From: Scheffersomyces stipitis CBS 6054
Lineage: Eukaryota > Ascomycota > Pichiomycetes > Serinales > Debaryomycetaceae
Assembly: GCF_000209165.1 (NCBI RefSeq)
Contig: NC_009042.1
Location: 2,542,001-2,606,000 of the forward strand
Length of the DNA stretch: 64,000 nt
Reading direction: 5' to 3'
A program made the position numbers and the translations under genes. The notes under the pieces were generated by a model. The model saw only the letters and a list, made by a program, of their open reading frames with translations, was not told the DNA's origin and did not search any database. Below are positions 1 to 64,000 of this stretch, in pieces. Position 1 is the stretch's first letter. Every line of letters begins with the position of its first letter.

Positions 1-1369
1 AACAGTGACATATCTATTAATAACAGTACAGCTCAGGGAGAAAATACCAATATGCTATTATTAGCATTCTGCTACATGGCCGTGTCTGATACCTTGAACT
101 GTCTGGATTGCCCAAGACGACAAGGCTTGTCTCTTGAGCACTTCTGGAGTCAAGACTGGAAGCATATGCCACTGTCAGATGCCCAGCCATAACCCCAGTT
201 TAGATTTCGGGGAGTTCAGCCAGAAACCTAATTTTAACTAGGGCCGAACGATAAAATCACGTGCCAGCATCAAGTACTTCCATATTCTTAGACTACTGCC
301 GTATGCCGCTACCACCATTATCAGCATCTACAACTATTGTCCAGGTCTATGGTAGCGCCTGAGGTGTTCCCCCGGCCAAAAGAGAACGGAATCGGTCTGT
401 TCGGCATTCGACGGCTTGCTTTCATTAAGCCACTACGCTCTTCCGAGAACACAATATACCTAACGACAGCTGGATTTAAGTCTCGGTATCCAGAGTCGGC
501 TAAGATGAAATGAAATCTGAGAAGTTGCAGCGGATCCGACGCTGCACCTGCCATTAGTAAGCTTATACCTTATTTAACGAGCATGTAACCCCTATTGGTG
601 GAAATAGTACTGCCAGAGATGATTGCGAAAACCCTTCACAATATTTTTCAGCACTTCTGGCAAGGCTCTCGCCAATGCCTTATCCAAATGCCAAACTAGA
701 GCCAGATCTAACTACAGATCGAAACCAGGTCCGAAGCACAACCGGCATGTTACAACGAAGCCACAAATTCAAACAGACCCTCATAATAAGCCAAAACGAA
801 TGTCAATAGCCATAGCACATTTGCCCAAACCAAGAGATGGCCCTGTGTGTAGCAACAGACCAGGAACGGCATTTTTGACATGGATCTCTCCGACGATGAA
901 CGAACAAATCAATGCCCTACACAAAGTAATCTTCGACATGGCATATCTTCTCTATGCAGTTAAACGGCTCCATTCTGTGTCGGTTGGTGTGGATTCCTCC
1001 AGATTTGGCTGGCGTGAAGAGCACAGCTACTGACGCGGCTCCAAACTCCCATAGTTAAGCTGCCTCAACTGGTCCCAACGCATACAATCGTCGCAGCTCA
1101 TCTGCACCTGCACTCGGCAGCTCACATATTCAGATTATCATTTGAATTACTTGGTCCTTTTGGTGGTGTTAGAATTCCATAAATCTACGGGGTCAATACT
1201 GACACGTTACACAAGCCTGGTCCCTGGGTCTGCTCTGTCTCGGTGTCTGTTTCTGGGTTTGAGCTTTGTTTCTAAATCTGAAATTGTTTAAATATTAATC
1301 ATTCCATCTTATCATCTTTATAGCTACGTTTCTCCAACTACTTCTTTTATATTCACATCGTCTTCAATT
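1..1369. other. Intergenic stretch upstream of LAP2
   Basis: I see no convincing gene here. An open frame at 623-1033 (+) encodes 136 residues rich in Lys/Arg/Pro, with no recognisable domain, signal peptide or ribosomal-protein-like codon bias. A 77-residue frame at 321-554 (-) is equally anonymous. Both are probably chance. The last 100 bases before 1370 are AT-rich with pyrimidine runs and are the likely LAP2 promoter and leader. Confidence 0.5.
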
Positions 1370-3277
1370 ATGAACGTGATTAAGCTGCGCCGTCCTGCTG
1401 TATCGCCAGAGATCGACCCATCGACTCTCTCCAACTACCAAAACTTTGCTGTGTCGAACACTGAGTTGTTCTTGGATGTGTTGTTTGACGAGAAGATCGT
1501 AGCTGGTACGGTTCTTTACCACTTAGAAGTGCTTAACAAGGACGTCTCCGAGGTCATTTTGGATACTTCGTTCTTGACTGTAGAATCCGTAACTGTAAAC
1601 GGCTCTGAAGCTGAATTTTCGTTGCACGAAAGAGTTGAGCCTTTAGGTTCAAGATTAGCTATATCCATTCCTCCAAATTCACAAAAAGTACAGTTGTTCA
1701 TTTCCTTCAGAACCACTGAAAGATGCACGGCTATCCAGTTTTTGGACAAAGAAGCCACTGATGGCAAAAAGGCACCATACTTATTCTGCCAATGCCAGGC
1801 TATTCATGCCAGAAGCTTGTTCCCATGTTTCGATACTCCAGCTCTCAAGTCTACCTACAAGTTGTCTGCCAAGTCTCCCCTCTTCACATTGATGTCTGGA
1901 AGACCAGTTAATCAAGAAGGAGACATGTACTACTTTGACCAGCCAGTGCCAATTCCATCATACTTGATTTCTATCGCCTCTGGTGATATCGTGAAAGCCA
2001 AGATCGGACCAAGATCGGATATCTACTCAGAACCTGTCAAAATCAAGGATTGCCAATGGGAATTCGAAAACGATATGGAAGACTTCATCCAGATAGCTGA
2101 GAAGTTAGTGTTTGAGTACGAGTGGTTACGTTTCGACTCGTTGGTGTTGCCTTCTTCCTTTCCATACGGAGGTATGGAAATCCCCAATTTGTGCCAATTG
2201 ACTCCTACCTTGATTTGCAAGGACAGATCCCAGGTCACAGTCATGGCACACGAATTGGCACACTCCTGGTCGGGTAATTTGGTCACCAACTGTTCTTGGG
2301 AACATTTCTGGTTGAACGAAGGCTGGACTGTCTACATCGAAAGAAGAATCATTGAAGGTATCGCTACTGCTGAAGCCATCAAAGCTGGGAAAAAGGATCC
2401 TTTTGCTTACGGTGAAAGTATGAGACACTTCAGTGCTATCATTGGCTGGAACGACTTGGAAAACTCCATTAAGGCCATGGGTAATGATGCTGAAAGGTTC
2501 TCTCCCTTGGTCCTTGACTTGAAAGCTGGTGAAGATCCAGACGACTCATTCTCTACTGTTCCATACGAAAAGGGTTTCAACTTGTTGTTTCTTATCGAAC
2601 AAACCGTAGGCGGAAAGAAGGTGTTTGACAAGTTCATTCCTTCCTACTTCAAGAAGTTCAGATACGGTTCTTTAGACACCTACCAATTTGTCGACTACTT
2701 GTACGAATTTTTCAACGACAAGAAGGTCGAATTGGATTCCATTGACTGGGAATCGTGGTTATACAAACCAGGAATGCCACCGGTGATGCCTAAGTTCGAC
2801 ACAACCTTAGCTGATGAGTGCTACGAGTTGGCCGATGAATGGTTCTCTGCTATCAAGAACAACTCTTATCTCAAACACGACTTCTCTTCTGCTGATATCA
2901 AATCGTTTGAACCCAACCAATCGGTTGTATTCTTAGACACTTTGATCTCATACAACAAGCACAAAGACTTCAATTGGAAGGATCACGTAGATGCTCTCAA
3001 ATTGATGGAAACAGCTTACACCGAATATGACACCAGTTTGAATGCCGAAATCTTATTCAGATGGTACATGTTGCAGGTATCTGGGGAGAGAGAAGAGTTC
3101 CAGCACAAGTTGGGCCAATGGTTAGGAACTGTAGGTAGAATGAAGTTTGTCAGACCAGGATACGTCTTGCTCAACGAAGTTAACCGCGAACTTGCTATCT
3201 ACTACTTCAAGAAGTTCGAATCCAACTACCACCCAATCTGTAAGACCATGGTTAAGAAGGACTTGGGTTTGGTTTAG
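1370..3277 (+). CDS. LAP2: Leukotriene A4 hydrolase-type aminopeptidase
   Basis: A 635-residue M1-family zinc metallopeptidase. It removes N-terminal residues from peptides, and in this family the enzyme also has epoxide hydrolase activity. It is cytosolic and nuclear in yeast. Visible motifs: GGMEIPN at residues 267-273 (the family's GxMEN-type exopeptidase motif) and HELAHSW from residue 294, with zinc ligands His294, His298 and Glu317 (in WLNEGW) and catalytic Glu295. The N-terminal beta-sandwich, the thermolysin-like domain and the helical C-terminal domain are all present by length; S. cerevisiae Lap2 is about 670 residues. The first ATG of the frame is used and follows an AT-rich leader. 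The downstream neighbour is YIP3, the same pair as YNL045W-YNL044W. Codon 6 is CTG, in a non-conserved stretch. Confidence 0.97.
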   Translation: MNVIKLRRPAVSPEIDPSTLSNYQNFAVSNTELFLDVLFDEKIVAGTVLYHLEVLNKDVSEVILDTSFLTVESVTVNGSEAEFSLHERVEPLGSRLAISIPPNSQKVQLFISFRTTERCTAIQFLDKEATDGKKAPYLFCQCQAIHARSLFPCFDTPALKSTYKLSAKSPLFTLMSGRPVNQEGDMYYFDQPVPIPSYLISIASGDIVKAKIGPRSDIYSEPVKIKDCQWEFENDMEDFIQIAEKLVFEYEWLRFDSLVLPSSFPYGGMEIPNLCQLTPTLICKDRSQVTVMAHELAHSWSGNLVTNCSWEHFWLNEGWTVYIERRIIEGIATAEAIKAGKKDPFAYGESMRHFSAIIGWNDLENSIKAMGNDAERFSPLVLDLKAGEDPDDSFSTVPYEKGFNLLFLIEQTVGGKKVFDKFIPSYFKKFRYGSLDTYQFVDYLYEFFNDKKVELDSIDWESWLYKPGMPPVMPKFDTTLADECYELADEWFSAIKNNSYLKHDFSSADIKSFEPNQSVVFLDTLISYNKHKDFNWKDHVDALKLMETAYTEYDTSLNAEILFRWYMLQVSGEREEFQHKLGQWLGTVGRMKFVRPGYVLLNEVNRELAIYYFKKFESNYHPICKTMVKKDLGLV

Positions 3278-3768
3278 GTAGTATTTATTTTTGCATATAA
3301 TTTTAATTTAATGTAGTCATGTTCTTAGAAGCAGAGAGAGTAGAGGCTAGAGAGCACGTTGATTGAAGAGCAGTGTAGAGAGTCATATAGATTGGGGAGG
3401 TGTAGAAGTCATATAATGAAAAGAGGCGTAGAAATTGAAGAATGATCATAAAAACAGAATGACTCTCGAATAGTTACAAATGGAAGTTACCCAACTGAAA
3501 GACCTGAGATACCATTAATAGATTCGCAGCCAATGCCCCCAAGCTGAGCCAATCTGCCTGAACCGCGCGCTTGCGCCATAATCCTACTCACATAAAAAAA
3601 GTCGTGGCCGGAACGAGATCTCTATCTGTTCAAGAAAAATCGGAGACACGTAAACACAATAACCTGAAGTTTTCATTAAGAATAGCTTCTTCATCTTATA
3701 TATAGAGACTATCACTTTCTAGTCCTATCTCGTATTCATCTACACCCCTAAATTAATATCACAGCAAC
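3278..3768. other. LAP2-YIP3 intergenic region
   Basis: No gene is visible. The left part holds the AT-rich LAP2 3' end. The right part is the YIP3 promoter, with a TATATATA box at 3697-3704 about 65 bases before the YIP3 ATG. Confidence 0.6.
3697..3704 (+). promoter_or_regulatory. TATA box of YIP3
   Basis: TATATATA lies about 65 bases upstream of the two-exon YIP3 start at 3769, a normal position for a yeast TATA element. Confidence 0.5.
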
Positions 3769-4542
3769 ATGTCTCTCTTGAACTTTTCGGTATGTTTGCA
3801 TTTGTGGACGAGCGTTAGAATGAAACGTCAACCTTTTACTGCATTTTAATATATCAGTTCAACTGAATATCAGATGTTAGTATCAGATACTTTGACCTTA
3901 ATGCCGATTTCGTTCAACTTCAATATCAACATCAATATCAGATACTTTAAACCAAGTCTTTAGTGTACGACATGGGATGTGTAATTTAATATCTTTTTGG
4001 TGCTTTGTATTTATATTTGAATCTTCTACTAACATCTTCAGGTCTCAAGCTTTTCGGACAGATTAAATGTCGACAGAATCAGAAGCGACTTGGGCACAGT
4101 CCAAAGCACTATCTCCAAGCTCAAGCCTCCTCAAGAGTTTTTTGATTTCAGAAGGGTCTCCAAGCCTGCCAACTTTGGTGAAATCCAGTCCAGAGTTGGT
4201 TTCAACTTGGGCTACTTTTCTGGTAACTACATTGCCATCGTCTTGATCTTGAGTGTCTACGCCTTGGTGACCAACTTGTTGTTGCTATTTGTCACTGCCT
4301 TTGTCATTGGAGGTGTGTATGGTATCAGTAGATTGAACGGTGAAGACTTAGTGATTCCTTTTGGTAGATACAACACTTCTCAATTGTACACTGGTTTGTT
4401 GATTGTCGCCATTCCTCTCGGTTTCTTGGCCAGTCCTATCTCCACAATGATGTGGTTGATTGGTTCCAGTTCTGTCACCGTATTGACCCATGCTTCTCTC
4501 ATGGAAAAACCAATCGAGACTGTGTTTGAAGAAGAAGTCTAA
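3769..4542 (+). CDS. YIP3: PRA1-family ER/Golgi membrane protein, two exons
   Basis: Spliced gene. Exon 1 is 3769-3789 (MSLLNFS). GTATGT follows at 3790, TACTAAC is at 4027-4033 and the acceptor AG is at 4040-4041. Exon 2 is 4042-4542. The joined product is 173 residues, close to S. cerevisiae Yip3 (176), which is also spliced. It is a PRA1/prenylated-Rab-acceptor protein: a hydrophilic N-terminal third, then two long hydrophobic hairpins (around IAIVLILSVYALVTNLLLLF and LLIVAIPLGFLASPIS), with an acidic C-terminus FEEEV. Family members interact with prenylated Rab/Ypt GTPases in ER-Golgi membranes. The second exon alone has no good ATG near its start (an in-frame TTG is at 4090), which supports the splicing model. 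Its position after LAP2 matches the S. cerevisiae order. Confidence 0.92.
3790..4041 (+). other. Intron of YIP3
   Basis: 252 bases with donor GTATGT, consensus branch site TACTAAC 8 bases before the acceptor AG, and phase 0. It is AT-rich, with a run of short ATATCA-type repeats near 3860-3950 and no obvious encoded RNA. Confidence 0.88.
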
Positions 4543-4920
4543 TCAAGGCTTTGTTACTTCGGTTTCGTATATGTGTAATACTTGTATAGCAGCATTACCA
4601 CTCTAGTTAGTCTATAGATACAACATACAATTAATAGGACTCTTCAGTATGTCAGTCCTACAAAATTTAACGACTTATTCTTCTGAAGTATACATTAATT
4701 CTTAAAGAATTTTATATAAAAGTATTAGTTGGAACATGCTATGTAAAAGTTTCATATAAACCACTGAAAACGAGAATACCAGCCCAAAAGGCTATATTAC
4801 CTGGATAAACCATCCGAAATGTAATGACAAGATGGCAAGTCCACAGCTGTATGGACGGGAAATTCGATCAATTTCAATTCATTAAAATAGTAATAGTGAA
4901 TAAAAGGTTCTGAAAATAAC
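4543..4920. other. Convergent YIP3/RPL39 3' region
   Basis: AT-rich DNA between the convergent stops of YIP3 (+) and RPL39 (-). It holds the 3' UTRs and polyadenylation signals, and I see no gene in it. Confidence 0.6.
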
Positions 4921-5464
4921 TTAGATGTGCAACTTTGTTCTTCTCCAGTGTCTTCTCTTGGCGTTGTATCTGATAGTGTTATCAGTTCTCAATCTGATCC
5001 ATTGTGGCAATGGTCTGTTTTGCTTTTGAGCTTTGGCCAACTTTTGCTTGGTTCTGAAAGACTTTTGAGACTACAACAATGTTAGTATTGTGTTCGATGT
5101 TTCGTAACCTTTGATATAGTACTTTGAGCTAGGCTCCACTTTGTCTCTGTCGAATTTTGAAGGTAGAATTTCTATTAGTGGAATATGTGGAATAAGAAAG
5201 ACTGAATATGTTGGATATTGATCTGCATTTGTTTCGGCTCATTCTGGCTATTCCAATGATCTCTTTCTTTGTCAAATACTAACTTAGCTAGTTTCAATTT
5301 GAATTCTGGATGCTCCTTGAAATTTTACTCTGTCAATGGTGGAAGAGTTGTTTCTCTTGAAGGGTGTGGACTATCGACTCCTGGCTTATTTCCAGCTAAT
5401 GCCATGGCTCTGGCTATATCATTACGGTGTTACCTCAGCTGTTTCCATCTATACATACAGGCAT
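4921..5464 (-). CDS. RPL39: 60S ribosomal protein eL39, two exons
   Basis: Short spliced gene read on the minus strand. Exon 1 is only ATGCCT (5464-5459), followed by donor GTATGT (5458-5453). The branch site TACTAAC is at 5087-5081 and the acceptor TAG ends at 5071. Exon 2 runs 5070-4921 and encodes the basic stretch beginning [17 protein letters not shown], containing [20 protein letters not shown] and ending in LHI. The 51-residue product is the normal eL39 length. eL39 lines the exit end of the 60S peptide tunnel. The gene is divergent from RPS22, as RPL39 is from RPS22A in S. cerevisiae (YJL189W/YJL190C). A simple open-reading-frame search misses it because the initiation codon sits alone in a two-codon exon. 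Confidence 0.95.
5071..5458 (-). other. Intron of RPL39
   Basis: 388-base intron between a two-codon first exon and the rest of RPL39, with perfect GTATGT and TACTAAC signals. A 72-codon open frame on the opposite strand (5269-5487) overlaps the intron and exon 1 and is taken as chance. Confidence 0.9.
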
Positions 5465-5885
5465 CTTTAACAAATATTCTTAGTTAATAAAACCAATAAG
5501 TAGAAGAAGTATCAAAAAACTATTCACAAATACTCCGGTAGGTTGGTAATGATAGAAAAATTTTCAAACTGTGCGAAGTGCGGGTTGTCTGCCATGTACA
5601 TGTTGTCTCTGCGATTTTGCATGTTAATGAGGTAAGATGTAAACCACCAAAGCGTGCATGGTGTGACTGTCTTTTCTCTCACTCTCTTCACGATGTTTCT
5701 ATATACACTACAAATTTTTCACTACCATACGCTCATCTCTAACTAGAGAAGGTGCTTATGTCCTCGTGATACTGTTGGTAGTCTCAGTGTGGGAACGGTG
5801 CAGTCTTGGACAAAATTAATTTTTCTTTCAAGTTCTTCATTTACAAACACAGTTCAGTTTGATACCATAGACAGCATATACCAAA
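5465..5885. promoter_or_regulatory. Bidirectional RPL39/RPS22 promoter region
   Basis: 421 bases between two divergent ribosomal-protein starts. It contains pyrimidine tracts (TCTTTTCTCTCACTCTC near 5670) and AT-rich leaders on both sides. The TAGGGCT/AGCCCTA module seen before RPS14 and RPS23 is not present here in recognisable form. Confidence 0.6.
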
Positions 5886-6278
5886 ATGACCAGAACCTCC
5901 GTCTTAGCTGATGCTTTAAACGCTATCAACAACGCCGAAAAGACCGGTAAGCGTCAAGTCTTGATCAGACCATCTTCCAAGGTCATCATCAAGTTCTTGA
6001 CTGTCATGCAAAGACACGGTTACATTGGTGAATTCGAATACATTGACGACCACAGATCCGGTAAGATTGTTGTCCAATTAACCGGTAGATTGAACAAGTG
6101 TGGTGTCATCTCCCCAAGATTCAACGTCAAGATCAATGACATTGAAAGATGGACTGACAACTTGTTGCCAGCCAGACAATTCGGTTTCGTCATCTTGACC
6201 ACTTCTGCTGGTATCATGGACCACGAAGAAGCCAGAAGAAAGCACGTTTCTGGTAAGATCTTGGGTTTCGTTTACTAA
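5886..6278 (+). CDS. RPS22: 40S ribosomal protein uS8
   Basis: 130 residues, the exact usual length, intronless. It starts [19 protein letters not shown] and ends [12 protein letters not shown], the diagnostic eukaryotic uS8 ends. It is a primary binder of the 18S rRNA central domain in the small subunit. Codon use is strongly biased to the preferred codons of highly expressed yeast genes (TTG for Leu, AGA for Arg, GGT for Gly), with no in-frame CTG seen. It is divergent from RPL39 and followed by RPS14, as in the S. cerevisiae YJL189-YJL191 cluster. S. cerevisiae RPS22A is also intronless, while its paralogue RPS22B has introns. Confidence 0.98.
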
Positions 6279-6392
6279 GTTAGGTGTATACTACTTCAAA
6301 ATCCATAATAATCTAAATTTGTAACATTAACTGCTATCGTAGACTTGTATGTGTCTGTCTTAACTAGGGACATGTAAACCGACCTTAATCTC

Positions 6393-6410
6393 TGAATTTT
6401 TCACTGCGAA
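6393..6410 (+). promoter_or_regulatory. Recurrent 18-bp element upstream of RPS14
   Basis: TGAATTTTTCACTGCGAA, directly before the TAGGGCT palindrome. Near-identical copies lie at 15785-15801, 35509-35526 (reverse) and, more weakly, 36924-36941. The A/T core resembles the RRPE-type element of yeast ribosome-biogenesis promoters, but the CACTGCGAA half is extra. Confidence 0.45.
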
Positions 6411-6414
6411 CCGT

Positions 6415-6430
6415 TAGGGCTCTAGCCCTA
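6415..6430 (+). promoter_or_regulatory. Putative Tbf1-type palindrome of RPS14
   Basis: TAGGGCTCTAGCCCTA is a perfect inverted repeat of TAGGGCT around a two-base centre, about 285 bases before the RPS14 ATG. TTAGGG-type half-sites are bound by Tbf1 at ribosomal-protein genes of Candida-type yeasts. The same architecture recurs before RPS23 (62601-62616). Confidence 0.65.
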
Positions 6431-6443
6431 TTCAGAGAAGTTT

Positions 6444-6449
6444 CACGTG
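6444..6449 (+). promoter_or_regulatory. CACGTG (Cbf1-type) site of RPS14
   Basis: A CACGTG E-box 13 bases after the TAGGGCT palindrome. Cbf1 co-occurs with Tbf1 at ribosomal-protein promoters in Candida, and the RPS23 promoter shows the same pair. Confidence 0.55.
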
Positions 6450-6715
6450 ACACTAATTATACCATTCCGCACTGCATCCTGCTCATGCATCTATCTCCCA
6501 TGCACTTTAACTGTAGAGTACATTTGCTAGTGCGCGCAGAATGTCGAGTGCAGTCCCTCTTAACTGTGCGACAATGTCGCAACACTCCAATTAGTGTCTC
6601 TCTCCTCACCAAGGAAAATTTTTTTCCACTACAGTAATGAAAAAATCTATTCAATGAAGTTTAAATCTTTTCCTTTTGTATAGTATCATCTAGTATCATT
6701 AAACAAGAATCAAAA

Positions 6716-7645
6716 ATGTCTACTGGTATGTAGTTGAAAGTTATCAGAGACCGTGAAGCGAGTCTGAAAGCGACAGTATCAATAAACTCATCAGTCCCAT
6801 AACTCAGAAGCTGGATATGTCCTCAAGAATATCACCGAATCATCATAGCAATTGTCTAGTAGAAGAATATTGGAGAGTTGTCCAAAAACCAAAGCATAAC
6901 CCAGCTAAGTCTCTTAAAGTCGACTACTGGGGCTACAATCGTCATGAAACTATGTCTGCTGTTTGTGATTTTTCATATAGTAAAAGGTCGAGGATCAAGT
7001 CAAATTTTTTCACAAGAATCATCGATTTTTCATTAGGTTTCTATTCAGAATTATTCGACAAGATAAATAATTCTATATCACTTCAGAGAACCAAAACACT
7101 TCCCAATGTGAATTTGGAGAATTCTATGTAATTGCAAGTTTTCAAATTCACGACAGTCACCATCGAAATTCAATCTGAACTATAAGGGCTCGCTACACAT
7201 CCAAATTTAAATCGTCCAGCACAAATTACTAACCCCGTATTTAGGTCCTGTTAGAGATGGCTCCCAAGTTTTTGGTGTTGCCCGTATCTTTGCTTCTTTC
7301 AACGATACTTTCGTCCACGTTACCGATTTGTCCGGTAAGGAAACCATTGCCAGAGTCACTGGTGGTATGAAGGTCAAGGCCGACAGAGATGAATCTTCCC
7401 CATACGCTGCCATGTTGGCCGCTCAAGACGTCGCTGCCAAGTGTAAGGAAGTCGGTATTACCGCTGTCCACATCAAGATCAGAGCTACTGGTGGTACCAA
7501 GACCAAGACCCCAGGTCCAGGTGGTCAATCTGCCCTCAGAGCTTTGGCTAGATCCGGTTTGAGAATCGGTAGAATTGAAGATGTCACTCCAGTTCCATCT
7601 GATTCCACCAGAAGAAAGGGTGGTAGAAGAGGTAGAAGATTGTGA
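6716..7645 (+). CDS. RPS14: 40S ribosomal protein uS11, two exons
   Basis: Exon 1 is the 10 bases 6716-6725 (ATGTCTACTG), followed by GTATGT at 6726. The branch site TACTAAC is at 7227-7233 and the acceptor AG at 7243-7244. Exon 2 is 7245-7645. The joined 136-residue protein starts [18 protein letters not shown] and ends in the conserved basic tail [11 protein letters not shown]. uS11 is needed for 18S rRNA 3'-end maturation and lies on the 40S platform. S. cerevisiae RPS14A/B also have one intron near the start. Codon bias is that of a highly expressed gene. Without splicing, the frame opens only at an internal Met (7328), so the exon structure decides the start. Confidence 0.96.
6726..7244 (+). 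other. Intron of RPS14
   Basis: 519-base phase-1 intron with donor GTATGT and branch TACTAAC. It contains an open frame of 104 codons (6817-7131) with no recognisable features. I found no clear box C/D or H/ACA RNA in it. In S. cerevisiae the RPS14B intron/pre-mRNA is a target of Rps14 autoregulation, but no such structure can be confirmed here by eye. Confidence 0.9.
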
Positions 7646-8121
7646 GTGTGTTTTGCATTAGAAAGATTAATTATTGTTCATTCATTCTTATTACTATTAT
7701 AATAATAAATCAAATCCATTTAAATCATAATGTTCCAATGGTGTCCATCAATTATTCCTGAAACACAGCTGCAATTTTTACACTAATCTTTTCCAACCAC
7801 AACCCTTCAGCTTCTCCCGAGGTTGATACTCTTTTCTATACTATATAAAAAAGAAAAATGTACATTTACTGAAATTAGAGTGTAGTCCGATTGGAGTCTA
7901 TCTTCTCCCCCTATGAATAGTAAGACGAATAGTAGATGAGAAACAGGTATGGATGGATGACTTAAAGCAAGATTCATCCTCTTTCAGCAAGATTTTTCAT
8001 TTCTGATCATTTTTGCAACTGTTCTTGAATCGCCTGTATACAGTCAATTTAACTACTTGTGCTCTTCACTATTTGATTAAGCAGTCGATTCTTACAAAAC
8101 ACCATATATACCAACATTCAC
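7646..8121. other. RPS14 to 8122 intergenic region
   Basis: AT-rich RPS14 3' region followed by the leader of the next gene, with a TATATAAAAAAG sequence near 7842. No gene is recognised. Confidence 0.5.
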
Positions 8122-11100
8122 ATGTTTCGTGTGTGGGAATTTGGGAGAATCACTTCTCGGATAGTGCGAGGACGATCCTCGGTCATAGTACGATATGCCC
8201 ATAGAAATTCAGTAAATAAAGCAGATGTTATCGAAGCACTCTTTCCCAGAATCATAAATACCAGACAACAGAATCGAGTACCAGAATATTCAAATTCAAC
8301 ATTCATAGACTTTGATGAACTCTTTGAAGACAAAACAAGTAAAGTAACAGATCCATATCTCGTGATAGAGCAGAATCCGTATTTTAAGCCTACACCCAAG
8401 GGCGATTTTATTCAAGATATCCATCTAGGACAGGCTTTTCTCATATACTTTCTGGCTCAACAACAATTGCTATCCAAGGATAAGAATTACAACTTGACAA
8501 ATATAGTAACTTCCCTTAAGAAAAATCATGACCTTAAAGATGAAGATCTAACCTTCCAATTTATAGGAAAGTTAATAAGCTCGAAGTCAAGGAAAGAACT
8601 TATCCAAGCTATGGAACCATTCATATCCACTCAAGACGGAGATCTCATCGAAATTTTGAACAGTCTTACACCTGCTGTTGATTCCAACACTATAGACGAC
8701 AGTTACATTTTTGGAAACGGTCAATTAGACTATGAGCTATATAATAAAAGTTTCAACCAAAGACTGTTTGAATTGCCCAAATTCGACAAGCATTTCAAAT
8801 TCAATCCAATGTTACTCACCAATGAAGATAGACTCTTCGAATTCCATGATATCGTATTTGGTGAACCTTGCCTCAATTCTCCAGAAATTTCGGGAATACT
8901 CGCGAATCTTCGAACGTTTGGAAAGGCTGCTTTCGAATTCAATTCATTTCTTATGAGCTATTCCATACCTGAATTTTCCGAAAGAACATTTCAGGATATC
9001 TTAATTGAATCTCTTTTCAATAGGATAGTGACCTCCACTGGTCCATCTGTTTTATTGAAGAAAGCAATCATCAGCGATAGTCAATTTTGTCAAGATGTCG
9101 TATTTCAGTATCTTGGTGTCTTGATTTATAAGAATGGAAAATTCCCTGTAGAATGGTTGCATAACTTAAGAACCATTACTTTACAAGATAATTTTGAAAC
9201 AAGAAAACGATATTTCAAGCTTCCAAAAGTCGACATGGCATTTTTACCAACCAAAAAGTTCCCTCGATTGCCTTTGGTTGTCAATGCTGAAGATATCAAA
9301 GCTAGTCAAAATGACTTTGAAAATATGGGTCAGGACTATTTATGCATGCTAATTACACGTGGAATTTTGATTAACAACAGTTCCGTTGTTCCACAAACTT
9401 ACATTCAACGGATTTCAAACTTTATAAATGACTCTAATCCAAACGTTGACTGTAATGGAATGTCAGTGTTCGGATATATGGTATATCAGGATACCAAAAG
9501 AGCAGAACTTTTCATTGGAAAATTCTTTCATAATCCTAAGTTTGAAATGAGTGAAGAAGTACAGCACTATTGTAAGACGTTAGCTTTTAAAACAGGTATT
9601 CCTTTACCTGTAATCAGAAATAATGATGTCGGTAAAGTACACATTTACAGTTCAGTTAAGGTCTCGTGTCCCCCCATAAACAGCTCGGTTCTTAACAGGT
9701 TCTTGTCCATGCCTGGTTGCGTTATTCAACCATCAAAGAAGTCTCTGGATGGTCCAATTAGATGGGAACATCACCCTGAAATTAAGGAAGTCTTGCATCA
9801 ACATGATGTGTTTGGTGAACTCAGCTATAAATGGTTGATCAATTATTTCTTGTATAAGCACAAGATCGATAACAGAAAAAAGTTCAAGCATCTTGACTAT
9901 TCGGACTTGTATCAAAAGATTGTGATGTTGCTTTGGTCTCCCGAATTTAAGAGGTTTGTAATTGAGGATTCAAATTTTTACTACAATCAAATGCTTTTCG
10001 GTACTGGCCGTGTCGTATCGCTGTTGATTACAAAGAGAGCACACAAAAGTCTTCCCCATTCTATGTTTAATCAGTATGTGGCCAATCTCTCTGAAGAGGC
10101 CAGAAAAGTATGGGTTAAGGGTTTGGTGTCCTCTTTCCTCGATATTATTCAAAATTTGGACGAAGACACCTTACGTCACCTTTTCAAAGAGATTCGATTC
10201 TATTTGAGAAAGCAAGAATTTTCATTGTTTGAGCTCAACAAGGAGAGAGCTGTGCAGAAAGTCTCTGAATGGAAAGAGGTTAGACTGCTTAAGAGATACA
10301 TTACTAGTGAGGTTTCTAAATGCAAACTTGAAGGCTATAGCGACATTTACTTGGCTCAGGCAGGCAAATTTTATTTAGAAACCATTATTCTGAAATTCAA
10401 CATGAATTCCAGATTGGAGGTGTTTTCAAATTTGAACAACGAAGCAATGGATATTACCATTTCCTTGTTTGGTGGCAACTTCACAACTGATCTTGGCAAG
10501 CTCTTAATTAACGGGCATCGTTTGGATCGGATGGTTGTGGATGTTCTTTTCTGTATAAGCTCAAAGTTGCCGCATGGACCATTTAAAGTTGAAAGTATTC
10601 GTGAATTGAACTTCAAGGAGAACACTTCAATTCAGCCAAATCGGAAGGTGAAGCTAGCCTCGCTTGATGTGTCTACACTTGTGCTTCCTAAATTAGAGAG
10701 AACGAACAATTTCAATAAGCTAATGAGTATTAACTTTGCCTATTCCAGAGCATTTCTTGACGGGTTAAAATGCAACGACCCAGAGTTATCAGAATTGATT
10801 TCAAAGGCTAGTACTGTAGCACAAGCATATTTCAAAACCAGAGTTGCAAAGAAGTTGGCAGTTACAAATTTGCCAGCAGAAATTCTAGACTACTTGGAAA
10901 ATGATATTCTTGAAGATAAAAAGCTCATGATGGTCATTAATGATGTATCTAATTTTGTTTTACACCCATTTGAAGATGAACTACACCAACAATTCAGCAC
11001 GATGCTCTACAACCAACTGATAACAAACATCACACTAGAGATGCGGTTCCACAAACAGCAGTTCTACCAGTACTTGGCGTCTTTGTATTATACGGAACGT

Positions 11101-11259
11101 CTGTCCCTTGATTCATGGGTTGATACCTTTATTGACTCCATAATACAGAGATTAGAAAGTGCGACAAACATTCGAAAACAAGAATCTGTTCTTGAAAACA
11201 TAAAGACTGAGCTTGCACTTTACCAGTCTGTAAATGAACTTGGCAAAACTGCCACATGA
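8122..11259 (+). CDS. Large unidentified protein, probably mitochondrial
   Basis: 1045 residues, intact. The first 35 residues (MFRVWEFGRITSRIVRGRSS...) are rich in Arg and hydrophobic residues with a single acidic residue, a typical mitochondrial presequence. The rest is mostly alpha-helical by composition, rich in Leu/Phe/Asn/Lys, with no transmembrane segment and no motif I can name. Size and composition fit the fast-evolving fungal factors of mitochondrial RNA processing or translation (PPR-like families, RPM2-type proteins), but I cannot place it in one. Codon use is less biased than in the ribosomal genes, suggesting modest expression. Rapid divergence is the likely reason it is hard to recognise. 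I am sure it is a gene and unsure of its function. Confidence 0.75.
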   Translation: MFRVWEFGRITSRIVRGRSSVIVRYAHRNSVNKADVIEALFPRIINTRQQNRVPEYSNSTFIDFDELFEDKTSKVTDPYLVIEQNPYFKPTPKGDFIQDIHLGQAFLIYFLAQQQLLSKDKNYNLTNIVTSLKKNHDLKDEDLTFQFIGKLISSKSRKELIQAMEPFISTQDGDLIEILNSLTPAVDSNTIDDSYIFGNGQLDYELYNKSFNQRLFELPKFDKHFKFNPMLLTNEDRLFEFHDIVFGEPCLNSPEISGILANLRTFGKAAFEFNSFLMSYSIPEFSERTFQDILIESLFNRIVTSTGPSVLLKKAIISDSQFCQDVVFQYLGVLIYKNGKFPVEWLHNLRTITLQDNFETRKRYFKLPKVDMAFLPTKKFPRLPLVVNAEDIKASQNDFENMGQDYLCMLITRGILINNSSVVPQTYIQRISNFINDSNPNVDCNGMSVFGYMVYQDTKRAELFIGKFFHNPKFEMSEEVQHYCKTLAFKTGIPLPVIRNNDVGKVHIYSSVKVSCPPINSSVLNRFLSMPGCVIQPSKKSLDGPIRWEHHPEIKEVLHQHDVFGELSYKWLINYFLYKHKIDNRKKFKHLDYSDLYQKIVMLLWSPEFKRFVIEDSNFYYNQMLFGTGRVVSLLITKRAHKSLPHSMFNQYVANLSEEARKVWVKGLVSSFLDIIQNLDEDTLRHLFKEIRFYLRKQEFSLFELNKERAVQKVSEWKEVRLLKRYITSEVSKCKLEGYSDIYLAQAGKFYLETIILKFNMNSRLEVFSNLNNEAMDITISLFGGNFTTDLGKLLINGHRLDRMVVDVLFCISSKLPHGPFKVESIRELNFKENTSIQPNRKVKLASLDVSTLVLPKLERTNNFNKLMSINFAYSRAFLDGLKCNDPELSELISKASTVAQAYFKTRVAKKLAVTNLPAEILDYLENDILEDKKLMMVINDVSNFVLHPFEDELHQQFSTMLYNQLITNITLEMRFHKQQFYQYLASLYYTERLSLDSWVDTFIDSIIQRLESATNIRKQESVLENIKTELALYQSVNELGKTAT

Positions 11260-11593
11260 TGACTTGTAAATAGATACATAGATTTGGATATACAACTGGA
11301 GTCTAATATTTGCAACCTCGTCGCACTGCCCGATTGGGAATTGTTTTCCTGACTGATAAGATCTGCTTTTTTTCTGCGTATTGAGAAATTTCGCAATCAA
11401 ATATCCAAATACAGGTAAACTATGAGGGATGCAAGCCTGTCAAATATGAAGGAGAGCCAAAGCAATAGATAAGCGTGATCGGCATTAGATCGAGCTTGGA
11501 ATACATATATAAGCTTGTTTTCTTCATTTTTGAATAAATGACGATCTTCACTATCTCGTCCAACACTAGTTCCAAACTAAGAACACTACAAAA
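11260..11593. other. Intergenic region before the DUF3445 gene
   Basis: No gene. It contains a TATATAA box at 11506-11512, 82 bases before the next ATG. Confidence 0.6.
11506..11512 (+). promoter_or_regulatory. TATA box
   Basis: TATATAA 82 bases upstream of the ATG at 11594, the standard distance for a yeast TATA promoter. Confidence 0.5.
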
Positions 11594-12922
11594 ATGATCG
11601 ACCCAGGTTATGTTATACTCTTCTTGGGGTTATCGATTTCCTTATTGTTGTCCCGTAAGCATGTTGTTTCATTAATTTCATCGTTCAGAAGCAAAACTGC
11701 AGCTGTCGATGAAGAAAAGGCAAGAAGAAATCTGTATGGAAGCGATGAACCATTAAAGCCTCCTACTCCCTTGATGATTACTCCAGAACAAGTTCTGAAC
11801 TTTGACGATAGACCATGGAGACCATTCAGATGGCCATATCACCAGACTATGTCTATCTTCAAGTTGGATATGAACCACTGGTTGGACATGGACAAGTACT
11901 ACGTTCACTACATCGAAGAAAAGAAGAGAATTATCCAAAAGTATGGCAAGGAAAACATCGACTGGCTACCTGACAGTGAGGATGCCACTTTTGAACTCAT
12001 GCAAACTGTTGTGGATCACCTCATTGTTAGATATCCATTGTTGTTCACTGTTTTGAAGGACGGGGACTTCTACGAAGGTAAGGGAAAGATTATCAAAAAC
12101 GAGATCACGAAAGAGATCTTGGACATGACTTTACCTTTGAAGGAACATCCTTTGATGTATGTGACAAAGTTGGCCAAGGAAGATTTCTACATTGTGAAGA
12201 AGAACCCTGTGGATGATTTACATTACTTGGTTGCAGCTGCCGTCCCATTCCCTGGTGGATCTTTCGGAGTTGACCACAAGATTGGTAAGACATTGGATGT
12301 GATTCACCTGGACGTTCCCTACTACAAGGAAAAGTTGAAGAAATCGATGGAAAGATGGTTTGACAGAATGAAGCCCAACGATCCTGTGGAAAGAGCTAGC
12401 TGGTATATCTCTTGGGATCACAAGTTGAAGGTCAACAATGTGTACCAATTACCAAAATACGTACCTAATTTGGTTGCAGACTTGGAATCCACCGACCCTC
12501 GTGAATTTAATGTTAGAGTTGAAAGACAGACGTTGAGAAGACTTCCAAGGTCGAACGCCATCATCTTCACCAACCACCCCATCTTCTACTCGATTGAAGA
12601 AATGAAGGACGAACCTCTTGTTCCATCGTTGATTAAAAAGATCATATACGAGGGTCCCAAGGATATCATCAAGTACAAGAACTTCGAAGTGTTCAGAGAC
12701 CACATTGCTTCTTACCTTGACGGCTTGATAAAGAGACAGATAGACAAGGGTATTATCAAGGAAGACACTCCATTAAAGACGTTGCCCTCGTATCCTTTTG
12801 CACACTGGGCCAAAACTGACTTTGACTTTGTCAATGGCTGGAACAACCCCAGTCCTGCGTACGACAAGTCTGCCAACTACAGCGAGAAGGCCAAGAAGGA
12901 GTTGGTACATCAGAATGATTAG
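11594..12922 (+). CDS. Membrane-anchored DUF3445 / HODM-like protein
   Basis: 442 residues. One N-terminal hydrophobic anchor (about residues 5-20) is followed by a soluble domain of the fungal DUF3445 family, now linked to heme-dependent oxidative N-demethylases. Family landmarks visible here are RPWRPFRWPYHQTM from residue 73, a PFPGG segment near residue 218, and an RQTLRRLP...FTNHPI block near residues 312-331. Well-studied relatives are bacterial dimethylamine-type demethylases. Fungal members are mostly uncharacterised, and some databases label them mannosyltransferase-like without support I can see. Codon bias is fairly strong, so the gene is probably well expressed. The domain call is good; the exact substrate is unknown. 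Confidence 0.8.
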   Translation: MIDPGYVILFLGLSISLLLSRKHVVSLISSFRSKTAAVDEEKARRNLYGSDEPLKPPTPLMITPEQVLNFDDRPWRPFRWPYHQTMSIFKLDMNHWLDMDKYYVHYIEEKKRIIQKYGKENIDWLPDSEDATFELMQTVVDHLIVRYPLLFTVLKDGDFYEGKGKIIKNEITKEILDMTLPLKEHPLMYVTKLAKEDFYIVKKNPVDDLHYLVAAAVPFPGGSFGVDHKIGKTLDVIHLDVPYYKEKLKKSMERWFDRMKPNDPVERASWYISWDHKLKVNNVYQLPKYVPNLVADLESTDPREFNVRVERQTLRRLPRSNAIIFTNHPIFYSIEEMKDEPLVPSLIKKIIYEGPKDIIKYKNFEVFRDHIASYLDGLIKRQIDKGIIKEDTPLKTLPSYPFAHWAKTDFDFVNGWNNPSPAYDKSANYSEKAKKELVHQND

Positions 12923-13927
12923 TTTTCTATAGATTAAAAATCTTTTTCAGATAATAATAATAATATTCGTAAAATGGTTGCAACGGATGGACTTTCGTGC
13001 GGAACTGTTCCCTAGTCTGGAAAGTTTTGTGAACAATAGAATTCGGAACAATAATGCTAAATAACTCAAATAATACAAAATTCGTGCAGATTGCGACCAT
13101 TTTCATCTCTAACAGGGGGCAGGCTAACAGATTAGATGGAAGACAATTAGAACAACGGCCACAGCTATGGGAGCAAAAATTCCGGCAATTATAGTGCGAT
13201 CCTTGTCTACATCAAACTGCTATAAGTGGACTATGTGGAGTAGGTCGTTATGGGGTTTTGGGGTTTTCAAGATCCGGGGGCTACCCCATGCATACCAAGC
13301 TGCAGCCTCCTGAGATGACGAGCCCAGCCAGAGGATACGAAACTACGGTTGAGAGCAGAGAAAACCAAAGTGAAACCAGCAGTCTACGCTTATAGACTCC
13401 AAGTAGTAGACAGTGTTGACGATGACTATAGAGAGACAATGGCCCACAAAACGTTGGAACGATATTGTCATGGCTCTAGAAGACAATGGTCAGCTTCTGT
13501 TAAGTACAATTTCCAGCCCTGCACTCGCCAAGTAATCAGCTTCCGTACTAATCGAGGAGTGCTCGCTCAGGCACCTGCTTCAATCAGACGAATTCGGAAA
13601 CGTAATAGAGTTATTGGGAATCTCACTCCATCTGTGGGCGTGTGGTTGGAGGTGGAAATGTAAACGGAAGGCTTTAATTTTAGAACACGGTGACTGAGTC
13701 GTCATTGTTAGCATCAACAGTTATCTGAGTATTATTAATACTATAAATATTATAAATCTACTCTGGTCAAGGATATTTATCAAACTTATCGACCTTTTTT
13801 TCTTCCCTAGCCCTCTGTCGTTTCCCTCATATCTGTATACTGCCCTTATCGTAGATCTGTGGTTGGTATTTTGTTAGTCTCATTATTCTATTGTTCGCTT
13901 GTATACTGTTAACTGCTCCACCCCACC
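12923..13927. other. 1-kb intergenic region before the TPT-family gene
   Basis: No supported gene. A 104-codon frame at 13349-13663 (+) is basic and anonymous and is probably chance. A short GGGGTTTTGGGGTTTT run is at 13252-13267. The last 150 bases are pyrimidine-rich leader for the gene at 13928. Confidence 0.5.
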
Positions 13928-15388
13928 ATGGCCAGTTTCTGGGAGTCCATGATCCCTCCCATATCAATCAAGACCATCGTCACCTGCCTACTATGGTACG
14001 TCATCTCGTCTGTGACGTCGCAATTGACCAAGTTGATCTTGGTGAGATTCACCTACCCCTTGTTTCTCAGCCAGTGCCAGTTCCTCATCGGTGCTGCCCT
14101 TGCATTCTCCTTCATCTCCACAGTGAACAAGTTCCCCCAGCTATCGAGTCATTTCCCAGTGGGATCTGTGCCGTCGGATCCTGAACTTCCCATCTTCAGC
14201 GCCTCCGTCTTCTTCAAGGTGCTACCATTGGGGCTTTTCCAGACTGTCGGCCGCTACTTCTCACTTAGTGCCACGGCCCTCATTTCTCTAGCAACCGTAT
14301 CTAGCATCAAGGCTCTCTCGCCGTTGCTTATAGTATTTGGCTACCGTGTAGTGTACCATGTTCGTTTCCCCTATATCACCTACTTGTCGCTTACACCGCT
14401 TGTAGTCGGTGTTATTCTCATCATCACATCTGATTCGTTGAACAACCCCAAGTCCAATACAAGTTTGTTAACTAACGAAAATAACGAAATTGACAAAAAG
14501 CAAATAAAAGGTTTGACTTTCTGCTTGATCAGCACTGTCATTTTTGCAGCCCAGAACATCTACGGGAAACAGTTGATCACCTGGGATACCGAGGCTTCCA
14601 ACAAAAACCCAGCATCGTTGGTTCTCAACACGGAAATTTCCAGACCAGGAACACCCTCCTTGCAACATGGTTTTAGTCTAAGCAATTCTCCTTCACCATT
14701 AGGCAACTCACCAAATCCATCTGTCCTCAATATAGCCTTGAAGAACTTCGTGAGACAGAGAAACTACCTGGTGAAATTGCCATACTCAAGTTCTGACTTG
14801 AGATTAGATGAAAAGTCAATCGATCTGCCAGCTAGTCACCAATACGCATATGATCAAACTGTTCACCACAACAATATCGAGGTCAACAGCCCGTTTGCCT
14901 ACATCATCAACAAGTTCGACCTCTACCAGGTTGCTAAGCCAGATAAAATGACCATTATTCTCTACTGCAACCTTGTAGGATTCCTTTTCTCATTTGGTGC
15001 ATTTGCAGTCAATGAGTTGCCAAGCATGTTTCACGATGTTGTTAAGAGAGATGCAGAGGAAGATGGGAGATGTGCCTTGTTCACTATATTAGGATTCATC
15101 TTCCTTGACTCGTTATCATATTTCCTACAGACTATATTGGCATTTCACCTCCTCGGCCTGATTCCAGCTTTATCGTACTCGATTGCTTCGATGATGAAGA
15201 GGATTGTCATTATAGTCGTGAGCATTGTGGTGCAAATTGGCTCTTCTGTTCCCGACGGTAAGAAGAAGAACAAGTCCTACATGGGAAAGATATCGCAGGA
15301 ACAAGGTTTCGGATTGGCACTCATCGGGATCGGACTCTACTGCTACGACAGATGGGGATCGAGGAGCTTGAAACCGGCTCGATCATGA
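13928..15388 (+). CDS. Triose-phosphate-translocator-family transporter (YJL193W-like)
   Basis: 486 residues in the drug/metabolite transporter superfamily. Hydrophobic segments are spread through residues 14-190 and 320-475, split by a long polar loop (about residues 210-310) rich in Ser/Asn. The stretch around LSATALISLATVSSIKALSPL is typical of TPT/SLC35E members. Family transporters exchange phosphorylated sugars or nucleotide sugars in organelle membranes. S. cerevisiae Yjl193w is uncharacterised, and its relative Sly41 acts in ER-Golgi traffic. The neighbouring SOP4 supports orthology to YJL193W (YJL192C is SOP4). The start is the first ATG, and a shadow frame overlaps at 13891. The substrate cannot be told from sequence. 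Confidence 0.85.
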   Translation: MASFWESMIPPISIKTIVTCLLWYVISSVTSQLTKLILVRFTYPLFLSQCQFLIGAALAFSFISTVNKFPQLSSHFPVGSVPSDPELPIFSASVFFKVLPLGLFQTVGRYFSLSATALISLATVSSIKALSPLLIVFGYRVVYHVRFPYITYLSLTPLVVGVILIITSDSLNNPKSNTSLLTNENNEIDKKQIKGLTFCLISTVIFAAQNIYGKQLITWDTEASNKNPASLVLNTEISRPGTPSLQHGFSLSNSPSPLGNSPNPSVLNIALKNFVRQRNYLVKLPYSSSDLRLDEKSIDLPASHQYAYDQTVHHNNIEVNSPFAYIINKFDLYQVAKPDKMTIILYCNLVGFLFSFGAFAVNELPSMFHDVVKRDAEEDGRCALFTILGFIFLDSLSYFLQTILAFHLLGLIPALSYSIASMMKRIVIIVVSIVVQIGSSVPDGKKKNKSYMGKISQEQGFGLALIGIGLYCYDRWGSRSLKPARS

Positions 15389-15978
15389 AAGGTTTATGCA
15401 TTCACTACTGTAAAATATCTCTGTTCATAGATTGAAACTTTAATACAATGATTACTACATCTACAATGCAACAGATTCGAAGAGTTAAATGAAATGTTTG
15501 GAGGCTAGAATGCGCAACTGGAATCAAGAACTAGCTCTTCCTCTATCCCAGGGTTTTAATCCCACGATAGCATCAGAGCCGTCTCTAAACAGCCACGCCC
15601 GTAAAATCCTTGACTACTCCCGCCGAGAAACACAAGTGTTCCCCAGCAGAAGTAGTCCACTCTGGTATGCGTTGTAGAGAGCAGCAACTCTGAAAGTTAA
15701 GACGCGAGGTCTTAGAATTGACGCCCTACAATAATACACATACGTTGTACAATAGAGAGCAAAAAGAGATATCGAAAATTCTGTAGAATTTTCACTGCGA
15801 ACCCACCTAAATTTATACTGCTGCGAAAACTTTTGAAGCTCGCACTGTTGTTGTGCCGGGTAATCCTCACCTTCTAGGTCTACCTCTAGACTCACTAATG
15901 TATTCTCAAAAGACTTCTGAACCCATGGAGAGATTGAAAAGAATCACTACCATATCTTATCCAGTGTTCATTTTCAAG
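15389..15978. other. TPT gene to SOP4 intergenic region
   Basis: No separate gene. It includes a copy of the recurrent element at 15785-15801. An in-frame upstream extension of SOP4 runs from 15853, but the better start is 15979. Confidence 0.55.
15785..15801 (+). promoter_or_regulatory. Recurrent element upstream of SOP4
   Basis: AGAATTTTCACTGCGAA, one T shorter than the copy at 6393-6410 and otherwise nearly identical. It lies 178 bases before the chosen SOP4 ATG, in the same orientation relative to the gene as at RPS14. Confidence 0.4.
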
Positions 15979-16734
15979 ATGAAGTTTGCACAATTGTTAG
16001 TGAAAGTATCACTATATGCCTCAATTGTGCTTTCAGCCCGACTTTTGGGAAAAATTGACGATATTCCCCAGATCGACGAGTTGTACCACGAAAAGAATGT
16101 TCATGTAGTCAATGGAGACAACAAGGCATCGCGATTCCACGTTGATTTGTATCAATTGGACAAAAATGAAGCTGGAGTACGTCATTCTGCTCTTTTAGAC
16201 GGGAACCACTACTTTCAGTTTGAAAACTTGAAGACTGGCGAATACGAATTGATTGTAGACTCCTATGATTTCATCTTGTCCAACTCAAGATTCAGAGTAC
16301 AAGTAGACGAAGAGGCTGATATAGTGCAAGTATTTGAAGACTATTTAGCCAGCCGCAGTTTCAACCGGAGTTCGATCTTTAACGTTACCGAATCGACTCC
16401 TTTGGTGCTTTCAGTCAAGGAGCCGAAGCAGTTTTATGAAAGTGCCCTGGGCTCCATCATGGATATGGTGTATAATAGTCCACTTGGCTTTATCTTCAAA
16501 AACAGATTGTACACCATTATATTTTTCATCTGTCTATCAATCATGGCTGCACCTACTATACTCCAATATATCAACCCAGAGTTGGCAGATATGTTCAGGG
16601 AAGAACCTCCTAAGCCAGCACAACAGCACATAGAACAGAGAGGGGCCGACCCAAAACAAACAGCAGCCATTGCTAGACCAGTGGCAGCATCTGGCGTAAG
16701 AGGGCCGGATACCTCAGCTAGAAGAAGGAAATAA
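15979..16734 (+). CDS. SOP4: ER membrane protein, EMC7/Sop4 type
   Basis: 251 residues from the chosen start. The frame is open from 15853, but the Met at 15979 begins a clean signal peptide (MKFAQLLVKVSLYASIVLSA), so the extra 42 residues are judged untranslated. A luminal beta-sandwich of the EMC7 type follows (about residues 35-150, with the GNHYFQFENLKTGEYELIVDS core), then one transmembrane segment near residues 180-195 and a basic, Ala/Pro-rich cytosolic tail ending SARRRK. EMC7 is a subunit of the ER membrane protein complex, which inserts and folds membrane proteins. Yeast Sop4 helps ER exit of a plasma-membrane ATPase mutant. The neighbouring TPT gene matches the YJL192C-YJL193W pair. 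The convergent permease gene starts its stop region 44 bases downstream. Confidence 0.9.
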   Translation: MKFAQLLVKVSLYASIVLSARLLGKIDDIPQIDELYHEKNVHVVNGDNKASRFHVDLYQLDKNEAGVRHSALLDGNHYFQFENLKTGEYELIVDSYDFILSNSRFRVQVDEEADIVQVFEDYLASRSFNRSSIFNVTESTPLVLSVKEPKQFYESALGSIMDMVYNSPLGFIFKNRLYTIIFFICLSIMAAPTILQYINPELADMFREEPPKPAQQHIEQRGADPKQTAAIARPVAASGVRGPDTSARRRK

Positions 16735-16777
16735 ATAGGCTTGTTCGTGTATATCATAACTATTAATATCATAACTA

Positions 16778-18142
16778 TCAAATGCGTACGTTAATCTTCA
16801 GCCCCACGATGTAGTACCTGCTCACCATCCAACATAACATGGATGCAAGAGCCAAAAGACTACAATACAAGGCGAAGATGTCGTATCGATGACGACTTCC
16901 ATCACCAATTATTGCTGCACCAACAGGTATACCTATCAAGTATCCTAACGATGCTAGACAGAAACACATTCCGTACCTTTGGCCAAAGTTGTGAACTGGC
17001 GTAATGGCTCCTAGGCATGCTGGGGTAATGCTCAATACAGAGGAGACGAAGAAGCCACACAAGATGGAAAAAGCGTAGAGAACACCTATATGAGATCCAA
17101 AAGGAAACCACATTACAAACATCGTTAATACCATACCCGTCAACATCAATGCATTCACATTGAAGTAACCTATGTAGTCAGCAGCATACGCTGGAACAAC
17201 TCTTCCAACAATCCCACTAGCATTGAATACAGTTACTAAGATGTAGGCCGTAGACTCACTAGCTCCCTGAGTAATAGCATAGGTGGACAAATATGTCGAA
17301 GTACACATCAATGACACTTCTTCAAAGAATACACCAAGAGTGAGAAAGACGAACTTCATGTCCTTTAAAGACAGTAAGTCAATAAGCTCGTTGCAAGCAT
17401 GTACTATTTGTTGCAATTTTCTTTGGTTGTCGTCTGAATTAGCCAACTTTCTTCTTACCCTTTCTTTAACAAGTAATACAGAGAGAGCCTGACATCCAAG
17501 ACAGAAAAATGCCAATACTCTTATAGCCCATACGAAGCCCACATTTCTATAAAGTGCATGTAGCATCAATGGTATCACAACACCTCCAATAGAGCCCCCA
17601 ACGGTAGCCAATCCAATGGCCTGACCTCTTTTGCATAAAAACCAGTGACTTACCGAACCGATCAATGGTGTAATACAGAAAGCATTCCCAACACCAACGC
17701 AAACAGAGAAAGCAAATACGAACTCAACCACAGATTTACAAACAGCCGTAGCCATTAAACCTACAAATTGAAGTACCAAACCACATAATAATAGTGGAAG
17801 TGCTCCGTTGGTATCAAATACTGGACCCACCAAGATTCCCACACCGAAAGCAATTGTCAAGTAGATGGAAAAAATCCATGAGATTGTAGACGTAGCTTCA
17901 TTGACAAGCTGATGCGTTGCAATATAAGCCTGGATAGCACCGACCGAATTAATGAGTCCAAAACTCACAGTCAAACCGAGAAAAGACCCTAGAACAACTC
18001 CATAAGCTCTCCATCCTCCATCTGGGTATACTATTTCCCCACTGTCAGGCAAAATTGATGTAGAACTTGATCCTGAATTGATAGTTTCTAGTTCAATTTC
18101 AACAATCTCTTCAAGCTCAATTCTCTCCTCGATACAACTCAT
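16778..18142 (-). CDS. Monocarboxylate-porter-type MFS permease (MCH family)
   Basis: 454 residues with a 12-segment major-facilitator layout. The N-terminal cytosolic part is acidic. The first membrane segment opens with YPDGGWRAYGVV (Asp41-Gly-Gly-Trp-Arg), the signature of monocarboxylate transporters (SLC16). Fungal members include Mch1-Mch5, of which Mch5 takes up riboflavin and Mch4 is its paralogue. None of the yeast Mch proteins has been shown to carry monocarboxylates, so the substrate here is open. Two halves of six segments are separated by a charged loop near residues 205-230 (KERVRRKLANSDDNQRK). The gene is divergent from nothing close: its start faces the 3' end of BPH1 175 bases away. 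A TATA-like ATATATA lies near 18196. Confidence 0.85.
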   Translation of the reverse strand: MSCIEERIELEEIVEIELETINSGSSSTSILPDSGEIVYPDGGWRAYGVVLGSFLGLTVSFGLINSVGAIQAYIATHQLVNEATSTISWIFSIYLTIAFGVGILVGPVFDTNGALPLLLCGLVLQFVGLMATAVCKSVVEFVFAFSVCVGVGNAFCITPLIGSVSHWFLCKRGQAIGLATVGGSIGGVVIPLMLHALYRNVGFVWAIRVLAFFCLGCQALSVLLVKERVRRKLANSDDNQRKLQQIVHACNELIDLLSLKDMKFVFLTLGVFFEEVSLMCTSTYLSTYAITQGASESTAYILVTVFNASGIVGRVVPAYAADYIGYFNVNALMLTGMVLTMFVMWFPFGSHIGVLYAFSILCGFFVSSVLSITPACLGAITPVHNFGQRYGMCFCLASLGYLIGIPVGAAIIGDGSRHRYDIFALYCSLLALASMLCWMVSRYYIVGLKINVRI

Positions 18143-18316
18143 TTCGCTACTCTACGAATATCAAATGACTAGCTCAATTCAATAATGAGAGCAATATATA
18201 TTTATTTCTAGGCCGTATTTGTCATCGCTAAATTACTTATTGTCTCTGCAGAAAAATTCGCACCCATATCGCAGCACCAAAGAATGTATCAATTGATTGT
18301 CCTATTCACTGGGAAC

Positions 18317-21300
18317 TTACATTCCATATACCTTTCCAGTAGAGTCACCGATAATGAGTTTCAAAAATCCTCTGCAGAGGTTATCTTCGCTGTCAACTTC
18401 AGAAGACTTCAATAGCTCCAAAGCAGTTATGTCTCCCTTTAGATCTCCCAGTAGATCTATGGAGTCTAATCTACGAACTTCCCATCCCTGATCTGCCAAA
18501 GGATTCAATTCGTAGATCTCTATTGTTTTCTCTGCAGCAATAGCAAACATTTCATTAGACCAAAATGTGTGGTCATTGTTAATCAGAGTCTTTCCGGATT
18601 CTGCAATTGCAAGATTTATGTTTCCGAAATTAAAGCTGGTAATCTCAATATCTTCATAAATGAATTCTTTGGAGAAGATCAATTCGCCATTGACATTGAA
18701 AATTCTCAATGTATTGCTTGTCGCTGTTGAATACATTATTCCTATATTGCCAGTGTCGTTCGAAATGCTAATCCTCGTGTTTGTCACGTCTGCGATTGGA
18801 ACAAATTTTCTAATGAATTTGAAGCGAGCTAAATCCCATAAGATAACTATCCCATCAACATCCAAACTGAGTGCCAACTTGTAACTATCACTTAATTTCA
18901 AACTTTTAACTTCACTGAGATGACCTCTTAATATTGCCTGGAATTGAAGACTAATATTTGGTCGTAATTCACATTTCCAAGCATTAATAATACCATCTTC
19001 AGAGCCCGTCAATAGCTGCTTGTTTCCAATCTGCAACAAACTTGAAAGATTGGACAGGTGAATATTCAAAAAGGTGGTTTTGTTGATAATCAAGGATCCA
19101 GACTCATACTTGAAGTCATTGGCCTTCCTAATGAGCAACTCATCTTCTGAGGAAACACAGGCAGGACGACCAACCCACTTCTTGTTACTCCGTAAGCTTA
19201 TCTCCAACTTCTGAATTGGCATTTTCAATTTTGATTCGAAAAGAAGCTTGGGTCCCTTCTCTTTATCAACCAAATTTAGATAATAGTTTGGCACATTCAA
19301 CACATCCTTCTGAACGTGGGGTTTATCAAATATCTGGAGTGGTGTCTGTCCAAAATTATTTATCATACCTATTACTGCTCGTTTTTCAATCTCGTCCTTT
19401 ATGTTGTCAAGATTTGTTGCACCATTATAAGATAGGTGATGGAATACGTTTAAAGCTGAAACAGCTTCAGGGCCACTTTGTTTGAAACCAAAGACTAAAT
19501 CAATCCACAAGTGCAAGTTCGCCGATACATAAGAGCTTTCTAAAGCTTCTCTGTTCTTTGCAATGAAAATCTTGGGATCCCCTTTTGCCCATGGAGGCAA
19601 CACGACATCATTAGCAGACTCGCCATTCTGAAAAGTACCAAATTCAAAATTATTGGAATTTACCAAAAATTCTGGCAAATAGTAGAATTCAGGTGTTAAC
19701 TCTCTGACATCTGTGGTGTTATCTTTGGACGCCGACAACCAAGCTTTTTCTACAGAATTGAAAAGTCTATCCGCATGGTCAAACTTTCCTCCTTGTAACA
19801 ATAAATATGATTGCACGTACGGTTTCAACCTAATAAGAAATGAAGTAACGATCATAGCAGATGAATAGTGGGTTCCGTAATGAAATGCTGGTGCGTCATG
19901 GTCATTCAAACTATCGAGGGCTTCGTATCTATCTTGGAACTGTTGTGCTCTGGCATGTGTCTGGGCTCCCATTGGTTTGGATAAGTCCCGAAAAGATCGT
20001 GGATCAGATAAGTCAAGCGTATCGCTACTATAATCGGCAATAACCCAGGGAAATACAGGATATTGCGTCAAGTCGTTGAATGTTCTACCGGCTAGAGTAT
20101 TGATAATCATGAGATAATAGAAATTAGACATTTCTCCCATTCTCCATTTCCTAGTTGCGCTAACAAAGGATGAAGTGAGTGAACTAGCACTAGATGCAAA
20201 TGCTGATGCCAACCTGGATGTGAATGAAGATGAATTGCTTGTCATTAAGGAACTCGAACTATATTTGGTTGAAGATGAATACTGCAATGCCTGAGCCAAA
20301 TCACTATCCAAACCCCTGCCAGTTGCATATGAATGTAATTTACCATAGATAGAATCTCTGTTTCTAGGGGATAGACACGTTATAAGAATGCTGGCACCAT
20401 CACTGAAGAACATCTCCAATGCAATATCTCTGAGTAAAAACTGTCTTTTCGAAATACTACTCAACTTGTCCAAACTCCAGCTTTTATTTCTGTGTGATCT
20501 GGAGTCACTCCTCAAAACATTATCTGATTGAGAATTAACCAAATGCAAAATTGGGTCCCGCTCTTCAGGAGGAGCGTCTTGAACATCAATTACATTACCA
20601 TCCTGACAATGGAAATAGTTCTCAATCAAGTACAAATGAGATGATCCCAAAATCATCAAACTTTCGATTGGAACTAAACCGTTAACTTGACTGATATTCC
20701 AAAGTGCCAATATTTGATCTCCCATGAACAAACTTCTTAGCACTTTTCTGTTCTTATCTTCATATGCTGATCTAGCTTCTACCTCTTCAGCAGACGTATC
20801 TTGGTTATCATCGCTAATATCAAACGATTCATCAGCTGGATCTAGAAGAATAGAGTTATCAGTAGAAAGACTGAGGGTATCTATCCCATTTGCTGCAATT
20901 GCATAATCATAGTCCTGAAGATTCACATAGTTTCCTGACTCAATTGGGTCCAACTTTTTTAATGGAACATCAATGTTATAAGATAACTTCTCGGACTCAG
21001 GTATTTGGTCTTCTATGACCAAGCGCCTTCGCATTCTATCGTTACTTTCAATGTAGTCTAAGATATAGTTGTCCTTTCCATCCACGTCTTGGATCAATCT
21101 AGATATGTCAAGCTTCAATAGGTGATAGTTCGAAACAAAAAATTGGACATTCTCTTGATGGTCTTGAATAGAGCGATTGAATTTGATTAATTCTCCATTG
21201 ATTATCAGGGCCTTTAACAGTTCACAATCCTTTTCGAAACTCTTGATGTAAATGCTATTCATTTGTCCAAGTTTTCCTCCATTATGGAGCGTGACCTTGA

Positions 21301-24300
21301 TCATGTCGATTGTCTTTAGAAGATCTATTCTATTGTGAGAAACAATGAGGCTTTGAAAGTTCTTCATAAGACTCCTTATAAATGGTGGGTACTTCTGCAA
21401 TTTTGTAAATGTCTCCTCGTCATTCCTCGTCACCAAATTTGTGAAAAATTCAGCTAGAAGTTTTGCATCAGCATCAATATTAGCGATAACCTTAGAAAAT
21501 TGGTCTTGGTTCATGAGATATGTTGTTCTAAGAAAGCTGAAGGTATATTCAAGGCCCTGTGCCTGTTCTTCTGGCTTGAACTTCAATAACAAACCAAGCA
21601 TGAGTGTGACTATCTCTCCCAACTTTCGATCGTCCAATATGTCAGGGTTCAAGATCGTAATCTGACGATATAGGAGGGTTTTGACGGTATCGATATACCT
21701 GGTGACTTCACTGTCATCATATTGTATCTCCTCACTAGCCAATGTGCAAAATTTAAGTACGATTGTTTCCCCTAGCTGCTTTTTGATCTTCTTGATATGA
21801 GCGTGGTCGTTACCTACTTCGACTATTGATGCCATACTAGTAATGTAAGTGTCAATATCTTGGAACCTAATGTAGTAGTTTTGCTTCACAAACTCTTGGT
21901 TGTAGTAATTAAGCAAGTATATGGCAGAATCAACAAATTGCCTTTCGTTGAATATAAAGTTTGAAACGTTCACAAATTGATTAATATGTTCAAATATCTT
22001 AGGAAATACTATTTCAAATATCATTTTCTTTGTAAAATCACTAAGTCCCTCAAGAATTCCGATTAAGGTGCTTTCACCTAAATTTGAAATGAAGAACTGC
22101 GCAATAACTGTTGTCAACTTTTCAAATGCAGATTTGAATCCACCTCTAACTTCGATACTTGCCCATCCCAAAGATAAATGGAAATAACCCAATAATTCAG
22201 ATATTCCCTCGATAAATTCCTTTGACAAACACATTGCTCTCAAAGATTTATTCCTTTCGTAACCTATGCTGATTGCATCCGCATACTCATTTGTCAAATG
22301 CAAAACATTGAGGCATAACGTTAGCTTCTCGTCGTCGCCAACTTTTCGAGGAGAAGATGGATTGCTCCCCAACATCATCTCTGATTGCATGCTCAACGAA
22401 TACATTGAATTTAATGCAAGATTGTTTAATAGCAATAAGAAGTCTGGGATGACCAATTGACTAAGGATTGGCAAATTGGTTTCAACGACCGAAAGAAGAT
22501 CTTTGTTTGACTTGCCACTCGACTTAGTATTAATTCCTTCGTCTCTATCTACTCCAAAGCTGGCCAAGAAAAGAGTTGATAATATGTCGTCATCATCCCA
22601 CCACTGCTTGAGGAAGTACGTCAAGATATCTAGACCACGGTTAACTAAGAAGAACCTCTTGATAATATGTGAACCCAAAGTCTTTAGCAATCTCGTCAAT
22701 AAGCGAAGCCCACTTAATGCCACATCTTTTGATTTCTCCAATCTGAATAAAAGCAAGATCCAATGGATAGTTATCGATCTCGAGAACTTCTTCAACGTCT
22801 TTATTGACGAGCCGCCCTCACAAAGAAAGTCTGTCAAAGAAGACAATACAATTGCACCGCATTCGCTAGAACAATCGTCGTTATACAAAGCATATATGAT
22901 GTACAACGAAATTGATCTGATTGTTTCAACTGAGGGATCAGACCGAATAATGCTGATAATTGTCAACGCAAGTTGCTCTTTCATAGAATCCTTAAGTGGA
23001 TTCCTTAACAATACCGGTTGTTTCAAGAATTGAAGTAGCTTCTTCAAAAGTTTCATTTTTGTTAATTCAGAGACGTTAAATTCATTGAATTTTGAACTGT
23101 GTATCAATATCTGAAACTGATAGAGCAAATATTCAAAAGAATCACTCCCATAGAATAAATCAAAATCAAGAACTAGGAATCTATAAGCGAGTCGATTCAC
23201 AATGACTGAATCGTGATTATTAATGAAATCGAAACCCGAATAAGTGAGAATTAAGTTTAGGAGGTTTGCTCCATGGCAGCCAGTAGAATTTTCAATTGCA
23301 TTTTTATCAGCAAACTCAGGCAACAATGAAAATGTCAAAGTCGGATTGAATTTTTCCTTGTAATTCTTCAATATAATAGAGAGTAATTCGTATCCATTAA
23401 TATTTTCAAATTCCTTGCATAGTCTCCAGTTATTCTCCAAGATCGTAAAAAGTAGGAACAAGCTCTTGTAAAGTAAGGTATCTCTAGTAGTTGAATCAGG
23501 AACTTCGAGTGACGTTTCAATAAGATTAACTAACAATGATATTCCTCCTATACTGTATAATCCACCGTGAATTGAGTGTGAATCGTGATAGATAAAAGAC
23601 GCTGGCCCCAATAGTATTGGTAAGTTATCCTTTGAATGTACTTTCTGCCGCTGTTTCAACGTCTGAAAGAAATCATTTGTATCAAAAAGAATGTTCTCCT
23701 GCTTCAACTTCGCTAAAGATTTGACAATAGCGCTTTTTTCAGCTAATGAGTTTCTTTCAGGCAGAATACTTGAACTGCTGTTATTTGATAGATTCCCTCT
23801 ACTACTTCTGTGAATCAAGGTATTAGAGGAGGGAATTTGACGGGTTTTGCCATTATGTTCTCCAAATAGTTGGTGTGTACTCTTGTTGGACTCATTCCTT
23901 CTTCTATTGAGTTCTTTGAACTTTATCTTGACATTTGTCAAATTACGAAAGCTGAGATGATTCAATAGGTTGAAAAGATTTTCATTTGTGAGTTCTTTGA
24001 AATCCCAATCATATCCCAAGCCAAGATTGTAGAGCAAGTTCAACCATTCATGCGACAAACTTACATTGAGAATAGTCAAATTCTTAATTATTATTTCATC
24101 AGAGGAAATACCAAGAACGTCGTTTTGCTCGCTTCCAACATACACCTTATTCCAACTAGATAGTATTTTGTAGATCTCTGGACATGGAATCGACTCACTG
24201 TACTCTCCATCAATATACAAGTTCAAATTTGCATAATTGTCGTAAGTTAATGCGAAATGAGTATATCCCTGGTTTATCACATTCCTATTATTATTAGAGC

Positions 24301-25252
24301 CATCATTATCATTTGCATCATACTTATTTAAGATTTGGTTGAAGGTGAATTGCATTCTCGAGTCATTATGATTATTCTTTATCTCGATTAAGAATTGACT
24401 GTAATTTATCAATCTAATATTTAATGTGGTAGCTGCATTATCTTCGGAGTGTGCACTAGAATTGGTTAACACGAATAAGGTAAGCGGTTCATCGGAATCG
24501 AACTCTCGCGGGTTGATCTTGAACCATGACTGTATTGTGAGATTTTTCTTGAGATCCTCGTTGATGAAGGGGAAGCTCGTAGCCTTGTTGAATATTACAA
24601 AGTTGAAATGAGATGAGTACTTGGAAAAGACTTGTTGTAAGAGATCTAGAATATGCAATTTGGTAGTAGGTTTTGTAGAAGAGTTGTATAGTGGTGAGAT
24701 CAACTGCTTTAAACTGACGGAATCACTTCCAAGTTCAAAGAATAACGTCAATAGTCTGATATACTGGCTTAGCACTGAAAGCATCGCGCCGTCGTGCTGC
24801 AGTTCCAGAGGTTCTTCTACAGACACTTCATCTTCAAGTATATCAAAGAATTGCAGAATGAGGAACTGGTGGAACTTCAACATCATCAATCTAACTCTGA
24901 GATTATATGATAACGACAAGTAATAGATGATGATCTCGAGAATGATGATCTTGAAATCTCGATACAATTCGCTATCTAACGAGTGTAATAATGTAAGAAG
25001 CTTCTCCACATTTGGCAATCTACTGTAGGAATCGATGTCATTGATGTCGTCAACAGATAAGATGACATTGTGCGCTATAAGAGAGGCAAAAGAGGCATAG
25101 TCCTCGATGGTGTCTGCCAACTCCACCTGCCAATTGAGAAGAATCTCCTTGTTAATGGAAGCGTTGACTACGTTCTGACAAAGGTGCTCTATGATACGCA
25201 CATCTGGACTGAGCGAACTCTGTTCACTTTCAGTTATCTCCGGATTATTCAT
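18317..25252 (-). CDS. BPH1: Giant BEACH-WD40 protein
   Basis: 2311 residues, uninterrupted. Order: an armadillo-like helical N-terminus, a concanavalin-A-like segment (about residues 220-420), a long helical middle region, a PH-like domain (about 1510-1660), the BEACH domain from about residue 1700 (RMGEMSNFYYLMIINTLAGR, DLSDPRSFRDLSKPMGAQ, ELTPEFYYLPEFL, LNVFHHLSY), and C-terminal WD40 repeats from about 2090. This is the layout of Bph1, the yeast homologue of human LYST/Chediak-Higashi protein and neurobeachin, acting in membrane trafficking, vacuolar sorting and cell-wall formation. Its length is close to S. cerevisiae Bph1 (about 2170). It carries poly-Ser stretches near residue 1675. 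No frameshift is seen despite the size. Confidence 0.95.
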   Translation of the reverse strand: MNNPEITESEQSSLSPDVRIIEHLCQNVVNASINKEILLNWQVELADTIEDYASFASLIAHNVILSVDDINDIDSYSRLPNVEKLLTLLHSLDSELYRDFKIIILEIIIYYLSLSYNLRVRLMMLKFHQFLILQFFDILEDEVSVEEPLELQHDGAMLSVLSQYIRLLTLFFELGSDSVSLKQLISPLYNSSTKPTTKLHILDLLQQVFSKYSSHFNFVIFNKATSFPFINEDLKKNLTIQSWFKINPREFDSDEPLTLFVLTNSSAHSEDNAATTLNIRLINYSQFLIEIKNNHNDSRMQFTFNQILNKYDANDNDGSNNNRNVINQGYTHFALTYDNYANLNLYIDGEYSESIPCPEIYKILSSWNKVYVGSEQNDVLGISSDEIIIKNLTILNVSLSHEWLNLLYNLGLGYDWDFKELTNENLFNLLNHLSFRNLTNVKIKFKELNRRRNESNKSTHQLFGEHNGKTRQIPSSNTLIHRSSRGNLSNNSSSSILPERNSLAEKSAIVKSLAKLKQENILFDTNDFFQTLKQRQKVHSKDNLPILLGPASFIYHDSHSIHGGLYSIGGISLLVNLIETSLEVPDSTTRDTLLYKSLFLLFTILENNWRLCKEFENINGYELLSIILKNYKEKFNPTLTFSLLPEFADKNAIENSTGCHGANLLNLILTYSGFDFINNHDSVIVNRLAYRFLVLDFDLFYGSDSFEYLLYQFQILIHSSKFNEFNVSELTKMKLLKKLLQFLKQPVLLRNPLKDSMKEQLALTIISIIRSDPSVETIRSISLYIIYALYNDDCSSECGAIVLSSLTDFLCEGGSSIKTLKKFSRSITIHWILLLFRLEKSKDVALSGLRLLTRLLKTLGSHIIKRFFLVNRGLDILTYFLKQWWDDDDILSTLFLASFGVDRDEGINTKSSGKSNKDLLSVVETNLPILSQLVIPDFLLLLNNLALNSMYSLSMQSEMMLGSNPSSPRKVGDDEKLTLCLNVLHLTNEYADAISIGYERNKSLRAMCLSKEFIEGISELLGYFHLSLGWASIEVRGGFKSAFEKLTTVIAQFFISNLGESTLIGILEGLSDFTKKMIFEIVFPKIFEHINQFVNVSNFIFNERQFVDSAIYLLNYYNQEFVKQNYYIRFQDIDTYITSMASIVEVGNDHAHIKKIKKQLGETIVLKFCTLASEEIQYDDSEVTRYIDTVKTLLYRQITILNPDILDDRKLGEIVTLMLGLLLKFKPEEQAQGLEYTFSFLRTTYLMNQDQFSKVIANIDADAKLLAEFFTNLVTRNDEETFTKLQKYPPFIRSLMKNFQSLIVSHNRIDLLKTIDMIKVTLHNGGKLGQMNSIYIKSFEKDCELLKALIINGELIKFNRSIQDHQENVQFFVSNYHLLKLDISRLIQDVDGKDNYILDYIESNDRMRRRLVIEDQIPESEKLSYNIDVPLKKLDPIESGNYVNLQDYDYAIAANGIDTLSLSTDNSILLDPADESFDISDDNQDTSAEEVEARSAYEDKNRKVLRSLFMGDQILALWNISQVNGLVPIESLMILGSSHLYLIENYFHCQDGNVIDVQDAPPEERDPILHLVNSQSDNVLRSDSRSHRNKSWSLDKLSSISKRQFLLRDIALEMFFSDGASILITCLSPRNRDSIYGKLHSYATGRGLDSDLAQALQYSSSTKYSSSSLMTSNSSSFTSRLASAFASSASSLTSSFVSATRKWRMGEMSNFYYLMIINTLAGRTFNDLTQYPVFPWVIADYSSDTLDLSDPRSFRDLSKPMGAQTHARAQQFQDRYEALDSLNDHDAPAFHYGTHYSSAMIVTSFLIRLKPYVQSYLLLQGGKFDHADRLFNSVEKAWLSASKDNTTDVRELTPEFYYLPEFLVNSNNFEFGTFQNGESANDVVLPPWAKGDPKIFIAKNREALESSYVSANLHLWIDLVFGFKQSGPEAVSALNVFHHLSYNGATNLDNIKDEIEKRAVIGMINNFGQTPLQIFDKPHVQKDVLNVPNYYLNLVDKEKGPKLLFESKLKMPIQKLEISLRSNKKWVGRPACVSSEDELLIRKANDFKYESGSLIINKTTFLNIHLSNLSSLLQIGNKQLLTGSEDGIINAWKCELRPNISLQFQAILRGHLSEVKSLKLSDSYKLALSLDVDGIVILWDLARFKFIRKFVPIADVTNTRISISNDTGNIGIMYSTATSNTLRIFNVNGELIFSKEFIYEDIEITSFNFGNINLAIAESGKTLINNDHTFWSNEMFAIAAEKTIEIYELNPLADQGWEVRRLDSIDLLGDLKGDITALELLKSSEVDSEDNLCRGFLKLIIGDSTGKVYGM

Positions 25253-25835
25253 GGAGGGAAAGTTGAATTAAATATGCTTCCTTATGTTTTCTCTATTGTA
25301 ATTTATAGAAGTTACCGTAAGGTATCGTAGAAATGGAAATATGGGGTCCTCTTCTTGGAACTATAAATTTGGGTACGAAGATGGATTCTCGTTTGACTGT
25401 GCCTCCTAAAATTGACAAATTGCTCTCTGAAAGTAAAATAGGATCTCAGATTTACGATTGCCGAAATAATGCTTAGAAGAATGGTCTGGAGTCGAGAGAA
25501 AGAAGCTGGTGGCTATGGTCTGTAGAAATAGACAGACATATCTACAAGTCAGGGACCTGCATGTGTCAGAACGAGGTGATAACTACTGAGACTCTCATCT
25601 ATGACAGAATGTCAAATTTCGCAACTAGCACTACTAAGATATAATCTACAAGACTCGTATCCAGATATCCAAATAGATAAAAGGAATCATTTATTAAATC
25701 TTTTTTTAGATTTAGTATAATAAGAATTGAAAGGACGTTATCCGATAGTGATGTGCACAATTATGATTGTATGTATAGACTTCAGTTGTCAGAATCAAGC
25801 GGGCACAACACTCTTGATATATCACTGTAACGGTC
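25253..25835. other. BPH1 upstream region
   Basis: 583 bases between the BPH1 start and the next stop on the same strand. AT-rich, with no gene recognised. Confidence 0.55.
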
Positions 25836-26429
25836 TTACTTGAAGATCAACTTCCGGATGCCCTCAAACAACTCGTAGAACATATCCCACACGAAAAGAA
25901 TTTCGTCCACAACAGCATCCTTGATTTCCACCAAAGTCAGGTCAATTGACTTGGTTTCCAAAAGAGCACTACCGGCTCTGAGAATAATGTAGCCCAAAGC
26001 CAAGGTAGTCAATCCCTTGAACAACCATTGGGACGAAACCTTAGGTTTTCTTCTACTTTGTTTCAACAGCTTGCGTGCGTCCTTGCCGAGAAATCCTTTC
26101 AAAGTGCCATTTTCAAAAACTGGATAAACCTGTTCGCCTACTACAATTTCTAAACTTACGATGCCTTCAGTGGTATTTTTTTCCAAGGGAAATGCTACAT
26201 CGTTCAAAATGTCTCTAGTCTTGAGATTGTACTTCTGCAAGCTCAAGAGTTCAATCAATTCCTTGCTGTTGACCTTAACCTCGAACTCACTTCCCAGCTC
26301 TGGGGTGTATTGGACACCTACTTCGCTTAATCTAAAGGGGATTGCAGTTTGTTCCAGGTTGTCCTCTTTGGCTGTTACTACTAAGCTGAACAAGAGTGCA
26401 CTCAACAAAGATAACCAGTACAACTTCAT
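25836..26429 (-). CDS. Small secretory-pathway membrane protein, unidentified
   Basis: 197 residues. A clear signal peptide (MKLYWLSLLSALLFSLVVTA) precedes a luminal domain of about 110 residues that looks beta-rich (FEVKVNSKELIELL, GIVSLEIVVGEQVYPVF). A basic linker (LLKQSRRKPKVSSQ), one transmembrane segment near residues 140-160 (LTTLALGYIILRAGSALL) and an amphipathic C-terminus ending LIFK follow. The layout (signal peptide, beta-sandwich, single anchor) is that of ER membrane complex subunits such as EMC7/EMC10. I do not recognise the sequence well enough to assign it. Codon use is good and the frame is intact, so it is very likely a gene. Confidence 0.7.
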   Translation of the reverse strand: MKLYWLSLLSALLFSLVVTAKEDNLEQTAIPFRLSEVGVQYTPELGSEFEVKVNSKELIELLSLQKYNLKTRDILNDVAFPLEKNTTEGIVSLEIVVGEQVYPVFENGTLKGFLGKDARKLLKQSRRKPKVSSQWLFKGLTTLALGYIILRAGSALLETKSIDLTLVEIKDAVVDEILFVWDMFYELFEGIRKLIFK

Positions 26430-27701
26430 TTCGGTTCACGGGACTGTTGGAGAAGGAAATAATGTGAAGAATACTCTCTCGTAATGAGAATGGGCACAGG
26501 AGTGGAAACAATAATCTTAAAAATTCACCTCCTCCCTCTCCTGTATTTATATGGCAGCCTCATGATAAACTCTTGCTTGGAGAAATTCATTACTAGAATA
26601 GGCGAAGGAATTTTCAGCTGCAAAAAAAAAGATAGCTGGTTCTCCACATTTTCTGCATATAGCTGCTATCTTTCATATTATGCATTAGAGTCGTTCTCTC
26701 TCAAATGGAGTATATCGCCCAGATTAGAAGTGTTCGTAATTGGTTTTTGAATTGGTGAAGTAACCACATTTAGCTGTAATAGAATTATTCTGATGAATTT
26801 GAATAATTAATCGCAGATTGCGGAGAAGTTCAGTTTTTCATTTCCATACGAAATTGATTCTATTTGGGTGCTGCTGCGTCTTCTTTCAAGTACCCAAGTT
26901 TAAAGCGTTGATCTCTGGCATTCGTATCTCAGTCTCTGGAGGTATTTTATATGTGGCACCGATCTGTATTGTAGATTTTGGCTATACAGAACTAAAATAA
27001 CACCAGAACTTGGAAGTTCCAGCTATCTTCTTCGGTTGGCATTAGAAGGTTGGAACGGTCAATATCTGTTAATAATCCACACTCAAACATTATACAGATT
27101 TGTAGACTTCGTCGCATTCACACCTATCTGTTAGAATGCAATAGTTTGCAATTATCGTTAGATCTCGTATGTTCAACAAAGGGTCTATATGCACTGTTGA
27201 TCTTCCTTCTATTGGGTCGTCGCAGGCACTAGCTCGAAGTCCTCTACTACTTTGACCCAAGTTGAAAACAATGAATCCAACCTTTTGCGGTCGATGTTTG
27301 AAATATTTGGATTTTAATATCTTGAGCCCAAAGACCTTCTTCGAATTTACAAATATATGTACCTTTGTAGTTTCATCTACGAAATTCGCTTCAATTCGCA
27401 AAGTTCGGTCCGGAATTTCATTAAAATTTTAACAGAACTCCGAAATGTAAACGAATTTTAAAAAATGAGGCTCTCCATACAGACGTCAAAATAATTGGGG
27501 AAGGTGTTTTCGATCGCATCTACTGACCCTTTCGTCTGAATTAAGTGAGTATTTTCCAACCCGCTAAGAAATGGGCAGATAGCGGAAGACAAAGCTGCTA
27601 CCCGAATTGCTATCCGGGGAATCACACTCTATAAATAGTTGGTATCTGCCATCTGCGACCTTTCTTAAGAATATCCAAAAGATAGCTAGAAATAACTGAA
27701 A
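26430..27701. other. 1.3-kb intergenic region before FMP52
   Basis: Between a minus-strand start (26429) and the FMP52 start (27702), so it holds two divergent promoters. Short open frames exist (26484-26750 +, 26818-27000 +, 27090-27401 -), but none has recognisable features. The 103-codon one at 27090-27401 has odd composition and no domain. I see no RNA gene. Confidence 0.5.
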
Positions 27702-28394
27702 ATGGCAGGGGGAGCTTTTGTTCTTGGTTCCACAGGGATGTGTGGTTTGCAAATGCTCAAAGCTGTAGAAAAGTCGGCTTCCTTTGATAAGGTTGTAACC
27801 ATTGGGCGCAGACCTCCCTCTTTGGAAAGTCCGAAATTAAAAGCAATTGTCGAGAAAGATTCAGAGAAATGGGGAGAGATAGTTGAAAAGGAGGCCAAGG
27901 GCTTCAAAGTATTAATGTCTGGCCTTTCAACTACCAGAGGTGCTGCAGGCTCTGACGAAGGCTTCTACAACATCGACTATACACTTAATTATGCTGCAGC
28001 CAAGGCAGCCAAGAATGCTGGTGTTGAGACCTACGTTTTGATATCTGGCTCATTTGCAGACGCTAACTCAAGGTTTCTTTATATAAAAACTAAAGGGAAG
28101 CTTGAGGATGATGTCAGAGCACTCAAGTTTAAAAGAACCATAATTTTTAGACCAGGCTTAATCCTTGGAGACAGAGAGAAAAAGAAGAGTGCTGGGGAAG
28201 AATTTATTGTCAGCATCTTGAAGTATACGTATGGAAACTTCCTTTCCAACATTACTAATCCAATCTACGCAAAACATATTGGAGAAATTGCTACAACATT
28301 GGCACTGGAGCCTATCCCAGAAGATCAGACCGAACCTACAGTTAGAATCATAGGAGCCAGAGAACTCAGTGCCTTAGGTAAGGCATTACCATAG
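27702..28394 (+). CDS. FMP52: NAD(P)-binding mitochondrial protein Fmp52
   Basis: 230 residues, an atypical short-chain/NmrA-like Rossmann protein. The N-terminal nucleotide-binding loop is GSTGMCG (residues 9-15) after a hydrophobic strand. GRRPPS lies after the second strand, [12 protein letters not shown] is in the middle, YIKTKGKLE carries a YxxxK pair near residue 127, and [11 protein letters not shown] follows. This matches Fmp52 (S. cerevisiae YER004W, 231 residues), a protein of the outer mitochondrial membrane/ER fraction induced by stress and of unknown reaction. Human TIP30/HTATIP2 is a relative. The first ATG follows an A-rich leader. Confidence 0.92.
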
Positions 28395-28713
28395 AAGTAT
28401 GCTTTGGTTTGTTACTTAAATTGTTTGTATAAAGTCGCAGTATTAATAGATCTTCGAGAACATAAACAGCTGATAGTAGCAACAGCGGTTGACGTAGATA
28501 CAAAGAATGCTGTTGATCTTGTTCGTAAATCCTGTTCTACGTTTTCTTCATAGAGTAAAATTCAGATTGCATGAAATAGTAGCCGTAAAGAAATGGGTCT
28601 GGTCTGTGTCAATGCAACTACCTAAATAGCTGTCATTGTGTATGTATTGCTATTCAATCTATAGTAATGAATGATGCGTATAGTTTATAATGTATGGATT
28701 ATTATGGTACCAG
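28395..28713. other. Convergent FMP52/UBP12 3' region
   Basis: AT-rich 3' UTR space between convergent genes. No gene is seen. Confidence 0.6.
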
Positions 28714-31700
28714 TTAGACTGAGCAGTCTTCGCCCATACTATCGTACTCTGCTTCCATGGCAATAGGCGACGATGCCACTTCTTGCTTGCCGTTGCTTTT
28801 AATTTGCACCAACTTGTTGTTATTGTTCTCCTTAGAAAGAAGTCGCTGTTTTCTTATGTTATCCAGGTCGTCTTCGTAGTCGTAGTCGTCTTCGTCGTTG
28901 TCAAACTTGAACTTAGCCTTGGCAGAAGTTGTGACAGAATCATTAGGCGAATCTTTGGTATTGGTAAATGATCTAGTCTTTCTTGCACTTACAGGTTCAT
29001 TATCTGCACTTTTGGAATTGTTGGGGGAAGCAGCTTCACCATCCTCATAGACAGTTTCCTCTCCATTTTCTGGGGCTTCTATCAGCCCCAGTTCCTGTAA
29101 TTTCCTTTTTTCTAATTCACGATCTAATTCCATTTCTCGCTTGATCTGTTCCTCGTGTTTAGTGTATTTTTCGACCTGCTGTTGTACTAAATCATAGCTG
29201 GCTTTCTTGGTGATTAACGACTTCTTGTACAACTCATGCCCGCTCCGTATCATATTATTCAAGTCTCCGCCGCCAAGGTAGTCGTCTGGATCTGTAGTCC
29301 TCTTGCGGTAGAATAATAAGTAGGCTGCACTAGTAATAACTTCTTCTGGATTGTTGATACTGGTAACGCGACTATCGTTGAAATAGTACCAATTTCCATC
29401 ACGGAAGTTTTTAACTGAAGCAGTATAGTGACCACCACCTAAGCCACCATAGTGGTTATCCACTGCAATCAAGTCATAAAGACTATTCTCAGCTTCTGGA
29501 TTAGCAATGTATGAACTCATATCAAGTCCCTCTATAGGGAAGTCAACAACCATTTCAATCTTGTCACTAAAAGCTCTGGCACTATGGAACCTCTTCAAGT
29601 GGATAGTTAATATATCACCAGTTGACCAAACTTGAATGGTTTTAGTAGCGCGTTTATGATCTTTACATCTAGGACAATACCATAAATCGTGTTCACCGAG
29701 AATCTCTGGAGTACTGAAACTCTTCAAGCAGTCATATAGTGAAATCTTAGACTTTCTCTGTCTTTCAATTTTGGCTCTATTCTTCTCCAATTCTGGGTTG
29801 GGAAGTACTGGAATATTCTCCCAAGTTTGATTCTCGACAAAACATTGTTCAAAAATCGGGTAATCCCAATCACAGAGTAAGATTGTATCCTTGGTTATCA
29901 ACTCCGGATGATTACCAAGCTCAACCTCTGATGGAGTATTTGTAGGAGAATTTTCATTGGATGGTTTCAACGATTCAGCATAACCCGAAGAAGGAGGTGG
30001 AATTGGCAAAGTAGATGTGGAATCGAATAAGCTTCCTAAATTCTGCTCCCCTTCTGTGTCTTCATCCGACAGATTCATCTGTGGAATTAAATTTCTGGGA
30101 GGTAGCGCTGGTGGCTGGACACTGCCATTCTTCGTAGCTTCTTCTCCTCCTTCAGCATCAAGCATTACAAATTCATAGTCATCGTTGGACTTGGATGTAT
30201 CATCACTAGCACTAGCTATCAAATCATTCTGCACTTCTTCTGCCAAGTCCTCCATTTCTTTGTTGAACTTCTTGTCGTACGTTGGATAATGATAGAAATC
30301 TTTCTTAAGTTCTGGCAATTGGTCTGACAAAGGCTTGAATTCATTGAAAGTAGGCTTGTGAAGTGGAACATTTATCACACGAGGTGGCGTGACTGTCTTG
30401 GGCGCATTTCTAGCAAAGTTGTATCTATTACGAAAGTTTGCATGCGGTTTGTGGCTATATCCGTTTAAAGACTTAATTGTGAAACCAAAATCTGCGCTGA
30501 TAAAAGGATTGGCCAAAGAAATATCAGATATGTATCCATCTTCGTCTTCTTCGTCAAGTTGTCCATCACCTTCAATTGTATGATCACTTGGAGGCTTTTC
30601 TACCAATACTGCATTGTCATCCTGCTTGCAAAGTAAAGGAAAATCTTTAGGTCCATAATGTTTCTTTTCGACGTAGCTCTCTGTGTCATTCTTGATTTTG
30701 TTATATTCTTCGTTCAAGTCAAGTTTAGAAAGAATAGAAACCTTATCCAAAAGCTTTTGACGGATTGTTCCAAAACTGTATACATCACTTTCTTTGTTCA
30801 ATGTCACAAACAACGGGATTCCAAAAGTTTCTGTAACTTTGTAGGACTTGTCTGGATCCTCAACTGTATTGTAAACTGGAATTATAATGTCCGTTTCTGG
30901 GTTGTAAGGGACGTAATAGACATGTACTTCATCTGAATCTCTCACGATGTCACTAATGGGCATAAACTTGTTTCGGTTGTAATCCAATTGAAAGTCGCTG
31001 TAGAATGAATTTCTAAATATCTCGTAGAGGAACAAGTGGGTAGTCTCGACTTTTAAGAAATCACTCAAATAAGTCAATAAATCGTCGAAATTGGACGTCT
31101 TGTTAAGCTCAACTTCCAACTTCATTATTCTCGTTCCTCTTAAGATGCCGCCATCCGACAAATCAACAATAGTGAATGTGTGATACCACTTCTTGCTTAT
31201 TGGCAATGGTAACGTCAAATCGTTGAACGGATCGAATGTTATAGAGGTCTTTGAACAATCTGGACAAAGCAAAGTCGACTGATATAAGCCGGTAAACAAA
31301 TCTGTAATCACCGAATCATTTCTCATCTTGTGCTGGTTCCAGCAAGTTTCAGACAATTTAATAATGGCTTTGGGATCGTTGATTTCTTCGTCTTTCAACT
31401 CCGGCTTTTCGCAGTAGGGCTTTTTATGAATTCTGTTGAGATCCTCATGAAGAGCATCCAAGAGCCAGCTTAGAAATTCTTGAGAATCTTGTTGCATGTA
31501 GCCGGAAAACATGGACGAGTACCTTCCTATGGTGGATTTGAATTCTCTGGGTGTGATGCTAGAGTCCTTTGACGAGGAAGGGTCAAAAGCCTGTTTAAGC
31601 AAGTTTCCAAAAGCATTGGCTATATCTCCGTGGTTACCCAAAGGATTGTCAAAGTTCAATTCTCGTTTGTATAGATTGTACAAGAAATAGTAGTTTACTT

Positions 31701-32736
31701 CTGCCACATGTAACAAGCATTGCAAAGCTGAATTCATGTAACATGTATTTCCTAAGTTGCTTAAGCCCAAATGCCCGCTGCTCTTACTACTAAGCTTGTC
31801 GAAGTCGTACTGTTCCACATCTATTTGGTTTAAGTATGTGTTCACTGGGAAGCGGTCATGGCTGGCCTTTGCATCCTTCACCTCTACGAGGATATGGAAA
31901 GCGTCGGATTTAATGCCCTGGCTCTTGAGAGTATCTTTCAAGATGCCCAGATGGACCAAACTTTTGTTGTCGATGTCAAAGATGAGATTACTGATAGTAA
32001 GAGTAGAAGTGTATTCGGCTATGTTTTTTGATTCGATGAACCAGATACGGAAGTTATCGATGGGTCTTTTGGGCAACTTCAACACCGATACCCGGATCAA
32101 GTCGAGCAAATCGGTGAATGTCTTAGTCCGAGACAAAGATACAGCTGTGGGATGGCTGGTAGCATGAGTAGGATGGTTATGGTGGCGAGTATAGTACGAG
32201 TTCTGCACGGGTCTTTTGCCCAATTGGTGGATATGGAAGACAGGAGGAAATCTTTCGACTTCTTTGGCACCAGTTTCGGGGTTGATTATAAGACATCTAC
32301 ACACAGGCTGCCCTTTGGTGCCAAACCAGTCGGCAAGATAGTTGAAGATTTCTGGTGAGACGTTGTATGTTTCGACTGGTTCGTTGTTTTCCGGGTACAA
32401 GATGCCATTCTGGTCTACAATGGAGGTGTTGTCTACGGGACCAAGTTTGGATTGGAGGTCTTCAAAAGATGTTGCCGGGAGGTGGAGGAAGTTGTTGAGG
32501 TACTCTGTCGAGATTAGGTACCAGGGGTCGCCCTCTTTGCCTGTATTGCTGTTGTGGATCAATTCCTCTATCAAGTGGCGCTTCTCCATCAATTCAGTTT
32601 CCAAGAGCGACTCGGAGTCCAGCTTCAAGTTATCAGTGGAGTTGGGGATCTTGTAGGGAGAGTTGGTGGAGAGGTTCACTGAGTCCGACGACGACGACGA
32701 CGAAAGTGCGGTGGCAGCAGGAGTGTCGTCTGACAT
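28714..32736 (-). CDS. UBP12: Ubiquitin-specific protease with DUSP domain
   Basis: 1340 residues. The N-terminal DUSP domain (about residues 30-180, with GDPWYLISTEYLNNF) is followed by a split USP catalytic core. The Cys box is GLSNLGNTCYMNS with nucleophile Cys332, and the His box GGLGGGHYTASV has His1103, with Asp1121 in FNDSR completing the triad. Zinc-ribbon pairs CPDC and CPRC lie in the fingers subdomain. A large acidic, Ser/Pro-rich insert (about residues 680-960) separates the two catalytic halves, and the C-terminus is charged and coiled. Ubp12 cleaves ubiquitin from cytosolic and nuclear substrates; in yeast it acts on Gpa1 and mitofusin Fzo1. S. cerevisiae UBP12 is YJL197W, near RPL39-SOP4, which supports orthology over paralogues. 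Confidence 0.95.
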   Translation of the reverse strand: MSDDTPAATALSSSSSSDSVNLSTNSPYKIPNSTDNLKLDSESLLETELMEKRHLIEELIHNSNTGKEGDPWYLISTEYLNNFLHLPATSFEDLQSKLGPVDNTSIVDQNGILYPENNEPVETYNVSPEIFNYLADWFGTKGQPVCRCLIINPETGAKEVERFPPVFHIHQLGKRPVQNSYYTRHHNHPTHATSHPTAVSLSRTKTFTDLLDLIRVSVLKLPKRPIDNFRIWFIESKNIAEYTSTLTISNLIFDIDNKSLVHLGILKDTLKSQGIKSDAFHILVEVKDAKASHDRFPVNTYLNQIDVEQYDFDKLSSKSSGHLGLSNLGNTCYMNSALQCLLHVAEVNYYFLYNLYKRELNFDNPLGNHGDIANAFGNLLKQAFDPSSSKDSSITPREFKSTIGRYSSMFSGYMQQDSQEFLSWLLDALHEDLNRIHKKPYCEKPELKDEEINDPKAIIKLSETCWNQHKMRNDSVITDLFTGLYQSTLLCPDCSKTSITFDPFNDLTLPLPISKKWYHTFTIVDLSDGGILRGTRIMKLEVELNKTSNFDDLLTYLSDFLKVETTHLFLYEIFRNSFYSDFQLDYNRNKFMPISDIVRDSDEVHVYYVPYNPETDIIIPVYNTVEDPDKSYKVTETFGIPLFVTLNKESDVYSFGTIRQKLLDKVSILSKLDLNEEYNKIKNDTESYVEKKHYGPKDFPLLCKQDDNAVLVEKPPSDHTIEGDGQLDEEDEDGYISDISLANPFISADFGFTIKSLNGYSHKPHANFRNRYNFARNAPKTVTPPRVINVPLHKPTFNEFKPLSDQLPELKKDFYHYPTYDKKFNKEMEDLAEEVQNDLIASASDDTSKSNDDYEFVMLDAEGGEEATKNGSVQPPALPPRNLIPQMNLSDEDTEGEQNLGSLFDSTSTLPIPPPSSGYAESLKPSNENSPTNTPSEVELGNHPELITKDTILLCDWDYPIFEQCFVENQTWENIPVLPNPELEKNRAKIERQRKSKISLYDCLKSFSTPEILGEHDLWYCPRCKDHKRATKTIQVWSTGDILTIHLKRFHSARAFSDKIEMVVDFPIEGLDMSSYIANPEAENSLYDLIAVDNHYGGLGGGHYTASVKNFRDGNWYYFNDSRVTSINNPEEVITSAAYLLFYRKRTTDPDDYLGGGDLNNMIRSGHELYKKSLITKKASYDLVQQQVEKYTKHEEQIKREMELDRELEKRKLQELGLIEAPENGEETVYEDGEAASPNNSKSADNEPVSARKTRSFTNTKDSPNDSVTTSAKAKFKFDNDEDDYDYEDDLDNIRKQRLLSKENNNNKLVQIKSNGKQEVASSPIAMEAEYDSMGEDCSV

Positions 32737-33785
32737 CGCACTGTGATTGACTGAGAGTATTCGACGTAAGGGGGGAGATTAGGATAAATTGGCAATATAT
32801 AAATTAGAAATCTGCAACGATCTAATGGACTCAGTATATAATTGCTAGTGAGAATAGTCTGGTAGATTCAGCTTAGTAGCTAAACTATTGGAGTGAAGAC
32901 GAGATGGGCGCGACGAGAAAACCAACGCTACCGAGGGACGAGATGACAGATACGGAATCCAGTTGGTGGATACAACAATCGCGACTCGTGACGACAGTGG
33001 CGGCCGGTTTGATTGCTGCTGGATTATAATTGCAAAAGAAAAATCAAAAAGATAGTGTGTCTCCTCTCCCACAGATGCAGATGGAGTCTGTCAAATCAAC
33101 GATTTTTTCGCTGGGTCGCGCTTAGCCAGATAGGGAGCACAGAGTGGAGAATGCCAGAGGAAGAGAGCAGAGCGAGAACGGATCAGGGACTCCTGGCTTC
33201 GTCCTTTAGAACAGTAGTGACTTTATTCTCCGCTACTATAATGTAGTACTATGATGTTACCCAATTGAACTATCTATTGAGCCGTTTCGGTATTTTAGGT
33301 GATTGTATGCTTTTCCTTCTATAGCCATCTAATGCCTTCTGTTCTCTCAGTATTCTCGTTGCCGCGGGAATCGACTCGTGGTAAAAATTAAACCCCAGCG
33401 ACGTTCGCGTTCCGCCCTGCCTGGAATTTGTCGCTCAGAGGTAATGGGGGCAAATTTTGATCTCTAACTGCGGCGGTACTGATTCGCAAGGTCAGTGACA
33501 ATTTTGTCATCTGCACAAGGATAGGAATCTAGATTTTGGAGTTGATAAGATTTGCAACCCAGAATGTGCATCTGTATTTGTTCATTATTACATAAGTACA
33601 ATTAACATTAGCTGATTAACTCCAATATGTTCTTCTCTCTTCAAGTCCATCAAGTTTACTTTCTATAGGATTTTCTTACCTTCCAGGTGAAGAAACATTT
33701 ATTTCATTTTTCGCAACATTTCTCCAATTACTGCGAAATTTTCATTCAGATATAGTACACTTTTATTGCTGTCTATAAAACTATT
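32737..33785. other. 1-kb UBP12 upstream region
   Basis: Lies between UBP12 (start 32736, -) and the RRP43 stop (33786, -). Open frames of 75-77 codons on either strand near 32845-33246 are judged chance. It is somewhat GC-richer near 33360-33480. No gene or RNA is recognised. Confidence 0.5.
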
Positions 33786-34886
33786 TTACATTTGCTGAGC
33801 TCTGATCTTGGAGATCTCAATTGCTTGTTTAAGAAGATCAAGTGTGATCTCGCTGTCACTGTCTCCGTTCACAAGACTGATTTTCTTGATGACATTATCC
33901 TTTGTAGCTATTATAGACAAACGAGACAAGATACTCGACTCCTCGGCCTCTCCTTCCAAATCAGCCAACAACACTGTCTTCCGATCCTCTTCTTCTGGAA
34001 TTGATATTATACCAAAATTGGACGAAACCCCCGAGGCATCGAACGGCCCTTCGGAGTCCACCATGGCATCTCCGTCAACTGTGGCCCCATTCAACAGCAA
34101 AGGATAGTACAAATCCTTGTTGCTGTCGAGGTTAATGTTTGATTTACTGACCCCTACTAATCCGCGAGTGTTAGACGAACGCGATCTGATAGATACCTTG
34201 GTTCCGCTTGAGGTATCGGAAATGTATACTCTGGGAAGAGCCAATCTGGATAATGCTTGGATAGTAGACATGTGACATAAGTCGAACAAAGACGACGTAG
34301 ACACTTGTTTGGAGAAAATCTTGATATGCGACAATAGCACAAACGAATACGACTTGCTATGGTTGAAATTGATGAGCTCGAATTCGTCTGGATTCAAGTC
34401 TGGGTAGTAGATGGTATATTTGCCGGTAGCAGCATCATAGACAGCAGAGCCGTAATTCTTGATAGACAATGCTGTTTTAGGAATCAAACGACTATGTAAG
34501 ATGCTTTCGTGTAACGTCTGAGATAGAATCATCTCTTCATCGGTGGGGGCACCTGACCTGCCACGAGCTATTTCAACCACAGGATACACTGTGGTGAAAT
34601 CATTGTTACTATGTGTAGCAGCGTTGGCACTTCTGTTGACTTCTACGACACCCAAGGTAATGGTATTGATTACTGTAGTGCTTCCACTTTTTATGACGGA
34701 CGAGCCAAACACATTGGCGTTGGAATCGGTTATTTCGTTATTGGAAGCGATATCCACTGGCTTGAATTCAGTGAAATTTCGCAAGTTTGGCCTCAAGCCT
34801 ACAGACAAATGTCTGTGGAGAGAGATATCGGGGGCAATCCGAGCAAGAACATCGGGAGGAAACGAAACCTGTTTCAATTCGGCCAT
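33786..34886 (-). CDS. RRP43: Exosome core subunit Rrp43
   Basis: 366 residues of the RNase PH fold. The N-terminal signature FPPDVLARIAPDISLHRHLSVGLRPN (shown here in part) is typical of Rrp43. DEEMILSQTLHESILHSRLIPK in the middle and a second acidic C-terminal half (KTVLLADLEGEAEES) follow the yeast protein closely. Rrp43 is one of six RNase PH-type ring subunits of the RNA exosome and is catalytically inactive in eukaryotes. The exosome trims 5.8S rRNA precursors and degrades aberrant RNAs in nucleus and cytoplasm. S. cerevisiae RRP43 (YCR035C) is near BPH1 (YCR032W), and both are in this window. The length is a little shorter than yeast (394). Confidence 0.95.
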   Translation of the reverse strand: MAELKQVSFPPDVLARIAPDISLHRHLSVGLRPNLRNFTEFKPVDIASNNEITDSNANVFGSSVIKSGSTTVINTITLGVVEVNRSANAATHSNNDFTTVYPVVEIARGRSGAPTDEEMILSQTLHESILHSRLIPKTALSIKNYGSAVYDAATGKYTIYYPDLNPDEFELINFNHSKSYSFVLLSHIKIFSKQVSTSSLFDLCHMSTIQALSRLALPRVYISDTSSGTKVSIRSRSSNTRGLVGVSKSNINLDSNKDLYYPLLLNGATVDGDAMVDSEGPFDASGVSSNFGIISIPEEEDRKTVLLADLEGEAEESSILSRLSIIATKDNVIKKISLVNGDSDSEITLDLLKQAIEISKIRAQQM

Positions 34887-35011
34887 GCTGTTACGAAAAG
34901 TGACGCTCTAATGGATCTGATGTCTGACAGTATCTCCTAGATTTACTTCCTTACTACCTGAAGGCTTGAGATGGGTTGAAATTTTCTGATGGGTAACGTG
35001 ATACAACTGAC

Positions 35012-35025
35012 GTGACAAAAGTCAC
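35012..35025. promoter_or_regulatory. Inverted repeat upstream of RRP43
   Basis: GTGACAAAAGTCAC: five-base arms GTGAC/GTCAC around AAAA, 126 bases upstream of the RRP43 start. It could be a bZIP- or Cbf-like site; identity unknown. Confidence 0.35.
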
Positions 35026-35035
35026 ACACAGTTTT

Positions 35036-35077
35036 GCACATGCTCAAGAGCACATGTTCAACAGCACATGCGTCTCC
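35036..35077. repeat. Three tandem 14-bp units with CACATG
   Basis: Units GCACATGCTCAAGA, GCACATGTTCAACA and GCACATGCGTCTCC follow each other without gaps, giving three CACATG E-box-like sites on the same face spacing in the RRP43 upstream region. Confidence 0.55.
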
Positions 35078-35508
35078 GCCGGAACGGTTGCCCTAACTGG
35101 GAGGGCGCCTCCGCTCGTTACGTCATCACCCTTCTGGACATGTGAAGGCAGAGCCTCGGAATGCCTCGTAACCAGGTCCAGCGGAAACTTCCGAATAGCC
35201 ACGTTACCTTCAAACTGAGGTTGATTCGATTGAAAAAACTTCTGCAGCGGCCCGAAAATACGAGATATGATTCTAAAATTTTTCTCTGGGGAAGAGTCAT
35301 CATGGAAAGAAGTCACCTCAGGAGAAACGGAGCTTCGTCGTTGCGACTCAAAAATGGCTAGTGGAAATTGCCGAAAGTCAGACTCAGGCCCCCAGCAAAT
35401 GAATTAATACAAAAACAGCAGTGTATTACTACAATTGATGAAGTATAGGCACAGTCTGATGCAGAATTGCAATCGTAGCCCAGGCGAAAAGTCAAGAGTC
35501 AGAATGAT

Positions 35509-35526
35509 TTCGCACTGAAAAATTCA
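35509..35526 (-). promoter_or_regulatory. Recurrent element, reverse copy
   Basis: Read on the minus strand: TGAATTTTTCAGTGCGAA, one base different from the copy before RPS14. It lies about 620 bases upstream of RRP43, in RRP43's orientation. Confidence 0.4.
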
Positions 35527-36234
35527 CCATCTCGCAATCCTCAGGAGATTAGATGCTGGGCTTAAGCATCTGGAGATAGCCTCACTAACTGGCAGTCCCA
35601 GCCAATAAACTCTACACAATATTTGCTGACAGCGGTGTCTACCTCGCAATTATTACCCCTGCACAGGGTCTTATCGTCGCCAGATACCAGTTGTGATTGG
35701 CTGGATAGCCATCAGACTACCTCTGATCACCAACTATGTACCGGACTTAAACCATATTGACTTCTGACGGAGATTCCAGCGCTACCACCTCCGGTGTCGC
35801 TGGCCCAACTCTGACTATTGCTTCATAGTTAAAACAGCATGCAAATACCCCTCTCAGTAAACATAGTCGATTATGGCCTAGTAAATTTTTTCCTTGTCCT
35901 GTAGCCATATATAATTTTTACTATCCCTCCATCTTGGTAGTTCCAGCTCAGATTCAACTTTTTCTTTCTTTCTCCAACTCTGGTTATACACCGAAACTAT
36001 CTTTGTTTTAAGTGTAATCGTGCTCCCGTCTGTGTAAAGCTAGCACTTCCATCCCAGACCTCTTTTTTCGCTAGTCTGAATTGTCCCCATAGAGTATACC
36101 GTCCATATATCTCTATTCACTATTCAAGATTGCCTGGAGCCGTTGATTAATATTATCGTTAGACATTAGAGCGTCCATTGACCACTACTACCACATACTA
36201 CATTCCCTTTAAAACATATCCAAAAGCAAAAGAT

Positions 36235-36588
36235 TTAGAGTAAGTACTGATTTTTGAGTGAAGAGATGAAAGAAGTGAAAATGGGCCCACCAGCCAACGA
36301 GGATTGATACCACTGGCCATTGACTACAGAGAAGCATGTCCTCACTAGCAGGGTAACACCAGGCGCAGTCTGGGATGCCAGCTCTATCCAGTGTCTCCAC
36401 CGTTCCTCTACTTCCTCTGTACGGTGTCTACTTTTTAGTGAAAAAAGTACTTGAATATTCACATTTTTAATTTCGCATTTGCACAGATTGCCACTTCCTT
36501 GATAAGCAGCATATTCCATGTCGTCGAAATCTTGTCTTCCAACGTCCTCTACGTCCAATTCAAAGTGTTCAGCTGTCATGTTCCCCAC
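36235..36588 (-). CDS. Possible small protein, unidentified
   Basis: Open frame of 117 codons with ATGs at residues 1 and 4 (MGNMTAEHFELDVEDVGRQDF). The N-terminus is acidic, the middle charged (RHRTEEVEERWRHWIELA) and the C-terminus more hydrophobic. There is no signal peptide and I do not recognise the family. It sits alone in a 2.1-kb gap between RRP43 and GLT1, on the strand opposite GLT1. The mixed, non-repetitive composition with Trp and Cys is compatible with a real small gene or the exon of a spliced one, but a chance frame cannot be excluded. Confidence 0.35.
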   Translation of the reverse strand: MGNMTAEHFELDVEDVGRQDFDDMEYAAYQGSGNLCKCEIKNVNIQVLFSLKSRHRTEEVEERWRHWIELASQTAPGVTLLVRTCFSVVNGQWYQSSLAGGPIFTSFISSLKNQYLL

Positions 36589-37033
36589 CGAAGATCAATG
36601 AATCATCTGTCTGCCGGTATCTAAGTCTGCGGCGGTGCGGCAGAGATGACTATTGTATTCCTGGCTATTACCATTGAGATTATTTTCATTGGGCAGATAA
36701 CAGGAGAAAATTTTCCTTTCGCACTGCAACCTTGGAGCTACAGCAACCGAATGATAATTAGGAGTGCGATAAGAAATCCAATACTGCTCGGTGCTGATAG
36801 TGGCCGCTTACTATAGTCATCTAGACAGTCGATGGACGTTCTCGATTGCGACTGCCATTGAACTGGCTGAACTTCAAACTGCATTTTTTCGGACCGGACT
36901 TTTTTTGCATTTCCCAATTAGGCTGAATTTTTCACTCCGATATGGGCTCGTACATTCTCTCAGCCTAGAAACATATTCTTTCATTAAATCTTTTTACCAT
37001 TTGACATACATATACTAACATCAAAATAGTTCA
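36589..37033. promoter_or_regulatory. GLT1 upstream region
   Basis: 445 bases before GLT1. It contains GATAAG at about 36768-36773 and a further GATAA-type site near 36696, candidate GATA-factor (Gln3/Gat1) sites that would fit a nitrogen-assimilation gene, and a variant of the recurrent element (TGAATTTTTCACTCCGAT, 36924-36941). No gene is seen. Confidence 0.45.
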
Positions 37034-40000
37034 ATGAGTTCCTACTTGCCTCAAGAGGAATTCCAAACCAATATCTACCAATACGATGAAACTCCTGAGA
37101 ATACATCATGGGCTTCTGCATTACCAGTAGCCAAGGGATTGTACAACCCAGAATACGAAAAAGATGCCTGTGGTGTCGGTTTCACTTGTCATTTGAAGGG
37201 TGAAGCCTCCCATAAAATCATCTCCGACTGCAGAAACTTGTTGTGCAACATGACCCACAGAGGTGGTGAGTTGAACCCAAAAGATGGTGATGGTGCTGGT
37301 TTATTGTCTTCCATTCCTCACAAGTTCTTGAAGCGTGAATTCAAATACCACTGCAACATTGACTTGCCTCCTTTGGGCCAATATGGTACCGGTAACATCT
37401 TCTTCAAGAAGGATGATGCCGTCTTTGAGAAGTCCAAGTCCACTTTCGAGAGCATTGCGGACTCCCTTGGCTTGAAGGTCTTGGGCTGGAGAAAAGTCCC
37501 CCACGACTCGTCCATCTTGGGTCCTGCTTCTTTGTCCAGAGAACCATACATCTTGCAGCCAACCGTTGTTTTGTCTGAATTGGCTGGTCAAAACGACATT
37601 GCAGATGATGTGTTTGTTTCCAAGTACCAAAAGGATTTTGAAAAGAAGTTGTACATCTTAAGAAAGCAGTCGTCTCACTCCATTGGCTTGCACAACTGGT
37701 TCTACATTTGTTCCCTTTCCAACAAGACCATTGTATACAAAGGTCAATTGGCTCCCAACCAAGTCTACGCTTACTACCACGATTTGGTCAACGCCGACTA
37801 TGAATGTCACTTTGCCCTTGTCCACTCCCGTTTCTCCACCAATACTTTCCCATCGTGGGACAGAGCTCAACCTTTGAGATTGGCTGCTCATAATGGTGAA
37901 ATCAATACCTTGAGAGGTAACAAGAACTGGATGAGAGCAAAGGAAGGTGTCATGAGCTCGAAGTTGTTTGGTGAGGAAATTGACAAGTTGTTCCCTATCA
38001 TCGAAGAAGGAGGTTCTGACTCCGCTGCTTTTGACAACGTCTTGGAATTGCTTACCGTCAACGGAGTGTTGTCGTTGCCAGAAGCCGTTATGTTGATGAT
38101 TCCAGAAGCTTGGCAAAACGATACTCACATCGATCCCAAGAAGAAGGCTTTCTACGAATGGGCCGCTTGTTTAATGGAACCATGGGACGGACCAGCTTTG
38201 TTCACATTTGCTGACGACAGATACTGTGGTGCCAACTTGGATCGTAATGGTTTGAGACCATGTCGTTACTACGTCACCGACGATGACCGTATCATTTGTG
38301 CATCTGAAGTTGGTGTAATTGAAATTGAACCCGAAAAGATTTTGCAGAAGGGCAGATTGCAACCGGGTAGAATGTTGTTGGTTGACACCAAAGAAGGAAG
38401 AATCGTGGACGACCGTGAGTTGAAGAATAACGTCGCTTCCAGATTTGACTTCAAGTCATGGGTTCTTGGTAACATGATCTCGTTGGGCGACTTGATTGAA
38501 AAGTTACAGGCCAGAGAAATCGACTTGTCGGACAAAGTCAGCGACACTTCCTACAGCGTCCAATCAGACCCTCGTCTTGTTGCCTTTGGTTACTCTCACG
38601 AACAGGCTTCGTTAGTGTTGGCGCCAATGGCTGAAGGAAATGAAGCTCTTGGTTCCATGGGTAACGACAATGCCTTAGCTTGTATCTCTGAGCAACCAAA
38701 ATTGTTATACGAATACTTCCGTCAATTGTTCGCCCAAGTCACCAACCCACCTATTGATCCCATTAGAGAAGAAATTGTCATGTCCTTGGAATGTTACGTT
38801 GGTCCTCAAGGTAACTTGTTAGAAATGAAGCCAGACCAATGTAATCGTTTGTTGTTGAAGTCGCCTGTTTTGTCGAACTCAGAACTTAACGCTATCAGAA
38901 ATATTGAAACGGTTTACCCTAAATGGTCGGTTACCCAGATTGACATAACTTTTGACAAGCCTGAAGGTATTCAAGGTTACGTCAACACCATTGACAGAAT
39001 CTGCCAACAGGCTTCGAAGGCTATCGCTGACAACAAGAAGATTATTATCTTGAGTGACAAGGCTACTTCTGCAACCAGAGTCCCTATCTCTGCTTTGATT
39101 GCCACTGGTGCTGTGCACCACCACTTGGTTAGACAAAAGCAGCGTTCCAAGGTGGCTCTTATTATTGAAACCGCTGAAGCTAGAGAGGTGCACCATGCTT
39201 GTTGTTTGGTTGGATACGGTATCGATGGTATCAACCCTTACTTGGCCATCGAGACTCTTATCAGAATGAGGGAAGAAAATTTGTTGAAGAACGAAGCACT
39301 CACTCCTGAAAAGATAATCCACAACTATAAGGATGCTATCGACCACGGTATCTTGAAGGTTATGTCTAAGATGGGTATCTCTACCTTGGCCTCCTACAAG
39401 GGTGCACAAATTTTCGAAGCTCTTGGTATCGACAACTCTGTCATTGACAGATGTTTCGCTGGTACTGCTTCCAGAATTAAGGGTGTCACTTTCGAGTACA
39501 TCGCTCAAGACGCCTTCTCAATGCACGAAAGAGGTTTCCCAAGCAGAGACACCATCAAGCCTGTTGGTCTTCCAGAAACTGGCGAATACCATTGGAGAGA
39601 TGGCGGTGATGCACACGTCAACGAACCAGCTGCTATTGCTTCTCTTCAAGACGCTGTCAAGAACAAGAATGAAAGAGCCTACGAAGCCTACTGTAAGAAG
39701 GAGCACGAAGCTATTAGAAACTGTACCTTAAGAGGATTGCTTGACTTTGATGTTGATGCCAGCACTTCCGTTCCAATTGATCAGGTCGAACCATGGACTG
39801 AAATTGTCCGTCGTTTCTTCACAGGTGCCATGTCTTACGGTTCCATTTCCATGGAAGCTCACTCAACTTTGGCTGTTGCCATGAACAGATTGGGTGGTAA
39901 GTCGAACACTGGTGAAGGTGGAGAAGACTCTGCCAGATCTATTGTTAGCGAAAATGGTGACACGATGCGTTCTGCTATCAAGCAAATTGCTTCAGGCCGT

Positions 40001-43000
40001 TTTGGAGTTACTTCCTATTATTTGGCTGATGCCGACGAGTTGCAAATCAAAATGGCTCAAGGTGCTAAACCCGGTGAAGGTGGGGAATTACCTGGCCACA
40101 AGGTCAGTGCCCAGATTGGTAAGACTAGACACTCTACTCCTGGTGTTGGTTTGATATCTCCACCCCCCCATCACGATATCTACTCTATTGAGGATTTAAA
40201 GCAATTGTTGTACGATTTGAAGTGTGCCAACCCAAGAGCTCGTACTTCTGTGAAGTTGGTTTCTGAAGTCGGTGTTGGTATTGTTGCTGCTGGTGTAGCA
40301 AAGGCCGGTTCCGAAAACATCTTGGTTTCTGGTGGTGATGGTGGTACGGGTGCTGCCAAGCTTACTTCTATCAAGTACGCTGGACTTCCATGGGAACTTG
40401 GTTTGGCTGAATCGCACCAGACTTTGGTCTTGAACGACTTGAGAGGCAGAGTTATCTTGCAAACTGACGGTCAAATTAAGACTGGTCGTGATATTGCCAT
40501 TGCCTGTTTGCTTGGTGCCGAAGAGTGGGGGTTTGCAACAACTCCTTTGATCGCCATGGGCTGTATCATGATGAGGAAATGCCAGACCAATGCCTGCCCT
40601 GTTGGCATTGCTACTCAAGACCCAGAGCTTCGTAAAAAGTTTGAAGGTACTCCTGAGCACGTCATCAACTTCTTCTACTACTTGGCCAACGACTTGAGAA
40701 ACATCATGGCAAAATTGGGTTACAGAACCATCAACGAGATGGTGGGTAGAACCGAGAGATTGAAGGTAAGAGAAGACTTCAGAAACACAAAGAACGCCAA
40801 TATCGACTTGTCGCCAATCTTGACACCAGCCCATACCATTAGACCTGGTGTTGCTACCTACTGTGTCAGAAAACAAGATCACAGATTGCACGTCAGAATT
40901 GACAACAAGTTGATCGACGAATCTGAGTTGACTTTAGCCAAGGGTTTACCAGTCACCATTGACTGTGATGTCGTCAACACTGACAGAACCTTGGGTACCA
41001 CTTTGTCTTACCGTGTTTCCAAGACTTTTGGTGAAAACGGTTTGCCTCATGATACTATTCATGTCAATGCTAAGGGTTCTGCCGGTCAATCATTCGGTGC
41101 CTTCTTGGCTGCTGGTATCACTTTGGAGTTAGAAGGTGACGCCAACGATTACATTGGTAAGGGTTTGTCTGGTGGTAGAATCATTGTCTACCCTCCAAAG
41201 GAATCCAAGTTCAAAGCGGAAGACCAGATTATTGCAGGTAACACCGCCTTCTTTGGTGCCACTTCCGGTTCTGCGTTCATCAGAGGTGTAGCTGCTGAAA
41301 GATTTGCTGTTAGAAACTCTGGTGCTACCATTGTGACTGAAGGCACTGGTGACCATGGTTGTGAGTACATGTCCGGTGGTAGAGTTGTCGTTTTGGGTGG
41401 TACTGGAAGAAACTTTGCTGCAGGTATGTGCGGTGGTATTGCTTATGTTTTAGACATGGCTCAAGACTTCAATAAGAGAGTTAACACTCATACCGTGGAA
41501 TTATCTCAAGTCACTGAACCATCTGAAATTGCTTTCTTAAGAGGTTTGATCGAAGACCACCGTCACTACACCAATTCAGAGGTAGCTGATCGTATCTTGA
41601 ACGACTTCAACAGAATCTTGCCACGTTTTGTTAAGGTTTTGCCTTTCGACTACAAGAAGGTTCTTGAGAAGGAAAAGCAAAAGGCCGAGGAAGCTAAGAA
41701 GAACGAGTTAAATACATTCTTTAAGCTGATCAAGGAAGACCCAGAAGCCGATGTCACGAACGGTGAGGCTGCCAAGATCAAGAAGGGGCATGTTCATATC
41801 ACCTCCAAGGCTAAAGATGGCCACAAGGAACCAAAGGTGTTGGATGTTGAAGACACTATCTTGGACACCGAAGTTGAAAAGAAGGCTCCAGTTAAGTTGG
41901 ACAAGCTTAAAGGCTTCATGAAGTACAAGCGTCGTAACGAAAAGTATAGAGACGCGAAGGCCAGAGCCAAGGACTGGAACGAAATGACTTCCAGATTGTC
42001 CAAGGATGAGTTAAAACATGAGACAGCTAGATGTATGGACTGTGGTGTTCCCTTCTGTACTTCGGACACTGGATGTCCTATTTCCAATGTCATCCCGAAG
42101 TGGAATGAGTTGGTCTTTCAGGACAGATGGTACGATGCTTTGCAGAGATTGTTGATGACCAACAATTTCCCTGAATTCACTGGTAGAATTTGTCCTGCTC
42201 CTTGTAACGGTGCTTGTGTTTTAGGTATCATCGAAGACCCAGTCAACATTAAGTCTGTTGAGTGTGCCATTATCGATCACGGTTTCGAACAGGGCTGGAT
42301 CAAGCCTCAACCACCTACTCACAGGACAGGCAAGACGGTAGCTGTCATTGGTTCTGGTCCCTCTGGTTTGGCTGCTGCAGACCAATTGAACAAGGCTGGC
42401 CACAAGGTCACTGTCTACGAAAGAAGTGACAGACCGGGCGGTTTGTTGATGTACGGTATTCCTAATATGAAGTTAGACAAAAAGATTGTTAAGAGAAGGA
42501 CAGACTTACTCGCTGCTGAAGGTATTGAGTTTGTTTGCAACACCACCGTTGGTGAAGACATCACTGTCGAAGAGTTGAAAGCCTCTAATGACGCTGTTGT
42601 TTTCGCTGTGGGCTCCACAATTCCAAGAGACTTGAAGATTCCAGGTCGTGAATTGAACAATATCAATTTTGCCATGCAATTGTTGCACTCTAACACAAAG
42701 GCTTTATTGGACGATCAGTTGGAAGACATCAGAAAGAACTTGGAAGGTAAGCATGTTGTTGTCATTGGTGGTGGTGATACTGGTAACGATTGTTTGGGTA
42801 CTTCCACCAGACACGGTGCCAAGTCTGTGACCAACTTTGAATTGTTGCCACACCCACCTGCCACCAGACCAAAGGACAATCCTTGGCCACAATGGCCAAG
42901 AATCTTCAGAGTCGACTACGGTCACACTGAAGTTGCCGCTCACTACGGCAAGGACCCAAGAGAATATTCGATCTTGTCAAAGGAATTCGTTGACGATGGC

Positions 43001-43414
43001 GAAGGTAATGTCAAGGGTATCAAGACCGTGAGAGTTGAATGGAAGAGAACCGACTCTGGAGCTTGGCAGATGGCAGAAGTTCCAGGCAGTGAAGAGTTCT
43101 TCCCTGCTGATGTTGTTCTCTTGTCGATGGGTTTTGTTGGTCCAGATGCAGACAACTTGGAAGTTTCCAAGACCAAGAGAGGAACGATCACCACTGTTGA
43201 CCCTAACGTGTACAGAGTCAGCGAGGACGACAACCTCTTTGCCGCCGGTGACTGTAGAAGAGGTCAATCTTTGGTTGTCTGGGGTATTCAAGAAGGTAGA
43301 CAATGTGCTAGAGAAGTCGACAACTTCTTAATGGGCGCCACCAGATTGCCAGGTAACGGTTCAATTGAGCAGAGAAACTACAAATTGTTAGAGGAGTTAG
43401 CTGAAAAGGTTTAA
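37034..43414 (+). CDS. GLT1: NADH-dependent glutamate synthase (GOGAT)
   Basis: 2126 residues, the fused large plus small subunit typical of fungi. It converts glutamine and 2-oxoglutarate to two glutamates with NADH. A 45-residue propeptide precedes the amidotransferase nucleophile Cys46 (DACGVGF). The class II glutaminase domain runs to about 470, and the central and FMN synthase domains follow with 3Fe-4S ligands Cys1177, Cys1183 and Cys1188 (CIMMRKCQTNACPVG). A Gly-rich beta-helix (GXGXG) domain is at about 1270-1520, a charged linker (1560-1640) follows, and then the beta-subunit part. That part has 4Fe-4S cysteines from 1667 (CMDCGVPFC, CPAPCNGAC), an FAD loop VIGSGPSG near 1771 and an NADH loop VIGGGDTG near 1910. 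All catalytic motifs are intact. Codon bias is strong. Glt1 is the second step of the GS-GOGAT route. Confidence 0.99.
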   Translation: MSSYLPQEEFQTNIYQYDETPENTSWASALPVAKGLYNPEYEKDACGVGFTCHLKGEASHKIISDCRNLLCNMTHRGGELNPKDGDGAGLLSSIPHKFLKREFKYHCNIDLPPLGQYGTGNIFFKKDDAVFEKSKSTFESIADSLGLKVLGWRKVPHDSSILGPASLSREPYILQPTVVLSELAGQNDIADDVFVSKYQKDFEKKLYILRKQSSHSIGLHNWFYICSLSNKTIVYKGQLAPNQVYAYYHDLVNADYECHFALVHSRFSTNTFPSWDRAQPLRLAAHNGEINTLRGNKNWMRAKEGVMSSKLFGEEIDKLFPIIEEGGSDSAAFDNVLELLTVNGVLSLPEAVMLMIPEAWQNDTHIDPKKKAFYEWAACLMEPWDGPALFTFADDRYCGANLDRNGLRPCRYYVTDDDRIICASEVGVIEIEPEKILQKGRLQPGRMLLVDTKEGRIVDDRELKNNVASRFDFKSWVLGNMISLGDLIEKLQAREIDLSDKVSDTSYSVQSDPRLVAFGYSHEQASLVLAPMAEGNEALGSMGNDNALACISEQPKLLYEYFRQLFAQVTNPPIDPIREEIVMSLECYVGPQGNLLEMKPDQCNRLLLKSPVLSNSELNAIRNIETVYPKWSVTQIDITFDKPEGIQGYVNTIDRICQQASKAIADNKKIIILSDKATSATRVPISALIATGAVHHHLVRQKQRSKVALIIETAEAREVHHACCLVGYGIDGINPYLAIETLIRMREENLLKNEALTPEKIIHNYKDAIDHGILKVMSKMGISTLASYKGAQIFEALGIDNSVIDRCFAGTASRIKGVTFEYIAQDAFSMHERGFPSRDTIKPVGLPETGEYHWRDGGDAHVNEPAAIASLQDAVKNKNERAYEAYCKKEHEAIRNCTLRGLLDFDVDASTSVPIDQVEPWTEIVRRFFTGAMSYGSISMEAHSTLAVAMNRLGGKSNTGEGGEDSARSIVSENGDTMRSAIKQIASGRFGVTSYYLADADELQIKMAQGAKPGEGGELPGHKVSAQIGKTRHSTPGVGLISPPPHHDIYSIEDLKQLLYDLKCANPRARTSVKLVSEVGVGIVAAGVAKAGSENILVSGGDGGTGAAKLTSIKYAGLPWELGLAESHQTLVLNDLRGRVILQTDGQIKTGRDIAIACLLGAEEWGFATTPLIAMGCIMMRKCQTNACPVGIATQDPELRKKFEGTPEHVINFFYYLANDLRNIMAKLGYRTINEMVGRTERLKVREDFRNTKNANIDLSPILTPAHTIRPGVATYCVRKQDHRLHVRIDNKLIDESELTLAKGLPVTIDCDVVNTDRTLGTTLSYRVSKTFGENGLPHDTIHVNAKGSAGQSFGAFLAAGITLELEGDANDYIGKGLSGGRIIVYPPKESKFKAEDQIIAGNTAFFGATSGSAFIRGVAAERFAVRNSGATIVTEGTGDHGCEYMSGGRVVVLGGTGRNFAAGMCGGIAYVLDMAQDFNKRVNTHTVELSQVTEPSEIAFLRGLIEDHRHYTNSEVADRILNDFNRILPRFVKVLPFDYKKVLEKEKQKAEEAKKNELNTFFKLIKEDPEADVTNGEAAKIKKGHVHITSKAKDGHKEPKVLDVEDTILDTEVEKKAPVKLDKLKGFMKYKRRNEKYRDAKARAKDWNEMTSRLSKDELKHETARCMDCGVPFCTSDTGCPISNVIPKWNELVFQDRWYDALQRLLMTNNFPEFTGRICPAPCNGACVLGIIEDPVNIKSVECAIIDHGFEQGWIKPQPPTHRTGKTVAVIGSGPSGLAAADQLNKAGHKVTVYERSDRPGGLLMYGIPNMKLDKKIVKRRTDLLAAEGIEFVCNTTVGEDITVEELKASNDAVVFAVGSTIPRDLKIPGRELNNINFAMQLLHSNTKALLDDQLEDIRKNLEGKHVVVIGGGDTGNDCLGTSTRHGAKSVTNFELLPHPPATRPKDNPWPQWPRIFRVDYGHTEVAAHYGKDPREYSILSKEFVDDGEGNVKGIKTVRVEWKRTDSGAWQMAEVPGSEEFFPADVVLLSMGFVGPDADNLEVSKTKRGTITTVDPNVYRVSEDDNLFAAGDCRRGQSLVVWGIQEGRQCAREVDNFLMGATRLPGNGSIEQRNYKLLEELAEKV

Positions 43415-43807
43415 AGTTTATAAATCAATGTAAGTATGAAACTGGACACTTCATACTGACTTGATTATAAGGACTTTATATGTGTATAGGACATATGCGA
43501 TTTATAAATGTACAAATAATATGAACATCAGTTGTAGACACTGATATCTTCGGTTGGGTGCAAGTTATGCTCATACTTGCATCTACAAAACCGCCAAATA
43601 AATAACAGATATTGCGATAGTACGGTACTACTGGTGTTCATGATCATGATATGGATGTCAATGAACTGTGGATATCCACGTACTAACAGGTCTTTTAGAA
43701 CAGAAGTACTGATTCTTCCAATACTTAGTGACTGCGAAGCCTTTTGCTTGTGATTCTATTTTGCTACATTACTCTTCGTAAACGCTTCATAAATTATATA
43801 TGTACGA
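43415..43807. other. Convergent GLT1 3' region
   Basis: AT-rich 3' UTRs of convergent GLT1 (+) and the small membrane-protein gene (-). No gene is seen. Confidence 0.6.
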
Positions 43808-44263
43808 CTAACGGTATCCTCTGTAAGTGTTTTTGTCGTCCTCGAACGAGCGGTCGTCGGTGACATACGAATTTGTGCTGACTGGAGCGTAACCCTGGTT
43901 GGGCACATAGGCCAGTGGTGGTTGTTGGTATTGTTGAGCCATGGGAGGCTGAGGCATTGCGTATTGCGGAGCCGGTCTAGGAGGATACATATTTGGATTA
44001 TACTGGGGCTCCTGTTTAGCCACAACATAGGTTGGTTGAGATTTTGTTCTTCTGCAGCAGCAACAGCACAAGGCTTCGACACAGCTGACTCCCATACATA
44101 AGCATTGGATCAAGGTGGAAATCACCCAGAGGGCGAATATACCCCCGAGGACGATCAACACAATGGCGACGATCTTACAGGTTCTGTTGTCCATACATGT
44201 GTCCCAGGATCTGAACGATTTGGCAGTGGACTCCAAATCTCTTCTGGCGAAGTCGACAAACAT
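43808..44263 (-). CDS. Small cysteine-rich membrane protein
   Basis: 151 residues from the ATG at 44263. The frame is open a little further upstream but only from a TTG. The N-terminus MFVDFARRDLESTAKSFRSWDTCMDN precedes one transmembrane segment (VAIVLIVLGGIFALWVISTLIQCL). A cysteine cluster (CMGVSCVEALCCCCC) with adjacent Arg residues follows at the membrane edge, as in palmitoylated proteins. The last 80 residues are Pro/Gln/Tyr-rich and disordered (QYAMPQPPMAQQYQQPPLAY). The layout resembles small fungal plasma-membrane proteins of unknown function. No enzyme motif is seen. A TATATTTATATAAATA block lies about 190 bases upstream. Confidence 0.75.
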   Translation of the reverse strand: MFVDFARRDLESTAKSFRSWDTCMDNRTCKIVAIVLIVLGGIFALWVISTLIQCLCMGVSCVEALCCCCCRRTKSQPTYVVAKQEPQYNPNMYPPRPAPQYAMPQPPMAQQYQQPPLAYVPNQGYAPVSTNSYVTDDRSFEDDKNTYRGYR

Positions 44264-45387
44264 TCTATGCAAATCTGAATCAAGGAAGTTTTAAAAGTGA
44301 CAGTAGTTAAGAAAGCAATATTCAAGCAAACTTAATGTGGTTCAAAGTAGCAGCACTAGGCAAGTGGTAAGATGCAATGAAAGATACAAATGAAAAAGTA
44401 GCAATAGTTGGTAAATTTGAAAGTCAGAGCTGAAATCTAATCGGTGTTGGATCTATATTTATATAAATACTCTCATTCTGATTTAAAACCTACAATTCGC
44501 GGCTGAGTTACTTTTTTTCTGCATGCTTATTTTACGCGTACTCCAGATAAATTTAGTCCTATAAATAGGCACTGCGTAATTGATTGCGATGAGATGCAGT
44601 GAGATGCGAAGAGATGATGTAGACGTCGTGCCAGCAATGGCCAATTTCCAACTTGACTACTTGGCCAAATATTAAGAAACTGTTCGTGTGAGATTTTTGA
44701 AAATCAAAACGAACCTCTATCGTATACCGAAGAGCCACTCTCCAAATGCTAGTATTGCCAGGGATTCTCTTGAGCTGCAAGTGAAACAGTTCAACAAGCT
44801 ATTAAAAGAACATTCTATAAAAAGATCAAAAGTGATCTGATGCTCATGCCACACGTCGTCATATAACTATTTGGATCGCTAGTATGACCAGGACATTCGA
44901 TATGCCATCATTTTTCACCTTTACCCGAGTCCAAAATGCCATGCACGCAGCACTGCCTTTTTTCAGAACCCATAGTGAATTTTTACTACGGTGACACACT
45001 AAGCCAAGTGTGTCTACTGAGCCCCTACTTCATCATGTAACCAATTACCTCTCTGTTAACGTCCTCATCGTGCCTTGCATACGGCAGCTACATCCAGTAT
45101 GGTCTACAGTTGCCAATTGCTATTTGGTCGGCATTTCGTTACACTTCATGGCTGGGCAAGCCTACCGAGGATAGCCTCAATGAAAAGTGGTTGCCATTCT
45201 TACGAGAACTGACTACTTGCAAGTAATTTACCTGGATCAATACAGAAGACTGGTTGATAATGTGTATACCTTTAGAACTGACAGAATTTTTTTACGAGAT
45301 GGCATATTACAATTAAAGACTAACCTAATTGCTACTTAATAAATACCTCCCGTGATCTATATTGAACAATGGGTTTATTATGAATTT
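44264..45387. other. Intergenic region before the LINE array
   Basis: 1.1 kb. The left end is the promoter of the membrane-protein gene (TATA-rich block 44454-44469). The remainder has no open frame worth naming and no recognised RNA gene. It is the flank at the 3' side of the retrotransposon array. Confidence 0.55.
44454..44469 (-). promoter_or_regulatory. TATA-rich block
   Basis: TATATTTATATAAATA about 190 bases upstream of the ATG at 44263. It is a plausible TATA element for the small cysteine-rich membrane-protein gene. Confidence 0.4.
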
Positions 45388-45548
45388 TTTCTTCCAACGA
45401 AATGGCATGTACTACGACTAAAGTCAACCCTATCTACTACAGAGCATAATCTTCCTATAATCTCTACCAAAGGGGAGAGGAAATCCTAAGATAAGCCTCC
45501 GGAGGATATTCACGAAATCACGTGATTTCTGTCCCGTGAATTTGTCCC
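45388..45548 (-). mobile_element. 3' fragment of a LINE, family B
   Basis: Read on the minus strand, this piece begins just after a 12-A tract and ends CATGCCATTTCGTTGG followed by a short A-run (AAGAAAAAATTC). It matches the 3' UTR of the full element at 51333-51527: shared blocks include GACTTTAGTCGTA, ACATGCCATTTCGT and AGGATTTCCTC. It does not match the 3' UTR of the adjacent element (45561-45801). It is therefore a severely 5'-truncated third copy of the same family as the right-hand element, lying at the 3' end of the array. Confidence 0.75.
45496..45529. repeat. Palindromes in the LINE 3' fragment
   Basis: CCTCCGGAGG (45496-45505) and the 16-base perfect palindrome GAAATCACGTGATTTC (45514-45529) correspond in position to the hairpin of the full family-B element at 51448-51468, so a stem-loop near the 3' end is kept although the bases differ. 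Confidence 0.5.
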
Positions 45549-45801
45549 TTTTTTTTTTTTGAATACACCATATATTAAACCTATGTAAACCATACGAGAA
45601 ATATATAGGGGCCTATTGGGCCTTGAGTGAAATACTTCATAGTGAACAATTGAAGAAAAGAGTATTCAAGGGAGAAAATGCAATTAAGCACGAAAAACTG
45701 ATAATTTTGCAATCAATTTGACAGTGTGAGACTCCTGAACAAAGTCAGTATACTCACTAAAAACCCATATGAAGGAGAAAATTAGAGAATAAAGACATAA
45801 A

Positions 45802-48800
45802 TTAACGAAGCGTACAATTGACGAGTATCCATTCTTCTAGTGCCGGCGTGTCCATCTGCTGGCGCAGAGCCAGAGAGGTACGTCGTCGGAAGCGTAGAGA
45901 AAGAACCCCATCAATATACTCGTTGATCTTGTACGCAGAAGATCGATCAATCAGAGGATTGGCAATCACAAAGGAGAAGGAGCGAAGGGGAAGCGAGTAA
46001 GAGTTCCAAATATGAAGTGTGACAGGACATTCAAAGATCACATGAACCATGGAATCAGGAACCTGTCCACATAGGAAACAGTTCCCGGGATTAGGTTGAG
46101 AGATAAAATGGGGGTAGTGAAGCCGACCAAGAATGAAGAGATGATAGGGTTGTAAAGCACCAGGGCACCCTTTCTGAAATGAGGCAAGTTTGGACCAAAA
46201 GGTGGACCAGTCTCGGTAAGAGGGGGAACGAAAATTGGAAAGTCGTGATGGCCATGATGGTATAACCGGGGTCTTATCAACTAGTTTCTTGGAAATACTG
46301 TGGAATGAAGTGGCTGGGTCAAGAGGACGTGATTTGGGGCCCTTCTCCCACATGAAGGAGATAGTGTCCTGAGACCGGCGAGGAAGATAAAGCTGAGAAA
46401 GTTCAGCAGGAGAAATATAAATGGCCAGGTGGTAACTCGAGAAATGAACGGTAGAGAAGAGACGGAACCACGCCTGCAACCAAGACCGTGCTGGAGCTGG
46501 AAGACGGCGAAGAGTGTCCCGATAAAGATCGACCACAAGGTTTTCCATACCGTAGATAAAATTGTACCAGGGATAATGGAAGTGACGAAGGGGTCTGCCG
46601 GGAGAAGGAGTACAGTAAAGATCAATCGTACCTCTGAGGGTGCGGTCAAGCGTTTTTTGTAATGCGATCTTAATGGCATTGAACTCAAAATTGTCACTAG
46701 TGTGGAGAAGTTTAAAAATTTGTTCCGCCCGTTTTCCTTCAAGTTGATTATGAATGTTAATCATTCCGAATCCACCCAGGGAGAGGGGTTTGCAAAGAAT
46801 CGAGGGTGGTAAATTGAATCGAAATTTGTTACAGATGGTATCTTCAAGCGAGGAAATAAGTTGATAAGGAAGTGGAGAGTGAATGTCCTTGAAATAGAGG
46901 GTGGAGAAGATAAAGCTGCCATAGAGTTGAACAGCCTGGGCAATAGGAATGTCATCGACTGGAGTGGAGCGAATTTTGGCTTGTAAGAATCCGATATGTT
47001 TGCCCCATGGGGAGGATAAGCTGTTGTCGTAGTCTGATAGGGCAAAAGGAATTCCTAGATATTTAAACTTATCAGGATCAAAAGGTTGTACCGGATAAGG
47101 AAGATGTCTTAAATAGTCAGGAGGAGATTGATTGGTGAGAGAGTAGACAATGGTTTTATTGGGATTTACCCGTAGGGAGGAGGCACGTTCAAATTCTCCT
47201 AAAAGCATGAGAAGTGAAAATTGGTCGAAGAAGGTATGAGTGTAGATAATCACATCATCCGCATATGCTGCGTATGTGAAATGACGTTCCGCACAAAGGT
47301 TGTGATCAAGAATAAAGTGAGTTAATGAAAAATGTACTCGAACTAGAAAAGTTTCAAGAACAAGGTTGAAAAGAAATGGGGAAACAGGGTTGCCTTGTCG
47401 GGTTCCCATGGTTAAAGGGAACGACCGACTTTTGAAGCCGTTGATAAAGAGCTGACCGTATTGTTGGGTGGTAACGGCCATAAGAAATTTTATGATGCGA
47501 GGCCCAAAATTGGCCTGTTTAAGGGTTTTGAGAATAAAGGGATGGTGAATACTATCGAAAGCCTTGTGAAAATCGATCGAAACCAAAGAGGTATATTCGT
47601 CATAAGAACGGGTGTCATTGTGTTTCCGGATATGATCAGTAATGGCACGGAGATTGAATATGTTTTCATTAATATCGCGAGTTGGAATAAATCCAGCTTG
47701 ATCGCGTCCAATCAAGGTGTCAGAGACCTTATTGAGGCAACGATTAATATGAAGGGAAAGAAGACGCAATCCTGTTGATATTAAGGAAATTGGTCTTTTA
47801 TTTTCGATAGCGTCAGACCGTTTCTTTTTATGAAGAAGAATGATGTTAACGTATTTCATGGAGTTTGGTAATTTTCCGCCTGACATGAGGTGGTTACCGA
47901 CTTCGGTTAGAGGTTTGCCAACTATTGGCCAAAGATCTCGAAGTACCTGGAAGTTAATGCCATCGTCTCCTGGTGCTGATTTGAAATTAACCAGTTTGAG
48001 GGTAGATTCAAGTTGTTTGACATCAAAAGGAGTTTCAAGGTCATTCTTTTGGGTTGTGGTGAGCCGAAAGGGAAGATCAAGAAGGAAGAAATCTTGTTCG
48101 GATAGATCAATATTTTTAGGAGGTCGGTTGAGTTTAGCGAAGAAATTGTATGCCAAATTTAGGATAGTGGGAGTGGTGGTGGCGGTCTCACGTTGTGCAT
48201 TGGTAAGACATGTGATTATAGAGTCGGTGACCGGCTTCATGAATCGTTTTGATGGATCTGGTTTAGGTTTTGCGGATCGGGGAAAAGCATGTACAAGATA
48301 TCGATGAAGGATATGAACCCTTTCATCAATTTCTTTTAATAACATGTCCCATTCAATGGAAGGGTTACATAATGGAAGATGACGTATCAGTAAGATAGAC
48401 TCAAGTACGAAAGGATCGGAAAGAATGTAAGCAGGAAAATTCTTACGGGATGTTCCGAAAACGATTTGAGGGTGAGTAGAAAGAAGAAGCGTAAGACTGA
48501 CTGAATCATGAGTTGAGTTGTTGATGATGGTTTGGATGTCACATGATAAAAGATTTGGTAGTAAGTGTGAGTTAATATGGATGCGATCTAAACGCCTTGG
48601 GGATAGTCCATTCCTGACATTATTTGTGAAACGTATTTCATTTGGATGTAAATGTCTGAAGCAATCAAGTAAGCTGAAAACACTAGAGAATTCAGTGAAC
48701 GCAACACGAATTTGTACCTCTCTAAGCCAGGATGAGTGGGGTTTGAAAGCGTCCAAATCAGGGTTAAGAACATGGTTGAAATCTCCCCCGACAAGGAGCT

Positions 48801-49290
48801 GGGTGAAATTATGATGAGAACGTATATAATTCTTGATTTTTGTGATCATTTGGGTTTGAGGGCCAGCTTGGCCAGGTTCAAGATACATATTTATAAGTGT
48901 ATAGGGTGAGGAGTGTCCTTCAATCATGAAGTCGACATCACATGTTCTACTATCAGTATCTGAGCCAATGGAAATGGAATTGTTGCTAAGAATAGTAATT
49001 TTCTTGTTGAGAATCGATTTTTGAATAACAATTGCACTTAAGCAGCCGTAGTATGGAATTATCAATTGAAGACCCCTTCCAGAGAGGTGGAAGCGGAAAT
49101 GAGTGAGAGCTTCTTCTGATGCGAGACGTAGTTCTTGAATAAGTAAAATGTCAAGGAATTTAATACGATTGAAAATATGAAAAATACGGTCGCAAGCGTA
49201 TTGAAAATGACCCTTATGTTCAATGTTTTGGGTGCAAATTTTTAAAGTATTTGCACTATGGGCAATTGTTTGATTTTTCTTTTTTGTCAT
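45802..49290 (-). CDS. LINE ORF2: endonuclease-reverse transcriptase (family A)
   Basis: 1162 residues, intact. The N-terminal APE-type endonuclease shows TQNIEHKG, LLIQE (about residue 52), GGDFNHVLNPD (about 170) and RRLDRIHI. Its last motif reads NSTHDSV, where most relatives have SDH. The reverse transcriptase follows, with RPISL, DQAGFIPTR, SIDFHKAFDSI, GTRQGNPVSPFLFNL and the catalytic YADD at residues 676-679. The C-terminus carries a CX2CX8HX4C knuckle (Cys1071, Cys1074, His1083, Cys1088). The enzyme nicks target DNA and copies the element RNA from the nick. The first ATG sits 18 bases after the stop of a 62-codon leader frame and just after an A10 tract. The sequence is distant from the ORF2 at 51528-55079. 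Confidence 0.95.
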   Translation of the reverse strand: MTKKKNQTIAHSANTLKICTQNIEHKGHFQYACDRIFHIFNRIKFLDILLIQELRLASEEALTHFRFHLSGRGLQLIIPYYGCLSAIVIQKSILNKKITILSNNSISIGSDTDSRTCDVDFMIEGHSSPYTLINMYLEPGQAGPQTQMITKIKNYIRSHHNFTQLLVGGDFNHVLNPDLDAFKPHSSWLREVQIRVAFTEFSSVFSLLDCFRHLHPNEIRFTNNVRNGLSPRRLDRIHINSHLLPNLLSCDIQTIINNSTHDSVSLTLLLSTHPQIVFGTSRKNFPAYILSDPFVLESILLIRHLPLCNPSIEWDMLLKEIDERVHILHRYLVHAFPRSAKPKPDPSKRFMKPVTDSIITCLTNAQRETATTTPTILNLAYNFFAKLNRPPKNIDLSEQDFFLLDLPFRLTTTQKNDLETPFDVKQLESTLKLVNFKSAPGDDGINFQVLRDLWPIVGKPLTEVGNHLMSGGKLPNSMKYVNIILLHKKKRSDAIENKRPISLISTGLRLLSLHINRCLNKVSDTLIGRDQAGFIPTRDINENIFNLRAITDHIRKHNDTRSYDEYTSLVSIDFHKAFDSIHHPFILKTLKQANFGPRIIKFLMAVTTQQYGQLFINGFKSRSFPLTMGTRQGNPVSPFLFNLVLETFLVRVHFSLTHFILDHNLCAERHFTYAAYADDVIIYTHTFFDQFSLLMLLGEFERASSLRVNPNKTIVYSLTNQSPPDYLRHLPYPVQPFDPDKFKYLGIPFALSDYDNSLSSPWGKHIGFLQAKIRSTPVDDIPIAQAVQLYGSFIFSTLYFKDIHSPLPYQLISSLEDTICNKFRFNLPPSILCKPLSLGGFGMINIHNQLEGKRAEQIFKLLHTSDNFEFNAIKIALQKTLDRTLRGTIDLYCTPSPGRPLRHFHYPWYNFIYGMENLVVDLYRDTLRRLPAPARSWLQAWFRLFSTVHFSSYHLAIYISPAELSQLYLPRRSQDTISFMWEKGPKSRPLDPATSFHSISKKLVDKTPVIPSWPSRLSNFRSPSYRDWSTFWSKLASFQKGCPGALQPYHLFILGRLHYPHFISQPNPGNCFLCGQVPDSMVHVIFECPVTLHIWNSYSLPLRSFSFVIANPLIDRSSAYKINEYIDGVLSLRFRRRTSLALRQQMDTPALEEWILVNCTLR

Positions 49291-49307
49291 TATATTTTTT
49301 TTTTGAT

Positions 49308-49496
49308 TTATGATTTTTTGAATAAAGGTTTTCTTTGTTTTTTGATTGAATAGTGATTTTCAGATAATAGTAAAGAAGGAATTGAAAATAAATTAGTGAT
49401 AAAAATGAAAATGAAAACTGGAATTGAAGTACACTCTAAGGTGTGTAGGGAGGTTCCAGGTGACCTCCCTATCCGCTGCCAACAATGAATAATCAT
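49308..49496 (-). other. 62-codon frame bridging ORF1 and ORF2 (family A)
   Basis: Its ATG overlaps the ORF1 stop as ATGA (49496-49493), and it ends in TAA 18 bases before the ORF2 ATG. It encodes a hydrophobic middle (FIFIFITNLFSIPSLLL) and a Lys-rich end, with no known domain. It may be only a reinitiation leader. The ORF2 frame is open back to about 49356, one base (-1) out of register, so a slip on the A6 run (about 49330) could join the two. Whether it is translated is unknown. Confidence 0.3.
49447..49470. repeat. Hairpin in the ORF1-ORF2 spacer (family A)
   Basis: AGGGAGGT (49447-49454), an 8-base loop, then ACCTCCCT (49463-49470): an 8-bp perfect GC-rich stem in otherwise AT-rich spacer RNA, 22 bases beyond the ORF1 stop. 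It could assist reinitiation or RNA packaging. Confidence 0.55.
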
Positions 49497-51193
49497 TGTG
49501 GCAGACGGTTTGGCTCATTGTCAGACAATGAGTCAAAAAGGGAGGAGGAAGGAAGCATAGCTTGTGAGTCCACTTCAGTTGAACTCATATAGCTAGTGGA
49601 TTCCCTTCCTGTGTTCGTATGCTTGGAAGCATGTGCATCCTGTGACAAAGAACGAGTTGTAGTAGAGCTAGCTCGCTTTCTAGTGTTAGGAGAAGGCGGA
49701 GGTGGGTCTCGGTTAGGAGATTCATCTCGCTGTCTGGAAATAGAACTCGTTGGGGAAGGAGGTCTGGACAGAGCATGTCGATTGTGTGATTGTTTTCTAG
49801 TGGTCCTGTTGGCTTCTGAAGCAGGGAGAAAACCGTCCTCGTCAACCGTCACTGGATTGGTGTGTTTGAGGATGGATTTCGGCTGCTTTGTAACCGTAAT
49901 GTTACTTGAACGTGAAGGGCCTGAGGAGCCTGGAGTGCCTGAGGTGGAGTTGACAGTGATGGAAGGATTTCTGATGAATTTCTGGGCTTCTTCACGTGTC
50001 ACTTGATAATGAATTGGAGTCGTTGGGACCTTACATCTTGAAGTTGCATGTTGTCTCAGTCCGCAGAGACGGCATTGTTGGGCAACAGTACATTTTCTTC
50101 GGGTATGGTCAAGGGAGTGGCAGTAAGTACAATGAATGCAATCACTTTGAATTTGAAAAGACATATCCTCAAGAACTGGTTTCCTGATAGTGGAAGGAGG
50201 AGCTATCAGTCCTTCAAGTTCAATTAGGTAATGATAAATAACATTACCATATATTTGTGTATTATGACGTTTCACTTGTTTGTTTGTGGGTGCATCTGAG
50301 GCAATGCGTTTTCCAACACCCTTAAGAAAGTAGTCCATATACGAGTTTGCACCTCTACTGTATAGCTTAGGGAGTTTAAAACTGCCTAAGATATATTTTT
50401 TCGAGGTAGGGGGTCTGAAAGTTAGCTTGAAAGGTTGTTTAGTGATGGGATGCTGAAATTCAAGGTCCTCTACGAGGTTGATTAATTCTCGTTTCAATTT
50501 TGTTCCAGCTGATTCATCGAGAGTACACAATGGAATTGGAAAACGGATGAGACCATTGTCAGAAATTTCGAAGGAATAGCAATAACAAAGAAGATCAAGA
50601 TGATGGTCGAGAGTTGCAAGATGGTCCCGATCATCTTTATTGAGTTGGGCGATTTCTTCAGGGGAATTGTCGATCATGTAGTCTTCTTGCGAGACTTGCA
50701 TCTGGGCTTCAAGATCTTCATGTTGGTCAGCAAAGAGGGAGACTTCGTCACACACTTTGCTTTGGATGTTTTCGGCAAAAGCTTCACTGTGTTGAGGAGA
50801 GTAATCAGGAATACGACATGAAATCGTGTCTCCGACGGTTTGTTCCATGCGGAGAGAGTGAAATTGGAGTTTAAGAAATTCGGGAAACTGTTCGAGTCTT
50901 TGGAATTCAAGAGCAAAAGATTTTTTGGAGATGGGTTGCGATGAAGTCCTCTTAGAGAACTGAGCAGCCATTTGGGCATAGGTGGGAGTAGAAGAAGAAT
51001 TTTCTTCATCGGAGAGATTTTGCAGCCATTCTTGCTGCGATGATTCTGCGTTCTGCAGGCCATAAACCTGTTTATCTGCGACAGAGTCAAGGGTGGGGTC
51101 GATGTCGGTGTCGTCGGATTCCGCATCACGCGCGACATTTTCACTCGACGAAAAATTTTCATTGTCAAAAGCTTCAATAAGGGATTTTGTCAT
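49493..51193 (-). CDS. LINE ORF1: RNA-binding zinc-knuckle protein (family A)
   Basis: 566 residues from the Met at 51193. The frame stays open to an ATG at 51343, but that ATG and the following poly-Lys (KKKK) lie in the 3' tail of the neighbouring element, and the next 40 codons look like GC-rich 5' leader. The N-terminal half is acidic and Ser-rich. The centre may hold an RRM-like fold. Two gag-type CX2CX4HX4C knuckles follow, CTYCHSLDHTRRKC from residue 355 and CRLCGLRQHATSRC shortly after. The C-terminus is Ser/Pro/Arg-rich. ORF1 proteins coat LINE RNA and act as chaperones. The stop overlaps a downstream ATG (ATGA). Confidence 0.85.
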   Translation of the reverse strand: MTKSLIEAFDNENFSSSENVARDAESDDTDIDPTLDSVADKQVYGLQNAESSQQEWLQNLSDEENSSSTPTYAQMAAQFSKRTSSQPISKKSFALEFQRLEQFPEFLKLQFHSLRMEQTVGDTISCRIPDYSPQHSEAFAENIQSKVCDEVSLFADQHEDLEAQMQVSQEDYMIDNSPEEIAQLNKDDRDHLATLDHHLDLLCYCYSFEISDNGLIRFPIPLCTLDESAGTKLKRELINLVEDLEFQHPITKQPFKLTFRPPTSKKYILGSFKLPKLYSRGANSYMDYFLKGVGKRIASDAPTNKQVKRHNTQIYGNVIYHYLIELEGLIAPPSTIRKPVLEDMSFQIQSDCIHCTYCHSLDHTRRKCTVAQQCRLCGLRQHATSRCKVPTTPIHYQVTREEAQKFIRNPSITVNSTSGTPGSSGPSRSSNITVTKQPKSILKHTNPVTVDEDGFLPASEANRTTRKQSHNRHALSRPPSPTSSISRQRDESPNRDPPPPSPNTRKRASSTTTRSLSQDAHASKHTNTGRESTSYMSSTEVDSQAMLPSSSLFDSLSDNEPNRLPQ

Positions 51194-51447
51194 AATAGGT
51201 GTGCTTCCTGCGTCGCCAGCAGCGCGATTGGAGAGTTCACGAGTCGACAAACGACTCTGCTCACCTCGCGGATTGCTGGGGGACTTACGGGGACCCAAAC
51301 CAAGCGGTGGATCGGCCTTTTTTTTTTTTTGACGAAATGGCATGTATTACGACTAAAGTCTAACCTATCTACTACAAAGTATATAAATCATCCTCTAATC
51401 CATACCGAATGGTGGAGGAAATCCTAGGATAAAAACCTCCGAGTGAA

Positions 51448-51468
51448 ATCACCTAAAAACTAGGTGAT
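51448..51468. repeat. Hairpin in the 3' UTR of LINE B
   Basis: ATCACCTA, loop AAAAC, TAGGTGAT: an 8-bp perfect stem about 120 bases from the A tail. A palindrome sits at the equivalent place in the 3' fragment at 45514-45529. 3' stem-loops are the part recognised by the reverse transcriptase in several LINEs. Confidence 0.5.
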
Positions 51469-51527
51469 ATCCTTAGAAAACTGTAGAAAACTGGACAACG
51501 GTATATGCTACCGGACTTGTAAAATGT

Positions 51528-54500
51528 TTAAATAAGACGTCTAGACTGCAAAATCGATACCCAAGTAGAAAGTGTTGACAGAGAGAAGGATTCCCTGTCT
51601 TCACTGTTCCGCCGTCGAACTTGAAATAAGTAGACAGTAAGGAAGTATCGATTTAGAGAAAGGAAAGCAGCCACGGGAAGTTCAAACTTACCAATGATGT
51701 TGTTTAAATCTAGGTTCATACCTTCAGGCCCTAACAAATTCCAAAACGTGCGGCTAGCCTCACAGTCTTGGTAGGTATGGTGAAAGTATTTCCGTCTTTC
51801 AATTGAGTTGAGGCACATTACACAATCTTCAAGAGCCTCCGGATTGCCCTGGCGTTCGCGGTGACCAAGGTGGACCCTGTGTAATTCCTCTGTCCCTTTG
51901 GGATGAAGAAGTTGTACTTTATAAAGAGCCTTCCAAAACTTGGGGTAATTGTCCTGTAGCAGGGGAAACTTTTGAAGTAACGTACTGGAGCTACACACCG
52001 GTGCTTGTTGCTCATATTTGGCTGATCTACGAGTAAATGTCATGCGATCAACACGGCTGGTGATGGGTTTATCCCAGTCCAGCTGAAGTGGCGGATTACG
52101 CACCATCTCTTGTTTCTCGTTAAGCGTGAAAGGCTTTTTAAAATATGAATTAATCCAAAACCTCCTACCCCTTTCATCCGGGATATGGTAGCGGTTTTTC
52201 GGCTTAATGATGGTAAACCATGCTTCGAGCCATGCTATTTCGGCTCTGGTGAATTGAGTGTAGGTCTTGTACGCTGACATTGCATGATCTTTGTTTTGGA
52301 CCGCGTAGTTCACAAGGAAAAGGTACCACGGTACGATGTCCCATTTCAGGGGATCAAGTTGATTGCGTGTCGGAGGGTAAATTGTATCAATGAAGGATTG
52401 AAGTTTGTCACGGAGAACTATGAGATTCCAATCCACCAGATTCGTCAACGTTTCGTAGATAACTTTTGCCCGTCTTCCTAAGAGCTGTTGCTTGACATTG
52501 AGTAGTCCGAAGCCCCCTTTCTTTTTCAAGCTACTAAGGTTTCTGTCGCTAATGCGAGGGAGATGTCCCTTTACCATCTTTTTGATGTGCTTGATATTGT
52601 CATTTGCCATGGGATCATGTAGGTCTCGGAAGTAAATTTTCGAGAAGATGTAAGTATTGAACCCCGTGCATCTGAGATGAATTGGCAATTCTTGTATGGT
52701 GTGGAAATGTAGCTGTGTGGAAAGAGAGGAGATATACGAATCCCATCGGAAGCCGTTAAGCGGAACTCCGAGGTATTTGTAGTCAGTGGTGCTAATGTCA
52801 AGGACTTCAAAGCCAAGGATCTTGGTAACATCTTCGGGAGGTGACTGGCCCCAGTGGCAGGTCCGGGACTTGGCGATACTGACCAACGAGTTGGATGCTT
52901 GTTCAAATAGAGTAAGTTCTTCTTTGAGAATTTCATGATCTCTGGTTCCATTCACAAAAACTGTGAGATCATCTGCAAAGGCTGAATATTTCGCTGTTAG
53001 CGGTGGTAGATGGTCGAGTTGAATCGGAATTCCCTCGAGCCGACTCTGTAATCTTTGTAAAAGAGGCTCCAAGCAGAGATTGAAAAGGATAGGCAGCACT
53101 GGGTTGCCTTGTCTCGTTCCCTGTTTGAGTGGAAAGGTCTCTGACTTTGTGTTGTTGGTAAAAATGGCTGCAAATTGTTGTGTCGTTACCAGGAGCAAGA
53201 TCCGCTTGAATCTGGGGCCAAAGCCAAGTTGGTCGAGTACTGCAGACAAATAGTCGTGCGATATCCGATCAAATGCTTTAGTCAAGTCCAAGATAATGAC
53301 ATTTGCACTTTTCAGAGTCTCGGGGTCTTTTGATACTTTGTCGATGAGGGCCCGGAACCTTTGGATTTGAAAGTCCATCTGGCGTTCGGGCATAAAGCCG
53401 CATTGGTCATAGCCGATGAGGTCCTTGGTCACCTTTTGAAGGCGCATATTAAGGACCTGCGAAATCACCCTTAAAGAAGTATTAATAAGGGAGATGGGAC
53501 GGAAATCATCGACCGTGAGGTCCTTACGTTTTCTCTTGGGTATCAAACGGATGAGAACTAGAGCCATTGACTCTGGTAATATTCCCGTTTGCATGATATT
53601 CTCCGCGTCCTTTGTTAATAGTGGGCCTGCCTTGTCCCAGATAGCCTTTAGGAAAAGATAGGTCATCCCATCTTCTCCTGGCGTGGAACTGTTGGCAGTC
53701 CGCTGTAATCCGGACGTAAGTTCTTCATATGTGATTGGCTTTTCAAGCTCCACACTGTCGCTGGCTGATACTTTGCGACGGAACATCTGTACATACCTCC
53801 TAATGGAGAGTTTGGCTTCTTGGGCCTGGGAATCCAGGTAAAGCGCTGCTAGGTGTTCTCGTTGTATCTCTAGTATATCTTTGGTTGTGATGGCGGTGCG
53901 AGCCCGATCTGCGGTTGTGAGAGTACTCACAATTGTTGCTGCATGGGTTGCCCCTTTGAACCGGTCGTTGAGATCCTTGAAGATCTTTGGTGGTTGCCTC
54001 TCTTCTATTTGGGAAGTGACCGACTGTTGATTTCTAAGATAGCCTATTATTCTAGGCAATCGTTTTATGAATGCAGTGTAGTCGGAGAATCTTGTTTGTT
54101 GTAAGATACTGAAGAGATGTGTGTTGTCTAGCCAGTGGTCCTTTACGATAAAGCGGGGTTTTCTGATTTTTAGGGTTGCTTTTGGAAGGATAATAAGGTC
54201 TATTTCAACTGTTATATGAGTTGATGAGATTATGCCTTCTTTGTGTTGATGGTATCGCCAAACCCTGTCTTTAAGAGACGTGGGGAGATAGATACGATCG
54301 AGGCGGCGACAATTTCGGAAATTGTCATTCGTGAATAATTTGATTTGAGGATCGAGCCCTCTGAGAGTGTCGTGGAGTTGTAAGCCATGGAAGATAGCAT
54401 TGAATGCATCGCGTGATGCGACTTCCGTGGTTTGTCCGACGTGAAAGGAGTCAATTTCAGGGTCAAGGACCATGTTGAAATCGCCCCCTAGGCAGACGTG

Positions 54501-55079
54501 GAATGTAGCTCCTGCGTTGTTTAGTTTGAAGCTTTGGGTGATGATGTCAATTTGGGAGTGTAATGAGGTAAACAACTTGGCCTGAGCCGGATAGTTCCCG
54601 CTTGGGCCGTACACGGATATTATGAGGATGTATTCCTCTTTCTCCGTTAGTTTGATGATGGCGTCAGTTGCATAGGGCGCAAGTTCGGCGTCTAGATCAA
54701 GGTTGTTACTTGATATTTGGTGGAAGTGGGAGTACTGGAGATTTAAGATTATCCCAGTGCGTGATGAAGTGTTGGTGTAGATTAACTCCTTTTGGGAGTC
54801 TTTCAATGTATTCAGGAGTCCATGAATCCATTCCGGTGTCAAATGTGGCAGCGAAGTAGAAGAGGTTTCCTGAAACAGGTTGTGGGTTAGGTATTGAGAG
54901 TGGAAAACAGTTTCCTGGATGAGGAGAATGTCGCATTTATGTGCTAGTTCTCGAATTTTCGCAGGATCCTGGTTTCGTTGAATGTTCTTGGATCTACTCG
55001 TTAGTAAGTTGTTGCGATGATTCACTTCCGATGCCTTTAAGGTCGGATTGGTTATCGCCGTATCTAGTAGATTACTCAT
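51528..55079 (-). CDS. LINE ORF2: endonuclease-reverse transcriptase (family B)
   Basis: 1183 residues, intact. The APE endonuclease has ILLIQET (about residue 52), LGGDFNMVLDPEID, RRLDRIYLP and SSTHITV (again STH rather than SDH). The reverse transcriptase has FRPISLINTSLR, DQCGFMPERQ, ILDLTKAFDRI, GTRQGNPV and FADD at 701-704. In the GNPVxP motif residue 662 is encoded CTG where the other element has TCC (Ser) and LINEs generally have Ser, so it is probably read as Ser. The C-terminal knuckle begins CVMC at Cys1086. The ATG follows the ORF1 stop by one base, and a small TTGGCT/AGCCAA hairpin lies about 22-40 bases upstream of the junction, a layout suiting termination-reinitiation. Confidence 0.95.
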   Translation of the reverse strand: MSNLLDTAITNPTLKASEVNHRNNLLTSRSKNIQRNQDPAKIRELAHKCDILLIQETVFHSQYLTHNLFQETSSTSLPHLTPEWIHGLLNTLKDSQKELIYTNTSSRTGIILNLQYSHFHQISSNNLDLDAELAPYATDAIIKLTEKEEYILIISVYGPSGNYPAQAKLFTSLHSQIDIITQSFKLNNAGATFHVCLGGDFNMVLDPEIDSFHVGQTTEVASRDAFNAIFHGLQLHDTLRGLDPQIKLFTNDNFRNCRRLDRIYLPTSLKDRVWRYHQHKEGIISSTHITVEIDLIILPKATLKIRKPRFIVKDHWLDNTHLFSILQQTRFSDYTAFIKRLPRIIGYLRNQQSVTSQIEERQPPKIFKDLNDRFKGATHAATIVSTLTTADRARTAITTKDILEIQREHLAALYLDSQAQEAKLSIRRYVQMFRRKVSASDSVELEKPITYEELTSGLQRTANSSTPGEDGMTYLFLKAIWDKAGPLLTKDAENIMQTGILPESMALVLIRLIPKRKRKDLTVDDFRPISLINTSLRVISQVLNMRLQKVTKDLIGYDQCGFMPERQMDFQIQRFRALIDKVSKDPETLKSANVIILDLTKAFDRISHDYLSAVLDQLGFGPRFKRILLLVTTQQFAAIFTNNTKSETFPLKQGTRQGNPVLPILFNLCLEPLLQRLQSRLEGIPIQLDHLPPLTAKYSAFADDLTVFVNGTRDHEILKEELTLFEQASNSLVSIAKSRTCHWGQSPPEDVTKILGFEVLDISTTDYKYLGVPLNGFRWDSYISSLSTQLHFHTIQELPIHLRCTGFNTYIFSKIYFRDLHDPMANDNIKHIKKMVKGHLPRISDRNLSSLKKKGGFGLLNVKQQLLGRRAKVIYETLTNLVDWNLIVLRDKLQSFIDTIYPPTRNQLDPLKWDIVPWYLFLVNYAVQNKDHAMSAYKTYTQFTRAEIAWLEAWFTIIKPKNRYHIPDERGRRFWINSYFKKPFTLNEKQEMVRNPPLQLDWDKPITSRVDRMTFTRRSAKYEQQAPVCSSSTLLQKFPLLQDNYPKFWKALYKVQLLHPKGTEELHRVHLGHRERQGNPEALEDCVMCLNSIERRKYFHHTYQDCEASRTFWNLLGPEGMNLDLNNIIGKFELPVAAFLSLNRYFLTVYLFQVRRRNSEDRESFSLSTLSTWVSILQSRRLI

Positions 55080-55124
55080 ATTAATAGTCTATCGTGCTGG
55101 AGGGGTTGGCTTCGTGTGAGCCAA
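55077..55124 (-). promoter_or_regulatory. Translational coupling junction of LINE B
   Basis: On the minus strand the hairpin TTGGCT-loop-AGCCAA (55124-55106) is followed by the ORF1 stop TAA (55083-55081), a single T, and the ORF2 ATG (55079-55077). In the silkworm LINE SART1 an overlapping stop/start of similar type is used to restart translation for ORF2. Confidence 0.45.
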
Positions 55125-58092
55125 TCGTGTCAGTTACCGGTTGATGAGCCATATTAGTATGGTCACCAATTTCCTGGTGTATACTTGGAGAGTCGACTTG
55201 TGTTGGGTCGACGTTTTGACTTTGAAATCTTAGTGAAGAGTCAGATATTTCCCTGCTGTCCAAAATTGTGGATTCGGGCTCCCCTAGGGTGGATCCTAGG
55301 GGGGAATCCGTGATATCCATGACTCTGGCAGGAGGATCTGTTATCGGCGGGGGATCTCGTAGTGTTGAGAAGCGGCTGGCTGAGGTGTTTGGTGCCTGCA
55401 GCTCGTCGCGGCTTAAACTAAGAGTCTTATTAAGTGCTTCATGCACCTTTTGGGACTGTCTTAGAGTCTGACTTTTGTTGGAGTGGGAGAGTCCTATAAT
55501 AGGAGAGTAAGGGGTCGTTTGCTTCCTTGTGAGAGGGGCTAGGCGACCCGAGTAGGACGGTGACGAGATTGGGGTTGCTAGTGGTTTGGTTTTTGATGTG
55601 ACAAGGGATTTACCTTGCTTTCTTGGGCGAGGCGTGATTGGTTGAAGGGTCGGTTGTGTTCTGGTCAGTTTGTTGCCAGTGGCATTGATTGTAGTTTCTG
55701 GGAGGAGCTCCATTTCTTGGTCCTGTGCCTGTTGGCTAAGTATGACGGATGCTTCATCGTCATGGATATCTTCATCTTCGTCTGAATCGGTGTATCTTAT
55801 TGTTTCGTCATCATCATCTTGGATGTATTCCCTTTGGATTTGAACTTGTGGTCGTTCGTTGTTTGAGGTATTGCGAAGTATCCCTGTTGGTTTAGGGTGC
55901 ATGATAGATCTCATGGTTTGGTTCGAGTCAGGTTGGACTGGCTGGTTGTGAATCACGTTTTCCATCTCTCCTGATTCAGGGAGGTCTGCGAGTGGCGCGA
56001 AACGATTACCTCCTTGACTATGTTGCGAGATTAAGGGTTGCGATTCTTTTCTGCGTGTGGTACCTTTCGTCACAGGGTGGAATCCGTCTTTAGCTGTTTG
56101 TGGTTGGGACGGACGCTTGTTGGGGTGTTGGTTAGGTGTTACGTACTGTGAAAGTTCATTCTGGTAAAAATAGTGAACTGGCGCATGTGGGGCCTTGAAT
56201 ACCGGGCATCTCTTGGTGGAGTGCTGGTTAGTATGGCATTTGAAACAGAATTGGTAGGAGGTGATTATGTCGAGTTGGACGCCATTGAGACGGCCGTTCT
56301 TTCGGTTTGGAATCCTATCTGATTCAGTCGCAATTAAGTAGAAAGCGGTCGTAATATGATTACTGAGTTGTTTGCCTTCGTAGTATCTTGCTTCTCTTAT
56401 GTGTTTGGCCAAGACTTTGTAGTCAATAATTTCTCTGTCTTGACGCAGCGAGGGCCCGTATTGCGGAGTTTGTGGGATGTGAAGATCGTTTGGGTTGAAC
56501 ATTCCTTGAACTAGAACGTCTATATTGGAGTACTGAGTTGGAGTTTTTACACCCACAAGAAATACGTTAGAGGCCCTTGGAATTGGGATAAGTTTGAGTT
56601 TAAATCTGTAGTTGCCTTCTACTCCAGTGTAGTAGGGGTCGAATATTTCTTCCAACTTGCTGACCAGGGATTTGGGGGGAGAGGTTGGTTTGTCGGGCCT
56701 TAATTCGGCCGGGGTGAAAACAAAATCTAAATGCAGATTGTCTCTGCTGTGTATGTTGAAATACGTCTTTATGTCATAAATGTTCTGAGTGAATTGGAGT
56801 TTGTTTTCCAATTCTTTAATTTTGAGGTTATTGTCTTCAATACCCCGATTCCATTCACTCTCCAGTGGCTCCCCGGGTGATATGTTGTCTTTGTAGAGTT
56901 GGATGGTGTTTCTGAGGCTGGCAATTCTGTGCTCGGTACTCCTTTTTACCTCGTCTAGAGTCGCTGGAATTGTTTCAGAAAAATGTTTAACGAGGATCTT
57001 CCCTTTTTCACTTATACTCAATTGAGTATTTAAATGGTGCGTTCTCGTTTCAAAGGACTCAATGTGGACTCTTACAGTCTGCTTTTCAGCCACATTTCTG
57101 CCGATAGTACTGAGGGTTGACACGCGAACTTCCTCAGGTGTATTCCAGTCGTCAAATCTTTTCTGTTGTCCCTTGTAATTTGCCTCAGATAGATTATAAA
57201 GATGATTGTGGAGTGTTACACAATCATCAAGCCTGTTGTATTCTTCATCGCTTAGGTGGCCGTCCGATTTCAATTTTGCTTGGAGGGCCCTTGCTTTTTG
57301 ACTATAGGTCTTAAGTAAGTTGTCGGAATCTTTACCGGGAACATCTTGAAGAATATCTGACCATTTCGCCTTATTAGGGTTTGGAAGAGGAGTAGATCTA
57401 ATTGCCTTGGGGTTGGAGGGATGAATCCTTTTCTTAGAAGAACTCTTTGAGGTTCCTAAGAGTGGGTATTCCTCTGCTTCAAGGTCTTGAGTATTTTTTT
57501 CAGGGTTTTTTGTATTTTCTGAGTTTTTTTGGTTTTTATTTAAGTATTGTAAAGATTCAGAATTTTTTTGGGTTTTTGTAATTTCTTTAAGTTGGTGTAC
57601 AAGGAGAGAATCTTCTTGTTCGGGCAAGTTCGAGAGGCTGGTTGTAGAATCTAAAGAAATGTGATCCATTTCATTATCATCATTTGCAGCCATTTCCTGG
57701 TCGTGTACCTCCTCAGGCACGTGACTTTGAAAAATTTCCGAAACTGAGGTTTCAAAACTTTCCATAGTAGGACTTAATGGGGTCTGGTTCTGAATAACCA
57801 GCTGGTCCGTGGGATTATCCCGTAGTTGGGCCGGTTCCTCAGAGGTAGATGACACTGCAGTCACGAAGGATGGCTCTAAATTGCCGTTTTCATCGGCATC
57901 TGTGGACTCGCCATCGAGGTCCATCAGATCATGGGGTGCGACATGGTCGTGTGGATTTCGGTCAATATCCGGTGGTTTTGGCTCGTTTAAGGCTTGATTT
58001 GAAGAGCTTTCACCAGAGAAACCCCCTAGAGGTCCCTCTGGCTGATTGATTGGTCGTAGTTCTGACATTCCCACAATTTTTTTTTCGGCCAT
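55081..58092 (-). CDS. LINE ORF1: RNA-binding zinc-knuckle protein (family B)
   Basis: 1003 residues, much longer than the family A ORF1. The N-terminal 250 residues are acidic, Ser/Asn-rich and disordered. The centre (about 260-460) is highly charged and probably coiled (IKELENKLQFTQ). A globular part (about 460-610) follows, then one gag knuckle CFKCHTNQHSTKRC (Cys616, Cys619, His624, Cys629). The last 370 residues are disordered, with an acidic patch (DDDDETIRYTDSDEDED) and Ser/Pro/Arg stretches. It is taken as the RNA-binding ORF1 protein of the element. The first ATG (58092) lies in an A-rich context with a second Met at residue 9; which one is used is unclear. Confidence 0.82.
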   Translation of the reverse strand: MAEKKIVGMSELRPINQPEGPLGGFSGESSSNQALNEPKPPDIDRNPHDHVAPHDLMDLDGESTDADENGNLEPSFVTAVSSTSEEPAQLRDNPTDQLVIQNQTPLSPTMESFETSVSEIFQSHVPEEVHDQEMAANDDNEMDHISLDSTTSLSNLPEQEDSLLVHQLKEITKTQKNSESLQYLNKNQKNSENTKNPEKNTQDLEAEEYPLLGTSKSSSKKRIHPSNPKAIRSTPLPNPNKAKWSDILQDVPGKDSDNLLKTYSQKARALQAKLKSDGHLSDEEYNRLDDCVTLHNHLYNLSEANYKGQQKRFDDWNTPEEVRVSTLSTIGRNVAEKQTVRVHIESFETRTHHLNTQLSISEKGKILVKHFSETIPATLDEVKRSTEHRIASLRNTIQLYKDNISPGEPLESEWNRGIEDNNLKIKELENKLQFTQNIYDIKTYFNIHSRDNLHLDFVFTPAELRPDKPTSPPKSLVSKLEEIFDPYYTGVEGNYRFKLKLIPIPRASNVFLVGVKTPTQYSNIDVLVQGMFNPNDLHIPQTPQYGPSLRQDREIIDYKVLAKHIREARYYEGKQLSNHITTAFYLIATESDRIPNRKNGRLNGVQLDIITSYQFCFKCHTNQHSTKRCPVFKAPHAPVHYFYQNELSQYVTPNQHPNKRPSQPQTAKDGFHPVTKGTTRRKESQPLISQHSQGGNRFAPLADLPESGEMENVIHNQPVQPDSNQTMRSIMHPKPTGILRNTSNNERPQVQIQREYIQDDDDETIRYTDSDEDEDIHDDEASVILSQQAQDQEMELLPETTINATGNKLTRTQPTLQPITPRPRKQGKSLVTSKTKPLATPISSPSYSGRLAPLTRKQTTPYSPIIGLSHSNKSQTLRQSQKVHEALNKTLSLSRDELQAPNTSASRFSTLRDPPPITDPPARVMDITDSPLGSTLGEPESTILDSREISDSSLRFQSQNVDPTQVDSPSIHQEIGDHTNMAHQPVTDTIGSHEANPSSTIDY

Positions 58093-58157
58093 TTCAAAAA
58101 GAACGTTGTGATTTTTAATGCTCTCATTTGATCAAGAGTGAATAGAGTTTAACAAAT
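58093..58157. other. Gap between the LINE array and tRNA-Gln
   Basis: 65 bases between the LINE B ORF1 start and the tRNA. It holds either the element's 5' UTR or the tRNA 5' flank. I could not find a target-site duplication with the left flank near 45388. Confidence 0.5.
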
Positions 58158-58229
58158 GGTTGTATAGTGTAGTGGTTATCACTTTCGGTTTTGATCCGGA
58201 CAACCCCGGTTCGAATCCGGGTACGACCT
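58158..58229 (+). tRNA. tRNA-Gln (anticodon UUG)
   Basis: 72 bases folding as a full cloverleaf. The acceptor GGTTGTA pairs with TACGACC, the D arm is GTGTAGTGGTTATCAC, the anticodon stem TTCGG/CCGGA encloses the loop TTTTGAT with anticodon TTG, and the T arm is CCCCGGTTCGAATCCGGGG-like. Box A and box B (GGTTCGAATCC) are intact, there is no intron, and a T6 Pol III terminator follows at 58233-58238. It is nearly identical to S. cerevisiae tRNA-Gln(UUG). Confidence 0.97.
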
Positions 58230-58232
58230 AAC

Positions 58233-58238
58233 TTTTTT
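58233..58238 (+). terminator. Pol III terminator of tRNA-Gln
   Basis: Six T residues four bases after the mature tRNA 3' end. Confidence 0.85.
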
Positions 58239-58327
58239 GTCCCCTTAGATAATGGCGATCACGTGACTGTGGCCTATAAGTTCATCAAGATGGATAGGCA
58301 CAACTACGAAATAATCCTTTTTAGCCA

Positions 58328-59662
58328 ATGGTCTCAACGTCAAAGAAGACCAATTCGGTCCATAGCTTAATCGCCCATTTTTTGCAAGAAAACAATTACC
58401 ATGATACCTTGAAGCAATTTGAAGAAGAACATGGAAAACCAATTGAAGCTCTGAAATTGCCAACTTCAGATGAATCTCTAGAGGAAATCGTTAATGATAG
58501 AATCAATTTCAACGAGTTGAACGCTCAATTTGAGCAGGTGGATCTCCATGAAGAGTTGACAGCTGACATGAAGCAGATTGCTGCACAACAGCTTGAGCAC
58601 TGGAAAGTGCCTTATCCACAAAGTATTGAATTGTTAGTTTCACCACAGATCAGTGCCTTGGCTATAGATTTGGCACTTGACAAAGAAAACGATCTTGTGT
58701 TTGTCAGCACAAATGATTTCAGATTGGTTGTGATTGAGATAGCATCAGGCAGAATTCTCTTGAATGCAGCCAATGTTTTGAAGAAAGTAGTTGTGAAGAA
58801 AATACTAGTTCTTCCAAAGCAGAGAATCGTGTTGGTAGGTATGGATGGAAAGTTCTATAATTTTGAGTACAGCCTAAAAGAAGGATCAGTTACGTTGACA
58901 AAATCCACGGAATTTCAGGCTCACAAGCGATTGGTCGTTGATGCGAAGTATATTCAATTTGATGGCGAGGAGTACATTGTATCGTTGGGGTGGGATTTCT
59001 TTATCAAGGTATTCAAAATTGTAAAGGACGGGTTTGAAGTTACTTCAGAGTACAAGATATCCAGTCAGGGTACCTGTTTTGACGTTGTAGAGTACAATAA
59101 GGAATTGGTTATTGTAGTTGGGAAGAACGAAAATACCATGTTGGATGTCTTTGTGTTAGACAAGAGGGCGGAGTTGGCGTACATCTATAAGATATCGCTT
59201 AACGATGCTGAATTCTCGTCTTCCAGCTTCTCTCCACGGTGTTTGACTATCCAGTATTTTCACGATTCCATTCCTTTGATAGCTGTCGGCACTTCTCATG
59301 AACCATTTATGAGGTTAATTGTAGTATCATTAAAGGAGTTGGCAGAAATAGACAGAAATGCTGAGCAGCCCACACCTATCAAGAGAAACCAGATCCTCAA
59401 GACTTTGAACACTTTGTCGCCACAAGATCGTTATTCACAGGCTGTCGTTACCTGGAGAGAAGCAAATGGAAAGAGCAACGGTGTATGGATTGTAGGTGAA
59501 GATGGTATTATTCGAGGCATTGACTTGGTTGAAGAAAAAGTACAGGTTGAGTTGCAGGGACATACAGGCAAAATCAAGGGCTTCATCTCGTTCCTGAATA
59601 ACAAGGGGAAGGAGGTTCTCATAAGCAGTGGGCTCGACAAGGACATCAAGAGGTTTACATAG
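58328..59662 (+). CDS. LisH-domain beta-propeller-like protein
   Basis: 444 residues. The N-terminus is a LisH dimerisation motif (NSVHSLIAHFLQENNYHDTLKQFEEEHG, residues about 9-36, cited in part: LIAHFLQENNYHDTLKQF), followed by a CTLH-like helical stretch. The rest is beta-strand-rich and probably a degenerate WD40 propeller. Its last blade is the clearest: LQGHTGKIKGFISFL...VLISSGLDKDIKRFT, with GH and a terminal blade signature. LisH-WD40 proteins serve as scaffolds in microtubule, ubiquitin-ligase or chromatin complexes. I do not recognise a specific orthologue. The first ATG is close (98 bases) to the tRNA-Gln gene. Confidence 0.8.
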   Translation: MVSTSKKTNSVHSLIAHFLQENNYHDTLKQFEEEHGKPIEALKLPTSDESLEEIVNDRINFNELNAQFEQVDLHEELTADMKQIAAQQLEHWKVPYPQSIELLVSPQISALAIDLALDKENDLVFVSTNDFRLVVIEIASGRILLNAANVLKKVVVKKILVLPKQRIVLVGMDGKFYNFEYSLKEGSVTLTKSTEFQAHKRLVVDAKYIQFDGEEYIVSLGWDFFIKVFKIVKDGFEVTSEYKISSQGTCFDVVEYNKELVIVVGKNENTMLDVFVLDKRAELAYIYKISLNDAEFSSSSFSPRCLTIQYFHDSIPLIAVGTSHEPFMRLIVVSLKELAEIDRNAEQPTPIKRNQILKTLNTLSPQDRYSQAVVTWREANGKSNGVWIVGEDGIIRGIDLVEEKVQVELQGHTGKIKGFISFLNNKGKEVLISSGLDKDIKRFT

Positions 59663-60385
59663 AATTATAGACTTATCTGCTGTGGTTGCAAGAACGGCAA
59701 AATATACAATAGTATCAGAGTTACAGTTTTAGAGTAGAATTACAAATACAATATCCACAGTACATTTCATCAGATATAGTTGAAAGATGGAACTAGAGAG
59801 ATGATTTACAAGACTGATGGCTGCGAAACCTCTGACCCTGTTGCGGCTGCAACTTGTGGCTACCCCAGATCTCCGATTGTGGGGACACTGGAAAGAGTCC
59901 AACCAACCCGATTAGCCGGTCCCCCGGCTATAAAAGTAGAATTGCAAAAACGGATTTTGACAGTGGAGATGTTGATGTTGGGGCAGCTCACGTGACGCCA
60001 CATACTTATCGTTGTTGGTGGGGTTCAGATGGACTATTTGGTCCGGCACATAGTGTATCTTCGGATATTTGATATGCAAAATGATGGAAGAATTGGGCCT
60101 CCTTTTAGCCAGAGAAGAGTGGTGGAGATAAGCAAAAAGAAACCAACAATGAGGTTGCAACACCACTAGCTAGTCACAAATCAACATTGTACCAAACAGG
60201 CAATAGTCGTCCACAGAATTGCTATGTGTAGTCTATTGCCGGTACTCACTGTCTGATGAGGTGTGTATGGAAAATCTCAATTTTGTGGGGAGGGCTTCCT
60301 CGGAAACTGTGTGGAAAAAAGGCCGGGTGCATGTGTCGTGCCGAAAAAGTTGAATCCTCGGTAAGTCTGCTTCATTTATATACCG
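59663..60385. other. Intergenic region after the LisH gene
   Basis: 723 bases. Short frames of 70-84 codons overlap on both strands with no recognisable features. No RNA gene is seen. Confidence 0.5.
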
Positions 60386-60796
60386 ATGGAGATCAGGACA
60401 GAAAACGAAGCTAGCGGTGAAAACCAGCTCATATCTGCTAGACAGCGGCAAAAACTTTCCTATAGAGTCTATATATATACAGCAGTTCTTCTGACTTCAT
60501 CTGTGTCGAATTTGGTAGCTTATCCTGAGTTTCTTGTGATTATCTGCTGCCAGCTTCTTTTTTCCATCTCCATAGTTAACCTCTGGCTGCGCTCGCTACA
60601 CGCGATTCAGATATCCAGGCCCGAATCCTCCCCACTGATTATAGAAATATATATAGAAGCGGCATCCCATCTTGAAATTTGTTTTGCTTCTACTGGTACT
60701 ATAATTGCTATTGTTGTTATTAGCATTATACTATCTTATTTATTCATTGGCTACCAGTACTTCCATCAGTACTACAACTACAGCCATACATTATAG
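60386..60796 (+). CDS. Possible small membrane protein
   Basis: 136 codons. A polar N-terminus of 25 residues is followed by three hydrophobic segments (VYIYTAVLLTSSVSNLVAY, FLVIICCQLLFSISIVNLWL and TIIAIVVISIILSYLFI) and a Tyr/His-rich end. No family is recognised. The arrangement of regular hydrophobic segments separated by polar loops argues for a real membrane protein, but AT-rich chance frames can look like this. It lies 81 bases upstream of ANT1 on the same strand and could alternatively be part of the ANT1 promoter region. Confidence 0.35.
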   Translation: MEIRTENEASGENQLISARQRQKLSYRVYIYTAVLLTSSVSNLVAYPEFLVIICCQLLFSISIVNLWLRSLHAIQISRPESSPLIIEIYIEAASHLEICFASTGTIIAIVVISIILSYLFIGYQYFHQYYNYSHTL

Positions 60797-60877
60797 CCAA
60801 CACAGCTATACTACTAGACTGCTACTAGAGCTAATATTGCATACTAGAATTCACTAGTTTCCATATTTACTTCCCAC

Positions 60878-61930
60878 ATGTCTCTCACACCACTTGAAAA
60901 GGCTGCTTCTGGAGCCTTGGCTTCTGTTATCGCGAACACCTTGGTGTACCCTCTTGACTTGAGCAAGACCTTGATTCAGACCCAGGTGAAAAAACATCCT
61001 CACAAGACCGGCGCAGACATTCCTACCCCACCCTCCGATTCTGACATCGAGGATTCGGTATACAAACAGAAGGAAACCAAGTCAGGCGAGTTAAAGTACA
61101 AGAACACACTTGATGTGTTGCGTAAGATCTACGCGAAGAAGGGAGTTTTGGGCTGGTACCATGGATTATTCTCGTCGATCCTCGGAACGGCCGCTCAGAA
61201 TTTCTCCTACTTCTACTGGTACACCATCGTCAAGAGAGTGTACGCCAATTTGTACAAACACATTCCAAACCACAGGGCCAGCACGTTGACCGAGTTGTTC
61301 CTTGGGGCTGTAGCTGCTGCCATCTCGCAGATGTTCACCATGCCTATTGGTGTGGTCACCACTCAGCAACAGACTGACAAGAGCCACAAGAATTTGTTGC
61401 AGTTGACCCAGGACATCTTGGAAGAGGACGGTGTATCCGGCTTGTGGAGGGGCTTGAGAGTGTCGTTGGTTTTGTGTATCAACCCTTCAATCACATACGG
61501 TTCATACGAGAGATTGAAGCAGGTCTTCTACGGCAGCAAGGAGTTCTTGGGTCCTTTGGAGTCTTTCTCCATCGGAGTGTTGGCCAAGTCCTTGGCCACC
61601 GTAGCTACACAACCATTGATTGTTTCTAAGGCTATGTTACAGAAGAAGTCCAAGACCAAGAAGGAAGCCGGAAAGCCTAAGCCTAAGCCTGAACACGAAG
61701 ATGACGAAGATGACGATGACGATGACATTAGATTCGATAGTTTTACCCATGCATTGGCCCATTTGTGGCACACAGAGAGATTCAGAGGCTTGTACAAGGG
61801 TATCGCCCCACAATTGTTGAAGGGTGTATTTGTGCAGGGGTTGTTGTTTATGTTTAAGGACCAGCTCGATATTTTCTTCTTGTTCTTGCTTTCGTTGTTG
61901 AAGAAGAAGAAGGGTATCGCCTCGCGTTGA
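60878..61930 (+). CDS. ANT1: Peroxisomal adenine-nucleotide carrier
   Basis: 350 residues of the mitochondrial carrier family, subgroup Ant1/PMP47. Three repeats carry degenerate carrier signatures: YPLDLSKTLIQTQ (Pro25), MPIGVVTTQQQ (Pro156) and QPLIVSKAMLQ (Pro246). Long hydrophilic inserts sit after helix 1 (residues 36-70) and helix 5, the latter with a Lys/Pro run and a run of acidic residues (about 255-285). The tail is basic (KKKKGIASR). Such carriers import ATP into peroxisomes in exchange for AMP, for activation of medium-chain fatty acids in beta-oxidation. Candida PMP47 is the founding member. ANT1 (YPR128C) lies near RPS23B and SPN1 in S. cerevisiae, as here. Confidence 0.92.
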   Translation: MSLTPLEKAASGALASVIANTLVYPLDLSKTLIQTQVKKHPHKTGADIPTPPSDSDIEDSVYKQKETKSGELKYKNTLDVLRKIYAKKGVLGWYHGLFSSILGTAAQNFSYFYWYTIVKRVYANLYKHIPNHRASTLTELFLGAVAAAISQMFTMPIGVVTTQQQTDKSHKNLLQLTQDILEEDGVSGLWRGLRVSLVLCINPSITYGSYERLKQVFYGSKEFLGPLESFSIGVLAKSLATVATQPLIVSKAMLQKKSKTKKEAGKPKPKPEHEDDEDDDDDDIRFDSFTHALAHLWHTERFRGLYKGIAPQLLKGVFVQGLLFMFKDQLDIFFLFLLSLLKKKKGIASR

Positions 61931-62600
61931 GGCACTGGTTTCCACATGTAGTACTAGAGTTACAATATAACAGACGTTGCAGAGAGAGAGTATAGAGTAG
62001 AATATTACGGTAGAAATATTTAGTTCAGATGCATCATGTTGTACTGGTATCATGTAATACCATCATGTTGTGGTGTTTGTAGGTGGTGATTAAATCTTGT
62101 GAATAGATAGGATCACTGTATGGGTGCAAAACGGTCTGCACTATGATTCAATTCGCATATGATTGCAGCAGGCGAGAACGTGATCCAGAACACAAATTAG
62201 CTCCATAGCTCCGACCCACAAACAGCAAGTAGAATGTGAAATCTCACAATGGAGTATCACACTAAATATTAGAGCAGGTTTACAGTGGCGTCTTTTCAGA
62301 TCATATCCGTATAAAATATTCAAACTGATAAGACAGAATGTATGGAACCTTTTTCCAACCTTAAAAATGAATAGTGGGGTATAAAGTTCAGCTTATTCGA
62401 TTTCTGTGCGAAAGTAGAGTATGGTAAGAGATGTAGCCAGACGAGACAGTGAGAGACAAAAAACTATGTCACCGTGATGGAGTGGTATGTAGTATGAGAC
62501 CAGGGGTTATAGTACGAGAGTAGAGTGTGAAGTGTAAAGTGTGACAAATTCAGGTGAGACTCTGGCCGGCTTTATGTGTCAAAGAGGGTATGGGTTACTT

Positions 62601-62616
62601 TAGGGCTGGAGCCCTA
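62601..62616 (+). promoter_or_regulatory. Putative Tbf1-type palindrome of RPS23
   Basis: TAGGGCTGGAGCCCTA: the same inverted TAGGGCT arms with a two-base centre as before RPS14 (6415-6430), 248 bases before the RPS23 ATG. Confidence 0.65.
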
Positions 62617-62632
62617 GCTTCTCCCATGTATA

Positions 62633-62638
62633 CACGTG
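62633..62638 (+). promoter_or_regulatory. CACGTG (Cbf1-type) site of RPS23
   Basis: CACGTG 16 bases after the TAGGGCT palindrome, the same order and close to the same spacing as at RPS14 (13 bases). Confidence 0.55.
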
Positions 62639-62668
62639 CCAAAAACAACCCTACCTGAGACTTTCCTC

Positions 62669-62684
62669 TGTGCCATATGGCACA
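62669..62684. repeat. 16-bp perfect palindrome upstream of RPS23
   Basis: TGTGCCATATGGCACA reads the same on both strands, 180 bases before RPS23. It is a possible dimeric factor site. Confidence 0.5.
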
Positions 62685-62700
62685 ATATGCCGAACGCTCC

Positions 62701-62771
62701 TTAACTATGGAAAATTTTCCCCTATGCGCACCCATCTCGTGTTAACTATGGAAAACTGTCGCAGTGCGCAC
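62701..62771 (+). repeat. Two direct repeats of about 30 bp before RPS23
   Basis: Unit 1 (62701-62731) and unit 2 (62742-62771) both begin TTAACTATGGAAAA and end TGCGCAC, with a diverged centre, 41 bases apart start to start. They lie between the palindromes and the RPS23 leader. Confidence 0.6.
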
Positions 62772-62863
62772 GGGAAAGTTAACCAATTTTCATCGATAAA
62801 AAATTTATCAAATCCTTTCTCTTTCTTTCTTAGCTAGTCAGTTAATCACCAAATACAGTCAAC

Positions 62864-63301
62864 ATGGGTAAAGGTAAACCAAGAGGTCTTAACTCTGCTA
62901 GAAAGTTGAGAGTCCACCGTCGTAACAACAGATGGGCCGATGAATCGTACAAGTCCAGATTATTAGGTACTGCTTTCAAGTCCTCTCCATTTGGTGGTTC
63001 TTCCCACGCCAAGGGTATTGTGTTGGAAAAGATTGGTATTGAATCCAAGCAACCAAACTCCGCTATCAGAAAGTGTGTCAGAGTCCAATTAATCAAGAAC
63101 GGTAAGAAGGTCACTGCTTTCGTTCCAAACGATGGTTGTTTGAACTTTGTTGACGAAAACGACGAAGTCTTATTGGCCGGTTTCGGTAGAAGAGGTAAGG
63201 CTAAGGGTGATATCCCAGGTGTCAGATTCAAGGTCGTCAAGGTTTCTGGTGTCTCCTTGTTAGCTTTGTGGAAGGAAAAGAAGGAAAAGCCAAGATCGTA
63301 A
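62864..63301 (+). CDS. RPS23: 40S ribosomal protein uS12
   Basis: 145 residues, the standard length, starting [20 protein letters not shown] and ending KEKKEKPRS. It includes the decoding-centre loop [10 protein letters not shown], whose Pro is hydroxylated in yeast. uS12 monitors codon-anticodon pairing in the A site. The coding region is continuous, whereas both S. cerevisiae RPS23 genes have an intron within the N-terminal part, so the intron is absent here. Codon bias is extreme. The CT-rich leader directly before the ATG is typical. It is convergent with SPN1, as RPS23B (YPR132W) and SPN1 (YPR133C) are in S. cerevisiae. Confidence 0.98.
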
Positions 63302-63690
63302 ATTGTCCTCGATACATCAAGAAATCATTATTTCACATCGCTACTTACTTCATTTTATCTATCAATACTATTATGATAAGTTAGTTTTCCTTACTATCGA
63401 GAGTCATTTATGGTTGTATAATTCTAAATTTACGTGTATATTGAAACCAAACATTGGCTGGGTTGCCTCCTCGAGGTTAATGCATACATTATATCAAGCC
63501 AGGTGTAACGAGTAGGATATGTAGTTGCTATGTTTCAGCTGTAACAACGTTAATCTCTGTTGTCTACTGATATGTTAGGTCTCTTTGAGCTCCACTTTTA
63601 CATTTCGATCTTGGGTAAGATCATCCACTTCAATCAGAGCTACATATACTTCTATGACAAACTATGTTTTATATTATGTTACATGCAATC
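63302..63690. other. Convergent RPS23/SPN1 3' region
   Basis: AT-rich 3' UTR space. A 70-codon frame at 63303-63515 is chance. Confidence 0.6.
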
Positions 63691-64000
63691 CTAAATGGTT
63701 AAGTTTCTACCTTCAATAGATGGACCACCCTTCTTTGAAGTCTTCTTCTTTATTGACATCAGCGTCAACTTGGAGTTGATTCTCCTGAATCTTTCATCAG
63801 GACCTCCAACTCTGCCTTGTTGTCTTCTTAATAGAGAAGCATCTACTCTTGGGGCAAATTTATAGGCTGCAGTTCTAGCACTTGGAATAGCGGCTCTCTT
63901 TCTTCTTTCAGCGTTTTCTTCATACAAGGTCTTAGCTTCCTTTGGCTTGTTGCTCTTGGCTGAAGCCAATTGGTTGGTGAATCTGAGCTTGTCGTATTCG
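63691..64000 (-). CDS. SPN1: Transcription elongation factor Spn1/Iws1, C-terminal part
   Basis: Partial: the last 103 codons, running off the window edge on the minus strand (frame open through 63999). The visible part reads [19 protein letters not shown]..., then a basic segment ([21 protein letters not shown]), [11 protein letters not shown], and a C-terminus [12 protein letters not shown]. The order of a basic segment, a tyrosine/APR motif, an RxDxxxR-like motif and a final SIEG is the conserved Iws1/Spn1 tail. Spn1 binds Spt6 and RNA polymerase II and acts in postrecruitment regulation and chromatin. Position and orientation next to RPS23 match S. cerevisiae YPR133C. The TFIIS-like core lies outside the window. 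Confidence 0.8.

Follow-up and report, generated by a model that had tools for sequence, protein, structure and literature searches.

How did two LINE retrotransposons of different families come to stand head to tail, with A-runs at their junctions, in a 64,000-nucleotide stretch of the Scheffersomyces stipitis CBS 6054 genome (hereafter the window; NC_009042.1, positions 2,542,001 to 2,606,000)? An initial annotation had proposed that each element entered the A-tail of an earlier copy. The tandem of two families and the A-tracts at its junctions, as described there, are both seen on the minus strand, where a related 3' fragment follows the two elements, and each LINE (families fam1 and fam4) carries two long open frames under genetic codes 12 and 1. 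Read along that strand, the order is a tRNA-Gln gene, 54 bp, fam4 nucleotides 1-19, the whole of fam1, the remaining part of fam4, and two diverged 3' ends.

The elements are L1-type non-LTR retrotransposons (LINEs): the reverse transcriptase domain RVT_1 was found in both ORF2s, A-runs occupy the 3' ends of copies, target duplications are present (see below), and there are no LTRs. Best matches of the fam1 ORF2 among solved structures include human LINE-1 ORF2p (E about 1e-44). Its match to the APE-type endonuclease profile PF03372 (E=3.6e-4) is weaker than the curated cut-off, and the fam4 ORF2 gave no PF03372 match at E<=0.01. Comparison of both ORF2s with 5.8 billion proteins returned few close relatives and no context. 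Genome-wide, four families, fam1 to fam4, were distinguished by ORF2 identity.

The stack is anchored by a tRNA-Gln(TTG) gene at 58158..58229 on the plus strand (ARAGORN; Rfam RF00005 match at C2:2600158-2600229); all its other parts lie on the minus strand. Starting 54 bp from the gene, positions 58085..58103 match fam4 nucleotides 1-19 at 100% and end in GGCCGA (fam4 nucleotides 14-19), which occurs again at 51312..51317, where fam4 (the annotation's family A) resumes from nucleotide 14 and extends over 45561..51317. Between the two GGCCGA copies lie 16 nt of unassigned sequence reaching to the fam1 ATG (58069..58084), fam1 itself with ORF1, ORF2 and 3' UTR (51331..58068; the annotation's family B), and its A13 tail (51318..51330). 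Hence, fam1 is nested in the head of fam4, with GGCCGA as a 6-bp target duplication, and the A-tract at the fam1/fam4 junction is the tail of fam1, not its target. Since fam1 lies inside the fam4 head, the copy nearest the tRNA gene is the younger one.

This layout refines the description of the individual elements. Family B had been called complete, and fam1 is indeed whole, but its start is now placed at ATG 58068, the point from which independent copies agree; ATG 58092 is part of the detached head of fam4. From the corrected start, ORF1 runs to 55081, and ORF2 occupies 51528-55079. Family A, described as near-complete, does have two open frames, ORF1 as now read (49493-51343) and ORF2 (45802-49290), but with nucleotides 1-19 detached upstream of fam1 its ORF1 has lost its own start, and the frame is kept open by ATG 51343 within the fam1 3' end. 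Beyond the A12 tail of fam4 (45549..45560), the supposed 3' fragment of family B proved to be a related 3' end, but an older and diverged one (45397..45509; 81% identity to fam2, and 83% to fam1 across fewer nucleotides), followed by a probable, still older fam1-like 3' end (45294..45335; 79% over 44 nt, E=0.002).

The array is not a chance arrangement, because a genome-wide search for tail-to-head LINE junctions, suggested in the initial annotation as a check, found them at many other loci, bearing out its idea of repeated insertion. Across the 15.4 Mb genome we counted 63 LINE stacks. In 52 of them the head is separated from a Pol III gene by 53-127 bp (median 92), and in all 52 the LINEs are on the 5' side of the gene and opposite to it in orientation. 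Of the genes concerned, 51 encode tRNAs and one is a 5S gene, the sole one found in the assembly and a single case, with fam1 73 bp upstream. Allowing for an insert in fam1 at C1:1660570 adds a 53rd stack, with its head 79 bp from a tRNA-Thr gene; no Pol III gene was detected at the head of the other 10 of the 63. Stacks were scored against a strict ARAGORN list supplemented with four genes, two from ARAGORN (one also among the Rfam matches) and one tRNA and one 5S gene from Rfam; permissive ARAGORN settings were rejected, as they yielded many implausible tRNAs. A 67% fam4-like match at C6:395744 was left out before the stack count (its inclusion gives 53/64); it is close to a 33-nt fam4 3' match at C6:396083, and neither a tRNA nor any Rfam family was detected in the 0.8 kb examined there. 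The sequence examined did not extend to C5:709230, where ORF2 has a weak match.

A reverse census, starting from 63 tRNA genes compiled irrespective of LINEs, placed LINE sequence at most 400 bp upstream of 35, on the opposite strand in 35/35, and downstream of none (0/63). ORF2 is uninterrupted in 23 copies genome-wide, with about 1.1 kb of ORF1 assumed continuous in six such copies of fam1, and all 23 belong to the 53 Pol III-linked stacks. Together with reported differences in LINE loci between S. stipitis strains (PMC8546629), these copies support the recent activity that had been suggested for the array.

Target duplications were scored with a version of the test that omits the A-run. By this measure, 12 of the 35 young copies at the top of stacks have a duplication of at least 6 bp, where shuffling gave a mean of 1.2 and at most 5; among all 48 copies whose tail could be read the count is again 12, against a shuffled mean of 1.8 and a maximum of 6. 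None of that length was found in 23 of the 35 young top copies, including all four of fam4. A first, loose test had been unconvincing (17/52 at 6 bp or more, versus a shuffled mean of 10.3 and maximum of 16), inflated because shared A's raise match lengths. First-nick distances for fam1/fam2 at six tRNA genes were 67, 67, 67, 67, 65, and 66 bp, and those for fam3 at five tRNA genes 87, 88, 88, 88, and 90 bp, compared with shuffled means of 0.15 and 0.23 sites, respectively (maximum 3 each), for rulers whose centres were picked after the data had been seen. Six nicks fall off these rulers (fam1 at 60 bp, at the 5S gene, 90 and 119 bp; fam3 at 69, 76, and 102 bp), and fam4 heads lie 52-57 bp from the gene, with an insertion point that is not pinned by a duplication. 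Single positions were hit repeatedly: the tRNA-Met stack holds three insertions at one ATGGCCGA, and the tRNA-Asp stack has TACTGTG(A) at successive junctions. In one fam2 copy (C6:1389467), its own 5-bp target duplication encloses 30 nt matching the fam3 3' end with an A-tail; a similar fam3 3' end and A-tail is seen in the tRNA-Met stack where fam3 adjoins fam2. Of the 12 duplications of at least 6 bp, two contain five A's and two come after a run of eight, whereas the other eight lack any run of five A's, whether within the duplication or immediately before it; there may be a mild preference for A's at targets.

The copy nearer the gene is the less diverged one in 29 of 33 adjacent pairs, with 4 showing the opposite (p 5e-6, BLAST identity), with identity to a single reference copy of each family serving as a rough clock; this is the reverse of the age order implied by insertion into older A-tails. 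An earlier identity measure (26 vs 4, with 3 ties) was replaced, having counted short end overlaps as full identity.

Positions, orientation, duplications, age order, and recurrence, as read from the assembly, make it very probable that these LINEs are targeted at Pol III genes and become stacked one after another upstream of tRNA genes. The LINE machinery would locate a Pol III gene and nick one strand upstream of it at a family-typical distance (for tRNA genes, about 65-67 bp in fam1/fam2 and about 87-90 bp in fam3), and the LINE RNA would be reverse-transcribed from its A-tail at the nick, leaving the head always gene-ward. Target priming, the role of the Pol III complex (TFIIIB) as landmark, and the identity of the LINE protein that would read it are inferred. 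Because the duplication would leave the gene with identical letters at an unchanged distance, the spot would be renewed and could be hit again, and each new copy would settle between the gene and older copies, so that age within a stack would increase with distance from the gene. Within the window, fam4 would have inserted first, 54 bp from tRNA-Gln, followed by fam1 at its usual 67 bp, a distance that fell within the first 19 nt of fam4 and would thus explain the nesting.

Targeting of A-tracts, with older copies' A-tails entered serially, is consistent with the A-runs at every junction, with those in or directly before 4 of the 12 duplications, and with the integration of Zorro3 at poly-A (PMC1965478). 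Nevertheless, fam1 entered the fam4 head at GGCCGA, the age order is reversed, and both distance and orientation relative to Pol III genes are fixed, which makes serial A-tract targeting very improbable; the real target appears to be a set distance upstream of a Pol III gene. Head-to-tail order with A-tracts would also be expected if each array arose in a single event, with the reverse transcriptase, on reaching the 5' end of an RNA, jumping to the tail of a second one, and template switching has been reported for Zorro3 in S. cerevisiae (PMC7175516). The repetition of target letters at internal junctions (GGCCGA, ATGGCCGA, TACTGTG(A)) and the unequal divergence of neighbouring copies leave such an origin with scarcely any credence.

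The flanks of Pol III genes are regarded as safe sites (PMC5006619). Selection that spares broadly inserted copies only where they are harmless, next to tRNA genes, may contribute to the pattern; as its source, selection is highly unlikely, leaving unexplained the base-pair rulers, the single orientation (52/52) with nothing downstream (0/63), and the repeated hits at one position. Many tRNA genes are preceded by a CACGTG box, and a factor bound to this DNA is an unlikely alternative to the Pol III complex as landmark. Of 52 flanks bearing LINEs, 21 have the box starting 50-55 nt upstream, but 14 of the 43 flanks in a second tRNA set also carry it, at 50-54 nt; nicks at 65-67 bp are found in flanks that have it (Ala C1:1907810, Glu C6:1389467) as well as in flanks that lack it (Arg C3:459605, Ile C4:1135329, and Gln in the window), and the box is absent from the 5S flank.

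Building on Pol III-gene targeting, we tentatively suggest that in one yeast the Pol III pre-initiation complex serves several LINE lineages as a ruler for cuts at set distances, perhaps on one helix face (about 55, 66, and 88 bp, in one- and two-turn steps). With the cut site rebuilt by duplication, each Pol III gene could act as a one-way recorder of LINE activity, its newest entry nearest the gene; displaced copies might still move through transcription starting in a neighbour's 3' end, a possibility raised because the copy at C6:1389467 carries 30 nt matching a fam3 3' end and A-tail. As this yeast is not pathogenic, can be grown and has strains to compare, the ruler would be directly testable. 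The case would show LINEs and LTR elements reaching the same safe sites in compact genomes, and the stacks, which preserve insertion order gene by gene, are relevant to LINE history as well as to the rearrangements of chromosomes that have been reported where S. stipitis is rich in retrotransposons (PMC8546629).

In the literature searched, LINEs aimed at Pol III genes were found only from social amoebae, and the non-LTR elements that Table 1 of one review lists beside tRNA genes are likewise from these hosts only (PMC5911963); S. stipitis would be a new and apparently independent case, in a yeast. Its published LINE families Ace, Bri, and Can (PMC8546629) are probably the same elements, three published names for what ORF2 identity separates here into four families; a term search of that article's main text found no tRNA link for LINEs. 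Zorro3 of Candida albicans shares with the S. stipitis LINEs its L1 type, CTG-clade yeast host, two ORFs, A-tail, and very short 5' UTR, but is described as targeting poly-A tracts with no link to tRNA genes (PMC1965478). Ty1, Ty3, Tca8/beta, Ylt1, and other yeast elements also insert upstream of Pol III genes (PMC5911963, Table 1), but are LTR elements that use integrase and other distances. TRE5 (TRE5-A, Dictyostelium discoideum) and NLTR-B (Polysphondylium pallidum) are, like the yeast elements, L1-type LINEs found upstream of tRNA genes (PMC5911963; PMC5391098), and TRE5 also shares their opposite orientation and occurrence at 5S genes (PMC5911963). Their hosts are social amoebae rather than a fungus, and nick distances are 40-54 bp for TRE5 and 39-64 bp for NLTR-B, as against about 65-67 or 87-90 bp in the yeast; furthermore, the fam1 ORF2 has its own ATG just past the ORF1 stop, whereas TRE5-A reportedly depends on a -1 frameshift. 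According to the review, the TRE5-A ORF1 protein binds TFIIIB (PMC5911963). By analogy in upstream position, opposite orientation, and use of 5S genes, the yeast LINEs would work like TRE5-type LINEs targeted at Pol III genes.

The head-to-tail LINE array that the initial annotation had described in the window was confirmed, with its boundaries corrected (genome searched: 15,441,179 bp in 8 contigs). It is headed by a plus-strand tRNA-Gln gene (58158–58229). Reading away from this gene, the minus strand carries a detached head of family fam4 54 bp away (nt 1–19, 58103–58085), a 16-nt stretch, a copy of family fam1 (58068–51331) directly followed by 13 A, fam4 from nt 14 onwards (51317–45561) directly followed by 12 A, a fam1/fam2-like 3′ end (45509–45397), and a second, weaker 3′ end (45335–45294). 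Since GGCCGA (fam4 nt 14–19) is present on either side of fam1, fam1 is nested in the fam4 head with a 6-bp target duplication. The A-tract at their junction is the tail of fam1 itself. In the initial annotation, fam1 was called family B and fam4 family A. Serial insertion into the A-tails of older copies, the explanation offered previously, gives way to targeting of polymerase III (Pol III) genes with a renewed target.

An ATG within the fam1 3′ end (51318–51343) reads in frame via the A-tail into fam4 ORF1, so that ORF1 of the nested fam4 remains open over 616 codons, from a new start. The stop of fam1 ORF1 nearly abuts the ORF2 start (TAATATG, 55077–55083), suggesting coupled translation. 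Directly upstream of the fam4 head used here, AAAATCACAACG (~12 nt) is common to fam4 copies at two tRNA genes (window 58112–58095 and G000:C2:2260075-2260095); fam4 may extend further in the 5′ direction than assumed, or flank may have been carried along.

Genome searches with the ORF2 proteins of the two elements in the array as queries yielded 23 copies with an entire, stop-free ORF2: nine of fam1, four of fam4, and four and six of two further families, fam2 and fam3 (63% and 53% identical to fam1, respectively). Searches with 3′ ends gave 44 matches for fam1/fam2, 36 for fam3 and 6 for fam4; at all matched sites but one weak match, LINE segments and the genes for tRNAs and other RNAs were mapped with blastn, ARAGORN and Rfam. 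An entire ORF2 does not equal an entire element: a short tail insertion breaks the ORF1 frame of the fam4 copy at C1:3082036 although its ORF2 is whole, the fam3 copy with whole ORF2 at C4:276049 is 5′ truncated, and ORF1 of the fam1 copy at C1:1660570 is interrupted near nt 333–339. The insert there spans ~6 kb (G000:C1 about 1666970–1673100), and its two ends share sequence in the manner of LTRs (compared without ~4 kb of the insert). Pfam identified RVT_1 in ORF2 of both fam1 and fam4, an endonuclease match below cut-off in fam1 ORF2 and none in fam4 ORF2 (E ≤ 0.01), and no match for either ORF1 (E ≤ 0.01). CCHC knuckles are present in the ORF1s; the fam1, fam2 and fam3 ORF1s form a related group, while that of fam4 is alignable to them over only ~45–55 residues, knuckle included.

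A Pol III gene lies 53–127 bp (median 92) from the head, or 5′ end, in 52 of 63 stacks (LINE copies head to tail at one site), a tRNA gene in 51 of them (with many specificities represented) and a 5S gene in one, and in 52/52 the LINE sits on the gene's 5′ side in opposite orientation. The 5S stack was an apparent exception until an Rfam search revealed the gene at its head; with 47 of 454 candidates scored, no other 5S gene turned up in the assembly. The first 339 nt of the split fam1 copy (C1:1660570) lie 79 bp from tRNA-Thr, bringing the total to 53/63; these stacks contain all 23 copies with full ORF2. At the heads of the other 10, ARAGORN and Rfam detected no Pol III gene. By chance, ~0.3 of 63 stacks would be expected at such sites, even assuming all 857 first-look tRNA candidates to be real with a 75-bp strip each (0.4% of the genome). 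Conversely, among tRNA genes taken irrespective of LINEs (63 of 857 candidates scored), 35 had LINE sequence ≤400 bp upstream, always on the opposite strand (35/35), and 0/63 had it downstream, a contrast somewhat favoured because genome-wide matches alone covered the downstream side and a local search of fetched flanks was added upstream. The SRP RNA gene has a weak relic ~140 bp upstream in the same orientation (75% over 76 nt, E = 1.6e−8), and blastn gave no significant LINE match in the U6 gene flank. ATGCCTTCGTCGTAAAAAAAA, ~60–95 bp upstream of U6, looks like a fam1 3′ end plus tail (blastn match not significant).

CACGTG starts 50–55 nt upstream of the gene in 21/52 LINE-bearing flanks and 50–54 nt upstream in 14/43 flanks of a second tRNA set; this box looks like a host tRNA-gene feature, on which our literature search found no related report. 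Flanks without CACGTG there have other recurring words at about the same place.

Target-primed reverse transcription is established for LINEs; in it, the first nick lies, as oriented here, at the gene-side edge of the duplication. Target duplications of at least 6 bp were present in 12 of 35 young top (gene-nearest) copies, versus a shuffled mean of 1.2 (maximum 5). First nicks lay 67, 67, 67, 67, 65 and 66 bp from the gene at six tRNA sites for fam1/fam2, and 87, 88, 88, 88 and 90 bp at five sites for fam3, some of these distances being based on 5-bp duplications and one 88-bp value possibly falling to 80 owing to A's common to duplication and tail. Shuffled pairings gave means of 0.15 (fam1/fam2) and 0.23 (fam3) on-ruler sites (maximum 3 each), with ruler centres picked post hoc on data already seen. 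Off-ruler nicks occurred at 60 (5S), 90 and 119 bp for fam1 and at 69, 76 and 102 bp for fam3. At tRNA-Trp, a short fam1-like tail lies inside a fam4 head, its duplication (GGCCGAT) beginning at 65 bp. Five fam4 copies have heads 52–57 bp from the gene, with no target duplication detected.

The gene-nearer copy was closer to its family reference in 29/33 adjacent pairs within stacks and further in 4/33 (one-sided sign test, 5e−6), or 22 versus 1 for pairs >2.5 points apart, on a rough clock measuring identity against one reference copy per family. In the tRNA-Met stack, ATGGCCGA, the head of a fam2 copy, follows or bounds the gene-side flank and each of the three fam3 tails, hence three insertions at one position. 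TACTGTG(A) recurs likewise in the tRNA-Asp stack, though it could also belong to the 5′ end of fam3. At C6:1389467, a fam2 copy has 30 nt matching a fam3 3′ end plus an A-run enclosed in a 5-bp duplication (GTGGC), which suggests that transcription of a stacked copy began within its neighbour, a 5-bp duplication being weak by itself.

Literature searches turned up no yeast LINEs described as Pol III-targeted; the papers covered included PMC8546629, PMC5911963, PMC5391098, PMC5006619, PMC1965478, PMC7175516 and PMC3510499, with supplements, subscription papers and preprints outside this scope. From the constant spacing, the stack at the 5S gene and the precedent of TRE5, the tRNA-gene-targeted L1-type LINEs of Dictyostelium discoideum, we infer that the polymerase III complex serves as the landmark.
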